The notes under the pieces: generated by a model
What the model saw: the letters and a program-made list of their open reading frames with translations, nothing else
Databases searched by the model: none
Told to the model about the DNA's origin: nothing
Part shown: positions 1 through 64,000 of the stretch, piece by piece
Numbering within the stretch: position 1 is the first letter of the stretch
Layout: every line of letters starts with the position of its first letter
Made by a program: the position numbers and the translations under genes
Assembly (NCBI RefSeq): GCF_003288905.1
Contig: NZ_NHYL01000001.1
Span: 372,001 to 436,000 of the forward strand
Direction: 5' to 3'
From: Helicobacter sp. 11-8110
GTDB taxonomy: Bacteria > Campylobacterota > Campylobacteria > Campylobacterales > Helicobacteraceae
DNA: 64,000 nt

Positions 1-801
1 TTTAATGAAGTCATTGGCTCTAAGCCTGAAATTTTAGACGCACTTTATCAAAATCTCCTTGCAAGGCTAGAAGAATCTAAAAAATTTGCTTCTCAAAAGT
101 TTTTTCCTGCTCTTGCCATTCATTCACCTTATTCTGTGCATCCTGCCTTGCTTAAACAAACCCTTAGCTTAGCAAAAACACAGAATCTGCCACTAAGCAT
201 TCATTTTTTGGAATCCAAAGAAGAGAGAGAATGGCTAGAATCTAAAACTGGATATTTTCAAAACTTTTTTAAAAAATTTTTCAATGCTCAAATGCAACCC
301 TTTTACACTCCTAGTGAATTTTTAGAATCTTTTAAAACACTAAAGCCTTATTTTGTGCATTGCTTAGAAGCCACCTATCAAGAATTAGAAGTCATTGCTA
401 AAATGCAAGGACATATCATTTCTTGTGTGAAATCAAATCGTCTTTTAAACAACAAAGTATTAGATTTAAATCTTTGTAAAAAACTTGGAATTAATCCTAT
501 TTTTGCTACCGACGGTAAAAGCTCCAATGATTCACTCTCACTCCTTGATGAGCTCCGCACTGCTTTATATATTTATGCTAATGAAGATTTAGAATCATTA
601 GCTAAAACTCTACTTTTAGGAGTTACTTATTATGCTCACAAAAACAATCCTTTAAAGATAAAAACAGGCTCACTCCAAAAGGGCTTTTTACCTGATTTTG
701 CTATTTTTAAACTAAATACTAAACGCCAAAGCGCACTTGATCTTTTACTTTATGTAAAAGAAGCTAAAGCCCTTTATATTGGCGGAAAACAAATCATTTA
801 A
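1..801 (+). CDS. mqnF: Aminofutalosine deaminase, amidohydrolase family (5' partial)
   Basis: The reading frame is open from base 1, so the N-terminus lies outside the window; the GTG at 136 is internal. The product resembles the ATZ/TRZ-type amidohydrolase that deaminates 6-amino-6-deoxyfutalosine in the futalosine route to menaquinone, known in Helicobacter and Campylobacter. Visible metal-site candidates are the His of HFLESKEE, the His of FVHCLEAT and the Asp of FATDGKSSND, in the order expected for the family's TIM barrel. The beginning, with the first HxH motif, is missing. A good Shine-Dalgarno separates it by 8 bp from the phosphohexomutase gene, so the two may be co-transcribed. A related deaminase with another substrate cannot be excluded. 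Confidence 0.72.
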   Translation, partial: FNEVIGSKPEILDALYQNLLARLEESKKFASQKFFPALAIHSPYSVHPALLKQTLSLAKTQNLPLSIHFLESKEEREWLESKTGYFQNFFKKFFNAQMQPFYTPSEFLESFKTLKPYFVHCLEATYQELEVIAKMQGHIISCVKSNRLLNNKVLDLNLCKKLGINPIFATDGKSSNDSLSLLDELRTALYIYANEDLESLAKTLLLGVTYYAHKNNPLKIKTGSLQKGFLPDFAIFKLNTKRQSALDLLLYVKEAKALYIGGKQII

Positions 802-809
802 GGAGAGAT

Positions 810-2174
810 ATGGAAAAATTAACCATTTTTAGAGAATATGATATTCGCGGAATTTATAATCAAGACTTAACTCAAGATAATGTTGTTAAAATTGGCTTTC
901 TTTTGGGGAAAGAGCTTAAAAAAAGAGGAGGAAAAACTCTAGGGGTGGGCTATGATGCAAGGGTGCATTCTCCCATTATTTTTAATTGGCTATGCAGCGG
1001 GATTGGTGCAAGTGGAATCACAACCTATAACCTAGGTCAGATTCCAACGCCAGTTGGCTATTTTGCACTTTATACTGATTTTGATGGATTAAGTCTTGAT
1101 GGTAGCATTATGATTACAGGTTCGCATAACCCCCCACAATATAATGGCTTTAAAATCACTCTCTTAAAACAGCCTTTTTTTGGAGAAGATATTTACAAAC
1201 TCGAACAAGACTTCTACTCCCTGCAAACCCCAAAAGTCAAAACAGAAACACCCCAAAAGCTCAATATACTTGAAAAATACATTGATTTTCTCTCTCAAGA
1301 GTTTCAACACCTAAAAGGCTTAAATATCCCCATTAACCTAGATTGCGGAAATGGAATTGCAGCTGTTGGGATTGCTGAGATTCTAAAAAGACTAGAACTC
1401 AACTTTGAAGGTTTATATCTTAATCCTGATGGAACTTTTCCAAACCATCACCCAGATCCAAGTGAAGAGAAAAATTTAGAGGACCTTAAAAAATTAGTAG
1501 CAAAAAAGGGTGGAATTGGTTTTGCCTTTGATGGAGATGGCGATAGATTGGCACTCATCAAGGGTGATAAAGTTTATAAGGGCGATGAATTAGCAATTAT
1601 TTTTGCACAAAAAATCCCAAATCCTATCATCATTGGAGAAGTTAAATGCTCTTTAAATATGTTTGAATCTATCAATAAAATCGGACAAGCAATTATGTAT
1701 AAAACAGGGCATAGTAACCTTAAAATCAAACTTAAAGAAACAAATGCTCACCTTGCCTTTGAAGTAAGCGGACATATTTTCTTTAATGATCGATACTTTG
1801 GCTTTGATGATGCAACCTATGCAGCTTTGCGTGTCTTAGAGCTTATTAAAGAAGATGGGTTAGAGTTTGATAAAATTCTTCAAACACTCCCAAAACTCTA
1901 TTCCACCGATGAAATAAAAATCCCAACCACCGAAGAAAGAAAATTTCAAATCATTCAAGAGCTCAAAGAAACACTCAAAAATCCTCCCAAGGATTTTCCA
2001 GAAATTATAGAAATTATTGATATTGATGGATTAAGAGTGATTTTTAAAGATGGTTGGGGGTTAATTAGAGCAAGTAATACAACACCCGTGCTAGTAACGC
2101 GCTTTGAAGCCAAAACCAATCTTGCAAAAGAAACTTACCAAAATGCCCTTTTGGGATTACTTAAAAAGGATTAA
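810..2174 (+). CDS. manB: Phosphomannomutase/phosphoglucomutase
   Basis: This is a 454-residue alpha-D-phosphohexomutase that interconverts hexose 6- and 1-phosphates for nucleotide sugars of lipooligosaccharide and other glycans. All four signature loops are present: the phosphoserine loop TGSHNP (Ser about 105), the metal loop DGDGDR (241-246), the sugar-binding loop beginning SGHIFF, and the C-terminal phosphate loop RASNTTP. Length and order fit the bacterial AlgC/ManB class. The ATG follows an AGGAGA ribosome-binding site. It sits between the menaquinone deaminase and pyrC with gaps of only a few bases. Mannose versus glucose preference cannot be read from the sequence. Confidence 0.88.
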   Translation: MEKLTIFREYDIRGIYNQDLTQDNVVKIGFLLGKELKKRGGKTLGVGYDARVHSPIIFNWLCSGIGASGITTYNLGQIPTPVGYFALYTDFDGLSLDGSIMITGSHNPPQYNGFKITLLKQPFFGEDIYKLEQDFYSLQTPKVKTETPQKLNILEKYIDFLSQEFQHLKGLNIPINLDCGNGIAAVGIAEILKRLELNFEGLYLNPDGTFPNHHPDPSEEKNLEDLKKLVAKKGGIGFAFDGDGDRLALIKGDKVYKGDELAIIFAQKIPNPIIIGEVKCSLNMFESINKIGQAIMYKTGHSNLKIKLKETNAHLAFEVSGHIFFNDRYFGFDDATYAALRVLELIKEDGLEFDKILQTLPKLYSTDEIKIPTTEERKFQIIQELKETLKNPPKDFPEIIEIIDIDGLRVIFKDGWGLIRASNTTPVLVTRFEAKTNLAKETYQNALLGLLKKD

Positions 2175-2176
2175 TA

Positions 2177-3181
2177 ATGGATACAATCACCTTGCAATCT
2201 CCCTTTGATATGCATTTGCATTTGCGAGATGGAGAAATGTTGCAAAATGTCATAGAATACACAGCTTGTTGCTTTAGCTCCGCACTTGTCATGCCAAATC
2301 TCAATCCGCCTATTTTAGAAGTTAAATCTGCTTTGGCATACAAACAAAGAATTTTACAAGCTTCACAATCAAAAGATTTTGAACCTTTAATGTCTCTATA
2401 TCTTAATGAAAACCTTAGCAAAGAAGAATTACAAATTGCCAAGGATAACGGAATCTTTATTCTCAAGCTCTACCCAAAGGGATCAACCACTGGAAGCGAA
2501 AATGGCGTAAGTGAGATTCTAAGCCCAAAAATTCTAGAAATCTTAGAAATAGCACAAGAAATGGGAATGATTCTAAGTATCCACGGAGAAAGCAATGGAT
2601 TTGTGCTAGAGCGAGAGGTGGAGTTTCATTCTATTTTTGAATACCTTGCAACCAATTTCCCAAAACTCAAAATTATTTTTGAGCACCTTAGCGATAGGCG
2701 CTCAATTGCCCTTGTAGAAAAATACGAAAATCTTTTTGCTACGCTTACTTTGCACCATATTTTACTTAACTTAGATGATGTAATTGGGGGTATGCTAAAT
2801 CCACATTATTTTTGCAAACCTATTTTAAAAACTAAAAAAGATCAAGAATCGCTACTTCAAGTTGCACTTAATGCGCATAAAAAATTCTCTTTTGGAAGCG
2901 ATTCAGCCCCCCACCTTAGAATCAATAAAGAAAGCAAAAAAGGGGCTGCAGGAATTTTTAGCGCTCCTATCTTGCTTCCTGCTCTTGCACAGACTTTTGA
3001 TACACACAATGCACTAGAAAACTTAGAATCTTTTGTTAGTCTTAATGCTAGTAAAATCTACAATCTAGTGCGCACTAACAAAAAAATCACCCTTGTTAAA
3101 AAACCTATGCAAGTTACCGAAGAGATAAATGGCATTGTGCCTATGTTTGCAGGAAATACTTTAGAATGGAGTTTAGCTTAA
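2177..3181 (+). CDS. pyrC: Dihydroorotase
   Basis: The 334-residue product catalyses ring closure of N-carbamoyl-aspartate to dihydroorotate in pyrimidine synthesis. The N-terminal DMHLHLRD (11-18) gives the two metal-binding His residues plus Arg. Lys97 in the segment ILKLYPKG is the expected carboxylated bridging lysine, and GSDSAPH near the C-terminus carries the catalytic Asp. The length matches the short class II PyrC. It begins 2 bp after manB and its stop directly abuts the coaD start, so it is part of a tight plus-strand gene train. Confidence 0.93.
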   Translation: MDTITLQSPFDMHLHLRDGEMLQNVIEYTACCFSSALVMPNLNPPILEVKSALAYKQRILQASQSKDFEPLMSLYLNENLSKEELQIAKDNGIFILKLYPKGSTTGSENGVSEILSPKILEILEIAQEMGMILSIHGESNGFVLEREVEFHSIFEYLATNFPKLKIIFEHLSDRRSIALVEKYENLFATLTLHHILLNLDDVIGGMLNPHYFCKPILKTKKDQESLLQVALNAHKKFSFGSDSAPHLRINKESKKGAAGIFSAPILLPALAQTFDTHNALENLESFVSLNASKIYNLVRTNKKITLVKKPMQVTEEINGIVPMFAGNTLEWSLA

Positions 3182-3682
3182 ATGGCAAAAATTGCAATCT
3201 ATCCTGGCACTTTTGATCCAATTACCAATGGGCATTTAGATGTTATTCAAAGGGCTTGTAAGCTCTTTGATGGCTTAACCATCGCGGTTGCAAAAAGCGA
3301 TAGTAAAAAGCCCCTTTTTACACAAAAAGAGCGCATAGAAATGGTTTTGTTTGCCATTAGTGAGCTAGAAGAAACTGCATGTGCACTTGATGTTAAGGGT
3401 TTTAACAATCTTGTTGCGGATTTTGCCAAAGAACAAGAATCAAATATCCTTATTAGAGGACTTAGAGCTGTTAGCGATTTTGAATACGAGTTGCAAATGG
3501 GCTATGCCAATGCCTCCCTTAATAAGAAATTAGAAACAATTTATCTCATGCCCTCCTTGCAAAACGCTTTTATTAGCTCAAGTGTTGTGCGTTCTATCCT
3601 GCTTCACAATGGAGATATTTCTCATCTCGTGCCAAAAAGTGTTAATAACTTTATAAGGAATCACCATGTATGTTGCCATTGA
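3182..3682 (+). CDS. coaD: Phosphopantetheine adenylyltransferase
   Basis: This 166-residue enzyme makes dephospho-CoA from 4'-phosphopantetheine and ATP, the fourth step of coenzyme A synthesis. The nucleotidyltransferase signature [10 protein letters not shown] (9-18) and the C-terminal ISSSVVR motif are intact, and the length is typical. The ATG follows the pyrC stop with no spacer, and the 3' end overlaps tmk by 17 bases, which suggests translational coupling. Confidence 0.95.
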
Positions 3683-4250
3683 AGGAATTGATACAAGTGG
3701 AAAAAGCACTCAGATTCAAGCACTTAAGTTTTTTTTAAAAAAAGCTATTTTTACTTTTGAGCCTGGCGCGACCAATCTTGGAGCAAAGCTAAGGGAAATT
3801 TTATTACAAGATTCGATACAATTAGATAGTAGAGCTGAAATGCTACTTTTTCTTGCTGATAGAGCGCAACACGCAAATGAGATTTTAAAATCTCACGCCA
3901 ATAATCTTATTATTTCTGATAGGAGTTTAATTTCTGGAATGGCATATGCAAGAGACTTTAACTTTGATACACTTAAAGCCTTTAATCTCTTTGCCACTCA
4001 AGGAATCTTGCCTAATAAAGTTATTATTCTGGAATTACAAAAGGATGATTTGCAAAAACGCTTAAATTCCAAAGGAAATGATAAAATCGAGCAAAGGGGC
4101 TTAGAATACCTTCTATCTTTGCAAGAGAGGATAAAATCCATCACTCAAAAACTATCTTTAGAACACCACATTATCGATGCTAATTTACCTAAAGATTCCA
4201 TTACAACAGAAATAATTGATTTCATAGGCAAAGAAAATTGCGTTGTTTAA
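3666..4250 (+). CDS. tmk: Thymidylate kinase
   Basis: The 194-residue product phosphorylates dTMP to dTDP. The P-loop is GIDTSGKS (residues 7-14). The DRS-type motif [13 protein letters not shown] follows, and a lid region lies around [13 protein letters not shown]. The start is inside the last codons of coaD, and the gene ends inside the start of the next frame, so the three products are probably made from one mRNA. Confidence 0.93.
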
Positions 4251-4810
4251 TTTGTGGAAATTTTACCTTTAAAACCCTCTGCAATCCTTGTTTTCAAACA
4301 ATCACAATTCAACCTAGAGTAAGAGACTTAGGAAATTTTAAAGTTTATAGCTTTTATGATTACCAAGAAATCCAATTTCTCTTGCATGCTAAATACCAAA
4401 TTATCGGAAGCAAAATTTATCACTTATTATCCAAAAAGGCTTGTTTATTTTTAAAACAAACACTAAAATCTCCACTAAAAGCTTATGGAATAGGAATTGA
4501 TGATAAAATTAGCAAACAAGGCTATGCACACAATGCCATCTTTCTTAAACATTTCAAAAAACTAGGTATTATCCCGCTGTATCACACGCTATTAGCTCAA
4601 AATTCTGTTTCTTATGCAGGAAAAGATTTGAAATTTCGCCAAAATAATCCACGCAATTTTTATTTAATGCGCAACATTACACACAAAAAAATTATTTTAT
4701 TTGATGATCTCATCACCACAGGATTAACACTCAAAGAAGCCCAAAAGCTTCTAGCAGAGAAAGGTGCAGAAGTGCTTATGGCTTTTGTTTTAAGCGATGC
4801 AAAATATTAG
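4238..4810 (+). CDS. ComF family phosphoribosyltransferase-like protein
   Basis: The 190-residue protein begins with a four-cysteine zinc-ribbon (Cys3, Cys6, Cys15, Cys18) and ends with a PRPP-binding loop, ILFDDLITTG, the plan of ComF/GntX proteins. ComF is needed for DNA uptake in naturally competent bacteria, with a proposed role in handling internalised single strands; that function is inferred here. TTG at 4238 is the only possible start, because an in-frame TGA lies at 4217-4219 and no ATG or GTG precedes the first cysteine. The gene therefore overlaps the end of tmk by 13 bases. Its stop overlaps that of the convergent SIMPL gene. Confidence 0.8.
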   Translation: MRCLICGNFTFKTLCNPCFQTITIQPRVRDLGNFKVYSFYDYQEIQFLLHAKYQIIGSKIYHLLSKKACLFLKQTLKSPLKAYGIGIDDKISKQGYAHNAIFLKHFKKLGIIPLYHTLLAQNSVSYAGKDLKFRQNNPRNFYLMRNITHKKIILFDDLITTGLTLKEAQKLLAEKGAEVLMAFVLSDAKY

Positions 4811-5511
4811 TCTTTTAAATAATATTCAATTGTAGAAACTACACGCACTTTTTTAATATGAGATGTATTTCTATCGCGGTTTAATACACTAAATTGCCCT
4901 TGCGAAGCCTTTTTGATTTTACCTAATGTGCTTTGAGAATCTTGTGCAAACTTCTGTGCCACTTCTCTTGCATTAAAAGTTGCTTCTTCAACCATTTCTG
5001 GTTTCACTTCATTAAGCTTGGTATAAAGATATTCGATTTCATAATCTTCCACTCTAACCACTGTGCCCTCTTTGCCAAGTTCTGTAAGTTTTTCTAAAGC
5101 TTTTCTACCTAAATCAATCTTATTAGTATAAACCAAAACCCTACCCTCACCTGAATAGCGATAAACTATGCTTTGTGATTCACCATAAGCACTCCCTACT
5201 TTATCGGTGATTCTTGGTGCTTCTATTCTAATTTCCTGTGCTTGAATGCCTATTTTTTGTAAAAACTCTATGATTCTTTTAGAATCATTTTCTAATTCTT
5301 GATACAAAACATTCAAATCACTACTTGCACGCGTAAAATTGATAGGAAAAATCATCACATCCGCTAAAACCTCTCTTTCGCTCAAACCCTTAACAACAAC
5401 ACTCCTCTCTTTTGATTTAATATCTACAATAGCCTTACTAACCCCAAAGCTAACAATAGCGCTACAAATAACAAAAAATATTCCCAAAATAATTGCACTT
5501 GTTTTACTCAT
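4807..5511 (-). CDS. SIMPL (DUF541) domain envelope protein
   Basis: The 234-residue protein has an N-terminal transmembrane or signal-anchor segment (about residues 8-28) followed by a periplasmic DUF541/SIMPL domain, recognisable from the start of the domain (VVVKGLSEREV) and the length. The biochemical role of the family is not settled; some members are envelope or stress-related proteins. It is convergent with the ComF gene, and the tRNA-Arg gene lies upstream on the same strand. Confidence 0.75.
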   Translation of the reverse strand: MSKTSAIILGIFFVICSAIVSFGVSKAIVDIKSKERSVVVKGLSEREVLADVMIFPINFTRASSDLNVLYQELENDSKRIIEFLQKIGIQAQEIRIEAPRITDKVGSAYGESQSIVYRYSGEGRVLVYTNKIDLGRKALEKLTELGKEGTVVRVEDYEIEYLYTKLNEVKPEMVEEATFNAREVAQKFAQDSQSTLGKIKKASQGQFSVLNRDRNTSHIKKVRVVSTIEYYLKD

Positions 5512-5545
5512 AGATAATCCTTAAATTTTTCTAATCTAACTGAAG

Positions 5546-5622
5546 TGGTGTCCACGATGCGATTCGAACGCATGGCCTCACGATTAGGAATCGTGTGCTC
5601 TATCCAGCTGAGCTACGAGGAC
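5546..5622 (-). tRNA. tRNA-Arg (anticodon CCT)
   Basis: A 77-nt cloverleaf can be folded by eye on the minus strand. The anticodon stem CACGA/TCGTG closes the loop TTCCTAA, giving anticodon CCT, which reads AGG. The T-arm ATGCG-TTCGAAT-CGCAT is perfect and CCA is encoded. The acceptor stem pairs except for a U5-U68 mismatch. It lies directly behind the HU terminator. Confidence 0.95.
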
Positions 5623-5630
5623 TTAAAAAT

Positions 5631-5651
5631 AAAAAACCCCAAAAAAAGGGG
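5631..5651 (-). terminator. Rho-independent terminator of the HU gene
   Basis: Read on the minus strand, CCCC and GGGG pair around seven T residues and are followed by a run of six T. It lies 17 bp past the HU stop codon and 8 bp before the tRNA-Arg gene. Confidence 0.75.
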
Positions 5652-5667
5652 AGAAGCAAAGCAGAAG

Positions 5668-5958
5668 TTATTTTTTTGCAGCTGCAACAGCGTCTTTGAA
5701 ACCTTTTCCAGCTTTAAATTTTGGAACAAATTTATCTTTTGTTTTATATTTCTTAGTTGTTCCAGGAACGGTTCCCTCTTTACCTTTTTGAAGCACAGTT
5801 TCAAATTTACCAAAACCTACAAGCTCAACACTTCCATCTTTTTTTGAGAGTGCTTTTTCAATTGCAGCAGTAAAAGCACTGATTGCTTTTTCAGCATCTT
5901 TTTTTGTTTCATACTCACCAACTTCTTTTACCAAGTCAACAAATTCAGATTTGTTCAT
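5668..5958 (-). CDS. hup: DNA-binding protein HU
   Basis: This is a 96-residue histone-like nucleoid protein. The helical dimerisation half is followed by the conserved GFGKFE turn and a Lys-rich DNA-binding beta-arm, ending in an Ala/Lys-rich tail. Length and composition match the single HU of Helicobacter. The ATG follows a GGAGG ribosome-binding site. A short frame on the opposite strand covers most of it but shows no protein-like features. Confidence 0.93.
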   Translation of the reverse strand: MNKSEFVDLVKEVGEYETKKDAEKAISAFTAAIEKALSKKDGSVELVGFGKFETVLQKGKEGTVPGTTKKYKTKDKFVPKFKAGKGFKDAVAAAKK

Positions 5959-5992
5959 TTAGAACCTCCATATTTTTATTTTAAACGCCATT

Positions 5993-5998
5993 ATTGTA
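5993..5998 (-). promoter_or_regulatory. -10 element of the HU promoter
   Basis: On the minus strand the sequence TATGCTACAAT lies about 35 bp before the HU start, an extended -10 of the kind seen in Campylobacterota, which rarely have a clear -35. The rest of the 235-bp divergent region up to gapA is AT-rich; a TATAAA at about 6116-6121 is a candidate gapA -10. Confidence 0.5.
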
Positions 5999-6193
5999 GC
6001 ATAAATTATTAGCTTTGCAAGGCTTTTAGCAGAAAAATGAACTTTTTTGCGCGTATTTTACAGCTATTTTTAATCATTCTTATCCAATAAAGCAAACTTC
6101 TTATATTAAAATCATTATAAAATGGAGTTTATTAAGCTTTTTTTGAATAGAATCTAGCACAAAAAATTAACAATAATTTAAATAGGAGAGATT

Positions 6194-7189
6194 ATGTCAA
6201 TTAAAGTAGCAGTGAATGGGACAGGGAGAATTGGATTGTGTGTTTGCAAGATTCTTGGACAACGCGATGATTTGGAGCTAGTAGCCATTAACACCACTAT
6301 GTCCATTGATACTTTAATCCACCTTTTAAAATACGATTCTGTCCATCAAAGTAGCGAAATTACTAAGATTAGCGAAAATCAAATTTGTATTGGCAAACAA
6401 AAAAATATCCAAATCATTAGCACAAGAAATATTCAAGAAACACATTTTGGTCAATACGGCGCTGAAATTGTTATAGAATGCACAGGGGCTTTTAATGATG
6501 TTTCTAAAGCTTCACTACATCTCTATGATGGTATTAAGCGCGTTGTTATTTCAGCACCAGCTACTGATACTCCAACTTTTGTTTATGGGGTTAATCATCT
6601 AAGTTATGCTAATGAGCCTGTTATTTCTAATGCTAGTTGCACCACAAATGCCCTAGCACCACTCACCAAAGTCTTACACGAAAATTTCAAGATTCTAAGT
6701 GGTTTAATGACAACTATCCATAGCTACACCAACGATCAAAACTTACTTGATTCAAAGCACAAAGATTTGCGTCGTGCAAGAGCCGCTGCGCTTAATATGA
6801 TTCCAACCTCCACTGGGGCTGCAAAGGCTATTGGACTTGTCATGCCAGAGCTTAAAGGCAAACTCAATGGCTTTGCAGTTCGCGTCCCAACCCCTGATGT
6901 AAGCTTGGTTGATTTAACTTGTGTGATAGAAAAATCTGCCACTAAAGAAATCATTAATGAAACTTTCAAAAAAGCCTCTCAAGAATCAATGAAAGATTTG
7001 ATTTTTGTTGATGAAGAAAAACTTGTTTCGGGTGATTTTATCGGATCTCCTTATAGCGCGATTTTTATTCCTGATTGCACCACTATTGTCAATGAAAATC
7101 AAGTAAAAATTGTTGCTTGGTATGACAATGAATGGGGTTATTCCACGCGCTTAGTAGATATGGTGCATTTTGTTGGGCAATCTCTATGA
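6194..7189 (+). CDS. gapA: Glyceraldehyde-3-phosphate dehydrogenase
   Basis: The 331-residue enzyme oxidises glyceraldehyde 3-phosphate with NAD(P) and phosphate in glycolysis or gluconeogenesis. The Rossmann motif NGTGRIG is at residues 8-14. The catalytic cysteine is Cys149 in SNASCTTN. The C-terminal WYDNEWGYS motif is complete. The start has an AGGAGA Shine-Dalgarno at 6184-6189. The stop overlaps the pgi start in an ATGA, so the two sugar-phosphate enzymes are translationally coupled. Confidence 0.93.
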   Translation: MSIKVAVNGTGRIGLCVCKILGQRDDLELVAINTTMSIDTLIHLLKYDSVHQSSEITKISENQICIGKQKNIQIISTRNIQETHFGQYGAEIVIECTGAFNDVSKASLHLYDGIKRVVISAPATDTPTFVYGVNHLSYANEPVISNASCTTNALAPLTKVLHENFKILSGLMTTIHSYTNDQNLLDSKHKDLRRARAAALNMIPTSTGAAKAIGLVMPELKGKLNGFAVRVPTPDVSLVDLTCVIEKSATKEIINETFKKASQESMKDLIFVDEEKLVSGDFIGSPYSAIFIPDCTTIVNENQVKIVAWYDNEWGYSTRLVDMVHFVGQSL

Positions 7190-8454
7190 TTCATTTAGAA
7201 AATACCTACCAAAGCTCCCCAAACTATGATTCTAGCTTTTTATCTAAAGAATCCTTGCAATCTTGCTTTGAAAAGATTCAAGCAGAAAAAGAGAATGGGG
7301 TAAGCGGATATTACCACTTGCCCTTCCAAGAAAATTCAGATATTTTTACCTATCTTAGAGAATATCACTGCTTTTTGGATAATCTTAAAAATCTCGTGAT
7401 TATAGGTATTGGCGGTAGTTCTCTTGGCACAAAAGCCATTGACGCTCTACTTTCACACCAACACAATCGCAGAAGGCTTAAATTACGCTTTTTAGAGCAC
7501 ACTGATCCTATTGTAATTAACAAAGAGCTTCAACGCATCAAATGGGAAGAAACATTATTTATTGTAATTTCAAAGTCTGGATTAACTATTGAAACCACTT
7601 CCCTTTTTAAATATGTTTTAAAACATTTCAATCTCTTAGATTCTAAGAGAAAAAATCACCTCTTAACAATCAGTGATGAAGATTCTCCACTTTTTCATTG
7701 GAGCAAGGAACAAAAAATACAAAACTTCACCATAAAGCCAAATATTGGTGGTCGTTTCTCTGTATTAAGCACCACAGGATTGCTCCCACTTGGTATCTTA
7801 GGCTACAATCTCCAAAGCCTTCTTAAAGGTGCACAAAATATGAGTCAATATTTCTTTAAAAACCCCACTAATGAGATTCTAAAAAAAGCAGCATTTCTAG
7901 CTCATTGCGAAACAAACTACCCCATTAATGTGCTTTTTTCTTACAGCAGTGTTTTTAGACATTTTAATGCTTGGTATGTGCAGCTTTGGGGAGAATCTTT
8001 AGGAAAGCTAGATTACACAGGGCAAAAAAGGGGTTTAACTCCCATTGCCCTTATTGGCAGCATTGATCAACATTCCTTTTTGCAGCTTATTATGCAAGGT
8101 CCGCAAAACAAAAGTGTTACTTTTTTGAGTGTTGAAAAATTTTCTCAAAAGCCACTTTATATCCCTAATATTAAACTAAAGGGTTTAGAATCAACAGATT
8201 TTGTCAATGGCACCTCCTTTAATAAACTCTTGCAATTACAATGCATTTCCACCAAAGAAAGCATTATTGCAGAAAATGTCCCCACTGATTCTATTACTCT
8301 AGATATTTTATGTGAAGAAAGCGTGGGTGAGCTTATTTTTTATTATGAATTACTTACTTCTTGCGTGGGAGCATTGCTACAAATTGATACATATAATCAA
8401 CCAGGTGTTGAATTTGGAAAAAAAATATTGAGAGAAAAATTTACACATATTTAA
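7186..8454 (+). CDS. pgi: Glucose-6-phosphate isomerase (short form)
   Basis: The product, 422 residues from the ATG at 7186, interconverts glucose 6-phosphate and fructose 6-phosphate. Visible features are the sugar-phosphate-binding GIGGSSLGTKA, the SKSGLTIET loop and the GGRFSVLSTTGLLPL segment of the PGI fold. It is shorter than the roughly 545-residue H. pylori Pgi and near the roughly 400-residue C. jejuni type. An earlier in-frame ATG at 7132 lies inside the conserved C-terminus of gapA. The 7186 start is preferred because of the ATGA overlap. Confidence 0.88.
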   Translation: MIHLENTYQSSPNYDSSFLSKESLQSCFEKIQAEKENGVSGYYHLPFQENSDIFTYLREYHCFLDNLKNLVIIGIGGSSLGTKAIDALLSHQHNRRRLKLRFLEHTDPIVINKELQRIKWEETLFIVISKSGLTIETTSLFKYVLKHFNLLDSKRKNHLLTISDEDSPLFHWSKEQKIQNFTIKPNIGGRFSVLSTTGLLPLGILGYNLQSLLKGAQNMSQYFFKNPTNEILKKAAFLAHCETNYPINVLFSYSSVFRHFNAWYVQLWGESLGKLDYTGQKRGLTPIALIGSIDQHSFLQLIMQGPQNKSVTFLSVEKFSQKPLYIPNIKLKGLESTDFVNGTSFNKLLQLQCISTKESIIAENVPTDSITLDILCEESVGELIFYYELLTSCVGALLQIDTYNQPGVEFGKKILREKFTHI

Positions 8455-8540
8455 ATTTTTCTTCACTTTTTTTCTTTTATTTATACTCTTTTTCACAAAA
8501 AAAATTTAAAATATCCATAAATAGACAAAAAGGAGTATAA

Positions 8541-9542
8541 ATGGGCTTTATTGAAACAATTAAAGAAAAGGCAAAGGCAAATCAAAAAACTATTGTCCTA
8601 CCTGAAACTAACGACATACGCACTCTTGAAGCTGCTCATAAAGTTTTGAAAGAAAAAATTGCAAATCTCATTTTGTTGGGAGATGAAGCTACTCTCAAGG
8701 CAGAAGCAGCAAAAGCCAATTTGAATTTAGATGCGGCAACTTTTATCAATCCCGTTTCCTGTGATGAACTAGAAAACTATGTGGAGCTATTTGTTAAGCT
8801 TCGAGGACATAAAGGTTTGAGTGAAAAATCTGCTAGAGCGTTGCTTTTAGAAAATCCACTTTATTTTGGAGTGGCTTTGGTCAAATCCCAAAAAGCAGAT
8901 GGAATGGTAGCAGGAGCTATTAACTCTACTGCTGATGTGTTGCGTGCAAGTTTGCAGATTTTGGGGACAAAAAAAGATTCCAAGCTTGTCTCTGCTTTCT
9001 TTTTAATGGTAGTTCCCAATTGTGATTATGGTGAAAAAGGAATTTTTATTTTTGCTGATAGTGGTTTAGTGCAAAATCCAAATGCTCAAGAACTCGCCTC
9101 AATTGCTATTGATTCAGCCAAAAGCTTTCAATCTCTTGTGGGTAAAGAACCCATTGTAGCAATGCTTTCTCACTCAACCAAAGGAAGTGCTAAACATCTC
9201 GATGTTGATAAAGTCATAGAAGCCACTAAACTCGCCCAAAGTCTTGCTCCACAAATTGCCATTGATGGAGAATTTCAGCTTGATGCAGCCATTGTGCCAA
9301 GTGTTGGTAAATCAAAGGCTCCTGAAAGCAAAATCGCAGGATATGCTAATGTTTTAGTTTTCCCTGACTTGGATTCAGGAAATATTGGTTATAAACTCAC
9401 ACAAAGACTAGCCAAAGCTGAAGCTTATGGACCAATCACACAAGGGATTGCTGCGCCTGTGAATGATCTCTCAAGAGGTTGCAGCAGTGATGACATTGTT
9501 GGAGTTGTTGCTATCACAGCACTCCAAGCACAACAAAATTAG
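8541..9542 (+). CDS. pta: Phosphate acetyltransferase
   Basis: The 333-residue enzyme swaps CoA and phosphate on acetyl groups. It corresponds to the PTA_PTB catalytic domain alone, without the long N-terminal domains of the E. coli enzyme. Family segments such as DGMVAGA, FADSGLVQNP and DGEFQLDAA are visible. It has an AAGGAG ribosome-binding site, an 86-bp AT-rich gap after pgi, and ackA 9 bp downstream, the usual acetate pair. Confidence 0.92.
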   Translation: MGFIETIKEKAKANQKTIVLPETNDIRTLEAAHKVLKEKIANLILLGDEATLKAEAAKANLNLDAATFINPVSCDELENYVELFVKLRGHKGLSEKSARALLLENPLYFGVALVKSQKADGMVAGAINSTADVLRASLQILGTKKDSKLVSAFFLMVVPNCDYGEKGIFIFADSGLVQNPNAQELASIAIDSAKSFQSLVGKEPIVAMLSHSTKGSAKHLDVDKVIEATKLAQSLAPQIAIDGEFQLDAAIVPSVGKSKAPESKIAGYANVLVFPDLDSGNIGYKLTQRLAKAEAYGPITQGIAAPVNDLSRGCSSDDIVGVVAITALQAQQN

Positions 9543-9551
9543 GAGGAAAAT

Positions 9552-10757
9552 ATGGATATTTTAGTTATTAATTGTGGAAGCTCTTCTCTTAAATATCAAC
9601 TTATCAATACTGATACAGAAGCTGTTTTGGCAGCTGGAATCTGCGATAGAATCGGTATTAGTGGAGGGCAATTTACTTATAAGCCACAAGGCGGTGAAAA
9701 ATCTATTCAAAATACTGAAATGAAAGACCATGAAGTCGCAATAAAGCTCGTGTTAGAAGCACTTACCAATCCTAAAACAGGCATTATTAGCTCTTTAGAT
9801 GAAATCAAAGCAGTAGGGCATAGAATCGTGCATGGCGGAGAACACTTCACACATTCAGCTATTATTACTGATGAAGTGATTTCACACATTAAAGAATGCG
9901 CCGATCTTGCACCTTTGCACAATCCCGCACATTTATTGGGAATCCGCGCTTGTCAAGCTTTAATGCCAAGCACTCCAATGGTTGCAGTCTTTGACACAGC
10001 ATTTCACCAAACTATGCCACCAAAGGCTTTTATCTATGGACTTCCTTATGAATACTATGAAAAATACAAAGTTCGTCGCTATGGATTCCACGGCACTAGT
10101 CATAGCTATGTCTCTAAACGCACTGCAGAATTTTTAAAAATCCCACTTGAAAATTCCAAAATTATCACCTGTCATTTAGGTAATGGATCTAGTATTTGTG
10201 CTATAGAAAATGGAAAAAGCATTGATACAAGTATGGGATTAACTCCGCTTGAAGGCTTAGTTATGGGAACAAGAAGTGGAGATCTTGATCCTGCAGTTAT
10301 TGATTATATCGCCCAAAAAGAAAATTTAAGCACAAAAGAAATTATGAATATTTTAAATAAAAAATCTGGTGTTCTTGGAATCTCTGGGCTTTCAAGCGAT
10401 TTTAGAGATTTGTTGGCAGCTGATGAAAATGGAGATTTAAAAGCCCGTTTTGCTAGAGAAGTCTTTGCTTATAGAGTGGCAAAATACATTGGATCTTATA
10501 CTGCTGCGCTAACTGGAGTTGATGCTATTGCCTTTTGTGCTGGAGTGGGAGAAAATGCAAAATTTATTCGCGGTAAAATCGTTTCCCACTTACAATTCTT
10601 AGGAATCACCTTAGATGAAGAAGCAAATCTTGCAACCGTTGGTGTTGAGGGAATCATCTCTACCCCTGATTCTAAAGTCAAAGTATGTGTAATCCCTACC
10701 AATGAAGAACTAATGATAGCACGCGATACCAAAGCGCTCGTGTCCAAAATGAAATAA
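9552..10757 (+). CDS. ackA: Acetate kinase
   Basis: This 401-residue ASKHA-fold kinase makes ATP and acetate from acetyl phosphate, completing the Pta-AckA route. The N-terminal phosphate loop NCGSSSLKYQL, the RYGFHGTSHSYV motif and the GMGENAKF-like segment near the C-terminus (here GVGENAKF) are intact, and the length is normal. It follows pta with an AGGAGG ribosome-binding site. Confidence 0.95.
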   Translation: MDILVINCGSSSLKYQLINTDTEAVLAAGICDRIGISGGQFTYKPQGGEKSIQNTEMKDHEVAIKLVLEALTNPKTGIISSLDEIKAVGHRIVHGGEHFTHSAIITDEVISHIKECADLAPLHNPAHLLGIRACQALMPSTPMVAVFDTAFHQTMPPKAFIYGLPYEYYEKYKVRRYGFHGTSHSYVSKRTAEFLKIPLENSKIITCHLGNGSSICAIENGKSIDTSMGLTPLEGLVMGTRSGDLDPAVIDYIAQKENLSTKEIMNILNKKSGVLGISGLSSDFRDLLAADENGDLKARFAREVFAYRVAKYIGSYTAALTGVDAIAFCAGVGENAKFIRGKIVSHLQFLGITLDEEANLATVGVEGIISTPDSKVKVCVIPTNEELMIARDTKALVSKMK

Positions 10758-10761
10758 TCTC

Positions 10762-10783
10762 ATTCCACCTCTTTTGGTGGAAT
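10762..10783. terminator. Hairpin between ackA and ttcA
   Basis: A perfect 8-bp inverted repeat, ATTCCACC and GGTGGAAT with a 6-nt loop TCTTTT, sits between two convergent genes just past the ackA stop. The following T-run is weak, so it may stop transcription in both directions only partly. Confidence 0.55.
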
Positions 10784-10789
10784 TTGCTC

Positions 10790-11563
10790 TCAATCCTGCT
10801 TATCTAAATATTTTTTATCAAACAAACTATTAAGATGCACATTTCCTAACGCTACTTTTAAAGAAGTGAAAAAATCTGGATTAGCTTCTTCCATTTCTTT
10901 TAGCATTTGCTTTGTTTTTTCTCTTGCATAAGGGCGTTTATCATCACTTTGCCACATAATAGGACAATTGCAATCTGGAGCAATATAAATATTGTTTTTG
11001 GCAATAAAGTCAATAATCTGCCTTTCTCTTACAAAAATTAATGGACGAATCACATACAAACCATTTTGTGCCTTATAAATAGGTGGCATAGAGCGCAAAG
11101 CACCATTATAAGTCAGATTCATCATAAAACTCTCTACTGCATCATCTAAATGGTGGGCTAAAGCAATTTTATTAAATCCTCCCTCCAAAGCCTTAGAATA
11201 CAAAGCCCCTCTTCGCATACGCGAACAAAAGCTACAATACACACTACCCTCTCGGCGATTTTCTTCTAAAATTTTATAAATATCTGTGCGATAAAGCTCA
11301 TAGGGAATCCCTAATTTTTCGCAATATTCAAAAATATATTCATATTCCCCCCCTCTGCCATAATCCACCGTGAGTGCCTTAAACTCAAAATCAAAGGGAG
11401 CATATTTTTTTAATCTTGCTAATAGGGTTGCTAAAAGTATCGAATCTTTTCCGCCACTCAAACCCAATAAAACTCTATCACCCTCTTTTATTAAGCCAAA
11501 TTCAGCATTTGTGCTACCTGTAATCTTAAGAATTTTTTTACTAATTTCAATCTTATTTTCCAT
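10790..11563 (-). CDS. ttcA: TtcA-type tRNA 2-thiocytidine synthase family protein
   Basis: The 257-residue N-type ATP pyrophosphatase has the PP-loop LGLSGGKDS near residue 35 and the CSFCSRMRRG motif in the middle, whose CxxC is typical of TtcA. HHLDD and the C-terminal CNCP cysteines follow. TtcA thiolates C32 of certain tRNAs using an Fe-S cluster. It pairs with the MFS gene upstream as in H. pylori. A run of seven G on the coding strand (positions 11347-11353) lies in the Gly-Gly codons of GRGGEYE. A related PP-loop enzyme is possible but less likely. Confidence 0.8.
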   Translation of the reverse strand: MENKIEISKKILKITGSTNAEFGLIKEGDRVLLGLSGGKDSILLATLLARLKKYAPFDFEFKALTVDYGRGGEYEYIFEYCEKLGIPYELYRTDIYKILEENRREGSVYCSFCSRMRRGALYSKALEGGFNKIALAHHLDDAVESFMMNLTYNGALRSMPPIYKAQNGLYVIRPLIFVRERQIIDFIAKNNIYIAPDCNCPIMWQSDDKRPYAREKTKQMLKEMEEANPDFFTSLKVALGNVHLNSLFDKKYLDKQD

Positions 11564-11571
11564 TTCTACTC

Positions 11572-12933
11572 TTAATTTTCTTTAATTTTTTCTTGAAGAT
11601 TTGTAGCGATAAATTCTTTAATTTCTTGCTCTAAAATTAAGTTTTTATCATATTTGATGACTGCTACTTTTTCATTTTGATTAATAAACCATTCCAAAAC
11701 TCCCTTAAGTTCTACTAAAATCTCCAAATCTTCATTTTTAACACTTTCCCTCAAAGGTAAATAGAAATTTTTCTGGGAAGTTGGACTAGCCAAAAACACC
11801 AAAAGTAAAATCCACAAAAACGAAACTAAAACCACAAAAACACTAATAGCAAACATACCAAAATACTCATACAATAGCCCGCCAATAAGCGCACCAATAA
11901 AAGAACCAAAATATCCAAAAGAAGTAAAAATTCCTAAGGCACTACCTTTTTGATGCGCTTTACAATAGCGACTAGCAAGACTCTGCATAACGGGCTCATG
12001 CACTGAAAACCCAATAAAAAATATTAAAACCCCAACAACAAACAGCCAAATATTTTGACTAAGCATTAAAAGATATGCCAACATAAAAAGCAAGATTCCA
12101 AGCACCAAAACATTTTTAAACTTGCCCTTTTTTTCTGCAAAAATAGCTGCTGGAATCATCGCAAAAAACCCCAAAAGACTAGCTGGAATATAAACTTGAT
12201 ATAAATCTTCTTTAGGCATTTCAAAGCCTTTAGTTAGTGCAATGGGAATAATTAAAAACGCTAAAGTCATAAAACTTTTTTGTAAAAAGTTGGTGATATT
12301 CATAATTTGTAGATTCTTATTTTTTAAAATTGTCATATAATTATCTGAACTTGAGATAAAACTATAATGAATCTTGGGGGCTTCTGGCACAAATAAAATC
12401 AAGATTCCTAAGCTCAAAACTCCCAAAACAGCCGTAATCCAAAACAAACTTGATACACCAAAATAAGCCCCCAAAATAGGACCTAAAATCAAAGCGGCTG
12501 TAAAACTAAGAGAAATAGTAGCGCCCATTAATGCCATAGCTTTAGTGCGTTTTTCTTCACGCACCAAATCTGCAATCATCGCACTTACTACTCCTCCAAT
12601 CGCTCCTGCTCCTTGCAAGAATCTCCCTACAATAAGCATATAAATATTATCACTCATCGCACAAACAATAGAACCTAAAACAAAAATCAGTAATCCAAGA
12701 GCAATAATACTTTTGCGCCCAAATTTATCACTCAAAAAACCAAAAGGTATTTGAAATAAGACTTGAGTAAGCGCATAGCCACCTATAGCAATGCCCACCA
12801 AAGTAGGATTCATTCCCTCTAAAGAGAGGGCATATAAGGATAAAAGTGGCATAACAACAAATAAACCAAAAAATCGTCCTGCCAAAATAATACTTAAAGG
12901 TATTGTTTGTTTTATTAAAGAATGCTCTTTCAT
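11572..12933 (-). CDS. MFS multidrug-efflux-type transporter
   Basis: The 453-residue protein has about twelve membrane segments and MFS signature loops (FGFLSDKFGRKS between helices 2 and 3; GRFLQGAGAIGG in helix 4), typical of drug-proton antiporters. The last 60-70 residues form a charged cytosolic tail beyond helix 12, which is unusual for this class. It lies 8 bp upstream of ttcA. Substrate cannot be inferred. Confidence 0.8.
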   Translation of the reverse strand: MKEHSLIKQTIPLSIILAGRFFGLFVVMPLLSLYALSLEGMNPTLVGIAIGGYALTQVLFQIPFGFLSDKFGRKSIIALGLLIFVLGSIVCAMSDNIYMLIVGRFLQGAGAIGGVVSAMIADLVREEKRTKAMALMGATISLSFTAALILGPILGAYFGVSSLFWITAVLGVLSLGILILFVPEAPKIHYSFISSSDNYMTILKNKNLQIMNITNFLQKSFMTLAFLIIPIALTKGFEMPKEDLYQVYIPASLLGFFAMIPAAIFAEKKGKFKNVLVLGILLFMLAYLLMLSQNIWLFVVGVLIFFIGFSVHEPVMQSLASRYCKAHQKGSALGIFTSFGYFGSFIGALIGGLLYEYFGMFAISVFVVLVSFLWILLLVFLASPTSQKNFYLPLRESVKNEDLEILVELKGVLEWFINQNEKVAVIKYDKNLILEQEIKEFIATNLQEKIKEN

Positions 12934-13010
12934 AGATTCTCCATTTTTTTGCTAAAATTACAAAAACAGAAAGCTAATTCTACCTAAAATACCATAAATA
13001 AGGCAATACA

Positions 13011-13628
13011 ATGCGACTAATTTTAGCCACCTCTAATCAAGATAAAATCAAAGAAATTCAGGCAATTTATCAAAACTTAAAAGACAACCTAGAGATTCTT
13101 GCTTGGGATGCACTTATCTCTCCCTTTGAGATAGAAGAAAATGGGCAAACTTTCCAAGAAAACGCGCTTATTAAATCCAAAAGTGTTTTTAACGCCCTCA
13201 AAGAAAAGAATCTCTTAACACAAAACGATATTATTCTCTCTGATGATAGCGGAATCTGTGTGGATGCACTTGGTGGTAAGCCAGGAATCTATAGTGCTCG
13301 ATATAGCGGAGGAGATTCTCAAGCCAATTTAGAAAAACTTTTAACAGAAGTTGCCAAACTTCCCAATCAAACTTCAAGTGCTTATTATTGTGCAAGTATT
13401 GGAATTAGCCATTTTTACGGAGACTTTAGCACTCATGGATTTATGTATGGCGATGTGATTGCGCATAAACGAGGCAAAAATGGGTTTGGCTATGATCCTA
13501 TGTTTATCCCCAAAGGCTTTAATCAAACCTTAGCAGAACTTAGCGATGAAGAAAAAAATTCAATTTCGCACCGCACCATCGCTCTAAAAAGAGCGGAATT
13601 TATTCTAAAATCCTTACTTTTCGGCTAA
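13011..13628 (+). CDS. rdgB: XTP/dITP diphosphatase (RdgB/HAM1)
   Basis: The 205-residue enzyme removes non-canonical purine triphosphates (dITP, XTP) from the nucleotide pool. The start LILATSNQDKIKEI, the segment SDDSGICVDALGG and the C-terminal SHRTIALK are diagnostic. It is divergent from the MFS gene, with a 77-bp promoter region, and its last 15 bases overlap the end of the convergent csd6. Confidence 0.92.
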   Translation: MRLILATSNQDKIKEIQAIYQNLKDNLEILAWDALISPFEIEENGQTFQENALIKSKSVFNALKEKNLLTQNDIILSDDSGICVDALGGKPGIYSARYSGGDSQANLEKLLTEVAKLPNQTSSAYYCASIGISHFYGDFSTHGFMYGDVIAHKRGKNGFGYDPMFIPKGFNQTLAELSDEEKNSISHRTIALKRAEFILKSLLFG

Positions 13629-14609
13629 AATTTGCATTTTCCCTTTTTTTAGCTCGATATAAAGCTCCTTGTCTCCATTTGAAGAATAATTAAGCTTTCC
13701 ATTTAAATAAGCTTTGTAGTCTTGATGATAGCTGATTTTAAAGAGATTCTTACCCTCTTCGTTAGGATAAGGCGAGATATTAATTTTACTAAATTGTATA
13801 TTTTTCTCCTCTCTCTTATTAAAAATTTGTCGCTTCACTGCAGCAAATGCATTGTATTGTTGCCCATCATAGCGAATAAAATCTTCACCATAAAAAGAAA
13901 GATACTCATCAATGGCATTATTTTTCCAAGCTTCTTTCCACTGAAATAAATCTGATAAAATAATCTCTAAGTCCTCTTTTTTGGCTTCTTTAATTTCATT
14001 AGCAAAAGTAATTAACAAAGAATCGCGATGATTAACAATTTGATCCACTTCTTTTAAAAGATTATTCTCAATAGCAATACAACCGCGTGTATTAAGCTCT
14101 TCTCTGTTTCCATTAAGTGGCATTCCATGAATCCAAATTCCATAACCTGTGCGTTTTTGCAATCTATCATAAAGGTTAGGATAAGAAGTTGTCAAAGCCA
14201 AAGGTCCATAATATTGATTTAAACCAACTAATCTTTGCTCTAGCGTATAAACCCCAATAGGCGTTGCCAAATCTCCCTCTTTTTGTTTATTTCCGCCTTT
14301 AGATCCAACCAAACTATTTGCATTTAGTCTCTCCGCCCACTTGCCATTTTCCAAAACATAAAGTTTTAGTTTTGGAGATTCTAGCTTTGGCGCATCTTTT
14401 GAAGCAATAAAAAGATATTTTAAATTCTCATAATAACCAAAGCGCGTATCTTGGTTTTTAAGCATTTCTTTCCAATAATCTCGTGTTTGTAAAATCTCAT
14501 CAATCTTTTTTTCTAGTGCTTCCACTCCTTTTTCTCTATAAAGCCCAATCCACTCATACTCATTAGCATAACTCAAAACCGCTATTAACAATAACCATAT
14601 AACTTTCAT
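13614..14609 (-). CDS. csd6: Csd6-like L,D-transpeptidase-fold peptidoglycan carboxypeptidase
   Basis: The 331-residue protein has a signal peptide (about 1-15). A YkuD-type catalytic domain follows, with His161 (WIHGMP) and Cys177 (TRGCIAI), and then a C-terminal NTF2-like domain. This architecture and length match Csd6 of H. pylori and Pgp2 of C. jejuni, periplasmic L,D-carboxypeptidases that trim muropeptide tetrapeptides to tripeptides and are needed for helical cell shape. The gene lies 11 bp after era, as in H. pylori. Activity is inferred from family. Confidence 0.85.
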   Translation of the reverse strand: MKVIWLLLIAVLSYANEYEWIGLYREKGVEALEKKIDEILQTRDYWKEMLKNQDTRFGYYENLKYLFIASKDAPKLESPKLKLYVLENGKWAERLNANSLVGSKGGNKQKEGDLATPIGVYTLEQRLVGLNQYYGPLALTTSYPNLYDRLQKRTGYGIWIHGMPLNGNREELNTRGCIAIENNLLKEVDQIVNHRDSLLITFANEIKEAKKEDLEIILSDLFQWKEAWKNNAIDEYLSFYGEDFIRYDGQQYNAFAAVKRQIFNKREEKNIQFSKINISPYPNEEGKNLFKISYHQDYKAYLNGKLNYSSNGDKELYIELKKGKMQILAEK

Positions 14610-14620
14610 TTTCTCTCCAT

Positions 14621-15505
14621 TTAATCTTCAAAATCATAGCCGACTTTCTTTAAGCTTTCTTTTTGCTTACTCCAGCCTGACACAACTTTAACCAAAAGCT
14701 CTAAATACACTTTTTTCTCAATAAACTTCTCTATTTTCTCTCTTGCGCTTTTTCCAATTCTTTTTAAAGTTTTACCCTCTTTGCCAATTACCATTGCTTT
14801 TTGGCTTTCTTTGTGAGTAACGATAGTTGCTTTGATATAATCCAAATCCTTTTTTTCTTTATAAAGATTGACTACAACATCACTTTCATAGGGTAGCTCA
14901 TCACTAAGATTTTCAAAACACGATTCTCTAATCATCTCTTTTACAATCTCTTTGGTGCTATTTGGACTTAAAATTTCTGGATTATAGTAATAAGGATTTG
15001 GTGGCATCATTTCTGCTAATTTTTTCACAACATTTTTTAAAGAGCCCAAATCCTTATAAGAAATAGGTATCAATGCTTTATAGAAATCTTGATATTTTTG
15101 ATATTCTTGTATTTTGCAAAACAACTCTTCTTTACTTATACTATCACTCTTAGTTAAAAGTAGCAGATGGGGTTTATTTTTTGCACTTTGCAAAAACTCT
15201 TCATAAAAACCAATCTTATCGCTAACTGGTGCTAAAAAAAGCAAAAAATCGCAATCTTGCATCGCCTGCATTGCTTCTTTTAACATATACTGATTGAGTA
15301 ATTTTTCCTGTTTATGAATCCCAGGAGTATCCACAAAGACAATTTGCACCCCTTCGTGCATTAAAACCAAATTCATTCGCTTTCTTGTTGCATTTGCCTT
15401 ATGTGAAACAAGCGCTAATCTCTCACCCAAAAGCGTATTTAAAAAAGTGCTTTTCCCTGCATTTGGTCGTCCCAATACCGCTACAAATCCTGCTCTACTT
15501 TCCAA
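14621..15505 (-). CDS. era: GTPase Era
   Basis: The 294-residue GTPase binds 16S rRNA and assists small-subunit assembly. The G1 loop GRPNAGKST, the G3 motif DTPGIH and the G4 motif TKSD are present. The C-terminal KH domain carries VIGKEGKTLKRIG. It sits 8 bp after hslU in the same minus-strand operon. Confidence 0.94.
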   Translation of the reverse strand: MESRAGFVAVLGRPNAGKSTFLNTLLGERLALVSHKANATRKRMNLVLMHEGVQIVFVDTPGIHKQEKLLNQYMLKEAMQAMQDCDFLLFLAPVSDKIGFYEEFLQSAKNKPHLLLLTKSDSISKEELFCKIQEYQKYQDFYKALIPISYKDLGSLKNVVKKLAEMMPPNPYYYNPEILSPNSTKEIVKEMIRESCFENLSDELPYESDVVVNLYKEKKDLDYIKATIVTHKESQKAMVIGKEGKTLKRIGKSAREKIEKFIEKKVYLELLVKVVSGWSKQKESLKKVGYDFED

Positions 15506-15513
15506 GAAAAACC

Positions 15514-16854
15514 CTATAAAATATATCGTGCAATATCACTATTAGCCACAAGATTATCTAGCTTTTCTTTGACAAGAGATTCTGTGATTTCCACTTCCTG
15601 ACCCTTGTAATTTTCTGCTTCAAAGCTAATTTCTTCAATAACCTGCTCTACAACCGTGTGCAATCTTCTAGCCCCAATATCCTCTGTTTTTTCATTAGCT
15701 AGTTGAGAATAATGCGCCAAAGCCCTAATGGCTTCTTCACTAAATTTTAAAGTTACTTCTTCAACTGCTAAAAGTGCTTCATATTGCTTTAAAATTGAAT
15801 TTTTAGTTTGAGTTAATATTTTATAAAGCACTTCTTCATCAAGGCTATTTAGCTCAACGCGCAAAGGAAATCTTCCTTGTAATTCTGCAATCAAATCACT
15901 AGGCTTACTCAAACTAAAAGCCCCTGCAGCAATAAATAAAATATGATCAGTTTTAATACTTCCATATTTGGTATTTACAATACTTCCCTCTACAATAGGT
16001 AGTAAATCTCTTTGAACTCCTTCTTTGCTTGGATCTTGTCTGCCTTGAGCATTAGAGCTCACAGCAACTTTATCAATTTCATCAATAAAGATAATACCGC
16101 TATTCTCCGCTCTTTTTAGCCCCTCTTGCTTAATGCCTTCTAAATCCAATAGGGCTTCACTTGCTTCAATCTTTAGAATCTCTTTTGCCTCTTTGATACT
16201 CACTTCTTTTTTGGGATTTTCTTTAGGCGAAGCAATAAAAACCCTAGCAATAGTCTCTTGCACTTTTGCAAACTCTGCTGGCATATTTCCATCTTCAATC
16301 TCAAAGGCGCGTTTTGGAACTTCAATCTCAATTTTTAGATGATCGACTTCTCCATTTTCTACCTTTTGTCTCATCTTTTCTGAAGCTTTTTCATATTCTT
16401 CTATTTTTTGCTCACTAGCACCTTTAGGAAGCGGAGGGATTAATTTTTCTACAATCTTATCTAAAACATATTTTTGAATCCCTTGTGCATTTTTTTGGCG
16501 ATGCTCTTCTTTAACCAGATTGATAGAAGCCACCACCAAATCTCTTACCATTGATTCAACATCTCTTCCCACAAATCCCACTTCCGTGTATTTGCTAGCT
16601 TCTACTTTAACAAAAGGCAATCCCATCATTTTAGCCATGCGTCTTGCAATTTCAGTTTTACCAACTCCTGTTGAACCAATCATCAAAATATTTTTGGGCA
16701 TAACTTCTTCTTGAATCTCTTTTGGAAGTTGCAATCTCCGATAACGATTTCTCAATGCAATAGCGACAATTTTTTTAGCATCATTTTGCCCAATAATATA
16801 TTCATCCAAATAACTCACAATCTCTTTTGGTGTCATCGCAATGTAATTTTCCAT
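15514..16854 (-). CDS. hslU: HslU ATPase of the HslUV protease
   Basis: This 446-residue AAA+ unfoldase works with HslV. The N-terminal TPKEIVSYLDEYIIGQ, Walker A GSTGVGKT, the pore-loop region with GFVGRDV, an intermediate domain, Walker B GIIFIDEID and the C-terminal ARYIL that docks into HslV are all present. It follows hslV with a short gap, giving the order rplI-hslV-hslU-era-csd6. Confidence 0.95.
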   Translation of the reverse strand: MENYIAMTPKEIVSYLDEYIIGQNDAKKIVAIALRNRYRRLQLPKEIQEEVMPKNILMIGSTGVGKTEIARRMAKMMGLPFVKVEASKYTEVGFVGRDVESMVRDLVVASINLVKEEHRQKNAQGIQKYVLDKIVEKLIPPLPKGASEQKIEEYEKASEKMRQKVENGEVDHLKIEIEVPKRAFEIEDGNMPAEFAKVQETIARVFIASPKENPKKEVSIKEAKEILKIEASEALLDLEGIKQEGLKRAENSGIIFIDEIDKVAVSSNAQGRQDPSKEGVQRDLLPIVEGSIVNTKYGSIKTDHILFIAAGAFSLSKPSDLIAELQGRFPLRVELNSLDEEVLYKILTQTKNSILKQYEALLAVEEVTLKFSEEAIRALAHYSQLANEKTEDIGARRLHTVVEQVIEEISFEAENYKGQEVEITESLVKEKLDNLVANSDIARYIL

Positions 16855-16877
16855 TTTTCCTACTTTTGTTCCTTATT

Positions 16878-17414
16878 TTAAAGTTCTAAAATCTTAATAT
16901 TCTGATTAGTATAAATGCAAAGCTCTCCTGCAATTTTAAGCGATTCTAAAACCAAATCTTTTGGTTGCATTTGCCCACCACCAAATCTATCCAAAGCTCT
17001 AGCAGCCGAGAGTGCATAATTTCCGCCACTACCAATAGCAGCAATTCTTCCATCTTCTGGCTCTACCACATCGCCTGTGCCACTTAAAATAAAAATTTTC
17101 TCTTTATTTAAAACAATCATCATCGCCTCTAAACGCCTTAAATACTTGTCTTTACGCCATTCTTTAGAAAACTCTATCACTGATTTAAGCAAATCCCCTT
17201 TTTTGTTTTCTAAGATTCCCTCAAACATATCAAAAAGGCTAAAAGCATCTGCTGTACTTCCTGCAAAGCCACTTAAAATCTGTCCGTGATAAAGTGTGCG
17301 AATCTTAGTAGCATTACCCTTTAAGACACAATTTCCAAAAGTAACTTGTCCATCTCCGCCAATGACTGCCCCATTTTCTGTTTTATAGGCTAATATCGTT
17401 GTTGCTTCAAACAT
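16878..17414 (-). CDS. hslV: HslV peptidase of the HslUV protease
   Basis: The 178-residue threonine peptidase of the proteasome beta-like family has the N-terminal sequence [11 protein letters not shown], which supplies the catalytic Thr after processing, then GGDGQVTFG and the GSGGNYA segment. The start ATG overlaps the rplI stop by one base, so translation is probably coupled. Confidence 0.95.
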
Positions 17415-17860
17415 TACAGCGCCTCTACATCAATTTTCAAATTTGCGTGGATTCCACCGCCTAATTTAATTTCTACTTCATAAACCCCTGTAGATTTAAT
17501 GGGACTTTTAAGCTCAATACTTTTTTTGTCAATCTCCAAACGATGCGCTCTAGCAAGCTCTTCTGCAATATCTTCTTTGGTAATTGCACCATAAAGAGAT
17601 CCATTTGCACCAACTTTTTGAGAAATTTTTAGAGTAATTTCCTCAATCTTCTTGGCTGCCATTTCCATTAAAGCTCTATTTTCTGCTGCTTGTTGTGCTA
17701 TCTTTTTTTGTGTTGCTTTGTAGCGATTAATCACTTCATTAGTTGCAAAATCTGCCATTCCCTTAGCAATTAAAAAATTCTTTCCATACCCATCTTTTAC
17801 TTCGCAAATTTCACCTTTTTTTCCTAATGCTTTCACATCTTGTAATAATAATACTTTCAT
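17414..17860 (-). CDS. rplI: 50S ribosomal protein L9
   Basis: The 148-residue bL9 protein has the N-terminal motif [18 protein letters not shown], a connecting helix and a C-terminal rRNA-binding domain. It is first in the operon, with an AAGGAG ribosome-binding site. The 197 bp up to the divergent MFS gene hold the promoters for both directions. Confidence 0.96.
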
Positions 17861-17995
17861 CGATACTCCTTAAATTTTTGAAATTTTAACATTTTTTATT
17901 AAATAAACAATAAGAGAATATTTCAGTTTTTTGCTTTTATTACCAAAAATAAAAAATAGTTTAATTATTTTATACTTTTTTAAAGTTTCTAAGAA

Positions 17996-18001
17996 TATGA
18001 T
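17996..18001 (+). promoter_or_regulatory. Candidate -10 (TATGAT) for the transporter-dynamin-nadK operon
   Basis: TATGAT lies behind a T-rich stretch about 57 bp before the MFS start, so the transcript would begin near 18008. The leader then holds three tandem CCTAAA units (18018-18035). No strong Shine-Dalgarno is seen before the ATG at 18058. Confidence 0.4.
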
Positions 18002-18017
18002 ACAAAAATTTTTTAAC

Positions 18018-18035
18018 CCTAAACCTAAACCTAAA
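18018..18035 (+). repeat. Tandem hexamer (CCTAAA)x3
   Basis: Three perfect copies of CCTAAA stand in the 5' leader, 23 bp before the MFS start codon. Three units is few. It is recorded as a possible site of copy-number change. Confidence 0.5.
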
Positions 18036-18057
18036 CAAAATTGATAAAGAATTTCTT

Positions 18058-19203
18058 ATGCAAAAAAACTATCATCTTTTTATCATTATGTTAAGTGCAA
18101 TGGTTACTATTTCAACACTTTATATCACACAGCCCATACAGCCTTTATTAATTAAAGAGTTTTCTATTTCTACCACTCAAGTTACCCTTTTTACTTCCAT
18201 TCCCCTTTTTATGTTAGCCATCGCGCCTATTTTTTATGGTTATTTATTAGAAAAGTTTGATACTCGACTTATTTTAATTATTTCACTAGCCTTGCTTGGA
18301 ATCTTTCAATGCCTTTTGTGTTTAAGCCAACAATATAGCAGTTTTCTAATCCTTAGAATTGGAGAATCACTTGCTATTCCTGCGGCACTTACAGCAACCG
18401 TTACTTGCCTTACACGCATTGATTCTAGCAATAAATACATTGGCGCCTATATTGCTTCTACAATTTTTGGCGGTGTTCTCTCTCGCGTTGGTGGCGGAAT
18501 TTTGACGACTATTTTTTCTTGGAAATTCACTTTTTTAGCCCTTGGAATTACAAGTCTTGTGATTGCAGCACTTATTACAAAGCTCCCAAATACTAACAAA
18601 AAAATTAAAAATACAAAAATCACCTTTAGAATCTTTTTAGATTTTTTAACAGACAAACGCTTTTTCTTGTTGTATTTTGCAGCATTTTTAATCCTCTTTT
18701 GTTTTCAAGGCACTCTTAATTTTATGCCCCTTTATGTTTCCTCCCTTGATCCAAGCACTACTGCAGCACAAATTGGCTTTATGTATCTTGGATATATCAT
18801 TGGTATTCTAGCTGCTCTTTTTTCACAAAAAATTATCAAATTTATTGGCGGAGAAATAAAAACTATCAGCATCGGTTTTGTGATTTTTTCTTGTGCGTGT
18901 CTTATGATGCTTTATGGAGATTTTTGGCAACTCTTTTTTGCAGTGTTTGTGTTAAGTGCCGGTATGTTTATCATTAACTCCACTCTTTCTGCATTAATCA
19001 ACACAATCTCCACCAAGCAAAAGGGAATCATCAATGGCTTGTATCTTGCTTCATACTATGCAGGTGGCGCACTTGGGACAACATTGCCCACTTACATTTA
19101 TCGCCCTTTTGGCTGGAATACTCTTTGTTTGATTCTAGGGATTATTTTGTTTGTAAGCGCTTTGATTTTTTATCAATCTAAAAAACATTTTATCAAAGGA
19201 TAA
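18058..19203 (+). CDS. MFS transporter, YnfM-like
   Basis: The 381-residue protein has about twelve transmembrane segments and the helix-2/3 loop GYLLEKFDTRLI of the major facilitator superfamily. Overall it resembles the YnfM/arabinose-efflux group of exporters. It is the first gene of a run in which every gene abuts or overlaps the next as far as the acidic-protein gene near 29 kb. No substrate can be assigned. Confidence 0.75.
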   Translation: MQKNYHLFIIMLSAMVTISTLYITQPIQPLLIKEFSISTTQVTLFTSIPLFMLAIAPIFYGYLLEKFDTRLILIISLALLGIFQCLLCLSQQYSSFLILRIGESLAIPAALTATVTCLTRIDSSNKYIGAYIASTIFGGVLSRVGGGILTTIFSWKFTFLALGITSLVIAALITKLPNTNKKIKNTKITFRIFLDFLTDKRFFLLYFAAFLILFCFQGTLNFMPLYVSSLDPSTTAAQIGFMYLGYIIGILAALFSQKIIKFIGGEIKTISIGFVIFSCACLMMLYGDFWQLFFAVFVLSAGMFIINSTLSALINTISTKQKGIINGLYLASYYAGGALGTTLPTYIYRPFGWNTLCLILGIILFVSALIFYQSKKHFIKG

Positions 19204-19207
19204 ATCT

Positions 19208-21484
19208 ATGGAATGGCTAGAAGAAAATTATGATCAAATAAACCCTTTAGGTAATCTAAATATCCTTAACTTACCGCCAAATTCTTGCAGTGATATTTTA
19301 GCTATTTTACTTAGCCTTAGTCTAAAAAGTTTTAATCTTTTTTGGCAATCCCAAACCCTGCAAAATATTTGCCAAAATTATCTCCAAGAAATTTTAAGCT
19401 TTAAGCTTATTAAACAAGCCCAACTTAGCCTATTATTTCAGCTACAACACTCATCTAATAACCCAAAAATCAAAACCATTCTCCAAGAAACTCTAAATAA
19501 ACTTAAAATTCTCAATCAAAATCAAATCATTGAAGAAGCCCACTTCAAACATCTTTTGCAATTTCTCTCAAAAATCCCTTTAGATTCTCAACAAACCAAA
19601 ACTACCCCACCCACTTCTTCCATACAACATTTTGAAAATTTCTTTGAAGAAAGCCTTGCAATTTTAGAAAATCAAATGCACTCTATCCCTATGTTTGCAG
19701 ATATTCAAAAATCATTACAAAATCTTTTAACAAAAACCAAGTCTCAACATTTCTCCATAGGAATCACAGGAGTGTTAAGTGCAGGCAAAAGCACTTTATT
19801 AAATGCGCTTTTAGGCAAAGAGATTCTAGGTAGCTCCACTATACCAGAAACTGCAAGTCTAACAACTCTCAAATATAACGAAACTTCCTATGCAAAAATA
19901 AATTTTTGGAGCAAACAAGAATGGGAAGATTTAAAAAATACCCTAGAACCAAACTATCTTGAATCTTTATTGCAAAACCAAGAATTCCAAAGCTTTCTTT
20001 CTCAATATATTTTAGATTCTAATCCCAAACAAAGCCTTGAGATTCCACTTGAAGAGCTACCAAAATTCACTTCTGCGAACTCTCCTAGCAAACTTTGCAA
20101 TCTTATCAAAGAAACCACGCTCTTTACGCCCTTGCAATTCTTGCAAAATCAAGTGGAAATTGTTGATACTCCAGGACTTGATGATCCTATTATCCAAAGA
20201 GAAGAAATCACCAAGAATTATCTTTGCCAATGCGATTTGCTCATTCATGCGATGAATGCCTCACAAAGCGCCACCCAATTAGATATTAACTTTATTTTAG
20301 AAGCTTTGCAAAACTCCAATATTTCAAGGATTCTTATTATCTTAACCCACGCTGATTTACTCTCAAAAAAAGATCTACTTCAAGCTCTAGATTACACTAA
20401 AGAAACTATACAAAGCCAAATCTCTACACTCCAAGATGGTGCTCTGTTGATAAAGCGCCTAGATTTTCTTTGCCTTGCAAGCTATCCTGCACTTCTTTGC
20501 CAAACTAATCCCCAAAAAGCTAAAGAGTTAGGATACACCCTCCAAGAATCCAATTTTAATGCTCTCATTGAATATTTACAAAAAACTCTCATAGGAAGCA
20601 ATAGCACCAAAGCAAAAGATCTCATTTATCTAGCTACGCAAGGCTTTAAAAAAGCCTTTCTTGCTTTGCAAGAAAATCTCAATCTTGAAAAAACACTGCT
20701 TTTTAGCTCAAGAGAATCCATTCTCTCTCTTATTGAAAGCACTAAACAAGAAGCACAAAAAGCTAAAGATGAGCTAAACTCCACCAAGCAAAAACTACAA
20801 GCCATACAGCAACAATTACAAGATTATGCCAACACAGCAACAAACCTGCTCTCCCAAAAGCTTCTTGAAGCACAAAACATACTCATTGAACGAATCTTTG
20901 AAGACATTATGTATGATTACAATCAAAACAAAACACCAAGTAAAGAACGCGTAGAAAAAATTCTCCTGCAAGGCTTAAAAGATTTTTTAATTGATATTCT
21001 AAGAGTTTATCAGTATAATTTTTCTCAAAAAATCTCTCAACTCATCAGCCAATTTACCCTAAATCACAGCTTAAAACTCTCACAAATCAAGCTTAATGAG
21101 ACTTTGATTCTTAAGGTTAAAATACAAATTTTAAATCATATTTCATTAAAACACAAAGATGCAAAACTCTTAAATTCGCTACAAAATGCTTTTTCTTTAG
21201 GCTTTGAATCTTTTAAAGAATCCATCTATAACCAAAGCAAAACTATCCAATCGCAGCTCTTTTTAAATCTCCAAAATCACTTTAATGAGATTTTAGAAGA
21301 ATCAGAACTTATTTTGCAAACTAAAGAAAAGATTCTCCAAAAAAGCCTTGAAGATTCACAAAATAATTCAGAAAACAAAGTCAAAAAAGAACAAGAAATT
21401 CTTGCCCTTCAAGAACAAATCAAAAATCACCTAAACCAACTCCAAAATATCCAAGAATACGCAACAAGGATTTCCAATGCTTAA
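19208..21484 (+). CDS. Bacterial dynamin-like GTPase, first of a pair
   Basis: The 758-residue protein has an N-terminal helical extension of about 170 residues, then a GTPase domain. G1 is GVLSAGKST (about 187-195), G2 lies near STIPETASLT, G3 is VDTPGLDDP (about 319) and G4 is LTHAD (about 379). A long helical, coiled-coil-rich C-terminal half follows. This matches DLP1 of the heterotypic dynamin-like pair described in C. jejuni, which tethers membranes as a DLP1-DLP2 assembly. The 3' end overlaps the second dynamin gene by 8 bases. No classic transmembrane helix is obvious, so membrane contact would be through an amphipathic paddle. Confidence 0.85.
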   Translation: MEWLEENYDQINPLGNLNILNLPPNSCSDILAILLSLSLKSFNLFWQSQTLQNICQNYLQEILSFKLIKQAQLSLLFQLQHSSNNPKIKTILQETLNKLKILNQNQIIEEAHFKHLLQFLSKIPLDSQQTKTTPPTSSIQHFENFFEESLAILENQMHSIPMFADIQKSLQNLLTKTKSQHFSIGITGVLSAGKSTLLNALLGKEILGSSTIPETASLTTLKYNETSYAKINFWSKQEWEDLKNTLEPNYLESLLQNQEFQSFLSQYILDSNPKQSLEIPLEELPKFTSANSPSKLCNLIKETTLFTPLQFLQNQVEIVDTPGLDDPIIQREEITKNYLCQCDLLIHAMNASQSATQLDINFILEALQNSNISRILIILTHADLLSKKDLLQALDYTKETIQSQISTLQDGALLIKRLDFLCLASYPALLCQTNPQKAKELGYTLQESNFNALIEYLQKTLIGSNSTKAKDLIYLATQGFKKAFLALQENLNLEKTLLFSSRESILSLIESTKQEAQKAKDELNSTKQKLQAIQQQLQDYANTATNLLSQKLLEAQNILIERIFEDIMYDYNQNKTPSKERVEKILLQGLKDFLIDILRVYQYNFSQKISQLISQFTLNHSLKLSQIKLNETLILKVKIQILNHISLKHKDAKLLNSLQNAFSLGFESFKESIYNQSKTIQSQLFLNLQNHFNEILEESELILQTKEKILQKSLEDSQNNSENKVKKEQEILALQEQIKNHLNQLQNIQEYATRISNA

Positions 21485-23522
21485 ACAATTCCTAAAAGAA
21501 TGCCAAGAGATTCTACAAAAAAACTCACAAACCACCCCAATCCAAAAGTTACTTTTAGATTGCCAAAACAATCTTAATCCAAATGACTACTCCCTAGAAT
21601 TTTTTCGTGATCTTTATGATAAAAATCAAGAATCTATGCAAATTGCTATTATTGGGCAATTCTCAAGCGGTAAAAGCACCTTTTTAAATGCTCTTTTGGG
21701 TGAAAATATCTTGCCAACTGGAATCACACCAATAACTTCAAAAGTCTGTAAAATCTGTTATGGAGATGAATATATTTTGGAGGTTGTTTATAAAAATGGG
21801 CATAAGATTCCACAAAATATTGATTTTCTCCACAAGCTTACAAGACAAAATTCTCAAAACATTGATTATTTTTGCCTTTATGCACCTATTTTACTCTTAA
21901 AAGAAATTAATTTTCTTGACACTCCAGGGTTTAACTCCCAAAATCAAGAAGACACCAACACAACTTTAAAAATTCTAGAAAATGTGGATGGAATTATTTG
22001 GCTAACGCTTATTGATAATGCTGGAAAAAATAGCGAAAAACAGCTCCTTAAGGAATTCATCAAACATTATGCACAAAAAAGCCTTTGTGTTTTAAACCAA
22101 AAAGATCGCTTAAAATCTCAAGAAGAAATCAATTTAAGCGTTCAATATGCCAAAGAAGCCTTTAATGGAATCTTTGCAGAAGTCATTCCAATTTCTGCAA
22201 AAATAGGACTTCAAGCCAATCTAAACTCCCCTCAAAAAATCCTAAAAAATCTTCTCTCCAATCTCTCTTCAAAGATTCAAAATCTCATTCACATAGAAAA
22301 TAAAGAAACACTTTTAAGCACCTTAGAATCTGATTTTCAATTCACTTCAAAATCCATTCAAAGCACAAGCCAAAACAATACTGATTATATAAACCTCATC
22401 AAACAATCCAATATGCAAGCTATCTTTGATTTCATAACACATACTATCAAGCCCAAAGCAACCCTTTCTAAAGAATACAGCACTCTTAAAAAACTTAAAG
22501 AAATGCATATTTTACTTCATTACCAATACCACAAAACTTTACTTTGCTACAAATCTTTAACTAAAATATTTATTAATCATCTCCACAATACCACTCTAAA
22601 AAGCCAAACTCACCAAGAAAAGCAACAGCAAATTTTCAACAATCTCTATAAAACCTTAGATTTGCTTTTGGATTCTCTTGCACAAAATATCTATAACAAC
22701 CTAGAAAAAATCACTCTTAATTTTCCCATTAAACAAAAATCACTTTTTAAAGAAAAAATTATTTTACAAAGCAAGGAAGTTGTGTCGCTACCATTAGAGC
22801 AAATTAAAATCCGCCTCCAAAATCAAGATTCACCTTTTCAAAAAGATTTCAAAGCCTTAAGCGCACAAATCCATAATTTTTGCAATTTATTCCGAGATTT
22901 AGTGGAAGAATTCTCAAAAGATTTAAAATCCAAAACCAAGCAATGGCAAGACAAAGAAGTTCAAAAACAAGAGATTTATAAATACGCCCCAAATAGCCAA
23001 AGCTTCAAAGACTTGCAACATTTTTCACAGCAATATTACGAATGCCTTATAACTGATTTTGATAAAAATGACTTACTAGCCACCTCCAATCTCCAAAGCC
23101 AACTTCACTTCTTAAGCCATTTTCTAACACTAAATTATAATAACGCAATTGAATCGGCACTCAACAAGCTTGATTTAAAACTTAAAAACTCCATTGCCAA
23201 ACATCAAGAAAATCAAGATTTTGCAATTTTTTCACCCACCCTAGAAAATATCCGCGATTATCTTAATGAATCTTTTTGTTTTGAACCCTTACAAGCTCAA
23301 TTATTTGGACCTATGAATCTACTTAAAAAAACCCATTCTCAATTTTTAAAAGGCTTGGAGAATCTCACGCGCGATAAAATTCAACTCATTAATGATCAAA
23401 TGACAAATCTTAAGACAGAAATTGATAAAATTATAAAAAATCTACAAATTATCAAAAAATTTATGAATATGGAACCAGAGTTGCTTATAAGCAGACAAGA
23501 CACTAAAAACAAGGAAGTTTAA
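21477..23522 (+). CDS. Bacterial dynamin-like GTPase, second of a pair
   Basis: The 681-residue protein starts almost directly with the GTPase domain: G1 GQFSSGKST (about 60), the TGITPITSKV switch region, G3 LDTPGF (about 147) and G4 LNQKDR (about 205). A long helical C-terminal region follows. It corresponds to DLP2 of the Campylobacter pair and is clearly paralogous to the upstream gene, lacking its N-terminal extension. The 8-bp overlap points to coupled, roughly matched synthesis. The J-domain gene begins immediately after its stop. Confidence 0.85.
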   Translation: MLKQFLKECQEILQKNSQTTPIQKLLLDCQNNLNPNDYSLEFFRDLYDKNQESMQIAIIGQFSSGKSTFLNALLGENILPTGITPITSKVCKICYGDEYILEVVYKNGHKIPQNIDFLHKLTRQNSQNIDYFCLYAPILLLKEINFLDTPGFNSQNQEDTNTTLKILENVDGIIWLTLIDNAGKNSEKQLLKEFIKHYAQKSLCVLNQKDRLKSQEEINLSVQYAKEAFNGIFAEVIPISAKIGLQANLNSPQKILKNLLSNLSSKIQNLIHIENKETLLSTLESDFQFTSKSIQSTSQNNTDYINLIKQSNMQAIFDFITHTIKPKATLSKEYSTLKKLKEMHILLHYQYHKTLLCYKSLTKIFINHLHNTTLKSQTHQEKQQQIFNNLYKTLDLLLDSLAQNIYNNLEKITLNFPIKQKSLFKEKIILQSKEVVSLPLEQIKIRLQNQDSPFQKDFKALSAQIHNFCNLFRDLVEEFSKDLKSKTKQWQDKEVQKQEIYKYAPNSQSFKDLQHFSQQYYECLITDFDKNDLLATSNLQSQLHFLSHFLTLNYNNAIESALNKLDLKLKNSIAKHQENQDFAIFSPTLENIRDYLNESFCFEPLQAQLFGPMNLLKKTHSQFLKGLENLTRDKIQLINDQMTNLKTEIDKIIKNLQIIKKFMNMEPELLISRQDTKNKEV

Positions 23523-24338
23523 ATGAAAGTAGAGCTCTTAGAGCCATACATTCAAATTAGCATTGAAAAAGAATCGCGCTTTTTAAAACGCGCTATTGAT
23601 TTTGCATACAAGCACTTCTCCAAAGCCTATCGCCTCTCTAGTTCAGTATTGATTTTAGATGATGGGGAACGCTATAAAAAGGATTATTTTTTAAATTGGG
23701 CTTATCATGTCGCTATGCAAGAAGAAAATAAAAAAGACAATCCAAGCTTCCAATCCATCATCGATAGTAGCCACCTTCCAATCCGCATTAAAATGATTGA
23801 AAACAAGGCTATTTTAGAGCATATCATTGTTTCTTTGCAAATCCTGCATAGTAGCCTAGCAAGAGCGCAAGTTTGTTTGCGACTAAATCGCCCAAATCGT
23901 CTTGCAAGACGCTATTTGACTTCCTTATTTCAAGATTTTCTTATTAGCTACACTAAGCAAGAAATTTTTTTAGATTCAAGTAGCTCTTATTTTTGGGAAA
24001 AACTCATTGCAATGCTCTCTCAAAAAATTATCCACAATGTTGTTTTGGATTTTGATTATGAAACTTTCAAAACCAACAACACTTTTGAATGCTTTGAGCC
24101 CTACACTACCAAGGAAGAAAGATTGCTTAAGAGAAGTTATAGAATCTTAGGTTGCAGAGAAGACGATGAGTTTGAAAGTGTAAAAAATCGCTACATTGAA
24201 CTTGCAAAAATTTATCATCCTGACAATGTTTATGGACAAGATTCCAAAATCATTGAGGGCTATTCTGAAAAATTTCGTATCATCAATGAAGCCTATGAAA
24301 ACATTAAATCAAACTTTAAATGCTATTTAAGGAGCTAA
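23523..24338 (+). CDS. J-domain (DnaJ-like) protein
   Basis: The 271-residue protein has a helical N-terminal region of about 195 residues with no recognised domain. A C-terminal J-domain follows (about 205-265) with the intact HPD motif in IYHPDNVYG. J-domains stimulate Hsp70/DnaK, so it probably brings DnaK to a particular client. Its ATG follows the dynamin stop without a spacer, which hints that the client may be the dynamin pair or its membrane site; that is inference from position. A similar DnaJ-like protein exists in C. jejuni. Confidence 0.75.
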   Translation: MKVELLEPYIQISIEKESRFLKRAIDFAYKHFSKAYRLSSSVLILDDGERYKKDYFLNWAYHVAMQEENKKDNPSFQSIIDSSHLPIRIKMIENKAILEHIIVSLQILHSSLARAQVCLRLNRPNRLARRYLTSLFQDFLISYTKQEIFLDSSSSYFWEKLIAMLSQKIIHNVVLDFDYETFKTNNTFECFEPYTTKEERLLKRSYRILGCREDDEFESVKNRYIELAKIYHPDNVYGQDSKIIEGYSEKFRIINEAYENIKSNFKCYLRS

Positions 24339-24339
24339 A

Positions 24340-25029
24340 ATGTCGCAAGAAAATGAATCTGTTGAATTAAATCTTGAAGAAAAACCTAAAAAAAGCCATT
24401 TTTTAACTTATCTGTTATTGCTAATCTTGCTTATTGCCATTATTTTTAGCCTAGGTTACTATTTCCTTAATAACGGAGTGGGCAAAAATATCATCAGCAA
24501 TCTACAAAACTCACTAAACAAAAAAGAAATGCAACCTGCTAATCAAAAACACACACAAGAATACGCCAAAGATGAAGAGATTAAACGCCTACAAAACGCT
24601 CTTATTCAAAAAGAAAAAGAGCTTCAAAAACTCTCTCAATCTCTAAGCAACTCAACACAAAAGCCAACAACACTGCAATTACGCTATACCATCAAACCTA
24701 AAAAACAAATCATAGCAGAGTGCTTTTCAATGCAAACTGGAAAATGGGAGATTCCACAAGGTTGCCTTTTATCTCTTACTACCAAAATTAACAAAGAATT
24801 AGAAAATGACAAAAAAGTTGTTGCCTTTGAAGTGCAAGGAATCGTTGATAACAACCCCTATAAAGGTCTTTCTCCTGAACTCAAGCAAGAAGGTTTAGCT
24901 AGTTTTAGAGCGTGGAATGCAATTAGAGAAATTAACAAAAAGCTGCCAAATGTTACTGCCTTTGAAGGTCCAAGTTTAGAATCAAAAGACAAACGAGGCT
25001 ATAGAATCAAAGCTTATTTCGTAGAATGA
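24340..25029 (+). CDS. Conserved single-pass membrane protein
   Basis: The 229-residue protein has a short cytosolic N-terminus, one transmembrane helix (about 21-43), a charged helical and probably coiled-coil stretch (about 75-107), and a folded C-terminal domain with VVDNN-like and GLSPELKQEGLASFRAW segments. The C-terminus resembles proteins conserved in Campylobacterota without a known function. It sits between the J-domain gene and nadK and overlaps nadK by 4 bases. Confidence 0.6.
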   Translation: MSQENESVELNLEEKPKKSHFLTYLLLLILLIAIIFSLGYYFLNNGVGKNIISNLQNSLNKKEMQPANQKHTQEYAKDEEIKRLQNALIQKEKELQKLSQSLSNSTQKPTTLQLRYTIKPKKQIIAECFSMQTGKWEIPQGCLLSLTTKINKELENDKKVVAFEVQGIVDNNPYKGLSPELKQEGLASFRAWNAIREINKKLPNVTAFEGPSLESKDKRGYRIKAYFVE

Positions 25030-25874
25030 AAGAAATTCACACTTTAGGTGTAATCTTACGCCCCTCAACCCCCGAACTCAAAGAATATTTTTTGGAGTTT
25101 CAAAGCCTTGCCCATTCACTTGGCTTTGAAGTTTTGCTAGATTCTATTAGTGGTGGTATGATTAATAGAAATGGTTTAAACTTCCAAGATCTCTGCCAAT
25201 ATTGCGATGCTTTAATTTCTATTGGAGGTGATGGCACGCTCATCTCCACTGCTAGACGATCTTTTTCATATCAAAAGCCAATTTTGGGAATCAATATGGG
25301 GCATTTAGGGTTCCTTACAGATTTACAAAAACACGAAGTTCAATCTTTTTTGCCAAATCTTAAAACTGGAAACTACAATATCACCAATCATATGATGCTT
25401 GAAGGAAAAATTGATGATAAAACAAGCTTTTTTGCACTCAATGATATTATTTTAGCCCGTCCTAATGATGCTTCTATGATTCATCTCAAAGCCTATATTG
25501 ATGGAAATTACTTTAATTCTTACTATGGAGATGGTTTGATTCTTGCTACCCCAACAGGCTCTACAGCTTATAATATTAGCGCGGGTGGCGCCGTTGTCTA
25601 TCCTTTCTCTCACAATCTACTTTTAACCCCTATTTGTGCGCATTCTTTAACCCAAAGACCTCTAATTCTACCTGCAAATTTTACCATTGATATAGAGCTT
25701 GGAGAACAAGGGATTTGCAATATTGTTATTGATGGACAAGAAAATAAAACTCTCAAATCCGGGCAAAAAATCTCCATAAAAACCCAAAAAGATGGAGCCA
25801 AGCTCATTCACAACATTCATTGGGATTATTTTAAAATTCTCAAAGAAAAATTTCATTGGGGAGATTATGAATAA
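25026..25874 (+). CDS. nadK: NAD kinase
   Basis: The 282-residue enzyme makes NADP from NAD. The GGDGTLI motif, NDIILAR and the GDGLILATPTGSTAYN segment are diagnostic. The start overlaps the previous stop as ATGA, and the end overlaps the recN start by one base. The order nadK-recN-NFACT is the same as in H. pylori. Confidence 0.93.
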   Translation: MKEIHTLGVILRPSTPELKEYFLEFQSLAHSLGFEVLLDSISGGMINRNGLNFQDLCQYCDALISIGGDGTLISTARRSFSYQKPILGINMGHLGFLTDLQKHEVQSFLPNLKTGNYNITNHMMLEGKIDDKTSFFALNDIILARPNDASMIHLKAYIDGNYFNSYYGDGLILATPTGSTAYNISAGGAVVYPFSHNLLLTPICAHSLTQRPLILPANFTIDIELGEQGICNIVIDGQENKTLKSGQKISIKTQKDGAKLIHNIHWDYFKILKEKFHWGDYE

Positions 25875-27424
25875 TGCAAAAAATCTTAATCAAAAAAATC
25901 GTTATCAAAGATTCTCCTGCCTTTAAAGTTGCTTGTTTTGAACCCTCACCCTTTTTTAATGTTTTTAGTGGAGCAAGTGGGGCTGGAAAGTCTGTTTTAA
26001 TGGAATCAATCCTAGCTCTTTTTGGATTAAAAGAAAGCAACGCACAAACCCTAGAAGCCACGCTAGAACTCTATGGAATCCCAGAAGAATTTCAAGGCTT
26101 AATTGATGAGGGCGAAGTTATCTTAACACTTACCAAAAAAGACAAAATCCGCTATTTTTTAAACGCGCAAAATATTCCTAAAAAGAAAATTACTGAAATC
26201 TTTGCCCCATTTTTAAAACACTTAGGCACAAAATCTTATAATTCTTTTAAAGAAGAGAATCTTTTTTTTGCTTTAGATTCATTTTGCAACGCTCAAGATT
26301 CAAAACACAAAAACTTTTTAGAGGACTACCAAAATGCCTTTGGCGCATACCAAAATGCTAAAAATGCACTCAAAAAACTCCAAGAAGAATCGCTCAAAGT
26401 CAATGAACTCAAAGAATTTTTGCAATTTGAAATCCAAAAGCTAGAAACGCTTAATCCCAAAAAAGGCGAATATGAAGAGCTTTTGATGCTTAAAAAAGAA
26501 TTTTCCAAAAAAGAAAAAATAGCCCAAAGTTTGCAAGAGATTCAAAGTTTCTTAAGTCAAACCCACAAAATCTCTAATTTTCTAAACCTTATTGATTGCA
26601 AAAACGATTCTATTTTAAATGCACTCAATGAATTAGAAACAATTTGCCAACAAGAAAGTGAGCGATTAAACGAAATTGAATCTATTGATCCTGAAATGAT
26701 TCTTAATAGAATTGAAGCTTTAAGTGCTTTAAAACATCGCTATGGCGGAGTAGATGAAGCCATAGAAACTTTAAAAAACAAAAAACAAGAACTTGCCAAA
26801 TATGAAAACTTAGACATTCTCTTAAAAGAATCTCAAAATACCTTAAACCAATGCCAACAATCACTCAAAAAAAATGCCAAAACACTCTTGGAATCAAGAA
26901 ATACTCATCTTGCTTCTTTCACTCAAGCCCTAAATAACACTTTAAAGAATCTAAAAATGCCCCCTGCTAATATCTCACTTCAAGAAATTTCACCTGATTT
27001 ATGGGGAATTTTGGGGAATGTTAATTTTAATATCACCCTTAACACGGAATTAAAAAATTTAAGTGCTGGGGAATTCAATCGATTCTCCCTAGCCCTTTTG
27101 CTTACTCAAAACACACAAGCAAAAAATCAATCTATTATTATTTTAGATGAAATTGATGCAAACTTAAGTGGAGAAGAATCTCAAGGTGTTGCAGAAGTCC
27201 TATATCAACTCTCACAAAACTATCAAATCTTTGCTATCTCTCACCAATCTCATATGCCAAGCCTAGCGCACTCCCACTTTCTCGTCCAAAAACAGCCCCA
27301 AGGATCGCAAATCACCTTGCTTAATAAGGAAGGCAGAATCCATGAGATTGCGCGAATGATTAGCGGTAGTGAAATCACACAAGAAGCCATCGATTTTGCC
27401 ACCAAACGACTTCAAAATCTCTAA
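25874..27424 (+). CDS. recN: DNA repair protein RecN
   Basis: This 516-residue SMC-like ATPase acts in double-strand-break repair. Walker A GASGAGKS lies near residue 35, a long coiled-coil middle follows, and the C-terminal half has the ABC signature LSAGEFNR and Walker B SIIILDEIDA. It is somewhat shorter than the 553-residue E. coli protein but close to Helicobacter RecN. Confidence 0.9.
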   Translation: MQKILIKKIVIKDSPAFKVACFEPSPFFNVFSGASGAGKSVLMESILALFGLKESNAQTLEATLELYGIPEEFQGLIDEGEVILTLTKKDKIRYFLNAQNIPKKKITEIFAPFLKHLGTKSYNSFKEENLFFALDSFCNAQDSKHKNFLEDYQNAFGAYQNAKNALKKLQEESLKVNELKEFLQFEIQKLETLNPKKGEYEELLMLKKEFSKKEKIAQSLQEIQSFLSQTHKISNFLNLIDCKNDSILNALNELETICQQESERLNEIESIDPEMILNRIEALSALKHRYGGVDEAIETLKNKKQELAKYENLDILLKESQNTLNQCQQSLKKNAKTLLESRNTHLASFTQALNNTLKNLKMPPANISLQEISPDLWGILGNVNFNITLNTELKNLSAGEFNRFSLALLLTQNTQAKNQSIIILDEIDANLSGEESQGVAEVLYQLSQNYQIFAISHQSHMPSLAHSHFLVQKQPQGSQITLLNKEGRIHEIARMISGSEITQEAIDFATKRLQNL

Positions 27425-27434
27425 AAGACAAGCT

Positions 27435-28754
27435 ATGAATCTAAACACTCTAAAAAAATTTGCCATTTATCTCAACGATTCTCCCAAAAAACTCCGCTCC
27501 ATTAAGCGCATTGGGGATAATCTTTTTAAGCTTGATATTAGCGGAGAAATCTTTTATTTTGATCTAAGCAAGTCTAAAAGTAGCATTTATCTCACACAAG
27601 ATCAACTAATCCCTCCTAAACTCTATAATGCTCCTTTTGATAAAAGTCTCCAAAAACTCTGCTATAACGCTCAAATCAAAAACGCCAAAGTTGATGGAGA
27701 CAATCGGATTTTACAGCTTTTCTTAGAAACACAAAATAGTTACAAAACCAATATCACTCTTTTGCAAGCTGAATTTACAGGCTGTTATACCAATCTTATT
27801 TTACTTACTCCAGACTTCATTGTTATTGATGCTTTGCGACACATCACAAAAGATCAATCTTTCCGCGAAGTTAAAATCTCACGCCCTCTTTTACCTCTCC
27901 CACAGCCCAATAAAAAGCCAATTTTAAAAGATGAAGGTGAGCTTTTAGAAACTCTAAAGAATAATTTTTTAAAAATTAAAGAAAACGAATTAAAGCAAAA
28001 AATCCAAAAATCAAGCACCCATATCACTCAAAAAATCAAGCAACTTCAATATTTTTTAAAAAATTTAGAAAACAAACAAGAGCTAGAAAAAACCGCGCAA
28101 AACGAATCAAATTATGGAAAACTCATTCTCCAAAATCTCTATCTTTATCCCAATTTCAAAGGCACAAAAATTATTCTCCAAGATACCAAAATCACGCTTC
28201 CACCAAAAGCCACTTCTCTAAGCCATGCCGCACAAATTTTCTTTGAAAACTCCAAAAAACTAAGCAAAAAAGCACAAAATATCCATCTTCAAGAAGAGAA
28301 TTTGCAGGATAAAATCACCTTTTATTCTAAACTTTTAGAAATGGTTCAAAATGTAACAAATCTCAATGATTTGCAAATTTTGGATTCAAACTCCCAAAAA
28401 GAAATCAAACAAAAAAAAATTTCCAAGTCCTTTGAGAGCTTTTTTATCGAAGGTTTTAAAGTCTCTATTGGTAAAAGTGAAAAAGAAAATATCGCTTTAC
28501 TTAAAGAAGCAAAAGCCGATGATATTTGGATGCATATCCGCGATATTCCAAGCTCTCATCTTATTATTCATTGTGGAAAAAATAAGATTCCTGATATAAT
28601 CTTGCAAAAAGCTGCTAAGATTTTAGTAGGCTTTTTGAAAAGCTTTAGTGGGAATTATGAGGTGGATTACACCAAAAGAAAATTTGTAAAAATTACTCAA
28701 GGCGCAAATGTAATCTACGGAAAGGAACAAACACTCCAAATCATAAAGGAATAA
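27435..28754 (+). CDS. NFACT family (fibronectin-binding-like) protein
   Basis: The product has 439 residues from ATG 27435. NFACT-N-like strands are followed by a coiled coil and the C-terminal NFACT-R/DUF814 domain with DDIWMHIRDIPSSHLII. Family members include RqcH, which acts in ribosome quality control, and proteins once called fibronectin-binding. Which role applies here cannot be decided. The start was placed after the recN stop; an upstream in-frame codon at 27369 lies inside recN. The length then matches the roughly 435-residue H. pylori homologue. Confidence 0.82.
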   Translation: MNLNTLKKFAIYLNDSPKKLRSIKRIGDNLFKLDISGEIFYFDLSKSKSSIYLTQDQLIPPKLYNAPFDKSLQKLCYNAQIKNAKVDGDNRILQLFLETQNSYKTNITLLQAEFTGCYTNLILLTPDFIVIDALRHITKDQSFREVKISRPLLPLPQPNKKPILKDEGELLETLKNNFLKIKENELKQKIQKSSTHITQKIKQLQYFLKNLENKQELEKTAQNESNYGKLILQNLYLYPNFKGTKIILQDTKITLPPKATSLSHAAQIFFENSKKLSKKAQNIHLQEENLQDKITFYSKLLEMVQNVTNLNDLQILDSNSQKEIKQKKISKSFESFFIEGFKVSIGKSEKENIALLKEAKADDIWMHIRDIPSSHLIIHCGKNKIPDIILQKAAKILVGFLKSFSGNYEVDYTKRKFVKITQGANVIYGKEQTLQIIKE

Positions 28755-28764
28755 AGGAGAAAAA

Positions 28765-29091
28765 ATGGCAGTCTCTCCAATTAGCAATGTAAATTTTATT
28801 AATCAAAACTCACAAGTTGGCTCAATTCAACAAGCAAATAATCAAGTTAAATTAGATTTTCAAGCTATGATTAGTCTCCAAGAAATGCAAGATAAAGAAA
28901 ATGAAATCCAAGAAGTGCGCCCAACTGAAGAAACCCTAAAAACCAATGAAGATAAAGAAGATAATGGTAAGGAAGATCAAGAAAAAGAGAATCAAGAAAC
29001 AACAAAAACACTAGAAACACAAGAAGATTCTCAAGATGAAATTCAAACTGATGAGAATGGATTGATTCAGCACTTAAATATTTCAATTTAA
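28765..29091 (+). CDS. Small acidic protein, function unknown
   Basis: The 108-residue protein is not recognised. It has a polar Asn/Gln-rich N-terminus (residues 1-35), a very acidic Glu/Asp/Lys low-complexity middle (about 45-95), and a short non-acidic end. It follows the NFACT gene by 10 bp with an AGGAG site, so it is probably translated and last in the operon. No signal peptide or membrane segment is seen; much of it is probably disordered. Confidence 0.55.
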   Translation: MAVSPISNVNFINQNSQVGSIQQANNQVKLDFQAMISLQEMQDKENEIQEVRPTEETLKTNEDKEDNGKEDQEKENQETTKTLETQEDSQDEIQTDENGLIQHLNISI

Positions 29092-29168
29092 TGCATTTTT
29101 TTATTTTTATTTTGTAAAATTCTAACTGACTTTAAAAGTCTAAAATATTAAAAAATTAAAGGAAAAAT

Positions 29169-29795
29169 ATGTTTAATTTACGCGCATTACCTTTTAATGA
29201 AATCCAAGGCTTTATTAGCAAAGAAACCTGTGAATTCCATTATGGAAAACACCACCAAACTTATATTAATAATCTTAACAATCTTATTAAAGGAACAGAA
29301 TTTGAATCGGCTTCTTTATTTGAAATTGTTACAAAAGCACAAGGCGGAATCTTTAACAACGCTGCACAAGTTTATAATCACGATTTTTATTGGGATTGCC
29401 TCTCACCCAAAGAAACTCCATTAAGTAGCGAATTGCAAGAAGCTATCAATGAAAGCTTTGAAAGTTTTGATAAATTCAAAGAAACTTTCTTGCAATCTGC
29501 CACTACACTTTTTGGTTCTGGTTGGTGTTGGGTTGTGTATAATCCAAACTCTAAAAAACTAGAAATTGTTCAAACAAGCAATGCACAAACTCCTGTTACA
29601 CAAGGCTTGATTCCTATTTTAGTGGTTGATGTTTGGGAACACGCTTATTATGTAGATTACAGAAATGCTAGACCTGCTTACTTAGAAAAATTCTTTAGCC
29701 ACATTCACTGGGATTTTGTTTCTAAATCATTAGAATGGGCAAAAAAAGAAGGATTAAACTCTGTAAATTTCTATATGAACTCTCTCCACGCTTAA
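29169..29795 (+). CDS. sodB: Superoxide dismutase, Fe type
   Basis: The 208-residue Fe/Mn SOD destroys superoxide in the cytoplasm. The metal ligands are visible as the His of EFHYGKHHQTY, the His of NHDFYWDC, and the Asp and His of DVWEHAYYVDYR. The AAQVYNHDFYW and GSGWCWVV segments fit the iron form of Helicobacter. Its own promoter probably lies in the AT-rich 77 bp upstream. The next gene downstream is a cation ATPase under an apparent Mn2+ riboswitch. Confidence 0.93.
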   Translation: MFNLRALPFNEIQGFISKETCEFHYGKHHQTYINNLNNLIKGTEFESASLFEIVTKAQGGIFNNAAQVYNHDFYWDCLSPKETPLSSELQEAINESFESFDKFKETFLQSATTLFGSGWCWVVYNPNSKKLEIVQTSNAQTPVTQGLIPILVVDVWEHAYYVDYRNARPAYLEKFFSHIHWDFVSKSLEWAKKEGLNSVNFYMNSLHA

Positions 29796-29810
29796 AAAAT
29801 CTTAAAGCAA

Positions 29811-29832
29811 AAGTAGCCTTTAGGGGCTACTT
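29811..29832 (+). terminator. Hairpin after sodB
   Basis: AAGTAGCC and GGCTACTT form a perfect 8-bp stem with a 6-nt loop 15 bp past the sodB stop. No strong T-run follows, so termination may be weak. Confidence 0.5.
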
Positions 29833-29894
29833 ACAATATTCTTTCATATTTTCTTTTGTTTTCTTAAATTTTTTTTTGCTATAATTTTGAAAAC

Positions 29895-30061
29895 ATGAGG
29901 GAGTAGTAAGCAAGTTTTTTACTTGTGGCAAACCAACATACTGATGATTCTCATCTGGTTTTGCCTTAAATTATGAGACTCATATATAACTTATATAGCT
30001 ATATATGATTCTTAAAACTTCCTAAAATTTAGCTTCATATATAGCCAAAAAGGAGCTAAAT
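29895..30061 (+). promoter_or_regulatory. yybP-ykoY-like (Mn2+) riboswitch with expression platform
   Basis: The leader of the P-type ATPase gene contains GAGGGAGTAG, then CCAACATACTG, then GGTTTTGCC and GAGACTC, in the order of the conserved blocks of yybP-ykoY manganese riboswitches. P1 is ATGAG (29895-29899) with CTCAT (29979-29983); GGCAAAcCA pairs with TGGTTTTGCC. Past the aptamer, GCTATATATGA (29998-30008) can pair with the nearby TCATATATA (29980-29988) or with TCATATATAGC (30035-30045). ATTTAGCT (30027-30034) pairs with AGCTAAAT (30054-30061), hiding the Shine-Dalgarno and start. Ligand-stabilised P1 would keep 29980-29988 busy and free the start: a translational ON switch. The identification is by eye. 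Confidence 0.75.
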
Positions 30062-32738
30062 GTTTCACAATATTCCACTACAAGAACTCTTTACCAAATT
30101 TCAAAGTGATCAAGAAAATGGATTAACTTCCACACAAGCCCTAGAAAACAAACAAAAATTTGGTGCAAATATCTTTGAAAAATCCCCTCCACCTACACTT
30201 ACAAAGCAACTCTTAGAAGCACTCAAAGAACCTATGGTTTTATTGCTTATTTTTGCTGCCCTTCTTGCTCTTGGAATTAATACCTATGAATATCTCTACC
30301 ACAATCAATCAAACTTTTTAGAATGTATTGGCATCTTTATTGCTATATTTATTTCTGTAGCTATTACGCTTATTATGGAGAATAAAAGCCAAAAAGCCTT
30401 TGAAACTCTCAATGCTATCACTCAAGGCAATACCATAAAAACTTTGCGTGATGGAGAAGTTAAGCTTATCCCGCAAGAAGAGATTGTCAATGGCGATATT
30501 TTACTTTTGGAAACTGGCAATAAGATTCCCTGCGATTGTCGCATTATACATTCTCAAAGTCTAATGTGCAACGAATCAAGCCTTACAGGTGAAAGTATGC
30601 CAAGCATCAAAAATCCTATTCTCTCTAATCACACTCCTAATAATACTTATGAAAATATGCTTTATAGCGGTTGCTTTATTACTCAAGGCAATGCAAAAGC
30701 TATTTGCGTAGCTGTTGGAAATCACACTGAATTTGGAAAAATAGCAAAAGCTCTTGATCAAACAATCCAAACCATAACACCCTTACAAGAAAAACTCCAA
30801 AAACTTAGTAGAAGAATCACAATTTTTGGAGCAAGTGCTGCATTTTTAGCCTTTCTCATACAGGTTGTCTTTTTTGTCCTAAGAGACACTATTAGTTTTG
30901 AAAACATTACACAAGCTTTTATTTCAAGCGTTGTTCTTATTGTTGCCTCTGTCCCTGAAGGTTTGCCTACCATTGTAGCCATATCATTAGCTCTTAATAT
31001 TATTAAAATGTCTAAACAAAATGCCCTCATTAAAAAACTTATTGCTTGTGAAACAATTGGCTGTGTTAATATTATTTGTAGTGATAAAACTGGAACACTT
31101 ACTCAAAATCAAATGAGTGTAGAACATTCCTTTATTCAAGATAGAATCTTTGAATTCCATTCTCACTCTCTACAAAATCTCCAAACAAGCCCCATTAAAG
31201 ATTCTGCTTTTTTTATGCTTCATAATGCCGCATTAAATTCCACTGCCGATATTAGTCAAAAAGGAGAAAAATACGATTTCATTGGCAATCCAACCGAATG
31301 CGCTCTACTTGTTTTTGGAGAGAAAATAGGATTCCACTATAAAGAAATACGCAAGAATTTTAAAATCTTACATTCCTTTCCTTTTTCTTCCCAAACAAAA
31401 AATATGACAAGCCTAGTAGAATTCAAAGGAAAAGTTCTTTGCCTAAGCAAAGGAAGTCCCGAAAAAATCCTAAGTCAATGCAAGATGATGCCTTGCCAAG
31501 ATACACTAAAGATTAACAAACAAATTCTTTACTTCCAAAATCTTGCCTATCGGGTTATTGCCTTTGCACACAAAGAAATTGCAGATGATGGGGATTTTAA
31601 AAATAGAGAATTGCTTGAATCTGAAATGATTTTTGATGGCTTTGTAGCGATTTCTGATCCATTACGTCCTGAAGTATATGAAGCTATTATGGACTGCAAA
31701 AAAGCAGGAATTGATGTTAAGATTCTAACAGGAGACAACCTATCTACTGCTAAAGCCATTGGAAATCAACTACATTTACTAGATCATAATTCTATTGCCA
31801 TTGAAGCTAGTGAACTAGAAAATTTAAACCAAAAAGAATTACTTCAAATTCTCCCAAAAATCAAAATCATTGCGCGATCCACACCGGATACCAAGATGCA
31901 AATTGTTAATATTCTAAAATCTCAAGGTAATGTTGTAGCGTTAAGCGGAGATGGAATTAACGATGCTCCAGCCCTTAAAAATGCCGATGTTGGAATCGCT
32001 ATGGGAATTAGCGGGACAGAAGTCTCCAAAGCAGCTAGTGATATTATCTTACTTAATGATAGTTTTGCAACTATTGTTAAAGCTATTGAATGGGGGCGAG
32101 GCATCTATCAAAATTTCCAACGCTTCATTCAATTCCAACTCACCGTCAATCTTTCCTCTGTAATAATTGTTTTGTTTGCAGTTATCGCAGGATTAACAGC
32201 ACCCTTTAGTGCTTTGCAACTTTTATGGGTAAATCTCATTATGGATGGACCACCTGCGCTAACCTTAGGATTAGAGCCTATTTCAAAAAACCTTTTAGCC
32301 CAAAAACCTATTAAGCGAAATGCCAATATTATAACTAAAGATATGCTAATTCTTATTATAATTAATGGAGTATTCATTGCTTTTGTATGCCTCTTGCAAT
32401 ATTTTACAAATTTCTTAGGCGCAACTCCTAAAGAAAAAAGCTCTGTTCTTTTTACGCTTTTTGTTATTTTTCAACTCTTTAACGCATTTAACGCAAGAGA
32501 ACTGCATAATCAAAGTATTTTTAAAAACCTTACCAACAATCGCCTTATGCTTGGAGTTTTTATTCTTACTTTTGCTTTGCAAGTCTTAATTGTAGAATTT
32601 GGAGGAGAAGCTTTCAAGACAACACCATTGGATTTGATAATGTGGATAAAAATATTATTTGTAGGTTTTAGTGTTATTATTGTGGGAGAAATTGTTCGCT
32701 TTTTACTCAAAATTTCTAGGAAAAATAATCTTTCCTAG
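30060..32738 (+). CDS. P2-type cation-transporting ATPase, probable Mn2+ (or Ca2+) exporter
   Basis: The 892-residue pump has the P2A-type order of domains. The N-terminal cation-ATPase region comes first, then the actuator with TGES (about 176-179) and the helix-4 motif VPEGL. Phosphorylation site DKTGT follows (Asp342), then TGDN, the hinge DGINDAP and six C-terminal helices. Helix 6 carries NLIMDGPPAL with Asn and Asp ligands, as in Ca2+/Mn2+ pumps. The yybP-ykoY-like leader argues for manganese export, as proposed for YoaB of Lactococcus. Metal choice is inference. Confidence 0.85.
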   Translation: MFHNIPLQELFTKFQSDQENGLTSTQALENKQKFGANIFEKSPPPTLTKQLLEALKEPMVLLLIFAALLALGINTYEYLYHNQSNFLECIGIFIAIFISVAITLIMENKSQKAFETLNAITQGNTIKTLRDGEVKLIPQEEIVNGDILLLETGNKIPCDCRIIHSQSLMCNESSLTGESMPSIKNPILSNHTPNNTYENMLYSGCFITQGNAKAICVAVGNHTEFGKIAKALDQTIQTITPLQEKLQKLSRRITIFGASAAFLAFLIQVVFFVLRDTISFENITQAFISSVVLIVASVPEGLPTIVAISLALNIIKMSKQNALIKKLIACETIGCVNIICSDKTGTLTQNQMSVEHSFIQDRIFEFHSHSLQNLQTSPIKDSAFFMLHNAALNSTADISQKGEKYDFIGNPTECALLVFGEKIGFHYKEIRKNFKILHSFPFSSQTKNMTSLVEFKGKVLCLSKGSPEKILSQCKMMPCQDTLKINKQILYFQNLAYRVIAFAHKEIADDGDFKNRELLESEMIFDGFVAISDPLRPEVYEAIMDCKKAGIDVKILTGDNLSTAKAIGNQLHLLDHNSIAIEASELENLNQKELLQILPKIKIIARSTPDTKMQIVNILKSQGNVVALSGDGINDAPALKNADVGIAMGISGTEVSKAASDIILLNDSFATIVKAIEWGRGIYQNFQRFIQFQLTVNLSSVIIVLFAVIAGLTAPFSALQLLWVNLIMDGPPALTLGLEPISKNLLAQKPIKRNANIITKDMLILIIINGVFIAFVCLLQYFTNFLGATPKEKSSVLFTLFVIFQLFNAFNARELHNQSIFKNLTNNRLMLGVFILTFALQVLIVEFGGEAFKTTPLDLIMWIKILFVGFSVIIVGEIVRFLLKISRKNNLS

Positions 32739-32740
32739 AA
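32714..32740. terminator. Hairpin at the end of the P-type ATPase gene
   Basis: TTCTAGGAAA (32714-32723) and TTTCCTAGAA (32731-32740) form a perfect 10-bp stem with a 7-nt loop, and the gene's TAG stop lies in its right arm. It stands between convergent transcription units. Confidence 0.55.
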
Positions 32741-32751
32741 AGCTTTGTATT

Positions 32752-32886
32752 TTATTTGTAATTTCTACTGAGATATTCTCCTAAATATTGCAATTCTTCA
32801 TCGCTAATTTCAGTTTTTCTAAAAAATGGCATAGAGTGCTTACCATAACGCACAAACACCTTAACCAAATCCACACTTAAAAAATC
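32752..32886 (-). pseudogene. 3' remnant of a small c-type cytochrome gene
   Basis: Read on the minus strand, 44 codons and a stop encode a typical cytochrome c C-terminus, with segments FVRYGKHSMPFF (the Met would be the haem ligand) and KTEISDEELQYLGEYLS. An in-frame TGA at 32887-32889 ends it upstream, and no CxxCH coding sequence remains before the ccoI stop, so only the last third survives. In C. jejuni a cytochrome c gene lies close to ccoI. The fragment therefore looks like a decayed relic of that neighbour. It fills most of the 172-bp gap between the two ATPase genes. Confidence 0.6.
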
Positions 32887-32910
32887 TCAAAAAAATATTC
32901 AAACTATAAT

Positions 32911-35313
32911 TTATCTTTTTATTCGCAGACTATTACCCACAACAACAAGAGAACTTAAAGACATAGAAAGCGCTGCAACAAGTGGAATAACATAACCTAA
33001 CATTGCAAGTGGAATCATAAAGGCATTATATAGCAACGAAATCCAAAGATTTTGTTTGATAAATTTAAAGGTTCTTTTTCCGATTCTAAAAGCCTCAGCA
33101 ATACCACCTACCCTATCATCAAGCACCACTATATCGCTAATGCTAATGGCAACATCAATCCCACTGCCCATTGCAATAGCAATATCACTTCGCCCAAAAG
33201 CAATAGAATCATTAATCCCATCCCCTGCCATAACCACCACCTGACCTTCTTTGTGAAGTTTATCAATAAAATCTGCTTTGTTAATAGGGTTTTGCTTAGC
33301 ATAATATTCGCTAATCCCAAGACTTTGCGCTACCCTTTGGCAAACACTTCTATTATCACCACTTAGCAAAATTACTTTGATTCCCATTTTTTGAATCTTT
33401 TCTATGGATTCTTTTGCATCTTTTTTGAGTGTATCTTCCAATGAAAATTCCGCCAAAAGGCGATCCTCTCTAGCAAAATAAAAAACACTATTTTGCGATT
33501 CTTGCAAATCCTTTGGCAATGCCACACCACTTTCTTTAAGTAGCTCTAAATTTCCACCTACATAGCATTTACCATTAATTTCTGCTTTAATCCCCCTAGC
33601 GCTAATTTGCTCCACACTCTCTATCTGTGCTTTTTTATACGATTTTTCAAAATACCCTAATAACGCCACACTAATTGGATGAGAGCTTTTTTCTACCATT
33701 CCATACAAAATCTCAAAATCACTCATCTCTGCACCAAAATCCCTTAATCCAATAACTCGCAATTTGCCTTCTGTTAGTGTGCCTGTTTTATCCACCACTA
33801 AAGTATTTGCCTTAGCAATCACTTCTAAAAATCTTGCTTCCTTAAAAAGCACCTTTTGTTTAAAAGCCTCTCCAAGTCCAACCAAAGAAGCAATAGGTGT
33901 AGCCAAAGCCAAAGCACAAGGACAAGCAATGATAATCACAGAAATCATCACCATTAAACTTTTATCAAAACTCACTTCCCAAACTAAATACCACAACCCA
34001 AAAGTTATCAAAGCAAACAAAAGAATCACAGATGAAAAATAACGCGAAATCTTATTTGCCACTTCTTGAATTTTTGGACGCGCATTTAAAGAATCTTCAA
34101 CTAAATTCACAATTTTTGTCATTAAAGATTCTTTAAAAACCTTAGTAACTTCATAAATAAAGCTTTTATTTAACGCCAAAGAACCAGAATAGATATTTTG
34201 TCCTTTTATTTTTTCTTGCGGTAATGATTCCCCACTCAAAGCACTCTCATCACACAAGGCTTCTTTGGAGAGTAAAATCCCATCAAGTGCTACCCTATCA
34301 CCCACTTTAACTTGTATAACATCTCCTACTTCCACTGATTCTATGGATTTTTCTTGAAAATTTTCACCCACTTTCACCATAACACTAAATGGTATTTGCG
34401 CATTAAGTTTATCTAAGCTATCTATGGCACTTTTTTTACCCCGAATCTCCAAAAACTTCCCAATCAAAACAAAAGTAATAATCATCGCCACTGATTCAAA
34501 GTAAGTTTCTCCACCCCTAAAACTTGCATAAATTGAATAAATATAAGCCAAAGTAGCACCACTAATAACAAGCAAATCCATATTGGGAGACTTGTATTTA
34601 AAAGCCATATAAGCCCCACGCCAAAATACTCCGCCACTAAAAAATAATACAGGAGTTGCTAAAATAAATCCGGCAATGTTTAAAATATTTCGCATTTCTT
34701 GTGAGATTCCTGAAAAATACCCTGCATATTGCGCCACAGCAATCCACATAATATTCATCACGCAAAAGATTCCAACGACCATTTTTATATAATAGTCTTT
34801 TTTTTCTTTTTTGGCATAGGTTTCTTGCAATCTTGAATCATAAAAATGCGCATCATAACCGATTTGTTGAATTATTTGGATAATTTGTGAGACTTTTATT
34901 AAAGTAGGATCAAATAAGATTGTTGCTTTATTGTTCGTATAATTAATATGAACTTCAACAATCCCTTCTTGTTGAGAGAGAATTTTTTCATTTAGCCATA
35001 CACAAGCAATGCAGTGAATCCTTTCCAAAATCAAAGAGATTTCAAAAAAATCCCCCCTTTTTTCTCCATAATGCTCCAAAAAAGATACCGAATCATACTG
35101 CATAAAATCCGTGTTTTTATTTTCTTGAATGGGTTCTAATTTTTGATCGCCTAGTTTGGAGTAAAAATCCTCCAAACCTTGAGTTTGCAATAATCTATAA
35201 ACCCCCTCACAACCCCTGCAACAAAAATATTTTTTTTGATTAGCAATTTCTGTTTGAATTAAAACTGATTCATCAAACTCTAAACGACAATGATCACAAT
35301 ACCTTTTAGTCAT
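32911..35313 (-). CDS. ccoI: CcoI/FixI-type copper-transporting P1B ATPase
   Basis: This 800-residue pump is linked to assembly of the cbb3 oxidase copper centre. An N-terminal Cys-rich domain (Cys5, Cys8 and the pair at FCCRGC) precedes an HMA domain with HCIAC. Eight membrane helices follow, with the CPC metal site in IIACPCALA, the actuator SGESLP, DKTGTLTEGK, an HP motif (SSHPISVAL) and DGIND. This arrangement is characteristic of CcoI rather than CopA. No ccoS is visible beside it; instead a cytochrome remnant lies downstream. Confidence 0.86.
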   Translation of the reverse strand: MTKRYCDHCRLEFDESVLIQTEIANQKKYFCCRGCEGVYRLLQTQGLEDFYSKLGDQKLEPIQENKNTDFMQYDSVSFLEHYGEKRGDFFEISLILERIHCIACVWLNEKILSQQEGIVEVHINYTNNKATILFDPTLIKVSQIIQIIQQIGYDAHFYDSRLQETYAKKEKKDYYIKMVVGIFCVMNIMWIAVAQYAGYFSGISQEMRNILNIAGFILATPVLFFSGGVFWRGAYMAFKYKSPNMDLLVISGATLAYIYSIYASFRGGETYFESVAMIITFVLIGKFLEIRGKKSAIDSLDKLNAQIPFSVMVKVGENFQEKSIESVEVGDVIQVKVGDRVALDGILLSKEALCDESALSGESLPQEKIKGQNIYSGSLALNKSFIYEVTKVFKESLMTKIVNLVEDSLNARPKIQEVANKISRYFSSVILLFALITFGLWYLVWEVSFDKSLMVMISVIIIACPCALALATPIASLVGLGEAFKQKVLFKEARFLEVIAKANTLVVDKTGTLTEGKLRVIGLRDFGAEMSDFEILYGMVEKSSHPISVALLGYFEKSYKKAQIESVEQISARGIKAEINGKCYVGGNLELLKESGVALPKDLQESQNSVFYFAREDRLLAEFSLEDTLKKDAKESIEKIQKMGIKVILLSGDNRSVCQRVAQSLGISEYYAKQNPINKADFIDKLHKEGQVVVMAGDGINDSIAFGRSDIAIAMGSGIDVAISISDIVVLDDRVGGIAEAFRIGKRTFKFIKQNLWISLLYNAFMIPLAMLGYVIPLVAALSMSLSSLVVVGNSLRIKR

Positions 35314-35320
35314 CGCCTAT

Positions 35321-36532
35321 TTATGCTTTAAATTGTGATAAAAACTTTTTGAGATTTCTAGCAGCTTGGCGGATTCTATTTTCATTTTCAATCAATGCAA
35401 TTCGCACATAATTATCCCCTTCATGCCCAAATCCAATCCCTGGACTTACAGCAATTTTTGCTTCTTGCAATAATTGTTTAGAAAACTCCATACTTCCTAA
35501 ATGCTTTACACATTCAGGAATTTCTGCCCAAATAAACATGCTTGCTTTAGGCTTTTTCATTTTCCATCCAGCTGCCCCAAAACTCTCTATTAAAACTTCC
35601 ATTCTCTTTTCATATTTATCTGCAATTTCTTTAACACATTCTTGATTCCCATTAAGTGCGATAGTAGAAGCAATTTGAATAGGAGTATAAATCCCATAAT
35701 CTAGCCAACTTTTAATTTTTTGTAATGCGCCAATTAATCTTTCATTCCCCACAAAACAACCCACACGCCAACCTGCCATATTATAACTTTTTGAGAGTGT
35801 ATAACCCTCAACAGCAACATCCAAGGCTCCATCCACTTCAAAAATAGAAGGCGCCACATAGCCATCAAAACTCAAATCCGCATAGGCAATATCATTAATA
35901 ATATAAAATCGCTCTTGTTTGGCTAATGCTACCAATCTTTCATAAAACTCCTTATACACTACAATAGTCGTTGGATTGTGTGGAAAATTTGTTACAACAA
36001 ATTTTGGCTTAGGCATTGTATTGTGTAGTGCGTTTTTGAGCGATTGAAAATATGATTCCATATCCAATTCATAATCCTCATTCCATTTTAACCCAAAAGT
36101 TGCAACATTTGCACCCGATAAAATAAAGGCATAGTAATGAATAGGATAAGCTGGCTCTGCAACAACTGCTGTATCACCTGGATTGGTAATAGCTTGCACC
36201 AAATGCACATAACCCTCTTTAGAACCCATTGACACGCACACTTGTGTATCTGGATTTAATTCCACCCCATATTTACGCTTATAAGTATCCGCAATTGCTA
36301 GTCGTAACTTATAGATTCCTTTGCTTGCAGAATATCCGTGGTTTTTTGGCTTATGGGCTGCTTCACAAAGCTTTTCAATAATATGATTTGGAGTGGGACC
36401 ATCAGGATTTCCCATACTAAAATCAATGACATCTTCACCATTTTGTCGCATTTGCAACTTAATCTCATTGATAGCGGCAAACACATATTTTGGTAATCTT
36501 TTTATTCTCTCAAACTCAATTTCATCAAACAT
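35321..36532 (-). CDS. PLP-dependent aminotransferase, class I/II
   Basis: The 403-residue fold-type I aminotransferase has the PLP lysine in TLSKSYNMAGWRVG, the Asn of NFPHNPT and the C-terminal Arg region near NYVRIALIENENRIRQA. It resembles the AlaA/AspC-like enzymes of H. pylori and C. jejuni; the likely substrate class is alanine, aspartate or a similar amino acid, not settled by sequence. It is followed upstream on the same strand by two envelope-protein genes, a SpoU methylase, rsmI and rpmE, an order also seen in C. jejuni. Confidence 0.85.
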   Translation of the reverse strand: MFDEIEFERIKRLPKYVFAAINEIKLQMRQNGEDVIDFSMGNPDGPTPNHIIEKLCEAAHKPKNHGYSASKGIYKLRLAIADTYKRKYGVELNPDTQVCVSMGSKEGYVHLVQAITNPGDTAVVAEPAYPIHYYAFILSGANVATFGLKWNEDYELDMESYFQSLKNALHNTMPKPKFVVTNFPHNPTTIVVYKEFYERLVALAKQERFYIINDIAYADLSFDGYVAPSIFEVDGALDVAVEGYTLSKSYNMAGWRVGCFVGNERLIGALQKIKSWLDYGIYTPIQIASTIALNGNQECVKEIADKYEKRMEVLIESFGAAGWKMKKPKASMFIWAEIPECVKHLGSMEFSKQLLQEAKIAVSPGIGFGHEGDNYVRIALIENENRIRQAARNLKKFLSQFKA

Positions 36533-36542
36533 TTAAACTCCT

Positions 36543-37370
36543 TTATTCTAAAGTTACGCTCAAACCACCCTTAATAACAATCGGTAAATAGTTATCACTA
36601 ATTTTAACAAAAGCCGTCCCACTTGGAATCATCACACTTGTTCTATTAACTGAATCTTCCAAAGAATCCACTTTGATAATCCCCAAATTCTCATCAAAAA
36701 AAACAATCTTAGGATACCACAAAACATTGCCCAAGCTACTTATGGATAATTTACCCCCCTCTTTTAGAGAATACCAATATTCGCCTTTAAGATTTGCATT
36801 TTTTTGAACTATCCCCTTTTCTAACAACACAGCCTTAGGGTATTTTAAAATATCTTGAGTAATCACATACACCCACTGCTTAACATTTTGTCTCTCAATT
36901 TTTGAAACATTATACCCATAATCACGCAACTTTTCTTGCAATAACACAGGGTCAATGGCATATTCTGTATTCATCGACAAAACAAAACGATATTTCTCAC
37001 TATCAAGCATGCTTTGCTTTACTAAAAAATAATAATATCCCATCGCTCCCAAAACATCAGAAAGCACACTCATAAAAGCTGCTGGATTTTGCCTAATCTC
37101 AAATGAAACTTCAAGTTCCATAGGTGTTCCAAAAGTCAGCTTTAGCAATCCATTTTCTTTGAGAACTTTAGAGATTTTATACAAATTAGGCTGTCCAACT
37201 CCATCTAAAAATTCATCTTGATTATCAAAAAGCCTCTGTATGAATTTTTGATTCACACGATAATCCTGCACTCCAACAAGTGAGATAATGTGAAAATCTA
37301 AAGAATTACAAAAAAGTTTAGAATTAGCAAAAAAAATCAATAATAAAGCAAAAAAGATTCTTTTTACCAC
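36543..37370 (-). CDS. Secreted periplasmic protein of unknown function
   Basis: The 275-residue protein has a signal peptide (about 1-21, cleavage after FCNS or nearby). The mature part is mostly beta and alpha mixed with no motif I recognise. Homologues sit in the same place in Campylobacter. Its start overlaps the end of the RodZ-like gene by 7 bases, so the two are co-translated and probably work in the same compartment. A run of six G on the coding strand falls in the Glu-Gly-Gly-Lys codons near residue 204. Confidence 0.65.
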   Translation of the reverse strand: MVKRIFFALLLIFFANSKLFCNSLDFHIISLVGVQDYRVNQKFIQRLFDNQDEFLDGVGQPNLYKISKVLKENGLLKLTFGTPMELEVSFEIRQNPAAFMSVLSDVLGAMGYYYFLVKQSMLDSEKYRFVLSMNTEYAIDPVLLQEKLRDYGYNVSKIERQNVKQWVYVITQDILKYPKAVLLEKGIVQKNANLKGEYWYSLKEGGKLSISSLGNVLWYPKIVFFDENLGIIKVDSLEDSVNRTSVMIPSGTAFVKISDNYLPIVIKGGLSVTLE

Positions 37371-38284
37371 TCCAAACCTCCGCTATATTGACGATATTGA
37401 GCGCTATTAATCTCCACAAACTCCCCCTTATCATTCACCATAAAATACATTCGCCTTGCTAGATTATAGTTATCCATCTTGTCTTTATTTTTCACCTCTA
37501 GCATTCCATGCCCTGTAATAATAGTTTGTGGTCTTTTTAAATCCACTTTAAAAGTCTTATCCACAATCATTGTTTCTCTTTGTTTAGTGTCTAAATATAT
37601 AATTCCCATCCACACATTAGACAAGGGATGAATTTCAACTTTAGCCTCAACTTGTGGTGCTACTTCTTCTAAAGGATTTTCTTCAGTAAGAATTTCTTGG
37701 TTGCTATTTGTTTTAAGGGTATCTTCTAAAGGCGTTGAAGCAGAGGAATCAAGATTGAGATTAGGTGCAATTTCTAAATTTTGCGTTGCATTGTTTTCTA
37801 CTTCTGTATTTTCCTGTATTATTCTTTTATCCATCACTTCATTGCGTGATTCTTTCATATCTAGTTCTTGTGTGCTATTTTGCTCTACAGATTCAACAGA
37901 ATTATTCATGAAATTAAAATTAAAATAAAAATAAAAATAAGCTCCAATTGCAAGTAGAATGACTACTACCGCAGTGATAATCAAACCATTGTTAAAATCA
38001 TTTTGCTGTGTTGCTTCGTGCATAATTTTAAAATTAATATTTGCCTCTGTCTTTTCTTTTTCTTCTTTGTTCTCTTTTAAGAAATTCTCATATTCCTCAC
38101 ACCATTTTTGCAAATCAATCTGATATTCGCGCTCTAAAATATGAATTAAACCAATGGTAGTTACTCTATCTCTTAATCCTTCAAAATCCATTTTTAAAAT
38201 CTTTTCGATTTTATTTAATGCGATATGAGTTTTGTTAGCGATTTCCTTTGCGCCAATTTGTTTTAACTTTTCAATCTCTTCCAT
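37364..38284 (-). CDS. RodZ-like helix-turn-helix bitopic membrane protein
   Basis: The 306-residue protein starts with a helix-turn-helix-like cytosolic domain (about 1-70: IANKTHIALNKIEKIL and GLIHILEREYQ). A charged linker follows, then one transmembrane helix (about 101-125), a long acidic and Asn-rich linker, and a C-terminal periplasmic domain. This is the RodZ layout, in which the HTH binds MreB, but sequence similarity to RodZ cannot be measured here. The end of the membrane helix is coded by imperfect AAATAA/AAATTA hexamers, giving alternating Tyr/Phe/Asn. It overlaps the rRNA methylase gene upstream by 14 bases. Confidence 0.55.
   Translation of the reverse strand: MEEIEKLKQIGAKEIANKTHIALNKIEKILKMDFEGLRDRVTTIGLIHILEREYQIDLQKWCEEYENFLKENKEEKEKTEANINFKIMHEATQQNDFNNGLIITAVVVILLAIGAYFYFYFNFNFMNNSVESVEQNSTQELDMKESRNEVMDKRIIQENTEVENNATQNLEIAPNLNLDSSASTPLEDTLKTNSNQEILTEENPLEEVAPQVEAKVEIHPLSNVWMGIIYLDTKQRETMIVDKTFKVDLKRPQTIITGHGMLEVKNKDKMDNYNLARRMYFMVNDKGEFVEINSAQYRQYSGGLEW
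37918..37947. repeat. In-frame hexamer repeat inside the RodZ-like gene
   Basis: Five 6-nt units, two AAATTA and three AAATAA, follow one another within the codons at the end of the transmembrane helix (YFYFYFNFNF in the protein). Gain or loss of a unit would add or remove two residues without a frameshift. Confidence 0.55.
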
Positions 38285-38957
38285 TGATTATCCTATCTAT
38301 TAAAATTGCTCCCGCTACGCCCACATTAAGCGAATCAAAATCTCTTTTCATAGGGATTGTAAGATTATAATCCATTTTTGCTAAGACCTTTTTTGAAAGC
38401 CCTTCACCCTCATTACCTAAAACTAATGCTTTTTTACTCTCTAAAGAAATCGGTAAATTTTGCCCTTGCAAACTTGTCCCAAGCAATGCAAAACCTGCCT
38501 GTTTTAGTTCATGAAAAACATCCAAAGGATTGTATACCACGCAAAAAGGCATTCCAAGCATTGCCCCTGAACTCACTCTCAAAACACCTTCTTGCTTGAA
38601 GTCATGAATCCCACAAATCACAATACCATCCACGCCAAGCCCATAAGCACTACGAAACAAAGAGCCCAAATTCCCAACATCGCTAATTCCACATAAAACA
38701 AGCACAAAATCCATAGACTTAATGGAGCGAAATTCCACTGGCTCTAGGGCTTCAATCTCTAGCAAATACCCTTGGTGATTCCCGCCCTTTGCCATTGCTT
38801 GTGCTTTTTTAGAATCCAACCTTAAAATTGGTTTTTGTGTTTTTTTTAAGCGATTGAAAAAAGCTTTATCAATTTCTTTAGCCAAATAAATATTAATAAT
38901 TCTTTCTTGATGCTGCGCCAAAATTAGCTCAACAATACGCTTTCCATAAACAACCAT
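38271..38957 (-). CDS. rlmB: SpoU (TrmH) family RNA 2'-O-methyltransferase
   Basis: The 228-residue SPOUT enzyme has an N-terminal substrate-binding domain (MVVYGKRIVELIL) and the knot motifs LVLCGISDVGNLGSL, LVLGNEGEGLS and IPMKRDFDSLNVGVA. It resembles RlmB, which methylates G2251 of 23S rRNA, though other TrmH-family targets are possible. It lies 35 bp after rsmI, and its last 14 bases overlap the RodZ-like gene. Confidence 0.82.
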   Translation of the reverse strand: MVVYGKRIVELILAQHQERIINIYLAKEIDKAFFNRLKKTQKPILRLDSKKAQAMAKGGNHQGYLLEIEALEPVEFRSIKSMDFVLVLCGISDVGNLGSLFRSAYGLGVDGIVICGIHDFKQEGVLRVSSGAMLGMPFCVVYNPLDVFHELKQAGFALLGTSLQGQNLPISLESKKALVLGNEGEGLSKKVLAKMDYNLTIPMKRDFDSLNVGVAGAILIDRIINGRD

Positions 38958-38992
38958 TAATTTTATCCTATTTTCATTGTTTTTCTACTTAT

Positions 38993-39811
38993 TTATTTTT
39001 GACACAGCAAATCATAATATTCACTTGCTGGTTTATTGTTTAATTTTGACAATATTTTTGCTTTGATTTTTGGAGGTATGTCTAATAAATAAATCATTTC
39101 TTGAGTGAGTGTTTTTTCTTTTTCTATCTCTTTTTTATTTTCTAGCACCACAACCCATTCTCCCTTAATAGAAGTTTTTTGTAATTCTTTTAAAACTTCT
39201 TGAAGTGTGCCTTTATAAGTTTGTTGATATTTTTTAGTGAGTTCTTTTGCCAAAAAAACCACTCTTTGACTATCCACTTCGCACATCATCTCTAGTGTTT
39301 CTAGCAAACGATGAGGCGATTCATAATAAATAAGTGGGTAAGCACTTTTAAAATTTTCTGCAAAATTTTCTAAACGCTCCTTTTTCTTATGAGGGGGGAA
39401 TCCCAAAAAAGTAAATTCTTTCTCTACAATTCCACTAAAAGCCACCGCCAAAGTTAAAGCGCTAATACCACCTACCACCTCATATTCCAAAGCATTGATT
39501 TGTAAAAATCGCACCAACTCCACTCCAGGGTCGCTAATACAAGGCATACCTGCATCACTCAAAAAAGCAATGTCTTGTGAAAAAAAATCCAAAGAAACTT
39601 GTTTTAAAAATTCAGCTTGATTGTGTGTGTGAAAGGGAATATATTGATAAATTTTGTTTTTTAAAAAACCACGCTCTACCAGCAAAGAGAGAAGTTTTTT
39701 AGTAACTCTTGTATCTTCACACAAAAGCACTTCACATCTCTCTAAAACCTCTAAAGTACGGAATGAAATATCTTGTAAATTTCCTATTGGAGTAGGAAGA
39801 AAAGTAACCAT
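38993..39811 (-). CDS. rsmI: 16S rRNA C1402 2'-O-methyltransferase
   Basis: The 272-residue tetrapyrrole-methylase-fold enzyme has the RsmI signatures LPTPIGNLQDIS at the N-terminus, CEDTRVTKKLL, FLSDAGMPCISDPG and YYESPHRLLETL. It modifies C1402 in the ribosomal P site. It is 10 bp downstream of rpmE in the same direction. Confidence 0.93.
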   Translation of the reverse strand: MVTFLPTPIGNLQDISFRTLEVLERCEVLLCEDTRVTKKLLSLLVERGFLKNKIYQYIPFHTHNQAEFLKQVSLDFFSQDIAFLSDAGMPCISDPGVELVRFLQINALEYEVVGGISALTLAVAFSGIVEKEFTFLGFPPHKKKERLENFAENFKSAYPLIYYESPHRLLETLEMMCEVDSQRVVFLAKELTKKYQQTYKGTLQEVLKELQKTSIKGEWVVVLENKKEIEKEKTLTQEMIYLLDIPPKIKAKILSKLNNKPASEYYDLLCQK

Positions 39812-39821
39812 TTTAATATGG

Positions 39822-40025
39822 TTATTTAAGATTATATCTTTGTTTAAACTTCTCTACCCTACCTGCAGTATCTACAACTTTATCAGAACCTGTATAAAAA
39901 GGATGGCAAAAAGAAGAAATATCAATTCTCAACTCTGGCTTAACACTCATTACTTCAATCTCTTTTCCGCTTGTAACACAAGTTACTTTACAAGGCACAT
40001 ATTCTGGGTGAATTCCTTTTTTCAT
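39822..40025 (-). CDS. rpmE: 50S ribosomal protein L31
   Basis: The 67-residue bL31 protein retains Cys12, Cys16 and the Cys of [10 protein letters not shown], consistent with a zinc-binding form. It has an AAAGG ribosome-binding site and a TATGAT -10 candidate upstream on the minus strand. The 160 bp between it and hisS serves as a divergent promoter region. Confidence 0.94.
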
Positions 40026-40186
40026 TCAACTAACCTTTCTTTATGTTATGTTTTCAAATACAAATTAAAGCTGTAATCATAGCATATTTTTATAAAATTT
40101 TATGTAAAACCATTCTTTTTTATTTTTTATTCTTTTTTTTCTTGCTAAAATTTCTGTTTTAAATTCTATCGAATTTGGAGTGTAAA

Positions 40187-41488
40187 ATGCCTATCACACC
40201 TCGCACACTTAGCGGTTTTAAAGACAGACTTCCCAAAGAAGCTTATGCTAAATCACAGATGCTAAAAAGTATTGTAACTTCCTTTGAAAAGTTTGGCTTT
40301 ACCCCTATTGAAACCCCACATTTAGAATATGCCGAGATTCTAAAAAAACAAGGAAGCGATGAAATCCAAAAAGAAATGTATCATTTCATTGATCATGGCG
40401 GTCGTGAAGTGGCATTGAGATTTGACTTAACTTTGCCACTTGCTCGATTTATTTCTCAATACAAAAATGAACTTGGGTTACCCTTTAAGCGCTATTGTAT
40501 TGGAAATGTCTTTCGCGGAGAAAGAGCACAAAAAGGGCGTTATAGAGAATTCACACAATGCGATTTTGATTTCATTGGAACACAAAGCATCGGAAGTGAT
40601 GCAGAGATTATACAAGTAATTTTCCAAAGTTTAAGTGATTTGGGCTTAAAAAACTTCACAATCCACATCAACAATCGCAAAATTTTTAATGGCTTATGTG
40701 AATCGCTAAATGCCAAAGAGGATACCACTGAAATCCTAAGAATCATTGATAAAATTGATAAAATTGGGCAAGATTCCGTAAGCAAAGAGCTCCAAGAAAA
40801 AACTTCGCTCACCCCAACTCAAATCCAAACTTTGCTTGAATTTATTGCACTCAAACAAGAGGGCGATTCTCTTAAATTCCTTTCCTTGCTTTCTCCTTAT
40901 AAGACTTATAATCAAACACTCAAAGAAGGCTTAGAAGAATTAGAAGCACTTTGTGAGATTCTAGCCTCCCTAATCCCTCAAAACTTTTATCAAATTAATC
41001 TTTCTATTGCAAGGGGTTTAGGCTATTACACAGGAATTATTTATGAAACTACATTAGGGGATTTACCCTCTTTGGGTTCGGTTTGTTCTGGAGGTAGATA
41101 TGATAATCTCACACAAAACTTTTCTAATGAAAAAATGAGTGGAGTGGGCGCAAGCATTGGACTTGATAGGCTTTTAGCGGGATTAGAAGAATTAGGACTG
41201 ATTACTTCTAGCACACCTGCCAAAGCCATTTTAATCCCACTTGACAATCTCCAATATGCTTATGCCACTGCAAAAAGCTTGAGAGAACTTGGAATAAAAA
41301 TTGAAGTTTATCCAGAAATTATTAAACCACAAAAGGCTTTTAAATATGCCAACAACAAAGACTACAAATGGGTTATTATAACTGGAGAAAGCGAACAAGC
41401 CACCCATAGCGCTTCACTAAAAAATATGCAAAACGGAGAACAACAAAATCAACTTTCCCTAGAAAAAATTGCAGATATTCTTAAGTAA
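40187..41488 (+). CDS. hisS: Histidyl-tRNA synthetase
   Basis: The 433-residue class II synthetase has motif 1 around VALRFDLTLPLARF, motif 2 FRGERAQKGRYREFTQ, the histidine signature ARGLGYYTGIIYE and motif 3 GVGASIGLDRLL, followed by the anticodon-binding domain. The ATG at 40187 with the preceding GGAG was chosen over an in-frame TTG four codons earlier, which lies within the ribosome-binding site. It converges on tsaD with an 18-bp gap. Confidence 0.93.
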   Translation: MPITPRTLSGFKDRLPKEAYAKSQMLKSIVTSFEKFGFTPIETPHLEYAEILKKQGSDEIQKEMYHFIDHGGREVALRFDLTLPLARFISQYKNELGLPFKRYCIGNVFRGERAQKGRYREFTQCDFDFIGTQSIGSDAEIIQVIFQSLSDLGLKNFTIHINNRKIFNGLCESLNAKEDTTEILRIIDKIDKIGQDSVSKELQEKTSLTPTQIQTLLEFIALKQEGDSLKFLSLLSPYKTYNQTLKEGLEELEALCEILASLIPQNFYQINLSIARGLGYYTGIIYETTLGDLPSLGSVCSGGRYDNLTQNFSNEKMSGVGASIGLDRLLAGLEELGLITSSTPAKAILIPLDNLQYAYATAKSLRELGIKIEVYPEIIKPQKAFKYANNKDYKWVIITGESEQATHSASLKNMQNGEQQNQLSLEKIADILK

Positions 41489-41506
41489 TTTTGTTTTTAA
41501 TTAAAT

Positions 41507-42508
41507 CTAGAGACTTGACACTCTAGGTTTCACTTGCAAATTAAAATCACTCCACTCACCTCTAAGGTATGATTCTAAGGCAACTCTGCCTATCATTGCT
41601 GCATTATCCGAACAATACTCCAAAGGCGCTAAAAGCAATGTAACTCCATAATAATCACATATTTTTTGAATCTCATTGCGCAACACAAGATTTGCACTAG
41701 CCCCGCCAATAACTCCAAAATATTTCCAAGAATCAGCACTTTTAGAATTTTTCTCAAAAAATATTTGAGTTTTTTTACTTAAATGTTCAATTGCCACTCT
41801 TTGAAAACTTGCACAAACATCTCCCATAAAAGCTTCATTTGGCGATTCTTGTTTTTGTATGACTAGTCGCACAGCATTTTTTAACCCAGAGAAACTAAAA
41901 GCAAAATCCTTTTTGCTTTTGAGGGGTAAAGGCAATTCAAAAGCCCTATCATTACCTTTTTTTGCATAGCGCTCCACAATAGGACCTCCAGGATAACCAA
42001 GCCCAAGCATTTTTGAAACCTTATCAAAGCTTTCTCCAAAGCTATCATCAATAGTTTGTGCAATGATATTAATTTCATTAAAACTTCTTGCTTCAAGTAG
42101 CATTGTATGACCACCAGAAACCAGCAAAGCCCCCAAGGGAAAAATCGCTTCTTGCTCTAAAAAGAGCGAATACAAATGTCCTTTAAGGTGATTTACGCTA
42201 ATAAGAGGAATTTCAAGTGCAAAGCTTAGGGTTTTTGCCATCATTAAGCCTTCCATTAAAGTAATATTTAACCCCGGCTCTGTCGTAACTGCAATGGCTT
42301 TTAAGTCTTTAAAATAAGGTTGAGTGTGCTCTAAAATTTGCGGAAGAATCTCTGCATGCAAACGACTTGCGATTTCAGGGACCACTCCTCCATAACTAGA
42401 ATGCTCCCTTTCTTGTGAGATTTTTTGATGAAAAACAATCTTTTTATCTTCGATTTGCGTGATAGCAATCGAACTATCATCACAACTACTCTCAATACTT
42501 AAAATCAA
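41507..42508 (-). CDS. tsaD: tRNA N6-threonylcarbamoyladenosine transferase TsaD
   Basis: This 333-residue ASKHA-fold enzyme transfers threonylcarbamoyl to A37 of ANN-reading tRNAs with TsaB and TsaE. It starts ILSIESSCDDSSIAI, has the iron-binding HLKGHLYSL motif, GGHTMLL and the C-terminal CSDNAAMIG. It was formerly annotated Gcp. A 31-bp gap separates it from the upstream gene, and it is probably in the same transcription unit. Confidence 0.93.
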   Translation of the reverse strand: MILSIESSCDDSSIAITQIEDKKIVFHQKISQEREHSSYGGVVPEIASRLHAEILPQILEHTQPYFKDLKAIAVTTEPGLNITLMEGLMMAKTLSFALEIPLISVNHLKGHLYSLFLEQEAIFPLGALLVSGGHTMLLEARSFNEINIIAQTIDDSFGESFDKVSKMLGLGYPGGPIVERYAKKGNDRAFELPLPLKSKKDFAFSFSGLKNAVRLVIQKQESPNEAFMGDVCASFQRVAIEHLSKKTQIFFEKNSKSADSWKYFGVIGGASANLVLRNEIQKICDYYGVTLLLAPLEYCSDNAAMIGRVALESYLRGEWSDFNLQVKPRVSSL

Positions 42509-42539
42509 ATACTTACCCCTTATTTTTGTTAAATTAACT

Positions 42540-43157
42540 CTACACTTCCTGCTCTAAGACATTTACACCAAGCTCTGAAAGTTTTTTATCAATTTTTTCT
42601 AAAGCTTTTTGCAGGGTTTCTTTACTAATATCTGGTAATTCCCCACCCCAAGTCTTTTCTGCTTGTTCATAACCGCGTATAATTCCCTCTCTCCCCGCTT
42701 GAAGTTTTTTGACATCATCACCTGCACCCGCCAAAACAAAATCAGCAATTCTCTCTGAAGTTTGACTAACCCCAAAAAATCCCTCTTCACTAATTAAATC
42801 TTTGGCTTCCTGCGTCGTTAAATCTTGCAATGCCTTACCATCATAGCCAATCTCCTCTAAATCTAATCCACTTAAAATGCTATTGAGCTTAGCAGGATCT
42901 TCAGAGGCACTTGTCCCCATAAACCCAGTGGCGCCTTGCGCACCAAAATTATTTTTAGCTACTATGCTTATTTCCATTTGAAATTGCACAATATAGCCAG
43001 TCATTACTGATTTTGCATCAACCTTTGAAGCGACTTCTTGAATCTTTTTTTGTCTCTCTTCTGCGCTAGAAATTTCCTTTGATAGCGGACTAGAACTCAT
43101 TGCTGATTGTAATTCTTGTGTATAATCAACACCACTTTTAAGAGATTGTATTGACAT
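42540..43157 (-). CDS. DUF5610-like protein (often named hydrogenase-4 component G)
   Basis: The 205-residue protein has a Ser/Gln-rich N-terminus and a C-terminal part with FFGVSQTSERIADFVL, GREGIIRGYEQAEKTWGG and a final amphipathic helix. This resembles DUF5610 proteins and entries called hydrogenase-4 component G in Campylobacterota. That name has no support here, since there are no hydrogenase genes nearby. The start at 43157 follows AGGAGG by 5 nt; a TTG start six codons earlier has no ribosome-binding site. No signal peptide or membrane helix is seen. Confidence 0.6.
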   Translation of the reverse strand: MSIQSLKSGVDYTQELQSAMSSSPLSKEISSAEERQKKIQEVASKVDAKSVMTGYIVQFQMEISIVAKNNFGAQGATGFMGTSASEDPAKLNSILSGLDLEEIGYDGKALQDLTTQEAKDLISEEGFFGVSQTSERIADFVLAGAGDDVKKLQAGREGIIRGYEQAEKTWGGELPDISKETLQKALEKIDKKLSELGVNVLEQEV

Positions 43158-43221
43158 ATTGTCCTCCTTGACCAAAAATTTGTATATAATAATATCGACA
43201 TTTTTTTAAAAAAGAGCAACA

Positions 43222-44280
43222 ATGAAAAAATTTTATGCCGAATGGACTAAACAAGATGGTATTCTCCTAGCTTTCCCTCATCAAGATTCTGATTGGAGAG
43301 AATATTTGGCAGAAGTTAGGGAAGTTTATTGTCAAATCATTTATGAAATCATTCAAATCCAATCCTGTCTTGTTTTATGTCAAAACAAAGAAGAAGTAAA
43401 GCAAATTATCAAAAGTTATGCCAAAAACTCTCAATGGAATCTTAAATATTTAAAAAATCTTTATCTTATAGAGATACCAACTAATGATACTTGGGCTAGA
43501 GATTTTGGGGGAATCACCATTAACTATCAAGGGCAAAATCTTGTGCTAGATTATGGGTTTAATGGTTGGGGATTAAAATTTGCAGCCAATTATGACAACA
43601 ACATCACCAAACAACTCCATAAACTAGGGATTTTTAAACAAATTAAAACCAAAAAAATCATCTTAGAGGGTGGAAGCATCGAATCAAATGGCGAGGGAAT
43701 CATACTTACAAACACCCAATGTCTCTTAGAATCAAATCGCAATCCAGCCTATTCCCAAAACAAGATTGAAAAAATCCTTAAAAAAGATTTTGGAGCCAAA
43801 AAGATTCTATGGCTTAACTACGGCTATTTAGCAGGAGATGACACCGATAGCCATATCGATACCTTAGCTAGATTTATTGATAAAAACACCATTGCTTATC
43901 TCAAATGTGAAGACAAAAATGATGAACATTATCAAGCCTTAGCCAAAATGGAAAAAGAACTAAAAAAACTAAAAAATCTCAATCAAAAGCCCTTTAAACT
44001 TGTCTCTTTACCCTTTTGTGAGGCTAAGTATTTTCATAATGAGCGACTTCCTGCAACCTATGCTAATTTCTTATTTTTAAATGGTGCTGTTTTATTGCCA
44101 ATTTATCACGACAAAAATGACAACAAGGCAATTAAGATTCTCCAAAAAGCACTTCCAAAGCATAAAATTATCCCCATTGATTGTTCTGTCCTAATCCGAC
44201 AACACGGAAGCCTCCATTGCATTTCTATGCAATTCCCAAAAGGCACTCTAAATTATGAAGCGCTCAAAAAATTTCAATAA
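43222..44280 (+). CDS. aguA: Agmatine deiminase
   Basis: The 352-residue enzyme of the guanidino-group-modifying superfamily (peptidyl-arginine-deiminase type) turns agmatine into N-carbamoylputrescine, a route to putrescine and spermidine. Conserved segments are TWARDFGGI, the His of GDDTDSHIDTLARF and the catalytic Cys333 in GSLHCISM. The length fits the H. pylori and C. jejuni homologues. It is transcribed divergently from the DUF5610-like gene. Confidence 0.88.
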   Translation: MKKFYAEWTKQDGILLAFPHQDSDWREYLAEVREVYCQIIYEIIQIQSCLVLCQNKEEVKQIIKSYAKNSQWNLKYLKNLYLIEIPTNDTWARDFGGITINYQGQNLVLDYGFNGWGLKFAANYDNNITKQLHKLGIFKQIKTKKIILEGGSIESNGEGIILTNTQCLLESNRNPAYSQNKIEKILKKDFGAKKILWLNYGYLAGDDTDSHIDTLARFIDKNTIAYLKCEDKNDEHYQALAKMEKELKKLKNLNQKPFKLVSLPFCEAKYFHNERLPATYANFLFLNGAVLLPIYHDKNDNKAIKILQKALPKHKIIPIDCSVLIRQHGSLHCISMQFPKGTLNYEALKKFQ

Positions 44281-44338
44281 TTTTTTGGCTTTTCATTTTA
44301 GATTAAGTTATTTTAGATAGAATTTCATTCTCTCAATT

Positions 44339-44423
44339 GCGGAAATGGCGAAACTGGCAGACGCACCAGACTTAGGATCTGGCGCCGCAAGGCATGGAGG
44401 TTCAAGTCCTCTTTTCCGCACCA
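44339..44423 (+). tRNA. tRNA-Leu (anticodon TAG)
   Basis: This is an 85-nt class II tRNA. The acceptor stem GCGGAAA/TTTCCGC is perfect, the anticodon stem CCAGA/TCTGG closes the loop CTTAGGA (anticodon TAG, reading CUA), and a long variable arm and an encoded CCA are present. It stands alone between aguA and ybgC. Confidence 0.96.
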
Positions 44424-44530
44424 TCTAGCTTTTAAAATCCATTTTCAAATTTTCTAGTTTTCAAACTTCTCAATTTGCTTTTAAACAACCAAAAAGATAA
44501 AATACCCTTTATTAAATGGAAGGAAGCCAA

Positions 44531-44944
44531 ATGTATCAAACAAGAATCTATTATGAAGACACAGATTGTGGCGGAATTGTCTATCACTCAAACTACCTTA
44601 AATATTGCGAAAGAGCAAGGAGTGAATGGTTTTTTTCTCAAGGCATTTTGCCACAACAAAACAATATCGGATTTGTAGTAAAAAATATGGCTTTAGAGTT
44701 TCTTTCTCCAGCCAAACTTGGAGATTTACTAACAATTCACACCGAGATTCTAGAGCAAAAAAACGCCTCTATTACTCTAAAACAGACTATCTTTAGAGAT
44801 TCTTTGCAAAAAAATAGCCTTGAAAAATCAGATTCTAAGCCTATTTTTACTGCCATTATCACGCTTGTTTGTCTTGAAACCACCACTCAAAGAATCACTA
44901 AGATTCCACAATGGGCAAAAGAAATCTTTCAAATCTCACACTAG
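44531..44944 (+). CDS. ybgC: YbgC-type acyl-CoA thioesterase
   Basis: The 137-residue hotdog-fold thioesterase has the active-site motif YEDTDCGGIVYHSNYLKY near the N-terminus, as in H. pylori YbgC, which hydrolyses acyl-CoA esters. The ATG at 44531 was chosen because GGAAGG lies 6 bp before it; an in-frame ATG five codons earlier overlaps that site. The DUF493 gene follows by 8 bp, the same order as in H. pylori. Confidence 0.88.
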   Translation: MYQTRIYYEDTDCGGIVYHSNYLKYCERARSEWFFSQGILPQQNNIGFVVKNMALEFLSPAKLGDLLTIHTEILEQKNASITLKQTIFRDSLQKNSLEKSDSKPIFTAIITLVCLETTTQRITKIPQWAKEIFQISH

Positions 44945-44952
44945 GAAATTTT

Positions 44953-45201
44953 ATGGAAAACAAAAACGAAATTCAATACCCTTGCGCTTGGCATTATCGA
45001 ATCATCGGTAACAGCAAAGAAGAACTCATAGAAGCTGCTTTTGAAATCATTGAAAAAGAATTCATTCACACGCTAGGCAAAGAAAGTAGCGGTGGAAAAT
45101 ACCATAGTATCAACTTAGAAATTAATGTAGAAACCAAAGAAGAAAGAGATAAAATCTTTGCGGATTTACAAAAAGATTCTCGCATTAAATTTGTGCTTTA
45201 A
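44953..45201 (+). CDS. DUF493/YbeD family protein
   Basis: The 82-residue protein has the YbeD fold pattern: YPCAWHYRIIG at the start, GKYHSINLEINV in the middle. YbeD-like proteins form an ACT-like domain, and their function is unclear. The start at 44953, with AGGAA upstream, was preferred over a frame opening at 44911 inside ybgC. The core synteny ends here: 102 bp later the restriction-modification region begins. Confidence 0.78.
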   Translation: MENKNEIQYPCAWHYRIIGNSKEELIEAAFEIIEKEFIHTLGKESSGGKYHSINLEINVETKEERDKIFADLQKDSRIKFVL

Positions 45202-45303
45202 AGCAAAATACAAATATTCATCTATTTACACCAAAAGAATCTCTTTTCTAAGCAACAAAAAGTTAGAACTAACACTTTATGCGGTGAATGCAAAAGGTGC
45301 GAA

Positions 45304-46044
45304 ATGATTACAAAACAAAATATGGAATCACTTTTAGATTCTCTAGGATTTATACAAAATGACAAGGTTTATACAAAAACCATAGGCGATATAACCATAG
45401 GGGTAGATTGTGCCAAACAAGAAATCATCTACCCCACGCAAATCACAATCCACGACAAAACCACCTCAAACTTTTCTCACCCAGAAAATTTCGTCGTTTT
45501 TGAATGTGTGCATAGGCTATTACAAAAGGGTTATAAGCCAGAACACTTAGAGCTAGAGCCAAGGTGGAATCTAGGGCGAGAGGCAAAAGGTGGGAAAGCA
45601 GATATTTTGGTGCGAGATCATCAAGGCAGTCCTTATTTACTCATCGAGTGCAAAACCACAGATTCTAAAAATAGCGAGTTTGCCAAAGAATGGGCAAAAA
45701 TGCTAGAAAATGGCGGACAACTTTTCTCTTATTTTCAACAAGAAAGAGGCGTGAAATATCTATGTCTCTACACAAGCGACTTTATAGATGATACTCTCAA
45801 ATATCAAAACTACATCATACAAGCCTTTGATAACCAAGAATACCTAAACGAAAAAGAATTAGAAAAATCCTATACAAAAGCAACCAACAATCTTGAACTT
45901 TTTTCTGTATGGAAAGAAAGCTATGAATTTCACCACGAAAAGCAAGGTATTTTTGAAAACAATATCAAAGTTTATATGCAAAATGACATTAAAGTTTCTC
46001 TTAGTTTCTCTGGCAAACAAATCTCTACAAAAGGACAGCTATGA
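45304..46044 (+). CDS. HsdR-N-like nuclease domain, N-terminal part of a split R-M enzyme
   Basis: The 246-residue protein matches the N-terminus of large N6-adenine methylase/restriction fusion proteins of Campylobacterota. NFVVFECVHRLLQKGYKPEHL is followed by a PD-(D/E)XK site: Asp in GKADILV and ECK in LLIECKT. Homology to that family ends near GIFENNIKVY (about 45985), after which some 15-19 residues look unrelated. The matching continuation (TFENLKELKEEGKYHEFAKIL) is found 3.6 kb downstream at about 49,630. So this appears to be the severed 5' part of that gene. It overlaps the DUF2779 start as ATGA and may now be a free-standing nuclease domain. Confidence 0.7.
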   Translation: MITKQNMESLLDSLGFIQNDKVYTKTIGDITIGVDCAKQEIIYPTQITIHDKTTSNFSHPENFVVFECVHRLLQKGYKPEHLELEPRWNLGREAKGGKADILVRDHQGSPYLLIECKTTDSKNSEFAKEWAKMLENGGQLFSYFQQERGVKYLCLYTSDFIDDTLKYQNYIIQAFDNQEYLNEKELEKSYTKATNNLELFSVWKESYEFHHEKQGIFENNIKVYMQNDIKVSLSFSGKQISTKGQL

Positions 46045-47522
46045 ATCTCTCAAAATCTCGCTTTATCAAAGGTATGCAGTGTCAAAAGCTACTATGGCTT
46101 TTAACTCATAAAAAAGAAGCCCTAAGTGAGCCAGATATGCAGCAAACAGAGCGATTTAGCGTAGGTGAAGATGTAGGGATTTTAGCGTGTGAGTTATTCC
46201 CTAAGGGAGCTAGAATCCACTTTTGTGATGGTATAAGTTATAACGCTAAACGCACAAAGGAATTGCTAGATTCTGGCACTAACGTGATATATGAAGCGAC
46301 TTTTATATATGAAGGCATTGTTGTAATGGTAGATATTTTACAAAACACGCCACAAGGGCTTATCATCAATGAAGTGAAAAGCTCCACAAGCCTAAAGGAA
46401 GTATATATCTATGATTTAAGCGTGCAGCACTATGTCATCACGCATTGTGGATATAGTATAAAGGAAGCGAATCTTATCCATTTAAACACAGACTATAAAA
46501 GGGGTAAATCACTTGATTTAACTAGGCTTTTTGTAAGTGTGCCTTGCTTAGAATCTGTGCAAGAATTTACACCAAAGATTCCAACAATTTTAAGTGATTT
46601 TAGCGAGATTTTAGAGACAAAGAATGAGCCAAATATTGATATAGGATTACATTGTGATAATCCTTACTCTTGCGAGGCAAAGTCATATTGCTGGGAAGCC
46701 CAAAGGAATATAACAGGAGAAGATTGCATATTTAATCTTGCTTGGCTTAATGGCGATAAAAAGCTAGGGCTATATAGACAAGGGATAGCACGATTTAGTG
46801 ATATAAAAGATATAGATAGCTTAAACTACAAGCAACAACTACAAATAGAATGCTTTAAGAATAAATCCGTGCATATACAAAAGGATAAAATCAAGGAGTT
46901 TTTAGGGAGTTTATCCTACCCCATTTATCACTTAGATTTTGAGACATTTCAACCTGCTGTGCCTAGATTTGTAGGCACTTGTGCGTATGAGCAAATCCCT
47001 TTTCAATTCTCACTCCATATCCAGCATAAAGATGGCAAGCTAGAGCATAAAGAGTTTTTAGCCAAAAGTGGCATTGACCCTAGAGTTGAACTTATTCAAA
47101 CCCTGCTAGATTCTATCCCGCCAAATGCCTTTATCCTAGCTTATAATGCGAGTTTTGAAAAAGGTGTCATTACAAGACTTGCTGCAAGTTTTCCACAATA
47201 TGAAAAAGAGCTTTTGCATATTGCTTCACAGATTGAAGACTTAATGTATCCCTTTGCCGCTAGGCATTATTATCATTATAAGCAAAATGGTAGCCACTCT
47301 ATCAAAGTCGTGCTACCAGCCCTTGTGCCACAAATGGAATCCGCTTATAAAGAGCTAAGTCTCGTGCATAATGGTGGCGAGGCGATGGAGTGCTTTGGGG
47401 CATTAGAATCTATGCCAAAAGAAAAGCAGATAGAATATCGCAAAGCCCTTTTAGCATATTGCAAACTTGATACACTTGCTATGGTGGAGATTATAAAGGC
47501 GTTGGAAAAGCTAGTGGGCTAG
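46041..47522 (+). CDS. DUF2779 protein: Cas4-like nuclease fused to a DEDD-exonuclease-like domain
   Basis: The N-terminal half of this 493-residue protein looks like a Cas4/RecB-type nuclease. It has Cys14 (GMQCQKLLW), Asp98 (MVDIL), Glu111-x-Lys113 (NEVKSST), and a cluster of Cys205, Cys211 and Cys217 that with Cys14 could hold an Fe-S cluster. The C-terminal half is DUF2779 with DFET (Asp299, Glu301), YNASFEK (368-374) and YCKLDT (473-478), the pattern of a DEDD 3'-5' exonuclease. No cas genes are near. It lies inside the split R-M gene. The family has no established function that I know; a defence role is inferred from the company it keeps. Confidence 0.65.
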   Translation: MNLSKSRFIKGMQCQKLLWLLTHKKEALSEPDMQQTERFSVGEDVGILACELFPKGARIHFCDGISYNAKRTKELLDSGTNVIYEATFIYEGIVVMVDILQNTPQGLIINEVKSSTSLKEVYIYDLSVQHYVITHCGYSIKEANLIHLNTDYKRGKSLDLTRLFVSVPCLESVQEFTPKIPTILSDFSEILETKNEPNIDIGLHCDNPYSCEAKSYCWEAQRNITGEDCIFNLAWLNGDKKLGLYRQGIARFSDIKDIDSLNYKQQLQIECFKNKSVHIQKDKIKEFLGSLSYPIYHLDFETFQPAVPRFVGTCAYEQIPFQFSLHIQHKDGKLEHKEFLAKSGIDPRVELIQTLLDSIPPNAFILAYNASFEKGVITRLAASFPQYEKELLHIASQIEDLMYPFAARHYYHYKQNGSHSIKVVLPALVPQMESAYKELSLVHNGGEAMECFGALESMPKEKQIEYRKALLAYCKLDTLAMVEIIKALEKLVG

Positions 47523-47615
47523 GCGATATTTAGTCTTGTATTTTTGATTGTAATATACATTTATATTTGTAGCGATTAATCTTTACTACATTAAATTTAA
47601 AGAAAGGGTAAAAGC

Positions 47616-47723
47616 GTGGAATATAAAGACTTTTTTGAAAAAGTAAGCGGCTTTTTAAAACAGGCAGAGATTCACAAAAGGCGTGGGAATAATGACTTTA
47701 ATCCCTTGCTTTATTTTTTTTGA
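47616..47723 (+). pseudogene. 5' remnant of a PD-(D/E)XK nuclease family gene
   Basis: A GTG start with an AAAGG site opens a frame of 35 codons ending at TGA 47721. The peptide begins VEYKDFFEKVSGFLKQ and ends with RRGNNDFNPLLYFF. It resembles the start of the PD-(D/E)XK (PDDEXK_4-like) nuclease proteins common in defence regions, which run to several hundred residues. Here the gene breaks off after FNPLL, immediately before the promoter of the next gene. Only the first residues remain, so the assignment is tentative. Confidence 0.45.
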
Positions 47724-47724
47724 T

Positions 47725-47730
47725 TATAAT
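47725..47730 (+). promoter_or_regulatory. -10 element for the GmrSD-like gene
   Basis: A perfect TATAAT follows a run of eight T, 33 bp before the start codon, with AAGGAG at 47752-47757. The gene therefore has its own promoter within the inserted block. The remaining DNA from 47523 to 47615 shows no other feature. Confidence 0.55.
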
Positions 47731-47762
47731 ACGCATACACATATTACATTTAAGGAGCGATA

Positions 47763-49424
47763 ATGGCAAATGATTTCAAAGTAGAAGGTTTCAATTTAGA
47801 GGACTTATTGGCAAATAAAAAGATGTCATATCAAATCCCATCGTATCAACGACCTTATGCGTGGGATAAAGATCAAATTAGCGATTTAATCGAGGATTTG
47901 ACAGAATCTTATTGCAATGGCAAAGAAGGACAATATTTTTGTGGTTCATTAGTGATTGCAAAAGGTGCAAATAGTGAGCGATATGATATTATAGATGGAC
48001 AACAAAGACTTACAACTTTTACCATTTTAGCCTGTGTGATTAGGGATTTTCACATAGACAACTTGGGAGCTGAAAACAAAGATCGCATACAAGATAGCAT
48101 ATATGATAAATATGATAAAGACAAACACAAGCTAAAATTTTTAACAGATGAAAAGTATCAAATTGCCTTTGAAAATAGTGTATTAAGAGAAAATGTTTTA
48201 CAAGAAAAGCTAAAAGATATTAAAAAAGCACAAGATATAAAGGATAATAGATATTTGCAAAATGCGTATTATCTAAAAGAAAGGCTTAAAGGAGCAATTG
48301 ACGAAAATAGTATTGATATAGACGATTTTGTGTCGTGGCTTTATACAAAGGTGATTTTAACAAGAATTGAATGCCCTGATGAAGAAAGTGCGATTAGAAT
48401 CTTTAATGTTTTAAATGATAGGGGTATGCCACTTAGCCCTGTGGATATTTTAAAATCTTCTCTTATGCAGTCATTAGACAAAGAGCGTAGAGAAGCTTTT
48501 AAAACAACTTGGCAAGAGATTATGTCAAATTTGGAAACAATGGGATTTTCTATGTATGACACATTAAATGCTTATCTTTACTATGCGATAGCAGACAATC
48601 CTAAAGGAAGGCTTGATAAAGAGCTTAAAACTTATTTTGAAAAAACTAAGCAAGATTCAACAGCCATTATTGAAGAGATAAAAACATTTGCAAACCACTA
48701 CATTGAGATAATTAACACTAAGGATAAACATATCTATTGCTTAAGGTATCTGCCTAATCAAATCTATTGGCGAAGCATTTTGTGTGCTGCAAAAATGGTG
48801 GATTATAAAGATTACAATAAGCTAAAAGAATTGCTTATGGCTTACTATTACCAAAACCTTATAGGTATGGCAACAGCTAATAGATTTAAGCAAGTTTCAT
48901 TTAATATCCTTAAAGCAGTCAAGGATATTAAACCAATAGATGAGATAAAAAACATTATGCGTGAAAATCTCAAAAAATATGGCACAACAAAAGATTATAA
49001 AGAATGGCTAGATGATGCAGATGTTTATGATTTGAAGTGGGTAAAACCAACATTACTTTTGCTTGAATACTTTTCTAAAGATGATGAAATTGGGTTTATA
49101 GAAATGGACAATAAGCTTCATACAGAGCATATCCTACCAAGAACTCCCAACGACGATTGGAAAAAAATCTTTAGCAATGAAGAAAGGGATAGCTGGACAA
49201 ATGCCATAGCTAATCTAACATTGTTAAGATTTAAAAAGAATACTCAAGCTCAAAATAAAAGCTATGAAGAAAAACGCGAAGTCTATCTCAACAAGGATAA
49301 TGTCAGCACAAGCTTTACTATCACACAAGATATTTTTAAGCATAAGCAATGGAATGTAGAAGCGTTAAAAATGCGAGATAATGAGGTTAAAACTAAGATA
49401 GAAAAAATTATTGATATTTTTTAA
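47763..49424 (+). CDS. GmrSD-type fused DUF262-DUF1524 restriction enzyme
   Basis: The 553-residue protein has an N-terminal DUF262 domain (ParB-like, NTP-using) with IPSYQRPYAW and the DGQQR motif (78-82). The C-terminal DUF1524 HNH-type nuclease domain has HTEHILPR (about 450-457) and an Asn-containing NAIANLTLL segment. This is the layout of fused GmrSD, a type IV restriction system that cuts phage DNA with modified (glucosylated) cytosine; related enzymes are BrxU and SspE. Its own promoter and strong terminator mark it as a self-contained cassette. Target modification is not predictable. Confidence 0.82.
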   Translation: MANDFKVEGFNLEDLLANKKMSYQIPSYQRPYAWDKDQISDLIEDLTESYCNGKEGQYFCGSLVIAKGANSERYDIIDGQQRLTTFTILACVIRDFHIDNLGAENKDRIQDSIYDKYDKDKHKLKFLTDEKYQIAFENSVLRENVLQEKLKDIKKAQDIKDNRYLQNAYYLKERLKGAIDENSIDIDDFVSWLYTKVILTRIECPDEESAIRIFNVLNDRGMPLSPVDILKSSLMQSLDKERREAFKTTWQEIMSNLETMGFSMYDTLNAYLYYAIADNPKGRLDKELKTYFEKTKQDSTAIIEEIKTFANHYIEIINTKDKHIYCLRYLPNQIYWRSILCAAKMVDYKDYNKLKELLMAYYYQNLIGMATANRFKQVSFNILKAVKDIKPIDEIKNIMRENLKKYGTTKDYKEWLDDADVYDLKWVKPTLLLLEYFSKDDEIGFIEMDNKLHTEHILPRTPNDDWKKIFSNEERDSWTNAIANLTLLRFKKNTQAQNKSYEEKREVYLNKDNVSTSFTITQDIFKHKQWNVEALKMRDNEVKTKIEKIIDIF

Positions 49425-49454
49425 AATCTCATTGGAATCCTAACATATATAAAC

Positions 49455-49488
49455 AATGCGATTAAGGTAGCTTTAGCTTAATCGCATT
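49455..49488 (+). terminator. Strong rho-independent terminator after the GmrSD-like gene
   Basis: AATGCGATTAAG (49455-49466) and CTTAATCGCATT (49477-49488) form a perfect 12-bp stem with a 10-nt loop, followed by further T. It lies 30 bp past the stop. Beyond it, 49491-49591 holds no gene I can see; the R-M frame opens at 49592. Confidence 0.8.
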
Positions 49489-49591
49489 TTGCAACCTATA
49501 TCTAGTCTTTTTGCTTTACATTGTTTAAAATATGTAATTTTTCCATCACATTTCAATCCTTTGTCATAACGCTGTCAAGAGATCATGTTAA

Positions 49592-51943
49592 TATTACAAC
49601 GCTTATAAGATTCTACAAACAACTCCAACCTTTGAAAACCTCAAAGAGCTCAAAGAAGAGGGCAAATACCACGAATTTGCCAAAATCTTACGCAAACACA
49701 ATATTTCAGGCAAAGAAAATGCCTTTGATAAACTAGTCAATATTTTTCTTTGCAAAATTTATGATGAGAGTTTTTATAAAGACAATCTAAAATTTGGTTA
49801 TCGTGGCGTAATGGCAGATACTTATGCGAGTATGCAAGATAGGTTAATGTGGCTTTACAAAGAAGCAATGAGAGAATTTTTGGGCGAAAAAATCACTTTT
49901 GTCTCTAATGAAGACATAGAAAAAGACTTCAAAAAACTCAAAGTCAAAGCCCTCAAAGCAACAATGCAAAACTACATCAAAGAACTAAAATTCTACTCTA
50001 ACAACGACTTTGCATTCCTTGAAGTGCATAACAAAGAATTATTTTTAAAAAATGCCCTTGTTTTAAAAGAAATCGTTGAGCTTTTTGCACCCTACAAACT
50101 CACACAAAACTCTACCAATCAATTTTTAGGCAATCTCTTTGAGCTGTTTTTACAAAAAGGTATGAAGCAAGATGAGGGGCAGTTTTTCACACCTATGCAA
50201 ATTTGCGAATTTATCGTGTATTCTCTCCCCTTAGATTCTATGCTAAGCACAAAACCTCTAAAAGTCATTGACTATGCGTGTGGTGCAGGACATTTTCTAA
50301 ACACTTATGCCAATGAGATTAAACGCTACATCAATACACAAGATTTAAAAGAGCATTACAAAAATATCTATGGCATTGAAAAAGAATATCGCTTAAGCAA
50401 AGTCGCAAAAGTCTCAAGTGCTATGTATGGACAAAATGAAATCAATATCCTCTACGCCGATGCCCTCTCAAGCTTTGAGTTAGCCAACACAAGAGTTTTG
50501 GAAGGTCAAAAGCCAAAACCACAGATTCAATCACACAGCTTTGATTTACTCATCGCCAATCCACCCTATTCTGTCAAAGGCTTCCTAGAAACGCTAAGCC
50601 CAAAATCTAGAAAAACCTATGAACTTTTTAATACCGACATCAATATAGAATCTAACAATTCCATTGAATGCTTTTTTATCGAGAGAGCCAAACAGATTCT
50701 AAAAGACAATGCAAAAGCCGCTATCATTTTGCCAAGCTCCATTTTAAACAAAGATTCTATCTACAAATCCACACGAGAAATACTTTTCCAAAACTTTGAT
50801 TTTATCGCTATTGCAGAGCTTGGAAGCCAAACCTTTGGAGCCACAGGCACAAACACTATTATTTTATTTTTACGCAAAAAAGAAACTTTTAGACAAGAAG
50901 AAAGGGTTGTCTCCCAAGACTACAGCCTTATAAAAGAACGCTTAGAATCAGAAAATCTACAAGACAATGATGATTTTTATCAAAACTATCTAAGTGCATA
51001 TTGTGATTGTAGAGAGTTTAACAAAGAGCATTTTTTAAGCTTTTTGGAGGGAAATCTTAATGATGAGATTCTAAAGCTTGCTACTTTCAAAGAATATCTC
51101 AATGCGTTTAAGCAAACAAGTGAATACAAAAAACTTACCGAATCTAAAGCCTATAGAAATTCTAAAGATGAAGACAAAATCTCCCTAGAACGCACACATT
51201 TTATAGCCTACGCCCAAAAGATTGAAAAAGACAAATTGCTTTATTTCTCTCTAAGTCTCAATCAAGAAGTGCTTATCATCAAAGCCCCAAGCGATATAAA
51301 AGAACAAAAGCGATTCTTAGGCTATGAATGGAGCAATCGCAAAGGCGATGAGGGCTTAAAAGAATTATCAAACCCTTATGAAAGCCCACTTTTTGAACGC
51401 GACAATCCACACAATGATTTTAAACTAAACACCTTGATACGCAAATCTTTTGACAATACGCTTGATTCTATCCCACAAGAATTGCAAACCTACGCCACAA
51501 AGACAAGACTAATTGATATGATAGATTTTAGCAAAGTGGAGTTTAATAAAGCGATAAGTCTTAATCCGCATTCTAACGATTCTCATAGTGTGCAATCCAA
51601 CCCTTTTGCAAATTCTAAATATGAGTTGGTGAAACTTGGGGAGGTTATTTTAGAGAATCCAAAATCTAAAATCCAAGTAAGAGAGGCAAAAGAAAATACA
51701 ACGGGAGCATATCCGTTTTATACGAGTGGGGTAAATATTTATCGCTATGATGAAGCTCTAACAAGTGGAGAAAACATTTATCTCTCAACAGGCGGCAATG
51801 CACTTGTGCAATTTTACAGAGGAGAGAGTGCATACTCTACTGATACTTACGCGATTAAAGCAGATTCTAAAAAAATTGCTTACGAAATTTCTTTTTTATG
51901 TTTTACAAATGCAACAAGGCTATATCAATCAATTTCTTTTTAA
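49592..51943 (+). pseudogene. Downstream part of the split R-M enzyme: N6-adenine methylase and first target-recognition domain
   Basis: The frame is open from 49592 to 51943, but there is no ATG, GTG or TTG before 49811, although family-like sequence (EGKYHEFAKIL, ENAFDKLVNIFLCKIYDE) already runs upstream. The real N-terminus is the nuclease domain at 45304-46044. The methylase part has FFTPMQICEF, motif I DYACGAGHFL (about 153 from the ATG) and motif IV NPPYS (about 246), so the catalytic core is intact. A specificity half-domain starts near KYELVKLGEV. The frame stops at 51943 after a shift around 51869-51890. From ATG 49811 a 710-residue protein without the nuclease end could still be made. 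Confidence 0.72.
51869..51875 (+). repeat. A7 homopolymer at the frameshift in the specificity region
   Basis: Seven A residues fall in the Ser-Lys-Lys codons where the methylase frame and the downstream specificity frame should join. With six A the protein would read DSKKLLTKFLFYVLQ and continue to 52883. With seven it ends at 51943. Slippage here would switch the C-terminus on or off. Confidence 0.6.
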
Positions 51944-52883
51944 GGGTTCAGGCTTAAAGCATTTACAAAAACCAGAATTTAAGAATCTCAAAATCCCCTT
52001 GCCACCTTTAGAAATCCAAAAACAAATCGTAAGCGAATGTGAAAGCCTAGAATCACGATGCAACACAATAGAGCAGAGTATCAGGGCATACCAAGAACTC
52101 ATTAAAGCAATTCTTTGGCATTGTGGGATTACTACAGAATCTACAAAAGATTTTGATTCTATCCTAATGTCTTTAGCAGAGTTAGAATCCAAACTTGACT
52201 TTGAGCTTTTAGGAAAGACAAAACAAGATTCTAAAGCATTTTTGCAGAATCTAACAAATATCTTAAACACTCTCCCAACTCCACCAAGCAATGGATGGGA
52301 AAGAATTTGGTTAAAAGATACGAGATTTATTGATTTAAACCCAAAAAAAGAAATCAATAATTATGATGAAAATATGCTTGTGTCTTTTGTGGAAATGGCA
52401 AGCGTTTCAGACAAAGGATACATTGAAAGAAAGATAAATAAACCTCTAAAAGAAGTTAAAAAGGGTTATACCTATTTTATAGAAAATGATGTCTTGATTG
52501 CAAAAATAACCCCTTGTATGGAAAATGGTAAATGTGCAATTGCAACAAATTTAACAAACAATATAGGTTTTGGTAGCACAGAGTTTCACATTTTTAGAGC
52601 CAAATCTGGCTTGAAACCCAACTTTTTATTTTACAATTTAAATCAAGAAGCCATAAGAGAGCAAGCTGCGATTGCAATGACTGGAGCAAGTGGGCACAAA
52701 AGAGTTCCCATAAGCTTTTATGAAAATCTTACAATCCCCCTCCCGCCACTAGAAGCCCAAGAAAAAATCACACAAAGCATTGAGACAATCCAATCTCAAA
52801 TTTCTTTTTTAGATTCTGCACTTCCGCTTTTACAATCCCAAAAACAAGAGGTATTGAAAAATACCTTTTTTAAGCATTTCTAG
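51876..52883 (+). pseudogene. Specificity (HsdS-like) C-terminus of the R-M enzyme, out of frame
   Basis: The frame encodes the end of the first target-recognition domain (GYINQFLFKGSGLKHL, then IPLPPLEIQKQIV). A helical spacer and a complete second recognition domain (NGWERIWLKD to ITIPLPPLEAQEKI type ending, residues LTIPLPPLEAQEKIT) follow. It is the C-terminal third of the enzyme, displaced by one frame from the methylase part. A start at 51765 could make a separate 372-residue protein, but its first 35 residues are out-of-frame sequence, so that start is unlikely. Two recognition domains suggest a bipartite DNA target. Confidence 0.7.
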
Positions 52884-52899
52884 GCAGATTCACAAAACA

Positions 52900-52918
52900 A
52901 GCCTAAAAATTTTAGGCT
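52900..52918. terminator. Palindromic hairpin after the R-M gene
   Basis: AGCCTAAAA (52900-52908) and TTTTAGGCT (52910-52918) are perfect inverted arms around one A, 17 bp past the R-M stop. It can act in both directions. The right arm runs into the pnp-derived repeat. Confidence 0.55.
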
Positions 52919-53019
52919 AGAATCTACAATAATTTTAACTCCACTTTGTTTTTACTAAGCGATAACACTTCAACTTCCACATTATCGCCCTCTTTTAAAA
53001 CATCAGAAACTTTTTGTTC
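52912..53019. repeat. Direct repeat, left copy (truncated 3' end of pnp)
   Basis: These 108 bases match 56593-56700 with only two differences and in the same orientation. On the minus strand they correspond to the last 35 codons and stop of pnp, but one change turns a CAG codon into TAG. Sequence identity stops sharply at 53019. The remaining bases to 53168 are AT-rich and contain the promoter of the transsulfuration gene; nothing else is seen. Confidence 0.93.
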
Positions 53020-53168
53020 TTAGTTTTAATCTGAAAAATAACTAAGCAATATTATCACGCAATACCTTTTATATTTAATTGAATCTTAAATTTAAGTTTA
53101 TATTTATTTTCTATTAATATAATTTCAGTCTATTTTAAACATTATAGATTATAAACAAAAGGTTTTTT

Positions 53169-54329
53169 ATGAACTTTAGTACCAAAGCTATTACTACAGC
53201 TGAAAATCCAAATCTAAGCGGATACACTTCAAGCGATGTTATTTCTCCCATACATCTCTCTAGCACTTTTGCAAAACCTGATTATGAAAATAATATTAAA
53301 GGCTTTAGCTACTCCAGACTAACAAACCCAACAAGAGAAGTCTTAGAAAAAAAGGTGGCGGCTTTAGAAAATGCAAAACATTGTATCGCCTATGCTAGTG
53401 GTCAAGCTGCAGAAAGTGTAGCTATTCTTAGTTTTCTTAAAAGTGGCGATGAAGTCATTTGCTTTGATGATATTTATGGCGGAACTAGAAGATTGCTTAG
53501 TTTTGTGTTTAATCATTTTGGCATTAAGGTAACTTATGTCGATATGACAAAGATAGAAAATATCAAAAACGCTGTAAATGCAAACACTAAAGCCATTTGG
53601 CTTGAATCGCCTACAAATCCGCTCTTGCAAATATGCGATATTAAAGCAATTTGCAATCTTGCAAAAGAACACAATGTCTTAAGTATAGTTGATAATACCT
53701 TTGCTACACCATTTTTACAACGACCATTAGATCTTGGCGCTGATGCAGTTTTGCATAGCTTGACCAAATATATCAATGGACATAGCGATAGCATTGCTGG
53801 CGCTATTTGTCTTAATGATGAAAAACTTTATGAAAAACTTCGCTTTGTTTCAAACAGCACAGGAATGATTTTAAGCCCTTTTGATTCTTATCTCAATGCA
53901 AGGGGTGTTAAAACTTTAAAATTGCGTGTGCAAAAACAATGTGAGAATGCCTTTGCTGTGGCTAGTTTCTTGGAGAAACATAAAAAAATTAAAAAAGTTT
54001 TGTATCCAGGCTTAGATTCTCACCCTCAACATACTTTGGCTAAAGAGCAAATGAATGGCTTATTTGGTGCTGTCGTAAGTGCCTATTTGGATACAGATGA
54101 AGAAGGAATGAAGCGTTTTGCGCAAAACCTAGATTTATTTATTCTAGCAGAAAGTTTGGGTGGCGTTGAGAGTCTTTTTGGTTGCCCTTATTATATGAGT
54201 CATGGTAGTGTTGATGAAAATATCAAAAAGCAAATGAATATTACTAAAAATCTCCTAAGATTCTCAGTGGGATTAGAAGAGGAAGAGGATTTAATATCAG
54301 CCCTAGACTTTGCATTAAATAAAATTTAA
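53169..54329 (+). CDS. Transsulfuration-type PLP enzyme (cystathionine gamma-synthase/lyase)
   Basis: The 386-residue Cys/Met-metabolism PLP enzyme has SYSRLTNPTREVLEKK near the N-terminus, the SGQAAESVA loop, and the PLP lysine Lys200 in LHSLTKYINGHSD. Family members make or split cystathionine, or act as methionine gamma-lyases; sequence alone does not say which. The next three genes encode an amino-acid importer with gaps of 9 bp or less or an overlap. The unit probably imports cystine or a related sulfur compound and channels it into cysteine/methionine metabolism. An AAAGG site precedes the ATG. Confidence 0.85.
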   Translation: MNFSTKAITTAENPNLSGYTSSDVISPIHLSSTFAKPDYENNIKGFSYSRLTNPTREVLEKKVAALENAKHCIAYASGQAAESVAILSFLKSGDEVICFDDIYGGTRRLLSFVFNHFGIKVTYVDMTKIENIKNAVNANTKAIWLESPTNPLLQICDIKAICNLAKEHNVLSIVDNTFATPFLQRPLDLGADAVLHSLTKYINGHSDSIAGAICLNDEKLYEKLRFVSNSTGMILSPFDSYLNARGVKTLKLRVQKQCENAFAVASFLEKHKKIKKVLYPGLDSHPQHTLAKEQMNGLFGAVVSAYLDTDEEGMKRFAQNLDLFILAESLGGVESLFGCPYYMSHGSVDENIKKQMNITKNLLRFSVGLEEEEDLISALDFALNKI

Positions 54330-54338
54330 AGGAATTTT

Positions 54339-55112
54339 ATGAAAATTAAATTATTACTAATAGCATTAATCGCATTTCTTTTAAATGCTTGTTCTAATAC
54401 AGAAAACCAACAAAGCATAAAAGTAGGTAGTGAGGGCGCTTATAAACCCTTTTCTTATGTGGATAAAGATGGAAAAATAACAGGCTATGATGTTGAAGTT
54501 GTTAGAATCTTACAAGAAATTGATCCATCTTTGAATTTTAGTTTTAATTATGCACCTTGGAATGCTCTATTTTTGGGCTTAGATTCTGCTAGATTTGATA
54601 TGCTTGCTAACCAAATCATCAAAACACAAGAAAGAGAAGAAAAATACCTCTTTAGTAAAGAGAGCTATTTTGTAAGCACTTCGCAATTTGTTGCTAGAGC
54701 TGATAATACAGATATTAACACAACCTCAGATTTAAAAGGAAAGATTGCAGGATGCGTTGTAGGATCTGCACACACAAAAATCCTTGAAGAATGGAATAAT
54801 AAAAATGGAAATGTCTTAGAAATACGATATTACAAAGATTTAATACCACTTCTACAAGATTTAGTTAATAAGCGCATAGATATTCATTTAAATGATCCTG
54901 CCTCTATTGCTGATATCATCAAAGAACAAAAATTGAATCTTAAAGTGCTTGATGAGCGTATCTCTCAAAGTCCAGTTTATCTCACTTTCAGAAAAGAGAA
55001 TCAATCCAAAGAGCTCATTGAAAAAGTAGATGCTGCGCTAACAAAAGCAAAAGAATCAGGAAAACTACACGATCTTTCCATAAAATACTTTGGGGTAGAT
55101 CAAAGTCAGTAA
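54339..55112 (+). CDS. Amino-acid ABC transporter substrate-binding lipoprotein
   Basis: The 257-residue SBP_bac_3 protein has a signal peptide with lipobox LNAC (lipidated Cys18), IKVGSEGAYKPFSYVDKDG at the start of the mature domain, and the FDMLANQIIKTQER segment typical of TcyJ/FliY-like cystine binders. It would hold the substrate outside the inner membrane. Genes for the permease and ATPase follow directly. Cystine is suggested by homology and by the neighbouring sulfur enzyme, not shown. Confidence 0.85.
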   Translation: MKIKLLLIALIAFLLNACSNTENQQSIKVGSEGAYKPFSYVDKDGKITGYDVEVVRILQEIDPSLNFSFNYAPWNALFLGLDSARFDMLANQIIKTQEREEKYLFSKESYFVSTSQFVARADNTDINTTSDLKGKIAGCVVGSAHTKILEEWNNKNGNVLEIRYYKDLIPLLQDLVNKRIDIHLNDPASIADIIKEQKLNLKVLDERISQSPVYLTFRKENQSKELIEKVDAALTKAKESGKLHDLSIKYFGVDQSQ

Positions 55113-55113
55113 A

Positions 55114-55830
55114 ATGCAATTATTTGACTTCGACTATGCTCTAGGTGCCATTCCCACTTTATTAAAAGGAGTTCCAATCTCCTTAGCCATCGCCATTATT
55201 GGCTTTATATTGGGCGCTATTTTAGGATTAATCTTAAGTTTAATAAGAATTTATAGAATTCCTATTTTATTTCAATTGGCAACACTTTATATTTCTTTTT
55301 TTAGGGGAATTCCTGTCTTAGTTCAAATCTTTCTAGCCTATTATGGTATCCCCTTAGTGCTTAGGTATTTTAATTATCAATATAATTTAAACATTGATAT
55401 TTCGGGTATCGATGCTATTTATTTTATGTATCTTGTGTATGCGTTATATTGTTCTGCATACCTTAGTGAGATTTTTAGAAGCTCTATCTTAAGCATAGAC
55501 AAAGGACAATTAGAAGCCGCTTATAGCGTTGGAATGAGCACCACCCAAGCATTATTTATTATTATTCTACCACAAAGTATGCTTTTAGCCTTGCCTAATA
55601 TTTTAAATTTTTTTATTATGCTTATCAAAGAAACTTCGTTGGTATTTGCTGCTTCAGTTCCAGAAATAATGGGCATAGCAACATTAGAAGCTGATAGAAG
55701 TTCTAAATTTTTGGAAGTCTATATCATAGCTGCACTTATTTATTGGGTTATTAGCATTGTTTTGGAAAAAAGCTTTGCCATACTTGAAGCAAAACTCATC
55801 TCTTATAAAAAAGTTATGGGGAAATCATGA
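55114..55830 (+). CDS. Amino-acid ABC transporter permease
   Basis: The 238-residue HisM/GlnP-type permease has about five membrane helices and the EAA-like cytosolic loop GQLEAAYSVGMSTTQALFIIILPQS, which contacts the ATPase. FFRGIPVLVQIFL near residue 68 is characteristic of polar-amino-acid permeases such as TcyL. It begins one base after the binding-protein stop and overlaps the ATPase start by 4 bases. Confidence 0.88.
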   Translation: MQLFDFDYALGAIPTLLKGVPISLAIAIIGFILGAILGLILSLIRIYRIPILFQLATLYISFFRGIPVLVQIFLAYYGIPLVLRYFNYQYNLNIDISGIDAIYFMYLVYALYCSAYLSEIFRSSILSIDKGQLEAAYSVGMSTTQALFIIILPQSMLLALPNILNFFIMLIKETSLVFAASVPEIMGIATLEADRSSKFLEVYIIAALIYWVISIVLEKSFAILEAKLISYKKVMGKS

Positions 55831-56579
55831 TAAGCATTCAGAATTTAACTAAGAGCTTTCATAGTCATTTAGTTTTAAAAGATATTTCTTTAAATATCCA
55901 AAAAAATAAAACTTATGCTATTTTAGGACCAAGTGGATCAGGAAAAAGCACACTTTTAAGATGTATCAATCTCCTTGAATGCGCTGATAGTGGAACTATG
56001 CTTTTAAATAATATTAAAATTGACTTCTCCCATAAAATCAAAAAGCAGGACTTAATTAAAATTAGAAAAAATACGGGAATGGTTTTTCAAAATTACAATC
56101 TTTTTGCTAACAAAACTGCACTCCAAAATATCACACAATCTCTAATCACAGTGCATCAATACAGCAAGGCTGAAGCAGAAAATATTGCTTATGGATATTT
56201 AAAAATGGTTGGTTTAGAAGATAAAGCTAATCGCTATCCTAGTATGCTAAGTGGAGGACAGCAACAAAGAATAGGCATAGCTAGAGCTTTAGCTTTTAAT
56301 CCTGAGGTTATACTCTTTGATGAGCCAACTTCCGCACTTGATCCTGAGCTTGTAGATGAAGTCTTAAATGTTATCAAAATGATTCAAAACAAAACAATGA
56401 TTCTAGTAACGCACGAGCTTAATTTTGCAAGGAAAATAGCAGATAGAATCCTCTTTATGGCTGATGGGGAGATTCTAGAAGATGCAACTCCCGAAGAATT
56501 TTTTACAAAACCCAAAACACAAAGGGCTAGGCAATTTTTGGATAAATTTACAAAAATGGATTGTGAATATATTATCTAA
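55827..56579 (+). CDS. Amino-acid ABC transporter ATP-binding protein
   Basis: The 250-residue GlnQ/TcyN-type ATPase has Walker A GPSGSGKST (about 34-42), the Q-loop region VFQNYNLF, signature LSGGQQQR, Walker B VILFDEPTSALDP and the switch His in VTHEL. It is the last gene of the cassette. Its stop lies 13 bp before the end of the convergent pnp gene, that is, at the right-hand repeat. Confidence 0.92.
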   Translation: MISIQNLTKSFHSHLVLKDISLNIQKNKTYAILGPSGSGKSTLLRCINLLECADSGTMLLNNIKIDFSHKIKKQDLIKIRKNTGMVFQNYNLFANKTALQNITQSLITVHQYSKAEAENIAYGYLKMVGLEDKANRYPSMLSGGQQQRIGIARALAFNPEVILFDEPTSALDPELVDEVLNVIKMIQNKTMILVTHELNFARKIADRILFMADGEILEDATPEEFFTKPKTQRARQFLDKFTKMDCEYII

Positions 56580-56592
56580 GCCCAAAATGAAA

Positions 56593-56700
56593 TTAGGCTA
56601 GAATCTGCAATAGTTTTAACTCCACTTTGTTTTTACTAAGCGATAACACTTCAACTTCCACATTATCGCCCTCTTTTAAAACATCAGAAACTTTTTGTTC
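56593..56700. repeat. Direct repeat, right copy (authentic 3' end of pnp)
   Basis: This is the functional copy of the 108-bp repeat: it starts exactly at the pnp stop codon and codes for the end of the S1 domain. With the left copy at 52912-53019 it brackets 3.57 kb holding only the transsulfuration gene and the ABC transporter. Confidence 0.93.
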
Positions 56701-58740
56701 GCGATTATTCGTGATTTTTGAAATATGCAATAGTCCATCATAGCCTTTTGGCAACTCCACAAATGCACCAAACTCCACGATCTTTTTCACTTTACCTTGA
56801 TAAATATCACCAATCTTATAAAGCTCTTGAGGATTTTTTATGATTTTTAAAATGTGCATTTTAGCCGCTTCTACTTTTTCTTTATTGCTTCCACTGACTT
56901 TTACTTCACCATTTTCACGATTCAAATCCACTGCAACGCTAAATTTTTCAATAATTTCTTTAATCGTTCTCCCTGCTTGTCCAATCACATCAATAATTTT
57001 GCTAGGCTCAATTGAAAAAATTTGCAAGCTTGGCAAAACCGATTCATTAAGTACGATTTTTTCTTTTGCCTCTTCCATTAAATCCAAAATATGATTTCGC
57101 GCTTCTTTGGCTTGTGTTAATGCCCTTTGCAAAATTTCACTCTTAAGCCCACCTAGCTTAATATCCATTTGCATTGCTGTGATTCCTCTCCTAGAACCAG
57201 CAATCTTAAAGTCCATATCACCATCGTGATCTTCTAAACCCATAATATCAGTTAAAATCGCATATTTATCATTCTCACACACAAGTCCCATTGCCACTCC
57301 GGCAATTAAACTTGTGCATTTAATCCCAGCAGCAGCTAACGCTAAAGATCCACCACAAACCGTTGCCATAGATGAAGAACCATTGGATTCTAAAATTTCA
57401 GAAACAAGGCGAATCGTCTTTAAATCTCCATTAATCACACTTGCTTCCAAGGCTCTTTTAGCAAGATTCCCGTGTCCTAGCTCTCTTCTACCAGGCGCAG
57501 AAATACTACTTGCCTCCCCAACGCTAAAGGGCGGGAAGTTATAATGCACCATAAAACGCTCTTTTAGTGGTGCTTTATCCGTAAGTAATTCATAACTTTG
57601 TGCATCCATTTCTCCACCCAAAGTAGCCACCACCAAAGCCTGCGTTTGCCCACGCGTAAAAAGTGCACTTGAGTGTGCATTAGGCAGAAAATTTGTTTCA
57701 ATGCTAATTGGACGCACTTCTTTTAATCCTCTCCCATCAGCCCTTTTGGATTCTTCTAAAATCATTGCCCTAATAATCTCTCGCTTAATTTTTAACACAC
57801 TCTCTAACGCACATTTTTCAAGCGATTCTATCTCTTTTAGATTCTTCTCTTCCCATTCTTTTTGGATTTTTTTGGCAAAAGCGTGTAAAAGGCTATTGCG
57901 TTCTGTCTTAGAGAGACTTTGAATAATACTTTTTAGTTCTTCTAAATGTGATTCTTTAATGTATTCCACAATCTCACTTGAAACAAAACTTTTTCTTTTA
58001 TTTTCTAAAACTATTGGAGTTTTCACAAATTCTTTAAAAGATTCCTCAAGCGCTTGACTTCTTTGAGAAATTGCCTTTTTAGCCATTTCCAAAACTTCAA
58101 TCATCTCTTCTTCGCTCAATTCATTAGCACTAAACTCTGCATTCTCTCGATGAATAGCAACTCCCCCAAAACTTCTCATTTCAATCATCAATAATTCTTC
58201 TCTAACGCCACTTACAAATAAATCCAATGTGCTCTCTTCTAGCTCTTTTAAGCTAGGATTTATCACAAACTCGCCCCCTATTCTCCCAATCCTCACAGCA
58301 CTCACAGGAAAACTTAGCGGAATCTCGCTCACATAAAGTGCTGCACTTGCAGCATTTAGCGCTAAAAGCTGTAAATCCGCATCTTCATCAGCACTCAAAA
58401 CCATAAGGGTAATTTGTGTAGGATAACAATAATCTTTTGGGAAAAGCGGTCTTAAACTTCGATCTACAATTCTAGCACTCAAAGTTTCAAAATCACCAGG
58501 CTTAGCTTCTCTTTTGATGTAACCACCAGGAAACTTCCCTGCTGCATAAGCTTTTTCAATGTATTGAACTGTTAAGGGCAAAAAATCTTCTTCTATAACT
58601 TCTTGCGTGTCAATGGCTATAGTTGCCAATACAACATTATTTCCACTTTGCAAATAAACACTACCACTGCATTGTTTTGCAAACTTATCAAAAATATATT
58701 TTTCTTCTTTTTCTAAAAACGATAAAGTTACTTGTCCCAT
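56593..58740 (-). CDS. pnp: Polynucleotide phosphorylase
   Basis: The 715-residue 3'-5' exoribonuclease uses phosphate to degrade RNA. It has two RNase PH domains (the second with [16 protein letters not shown] and the [22 protein letters not shown] active-site region). A KH domain ([17 protein letters not shown]) and a C-terminal S1 domain ([26 protein letters not shown]) follow. The length is normal. It is followed on the minus strand by the inserted cassette rather than by its original neighbour. Confidence 0.95.
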
Positions 58741-58755
58741 TTTTACTCCTTAGGC

Positions 58756-59433
58756 TTATGATTGTATTTTTGAAAAAATTTCTTCTATCATACTTGGTTT
58801 AACAGGCGGATAATCCTTGTAGTAATAGTCAATATCTACAAATGTTTTAGTTTTATAAAGACAAAATACCCCATCAGTTACTTCCTCCATTGCCTTAGCA
58901 ACTTCATAGGGCGCCACTGGTGTTGCAAAATAAATTGTTTTTGCTTGTAAAGTCGTAACAGATTTTATTGCAGAAAGTGCTGTTAAACCACTATCAATCC
59001 CATCATCTACTAACAAAACACGCTTATTTTTAAGTGAAATAAGCGGATTTCCCTTGCGATATTGATAGATAAGTGGAAGCATTTTATCTTCATATTGCCG
59101 TTGCACTTCCCCATAAATATAATCCAAACTAATCCCAAAAGAACGCACTAATGCTTCACTAATAACAACATCGTGAGTTTCTGTTGCCATAGCAATTTCA
59201 CACTCAGGATTATTAGGAGCAAGAATTGGGGCAGTAAAGAGAAATGCCAAAGGTGCTTTGATAGCTTGTGCTAAGGAGTTTGCCAACAAGATTCCATTAA
59301 AAGAGATTCCAACCACAATACAATCTTGATTTTCAAAAAAGCTAAGTGGCATATTATTGAGTAATTTTTGCAATGCATCATTGCGATTTTCAAACAATGC
59401 CTTGCGCATTAAAGAATGTGTCATACCGCCCAT
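58756..59433 (-). CDS. Phosphoribosyltransferase-domain protein
   Basis: The 225-residue type I PRTase-fold protein has the PRPP loop VLLVDDGIDSGLTALSA in the middle and a long flanking region of the kind found in uncharacterised PRTase-like proteins of bacteria and H. pylori. The substrate is unknown. It lies between lptD and pnp, 15 bp before pnp and 17 bp after lptD, as in H. pylori. Confidence 0.8.
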   Translation of the reverse strand: MGGMTHSLMRKALFENRNDALQKLLNNMPLSFFENQDCIVVGISFNGILLANSLAQAIKAPLAFLFTAPILAPNNPECEIAMATETHDVVISEALVRSFGISLDYIYGEVQRQYEDKMLPLIYQYRKGNPLISLKNKRVLLVDDGIDSGLTALSAIKSVTTLQAKTIYFATPVAPYEVAKAMEEVTDGVFCLYKTKTFVDIDYYYKDYPPVKPSMIEEIFSKIQS

Positions 59434-59450
59434 AATTTCTCCATTACTAG

Positions 59451-61592
59451 CTAATTTCCTAATTTCACATCACTGCTTAAGAGCGGAACAAATTTGATAG
59501 TTAAGAGAACATATTTATCATCTCTTGCTTCAGCCCCCCTTGAGGTTAGCACAGGATAAATTTCACTCACATATTTTATTCCAAAGGAAAAGCACCGAAT
59601 TTGCGTATCAATTCCAACCTGCCAAGTTTTAAAATAGCGTTCTTTATAGTCATAACCAGCACCTGCAAACAAATCAAAACTTTCAAATTCTTTTCTAAAA
59701 TTCACATTAATATAATTTGCCTCTCCGAACCTGCCATTTAACAAATCCTCATGCGCAAAATCCTCTCGCATAAAGTGTCCAAAACTTGCACTAACATAAT
59801 CACTTTCATAGTTTATTTGATGTGTTGCTTCAGAGATTCTTCCCTTTTTGTGCGAATAAAAAATATCACTTAAAAAGCTCCATTGATAATCTAAAAAATA
59901 CTGAACTTCATTTTCTAGTTCTCCTAATTTTTCTCCACCATCTTTCAAATAAAAATATTGCTCCATCTTGTGAGATAAAATCAAAGAATTATCTAAAGTA
60001 TAAAAATGCTGCTTTCCACTTACTCTTAGCTCTTGTCTCTCCCCAGGCAAAGTAAAAAAGTTTGTAAAATCACCTGCCTTATTTTCAAATCCAGGCAAAA
60101 TATATTCTGCCTCCAAGCTAAGCGTGTGCCCAAAATGATCGTATTTTTTAACCAAATCTGTATTGAGTTTGATTTGATAATATTGACTTAAATACCTGCC
60201 ATCTTTTAAATGCAACCCATTTCCCACATTAGAATAATCCACACTCGTGCCATAAAAAGTAGGTGAAAGCGAAAAATTAGCAAAATCATTCCACAAACTC
60301 TGTGTGTAAATAATAGGCAACTTGGCTTCTTGCTGGATAGCACGATAACCAATAGGACGCGTAAAATGATTTGCTTTGTAATCAAAAGTGTAGTATAAAT
60401 TATCTATTAAAATATTTTCAATTTGACGATGGTATTGAATCTGCGGTAAAGTTTGCAGAGTTCTAGCATTACTTGTTTGCTCCAAATCCGAATAATATCT
60501 CGCAGAAAATCCCAAATAATCTTCACTGCTTTTAAGATAATAATTCATTCTAGAAGTGAGTAAATTTCCTTGTAAATCCGCTGTATTTTGAGCATTCTTA
60601 TCTTGCAATCTAAAATAATCAATATCTGAAATCTGTGAAATATCAAGATATAACCCATCTTCATAAAAATAATCAGATTCTTTAGAAAAAAGATTCTCGC
60701 GACCATATTTTAATTGAAATCCATAATGCTCACGATTCTCTAAATCATAGGTTTGTTGATAAGATTTACTATTAGCAAAAAACCCTAAATTAGCCCATAA
60801 AATCTCATCTTTATCATCAATAATGCGAAATTCATTATAAAATCCACCACCCCTTTTAGTTCGAATCTGTGGTGCAAAAGTCATATCCCAATTATCATCT
60901 GGGGCTATGAAAACAGGTTGCGAATAAATCAATCCATCATCACTAGAATTCCCAACAATAGGATAAAGCAAACCTGATTTTCTTTTATAGCCTAGCGAAA
61001 AAGACAAATAAGGAAAATAAAGCACAGGCACATCATAAACGCAAAGGTATGGATGCCAAATTGTTAGCCATTCTTGATTAGCATCATATTCTCCCTCTTT
61101 TGCCTTGATTTTCCATATGGGATTATTCACGCTACAAGTAGAAACATTAGCTTCTTTAATTTGATAGACATTGTTATTAAATTCCGCACTTTGAGAATCC
61201 ACCCACAAACCACTCTCAGAATCCTGCAGATAAAAAGGCTCTAAAAACGAATAATCTTCTTGGAGTTTAATTTTAACTTCTTCAGATTTTAGATAAAGTG
61301 AATTTCCTTTATAAGCATTAACATTCCCACTTAAAATAATTTCTTGATTTTGTGTATCATAAACAGCCTTATTTGCCGTAACAAAATAATCAAGATTGAT
61401 AATAGTTACATGCCCTTTACCGATAATTTCCGTTTTGCTATATTCCATATCATCGGCTAAAAATTCAAAAATTGATTCTTGTTTATTATTAAATTGTTTG
61501 ATAGCCGCCCTTGCTTCCACATCACTTGAAATCAAAGCAAGAGCTGCAACCAAACTTAATGTAAAAATTTCCTTTTTTATTATCATTAACAT
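59451..61592 (-). CDS. lptD: LPS-assembly protein LptD
   Basis: The 713-residue outer-membrane protein has a signal peptide (about 1-27) and a periplasmic LptA/OstA-like jellyroll domain (about 40-200, with ADDMEYSKTEIIGKGHV). A large beta-barrel rich in Tyr, Asp and aromatic strand ends follows. It inserts lipopolysaccharide into the outer leaflet with LptE. Length and order agree with H. pylori LptD. The start at 61592 lies just past the stop of the RDD gene; a second ATG two codons later is equally possible. Confidence 0.86.
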   Translation of the reverse strand: MLMIIKKEIFTLSLVAALALISSDVEARAAIKQFNNKQESIFEFLADDMEYSKTEIIGKGHVTIINLDYFVTANKAVYDTQNQEIILSGNVNAYKGNSLYLKSEEVKIKLQEDYSFLEPFYLQDSESGLWVDSQSAEFNNNVYQIKEANVSTCSVNNPIWKIKAKEGEYDANQEWLTIWHPYLCVYDVPVLYFPYLSFSLGYKRKSGLLYPIVGNSSDDGLIYSQPVFIAPDDNWDMTFAPQIRTKRGGGFYNEFRIIDDKDEILWANLGFFANSKSYQQTYDLENREHYGFQLKYGRENLFSKESDYFYEDGLYLDISQISDIDYFRLQDKNAQNTADLQGNLLTSRMNYYLKSSEDYLGFSARYYSDLEQTSNARTLQTLPQIQYHRQIENILIDNLYYTFDYKANHFTRPIGYRAIQQEAKLPIIYTQSLWNDFANFSLSPTFYGTSVDYSNVGNGLHLKDGRYLSQYYQIKLNTDLVKKYDHFGHTLSLEAEYILPGFENKAGDFTNFFTLPGERQELRVSGKQHFYTLDNSLILSHKMEQYFYLKDGGEKLGELENEVQYFLDYQWSFLSDIFYSHKKGRISEATHQINYESDYVSASFGHFMREDFAHEDLLNGRFGEANYINVNFRKEFESFDLFAGAGYDYKERYFKTWQVGIDTQIRCFSFGIKYVSEIYPVLTSRGAEARDDKYVLLTIKFVPLLSSDVKLGN

Positions 61593-61595
61593 ACT

Positions 61596-62051
61596 TTAGA
61601 GACTAACTACAATAGTTTTTGCAACCTTATCGTGCAAAGCTTGTCTGATTCTATTTTCAAAAATCAACAAAAAGGGTAAATACATTAAAATTTCACTCAA
61701 AAGCCTAAAAAATGATCTAATAAAGGCTTGTTTCATCTTAGGATTATCCAGCAATTCAACTTCTATAACGCGGATTCTTACTACTATTTTTCCTATGGTA
61801 GCTCCATAAAAATGCACAAAAAACCATTGATAAAGAAGTTTAATGAGATACAGCGCCATCCAAGAGCTTGAAACAATACTTAACATTACCTCTGTGTCTT
61901 GCGCATTTTGTGCGATTCTATCCCAATTAATCCCTATAAGAATCATAGAAACCAATAAATCATCAACCATAAAGGCAACAAATCTTTTCCACAAGGGCGC
62001 AAGCTTTATCTCTTCTCTTGCAAGTGTTTCTTCAATTTTTTCAATATCCAT
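61596..62051 (-). CDS. RDD family membrane protein
   Basis: The 151-residue protein has a cytosolic N-terminus, then PLWKRFVAFMVDDLLV, which contains the RDD-like signature (Arg ... Asp-Asp), and about three membrane helices. RDD proteins are small integral membrane proteins of unclear role, in some cases ion exchange. It starts one base inside the purD end and ends 3 bp before lptD, so it is part of the purD-lptD-pnp run. Confidence 0.8.
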   Translation of the reverse strand: MDIEKIEETLAREEIKLAPLWKRFVAFMVDDLLVSMILIGINWDRIAQNAQDTEVMLSIVSSSWMALYLIKLLYQWFFVHFYGATIGKIVVRIRVIEVELLDNPKMKQAFIRSFFRLLSEILMYLPFLLIFENRIRQALHDKVAKTIVVSL

Positions 62052-63310
62052 TACTTTCCTAACACTTGATACGCAATATCTTTACGATATTGCATACCCT
62101 CAAAATGAACTTCACTTACTTTAGCATAGGCATTCTTTACTGCTTCTTGGACACTTTGACCCTTTCCTACACAAACCAAAACTCTCCCACCACTAGCAAT
62201 AAGCTCTCCATTCTCACTATTCACTCCTGCAAAAGAAATAAGAGAATCTTTGGAATGATTTTCTAAAATCGTAATTTTTGCTTTTTTAGAGCTTTTATAA
62301 GGATAATCTTTAGAAGCCACCACAACCCCCACACAAACACTATCTTCTAATTCATAATGGACAGATTTTAAATCCCCACTTGCACAACCCAAAAAGCAAT
62401 CTAGCAAACCACTTTTAAAAAGTGGCATTAGCACTTCACACTCAGGATCGCCAAAACGAACATTAAATTCTAACAAATAAGGCTTATCTTTAACTACCAT
62501 AATCCCACAAAACAAAGCACCACTAAAAGGATTTCCCTCCTTTTCCATTCCTGCTAAAGTTGGTAAAATAATGCTCTCTTTTACTGCTTTAATTAATTCA
62601 GAACTAGCAAGTGGAGAAGGCGCATAAGCCCCCATTCCACCAGTATTTGGACCTCTATCTCCATCTAATAATCTCTTATGATCTTGCGCAGCAGGCAAGA
62701 CAATAAAATCCTTGCCATCACACATTGCAAAAACCGATAACTCAAAACCATCTAAAAATTCCTCAATCACCACCTTTTTGCCAGAATCTCCAAAACTCTT
62801 GCCCTCAAGCATATCTTGCACTACACTTTTGGCTTCCTCATAACTTTGTGTGATTACCACACCTTTTCCTGCACACAAGCCATCTGCTTTTACAACAATA
62901 GGCAAATTTAAAGAATCAATAAAATCACACGCTTCCTCATAGTCTTGCGTTTGAATAAATTGCGCTGTTGGGATTTCATATTTTTTTGCAAACTCTTTCA
63001 TATAAGCTTTAGAACCCTCCAATCTAGCAGCTGCTTGACTTGGACCAAAGGTTAAGATTCCATTCTCTCGCAATTTATCTGCCAACCCCTCCACTAAAGG
63101 CGCTTCAGGTCCAATAATCACCAAACCAATTTTCTGCGTAATTGCAAATTCAACAAACTCATCATCATCTTTAAAATCAATATTTTTGCCAAGCTTACTT
63201 GTCGCTCCATTTCCCGGATAAAAATAAATCCCATCGATTCGACATTCTCTCTGCAACGCTAAACCAATAGAATACTCTCTGCCACCACTTCCAACAATAA
63301 CGATTTCCAT
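62051..63310 (-). CDS. purD: Phosphoribosylamine-glycine ligase
   Basis: This 419-residue ATP-grasp enzyme makes GAR in purine synthesis. The N-terminal VGSGGREYSIGLALQ, the ATP-grasp segments VVKADGLCAGKGVVI and LEFNVRFGDPECEVLMP, and the GPNTGGMGAYAP loop are intact. It is the first gene of the minus-strand run. A TATAAT at 63360-63365 (minus) is a candidate -10, giving a short leader just downstream of the 6S RNA gene. Confidence 0.94.
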   Translation of the reverse strand: MEIVIVGSGGREYSIGLALQRECRIDGIYFYPGNGATSKLGKNIDFKDDDEFVEFAITQKIGLVIIGPEAPLVEGLADKLRENGILTFGPSQAAARLEGSKAYMKEFAKKYEIPTAQFIQTQDYEEACDFIDSLNLPIVVKADGLCAGKGVVITQSYEEAKSVVQDMLEGKSFGDSGKKVVIEEFLDGFELSVFAMCDGKDFIVLPAAQDHKRLLDGDRGPNTGGMGAYAPSPLASSELIKAVKESIILPTLAGMEKEGNPFSGALFCGIMVVKDKPYLLEFNVRFGDPECEVLMPLFKSGLLDCFLGCASGDLKSVHYELEDSVCVGVVVASKDYPYKSSKKAKITILENHSKDSLISFAGVNSENGELIASGGRVLVCVGKGQSVQEAVKNAYAKVSEVHFEGMQYRKDIAYQVLGK

Positions 63311-63375
63311 CTTTTACAACCCTTAGAATTTGATTTTTACAATACCTAAAAACTTAGGAATTATAAAAAGCAAAA

Positions 63376-63570
63376 ACCCAAGTGGGCGCTTATAATTGTG
63401 TAAGCCCTAAAAAATTTAAGGATTCTAGCCATAAGTTCTTTATTAGGCGGCAGATTCTCGTCTCAACTTAAGAGACTAATAGCGAAAACACCATCACACA
63501 AAAGAATCTATACAACTAGCAATATTTGATGTGTTGGACTCCAAAAAAATAAATCGCGTTCCACTCAGGC
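63376..63570 (-). ncRNA. ssrS: 6S RNA candidate upstream of purD
   Basis: On the minus strand a perfect TATAAT (63577-63582) is followed 6 bp later by GCCTGAGTGG-aa-CGC. About 190 nt downstream stands GCGCCCACTTGGG, which can pair with it to close a long rod; a T-rich stretch (GGGTTTTTGCTTTTT) follows. Between them are further partly complementary segments on either side of an internal region, as in 6S RNA, which binds the sigma70 RNA polymerase holoenzyme. I recall 6S RNA lying upstream of purD in Helicobacter and Campylobacter; that was not checked. Size (about 195 nt), promoter and ends fit. Confidence 0.68.
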
Positions 63571-63681
63571 AATAAAATTATAAAACATCCTAGCTAAAAG
63601 TAGCTTTTAATTTTTAACAATTAACTACAAAATTAGTATTTTTTTGGCACAATACCTTAACTAAAATCTTAGGAGAATATT

Positions 63682-64000
63682 ATGATAAAAAAAATTTTTG
63701 CTTCTACCCTTTTAAGTCTTAGCTTACTTAATGCAAATGAATGTGTATGTTTTGAACTAAAAGGGGAATTTGGGGAAGAAATCAAAGCGATTTTAAAAAA
63801 ATATTCCAAAAATTTAGGTTCTAAAGATATTCAAGTTATCAGAGAAGATGCGGATTTAACCATTCAAGAAAAAAGCTTTTTAGAGAGTCTTATTGGGACA
63901 GGTGAAGTCGCCTCCTCTAACCAAAAAAATGATCTTGAAAATGGCAAAAAACTTTATAATCGCGATTGTGCTAGTTGTCATGGAGAAAAAGGAGAAATTG
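63682..64000 (+). CDS. Secreted c-type cytochrome (3' partial)
   Basis: The frame runs off the window end. An AGGAG site precedes ATG 63682. The protein starts with a signal peptide (MIKKIFASTLLSLSLLNA), then a region of about 75 residues without haem motifs, including a Cys-x-Cys just after the cleavage site (NECVCFE). The first haem site CASCHGEKGE follows about 100 residues in. It is a periplasmic electron carrier or part of one. The early Cys-x-Cys and long leader domain are unusual for the small c553-type proteins. It is divergent from the purD/6S region; 63571-63681 holds the promoters. Confidence 0.78.
   Translation, partial: MIKKIFASTLLSLSLLNANECVCFELKGEFGEEIKAILKKYSKNLGSKDIQVIREDADLTIQEKSFLESLIGTGEVASSNQKNDLENGKKLYNRDCASCHGEKGEI

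Follow-up and report, generated by a model that had tools for sequence, protein, structure and literature searches.

The window, the 64,000-nt stretch of DNA that was analysed, comes from a Helicobacter-like genome whose nearest named relatives are H. burdigaliensis and H. valdiviensis. Its + strand carries a gene for a P2-type cation-transporting P-type ATPase of 892 amino acids (30060..32738; TIGR01517), the putatively regulated gene, which is preceded by a structured leader, also on the + strand, with a manganese-type (yybP-ykoY) aptamer at 29895..29983. Directly upstream of the leader lies a gene for a Fe-type superoxide dismutase (29169-29795). There is also an acidic, Q/E-rich open frame of 108 amino acids (28765-29091) which has no Pfam match, and a purD RNA motif (RF01069, 60.1 bits) is found on the - strand at 63376-63511. 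In other species (loci L008 and L010) the genes upstream of the leader differ, so leader and pump travel together.

From a probable -10 element, TATAAT (29880..29885), transcription would begin at about 29892, directly 5′ of the first aptamer helix. A TANAAT box is present 12-17 nt upstream of the aptamer in the remaining leader-bearing species; a sigma-70 consensus scan of the leader region found no full promoter. Helix P1.1 and loop L1 together read ATG AGG GAG TAG (29895-29906), a three-codon frame just past the probable transcription start; it probably arises only because the L1 block is conserved.

The aptamer is closed by P1.1, formed by ATGAG (29895..29899) and CTCAT (29979..29983). It is followed by L1, the conserved metal-site loop of the class, composed of GGAGTA (29900..29905) and GAGA (29975-29978), and by P1.2, in which GTAA (29906..29909) pairs with 29971-29974, with three of four pairs covarying. 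The L1 strands between P1.1 and P1.2 are invariant in 11 genomes while both flanking helices covary, and the block is found likewise in E. coli mntP and alx. Next come the P2 hairpin GCAAG...CTTGT (29910..29926), all five pairs of which covary in the wider set of sequences, and a hairpin consisting of P3.1, L3 and P3.2 (29927..29965), both helices of which covary. L3, AACATACT (29935-29942), is the loop between P3.1 and P3.2 and holds a conserved adenosine; the block CAACATACT has the same letters here as in E. coli mntP and in the consensus of RF00080. Between P3 and P1.2 neither a P4 helix nor a four-way junction was found, the joining segment TTAAA (29966..29970; alignments A1 and A2) alone occupying the P4 site of the four-way class, and so the junction is a three-way one. 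P4 was not treated as a requirement of the class, since the pneumococcal mgtA switch, a member, is described as a three-way junction (PMC9495176); the form is thus not unique to Helicobacter.

Within the genus, 99.3% of cells are paired in a MAFFT alignment, and seven of 28 pairs show changes in both strands. When the set is widened to 11 sequences including two from the Bacillota, 20 of 26 aptamer pairs are changed on both sides and 98.6% of cells are paired, counts which lean towards the structure of model R1 because the wider alignment was fitted to it (R1 being the model built from the 11 aptamers of the genus, R2 the widened model). None of the shuffles of the wider alignment attained the observed values. 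The aptamer fold is shown by covariation. The fold of the 186-nt leader also lies 5.6 standard deviations below dinucleotide shuffles (z = -5.6).

Membership of the yybP-ykoY class was examined with Rfam, with R1 and R2 and with a descriptor. RF00080 gave no match to the leader at its gathering threshold or at E<=10, nor did it match the leader in related genomes. No other Rfam family matched the leader, with a relaxed threshold giving chance matches only. RF00080 does score about 8-12 bits at some places in the genus, but none of these is the leader and they were given no weight. In control searches, the same model (Rfam 15) missed the verified E. coli alx switch (L022:2377-2505) even at E<=10 and scored E. 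coli mntP at 44.9 bits with a cut-off of 45. As alx is missed and mntP falls below the cut-off, the failure to match does not exclude membership; the current RF00080 model does not span the full breadth of the class, and surveys relying on it miss class members, as is evident from the undetected alx. An initial, sequence-only reading of this DNA had named a covariance search without a significant score as a refutation. The Rfam search was indeed negative, but its model is blind to a verified member, and the controls show that the reading is not refuted by it.

A descriptor made from E. coli mntP alone (GGGGAGTAG, CAACATACT and GAGACC together with P1.1 pairing) scored 27 of 29 at the leader and 22 at the next-best place in the window, while 60 random sequences of 128 kb gave no score above 24, their best. 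With R2, a search of 9.5 kb of E. coli ranked the mntP leader first (E 0.065) and the alx leader second (E 0.32); these scores are weak, but the two highest-ranked places are the verified switches. An R2 match in genome G286 (22 bits, E 0.099) lies within an acetyl-CoA carboxylase-like coding sequence and was dismissed as chance.

R1 was run on eight plasmid loci that carry homologous ATPases. It matched two ATPase leaders, that of Vescimonas fastidiosa (L047) at 34.6 bits (E 3.6e-6) and that of Lactobacillus intestinalis (L049) at 34.4 bits (E 4.1e-6), the next match among the eight being at 13.3 bits. Both leaders possess GGGAGTAA, an L3 of the GTCA type and GAGACT, and downstream of these come terminator-like hairpins with T-runs. 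The L. intestinalis leader (L049:1324-1447) also matches the Rfam family RF02617, SSRC10 (Streptococcus sRNA 10), at E 6e-4. The SSRC10 consensus shows GGGAG, CGUCAAUACGG and GCGAGAC, and what Rfam lists here as an sRNA is probably the Mn2+ riboswitch of streptococcal mgtA. The sequence-only reading had assigned the leader to the yybP-ykoY type by its ordered conserved blocks; GGAGTAG, CAACATACT and GAGAC were all found in place, and the assignment is borne out by their identity with mntP, by the R1 and R2 matches and by covariation.

The expression platform is built on a repeat. Exchange strand copy 1, TCATATATA (29980..29988), is common to P1.1 and an anti-P1 hairpin, and both it and the middle switching strand GCTATATATGA (29998..30008) are invariant in 11 genomes. 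TCATATATA occurs a second time at 30035-30043, within exchange strand copy 2, TCATATATAGC (30035..30045), the anti-sequestor partner of the middle strand. Both copies are complementary to GCTATATATGA, just as the sequence-only reading had it, and the RNAalifold consensus also pairs copy 2 with the middle strand; one distance was miscounted in that reading, the second copy ending 19 bases and not 47 before the end of the stated interval. Between the middle strand and copy 2 sits the anti-Shine-Dalgarno, or sequestor, strand ATTTAGCT (30027..30034). Its complement, AGCTAAAT (30054-30061), includes part of the ATG at 30060, so that the proposed pairing over the start codon also holds, and the ribosome-binding site AAGGAG with its start codon ATG (30050..30062) lies under the sequestor helix.

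In the ligand-free fold all 11 species have the anti-P1 hairpin together with a helix over the ribosome site (the OFF state), and 29980-29988 pairs with 30000-30008 in every such fold. When P1.1 was enforced and the transcript ended just before the ribosome site, 29998-30008 paired downstream in every one of the 11 species, with 9.7 to 11 expected pairs. At full length with P1.1 enforced, the sequestor opened in seven of 11, and the full-length energy model gave no release in the other four (L009, L012, L013, L014), which by these folds would need folding during transcription for release. Folding during transcription is the usual order. Two mutually exclusive folds, one of them covering the ribosome site, were hence obtained computationally, in the kinetic version for 11 of 11 species. 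In a strand-swap test with five groups, the true sequestor pairing ranked 1 of 120, and it remained the most stable whichever representatives were chosen; the two strands of the sequestor helix coevolve. The exchange of the P1.1 strand and the sequestration of the ribosome site, both part of the sequence-only reading, are supported by the folds in 11 species, while its translational ON logic is supported in all 11 by the anti-sequestor on the cut transcript and in seven by release at full length.

As no intrinsic terminator was found on the + strand of the leader, control is most likely exerted on translation. Without ligand, 29980-29988 would leave P1.1 and pair with 29998-30008, whereupon a helix of 30027-30034 with 30054-30061 would mask both the ribosome site and the start codon. 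Binding of the metal is predicted to dock L1 on L3, with P1.1 then holding 29979-29983 and 29998-30008 being left to pair with 30035-30045. The sequestor strand would in this way be looped out before the ribosome site is made, allowing translation to start.

Of 121 genomes of the family, 13 carry the ATPase, and these belong to a single genus, with one of the 13 genes being partial, at a contig end and without an upstream region. The leader lies directly upstream of it in 11 of the 13 carriers (11 of the 19 genomes of the genus), and all 11 leaders precede the same P-type ATPase. In genome G075 (L007) the ATPase is kept while promoter, aptamer and platform are missing, and the gene found upstream in L008 ends just before the pump; this is a natural removal of the switch. 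An R1 search of 397 genomes from 68 genera of the phylum returned nothing beyond the known leaders, and a pattern search returned the same ten genomes with no match for the reversed pattern. The papers searched, with most subscription journals outside the search, held no Helicobacter report of such a switch. Within these collections and papers the switch is new to the Campylobacterota, and among the sampled Campylobacterota only one Helicobacter genus has it. Outside the genus, the ATPase most similar to the pump is encoded by an Alkaliphilus plasmid, with 44% identity as against at most 37% for other Campylobacterota, which suggests that the pump may have been acquired by an old lateral transfer from Clostridia or the like.

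The pump scores best as a Ca2+ pump, reaching 697 bits with TIGR01517 (PMCA-type Ca2+ ATPase; cut-off 507.05), and its solved relatives, including SPCA1 and Listeria LMCA1, are named Ca2+ ATPases. SPCA1-type pumps transport Mn2+ as well as Ca2+. MntP, a known Mn2+ exporter, exceeds the cut-off in four genomes of the genus, with the ATPase in 13 and neither in two, and the two are never found together. In a RecN tree the MntP genomes form one clade nested among the ATPase carriers, so that the exchange represents one event and a claim of exclusion significant by counts was rejected. The replacement nonetheless suggests a role in Mn2+ transport. No Mn2+ aptamer was found around mntP in that clade (L054, L060, L062, L063), the mntP genes of these Helicobacter relatives being without such a leader. 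By analogy with pumps of the kind known under such switches, as the sequence-only reading had also proposed, the ATPase is likely to be the Mn2+ export pump of these species.

Taken together, the locus is read as a divergent three-way-junction yybP-ykoY riboswitch that turns on translation of an ATPase exporting Mn2+, possibly also Ca2+, with a probability of roughly 0.8. The analysis shows the aptamer fold, the competing pairings, the coevolving sequestor strands and the conserved link to one gene, whereas the identity of the metal (Mn2+ and possibly Ca2+ as well), the ON direction and activity in the cell are inferred. The same riboswitch could instead have Ca2+, or Ca2+ and Mn2+ together, as its physiological signal and cargo, to which the pump's PMCA-type score and the names of its solved relatives point; against this stand the general capacity of SPCA1-type pumps to carry Mn2+ and the occurrence of MntP in the genus only where the ATPase is absent. 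The three-way mgtA switch is reported to have a higher affinity for Ca2+ than for Mn2+, although Mn2+ is reported there to be more prominent than Ca2+ in activating mgtA transcription (PMC9495176). The calcium alternative is on balance unlikely. Were the aptamer tuned to Ca2+, alone or with Mn2+, a Gram-negative genus would possess a calcium riboswitch acting on translation, and there is likewise only a small chance of this.

It is improbable, too, that control is transcriptional, with the ligand-free form exposing a Rho site or stopping RNA polymerase. E. coli mntP is reported to be controlled by Rho as well as by its riboswitch (PMC11647493), and terminator-type hairpins with T-runs are present in the related leaders of Vescimonas and L. 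intestinalis, but the Helicobacter leader has no intrinsic terminator on its + strand and possesses a coevolving helix over the ribosome site in 11 of 11 species. That the leader is an unrelated structured element of the genus and no metal riboswitch would agree with the want of a matching Rfam family, yet against it stand L1 and L3 blocks identical to those of mntP and model matches across phyla before homologous pumps, and it is considered highly improbable.

The preferred reading, a translational Mn2+ riboswitch, places such control in a Helicobacter genus, for which the papers and genomes searched gave no other case, and gives these species a likely pump for Mn2+ export. The controls show in addition that RF00080-based surveys underestimate the widespread yybP-ykoY class. 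The two-copy exchange platform is compact and easily tested.

Several known systems resemble this arrangement. Mn2+ riboswitches precede cation-translocating P-type ATPases in Lactococcus lactis (YoaB) and Clostridioides difficile (CD2503) (PMC11477304); these belong to another phylum and are likened to the Helicobacter leader by description. The V. fastidiosa and L. intestinalis leaders share the aptamer core and junction with it, and their ATPases are 33.6 and 33.8% identical to the Helicobacter pump, respectively; however, terminator-like hairpins follow their aptamers whereas the Helicobacter leader is without a terminator. E. coli mntP, described as translationally controlled (PMC11647493), shares the predicted mode of control and the GGAGTAG, CAACATACT and GAGAC blocks, but MntP is not an ATPase, and its leader has an extra hairpin (P4) before GAGACC and a different expression platform. 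The Streptococcus pneumoniae mgtA switch, a Mn2+-sensing yybP-ykoY riboswitch upstream of a Mn2+/Ca2+ efflux ATPase (PMC11434433, PMC9495176), resembles the Helicobacter leader in the efflux ATPase downstream, in the three-way junction described for it and in the ON control proposed here. It is described as activating transcription, whereas the Helicobacter leader has no terminator and covers its ribosome site.

Follow-up and report, generated by a model that had tools for sequence, protein, structure and literature searches.

In the 64,000-nt stretch of Helicobacter sp. 11-8110 DNA analysed here (the window), a once whole Type IIG-like restriction-modification (R-M) gene has probably been inactivated by inserted phage-defence cassettes, which would have entered in circularly permuted order through one crossover; this is the best explanation we find for the locus (Table 1). 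A dead enzyme alone would be ordinary, since disruption of R-M genes by other DNA is frequent in Helicobacter. What is unusual is the combination of exact reciprocal joins, an empty allele surviving at 98% identity and a right-end promoter that reveals its gene of origin. ORFs of the window were taken from a six-frame reading. The genus comparison covered 19 genomes and the family survey 121 Helicobacteraceae genomes, including the window's genome (G000), a same-species genome (G004), a sister species (G003) and H. equorum isolate 361872 (G084).

Table 1 Features of the interrupted R-M locus (positions in the window).
Feature	Position	Strand	Remarks
R-M N-terminal part, up to left join	45304–45968	+	221 codons; HSDR_N_2 / PD-(D/E)XK nuclease region
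DUF2779 5′ leader, now 25-aa chimeric tail of 246-aa ORF	45969–46040	+	
DUF2779 protein, 493 aa, intact	46041–47522	+	profile match 9.2e-44; Cas4-like N half, DUF2779 C half
PDDEXK_4 (PDC-S26-like) nuclease gene stub	47616–47706	+	
Poly-T (T8) and TATAAT-like promoter upstream of GmrSD	47714–47731	+	
GmrSD-family Type IV restriction gene, 553 aa, intact	47763–49424	+	PADLOC HEC-06/Orf5
18-bp imperfect palindrome TTGTCATAACGCTGTCAA, putative WYL operator/promoter element	49561–49578	+	
DUF2779-type downstream half of promoter GAGATCATGTTAATATTACAA, insert right end	49579–49599	+	
Rest of R-M gene: linker, N6-adenine methylase, start of recognition domain 1	49600–51943	+	
Recognition (Methylase_S) domains continued, other frame	51765–52883	+	372-aa ORF
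A7 run, frameshift site	51869–51875	+	methylase frame terminates at 51943

The R-M gene and its uninterrupted allele

The 246-aa ORF (45304–46044) corresponds to positions 1–232 of PDLC03624 (E 2.4e-106), the PADLOC Type IIG model of 1,271 positions, and includes an N-terminal nuclease domain (HSDR_N_2, 4.5e-06) with its nuclease residues (GGKADILVRD...LLIECK) and start codon kept. The preliminary description, which took this protein for the nuclease N-terminus of an R-M fusion, was right except for the last 25 residues; these are the DUF2779 leader translated in frame, with the stop falling in an ATGA overlap with the DUF2779 start. The expected continuation lies in a frame open from 49592 (PDLC03624 221–985, E 0), with its first ATG at 49811 (710 aa) ahead of the methylase domain, as described earlier. 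An N6_Mtase profile match (2.5e-28) and an NPPY motif, in the form ANPPYSV, are found in this second half, and RM.BsaXI (8w0p) is the nearest solved structure to it. The C-terminal part had been read as continuous from 49620 to 52883, but a frameshift at the A7 run breaks the S-like region: the 710-aa frame stops inside recognition domain 1, and PDLC03624 positions 982–1267 are matched by the separate 372-aa ORF. At the cut-offs of NCBIfam the main proteins receive no specific name. From these matches, 45304–45968 and 49600–52883 are parts of one fused Type IIG-like R-M gene that once encoded a single chain, with nuclease, N6-adenine methylase and two recognition domains.

Such single chains are encoded by the H. 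equorum and G003 homologues. H. equorum carries, besides a split copy, a whole R-M gene (contig C11) with 97.7% nucleotide identity to the window over 45243–45976 and 98.0% over 49590–51639. Its protein runs continuously across the junction (GIFENNINAYKILQTTPTFENLKEL), in a frame that stays open from the ATG over 1,294 aa until the contig breaks off, the final residues lying beyond it. G003 has an intact fused gene (1,325 aa) at the same chromosomal site (flanks 90–92% identical), fused genes of 1,517 and 1,179 aa are present in G016 and G001, and in G006 the junction is uninterrupted, with frameshifts elsewhere in the gene. The proposal that defence-type genes had been inserted into an R-M fusion, and that relatives might keep an uninterrupted allele, is thus borne out by the ~98% identical H. 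equorum gene and the same-site gene of G003. Split R-M pieces were found in four genomes (G000, G004, G084 and G087). Across the 121 genomes, N-part matches lie mostly within one long open frame; neither a stand-alone N-terminal family nor the same gene order without fused relatives was seen.

Two further variations were observed in this family. In G018 (L044, near 6198–6240), an R-M relative is frameshifted between N-part residues 168 and 174, its second frame being 904 aa. Recognition domain 1 (window 51647–51989, compared with L040, L043 and L199) is unlike in the window, G004 and H. equorum, with matching flanks, and that of the window resembles its G016 counterpart, pointing to domain swapping within the S-like region.

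Profiles confirm the middle genes as first named (DUF2779, nuclease remnant, GmrSD-like). Copies of the DUF2779 protein are 98% (G087) and 91% (G058) identical at the amino acid level. In G087 the same position holds an unbroken PDDEXK_4 gene (423 aa), of which the remnant keeps the 5′ part. The GmrSD gene is one intact ORF (GmrSD_N 1.1e-40, GmrSD_C 4.6e-18) with the DGQQR motif (IIDGQQRLTT) and an HNH-type domain (TEHILP). The window's genome has a second DUF2779 gene, 46% identical (G000:C20:2508-4010; L116). None of the papers found that mention DUF2779 concerns defence, going by titles and abstracts.

Joins, permutation and route of insertion

Comparison with H. equorum places the joins exactly at 45968/45969 (left) and 49599/49600 (right), bounding an insert of 3,631 bp (45969–49599). 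The second half had been thought to start near 49,630, with a few residues missing between the R-M parts, but the halves meet base to base: the joined flanks equal the H. equorum sequence, with zero bases lost, gained or duplicated. H. equorum reads ATTTTTGAAAACAATATCAA/CGCTTATAAGATTCTACAAA at the junction and the native DUF2779 upstream region of G058 reads AGATTATGTTAATATTACAA/AGTTTATATGCGAAATAGCA; the window has GAAAACAATATCAA/AGTTTATA as left recombinant (break after 45968) and TTAATATTACAA/CGCTTATAAGAT as right recombinant (break after 49599). The only bases common to both partners right at the join point are CAA, in the contexts AATATCAA/CGC in the R-M gene and AATATTACAA/AGT in the promoter, and the two joins look like the reciprocal products of one crossover at this CAA. 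In separate assemblies, the right join of G004 and the left join of G087 and G084 are identical to those of the window, so that every split copy has one or the other join in common. Transposon insertion was rejected, as the joins are reciprocal and the target-site duplication that would go with terminal inverted repeats is missing.

The downstream half of the right-end promoter was searched for in the 121 genomes with up to three mismatches. Its DUF2779-type form occurs in six places, two of them upstream of DUF2779 (G058 and G059; 20/21 and 19/21 bases as in the window) and the other four at the right ends of the insert (G000, G004, G084 and G087); 41 other element copies match the window's downstream half at no more than 14 of 21 bases. 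The left end of the insert is the DUF2779 body without its promoter, starting with the leader that in G058 stands 3′ of that promoter, and the right end is this same promoter variant. Gene order is PDDEXK gene, promoter, DUF2779 in G058, and DUF2779, PDDEXK gene, promoter in the G087 insert. Since the right-end variant elsewhere precedes DUF2779, and does not belong to some gene that comes after GmrSD in an array, the insert is a cyclic permutation of promoter-DUF2779-..., with its opening point where the promoter ends on the downstream side.

Given this permutation, both joins are accounted for if a circle and the R-M gene crossed over once. The simplest route would be a single reciprocal exchange of this kind, by which the R-M gene took up a circular or tandem cassette, probably through short-homology recombination following DNA uptake. 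The R-M promoter would now drive DUF2779, and GmrSD would rely on a poly-T promoter of its own, while the array promoter would fire into the dead methylase half. Helicobacter can take up linear DNA, and a linear array fragment with two tandem DUF2779 units, entering by two short-homology crossovers in natural transformation with no circle, would leave identical end sequence. This alternative also suits the lack of an accompanying recombinase gene in the arrays examined, near which no dedicated recombinase was found; no circular molecule was seen. It is possible but the less likely course, as it needs tandem units and two coincident, independent crossovers, at the same R-M base pair and at the equivalent point of two promoter copies, and no tandem DUF2779 pair was found in the arrays examined.

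Other vehicles were considered and rejected. An integron lacks its cognate integrase near the arrays (the nearest tyrosine recombinase is ~39 kb from the G058 array, and one in G000 is far from the window), the whole locus is unmatched in 50,697 phage records, and plasmids gave only DUF2779 homologues of <60% identity.

Whatever brought in the cassettes, 438 bp of the R-M gene are absent at the right join in G087 and G084, and the history therefore comprised more than one step. Between DUF2779 (or what is left of it) and the right-end promoter lies a slot that is occupied by GmrSD in both the window and G004, by the whole PDDEXK_4 gene in G087 and by a DUF262 gene in G084, and DUF2779 is largely or wholly gone in G084 and G004; the contents of the slot have thus been swapped since insertion within common borders. 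At a contig end in G012, a DUF2779 end, a PDDEXK stub and a DUF262 gene follow one another. PDDEXK stubs ending at NDFNPLL recur upstream of GmrSD/DUF262 (window 47616–47706; L109, L112, L115 and L118). The parent PDDEXK genes are not the same, the window having an EYKDFF-type stub and G058 and G061 an MTDEN-type one, which suggests that the stubs mark a recurrent recombination point. On their 3′ side a poly-T run of 7–14 is followed by GATTATAATA, an arrangement found upstream of GmrSD, DUF262 and PDDEXK_4 (window 47714–47731; L109, L111, L112, L115, L155 and L159). The tract is T8 in the window, T9 in G004 and T7 to T14 ahead of related cassettes, making it a candidate phase-variable promoter; T-tracts altering expression are reported for the promoter of H. 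pylori sabA (PMC2715451).

Fate of the enzyme

Lesions differ between copies of the gene. Beyond the insert and the A7 frameshift of the window, the N-part of G004 stops at window position 45732, where it is joined to 47562, and its methylase carries a different frameshift; the split copy of G084 and that of G087 lack the R-M start as well as the 438 bp after the join. These several independent lesions argue that the gene is a pseudogene, and the enzyme is very probably dead. Values of dN/dS are 0.28 (N part) and 0.15 (C part) between the window and H. equorum, and 0.44 against G004, for part of the methylase only. As these are still low, a dead gene would have to have lost its function recently; the values are consistent with recent loss but short of proof, because the divergence predates the break and the counts are small, so that dN/dS fails to separate a live from a dead R-M gene.

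The preliminary description had left the choice between a dead enzyme and one working as two chains, and the second lesion and the different lesions of G004 favour the former. In the two-chain case, the R-M promoter would drive a 246-aa nuclease and the inserted promoter (49560–49599) a methylase-specificity protein. The kept nuclease residues and start codon, the promoter element just upstream of the second half, the ATG ahead of the methylase and the low dN/dS would all fit, but the second half is itself broken at 51943 in recognition domain 1, G004 of the same species has lost the N-part end and has its own methylase frameshift, and the split copies of G084 and G087 are missing both the beginning of the R-M gene and, in its second half, 438 bp, leaving this reading improbable.

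Less probable still is that the split order, present in four genomes, is original and the fused protein a later fusion: removal of the insert restores the codons exactly, the N-part in the family lies mostly in one long frame, relatives of the insert are located elsewhere, in arrays, and all split copies have the left or right join in common. An assembly chimera, conceivable for a 22-contig draft, is practically dismissed by the recurrence of the joins in the separate assemblies G004, G084 and G087 and by the position of the window in the interior of a 587-kb contig.

Source arrays, the promoter element and known systems

The source arrays, like the frameshift and the promoter element of the right join, were beyond the preliminary description. 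Close homologues of the insert genes are present in the defence arrays of other Helicobacter, and the block appears to derive from gene arrays of these related species. TTGTCATAACGCTGTCAA is present once in the window, its only copy in the genome at up to one mismatch; at the same threshold there are 39 occurrences in 14 of the 121 genomes and none of the reversed control. Copies lie on one strand, seven within 26 kb in G058 and eight within 18 kb in G071. Exact 19-bp matches among GTDB genomes comprise ten Helicobacter stretches (bilis, canis, equorum, labetoulli, rappini and sp. 10-6591) and two unrelated MAGs, the latter about the number expected by chance. Across 46 sites (up to three mismatches), TTTGWCATAACGCTGTCAA is conserved, with a TATAAC-like -10 ~10 bases further, and in many cases 40–60 bp separate the site from the start of the first downstream ORF with a length of 80 aa or more.

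Same-strand defence arrays with the element are found in H. bilis, H. canis, H. labetoulli and others (L150 and L151, G071; L152–L154, G058; L155, G072; L162, G067, H. canis; L163, G076), and many of their defence-type genes have their own TTGTCATAACGCTGTCAA copy. Genes following the element encode GmrSD/DUF262, DUF2779, MoxR-type AAA with a VWA partner, IetA-like AAA, PDDEXK_4 and SIR2. DUF285 repeats are present on several of the array proteins (L150 12628–13206, 13434–15551 and 17060–18328), in one case at the end of a MoxR-type ATPase. A solitary element copy in G069 (L161, 4410) stands beside a yebC-like gene, where G067 has an array, and resembles an emptied array.

Most of the arrays examined are flanked at their edge by a divergent HTH-WYL-WCX gene. 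In seven of eight loci this gene starts 49–83 bp from an element copy, and one such WYL-side copy is a perfect palindrome (TTGACATAATTATGTCAA). By genome, eight have both a close WYL homologue and the element, six the element only, one the WYL gene only and 106 neither (Fisher p 2.9e-08, without phylogenetic correction). WYL control of the TTGTCATAACGCTGTCAA palindrome is plausible from this placement. In the source arrays the regulator is beside the genes, but locally it is not: a close homologue is absent from the window's genome, G004, G084 and G087, and the best WYL protein of the window's genome is only 26% identical. No literature was found on WYL regulators in Helicobacter phage defence, and a single array in which the operator recurs many times, in front of separate defence genes, appears to be new in the open-licence literature.

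The exact joins suggest a concrete mechanism for the shuffling of defence genes between species, and the arrays, with many different defence genes behind one common promoter/operator next to a WYL regulator, a testable design for immunity under common control. Tentatively, Helicobacter arrays might consist of promoter-bounded cassettes with a common WYL-controlled operator, moving between genera as integrase-free circles that recombine at the promoter downstream edge, the split R-M gene being a captured integration.

Parallels exist with several known systems. BrxR-type WYL repressors of defence islands are known, with two boxes reported in one island (PMC9122601, PMC9122589). The Helicobacter arrays likewise place an HTH-WYL-WCX protein and an inverted-repeat element beside defence genes, but have up to eight same-strand element copies, most just ahead of a defence gene, and their regulation is putative. 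RptR-regulated islands hold a working defence module, under a dedicated repressor, within a working Type I R-M system (PMC12255303); the window also has a defence module embedded in an R-M locus, but here the insert lies inside the coding sequence and destroys the R-M gene. Like integron gene cassettes, the array units seem exchangeable and have a common boundary element, and permuted insertion suggests a circle; unlike them, those examined have no integron integrase nearby, and the element is a short palindromic promoter and not attC. The GmrSD gene of the window is full-length (GmrSD_N and GmrSD_C) as in GmrSD/BrxU Type IV enzymes, but forms a cassette with its own poly-T promoter inside another defence gene. 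Intact relatives of the Type IIG fused R-M gene (PDLC03624) similarly combine nuclease, N6-adenine methylase and S-like domains, in one frame, whereas the chain in the window is interrupted by 3,631 bp and a frameshift.
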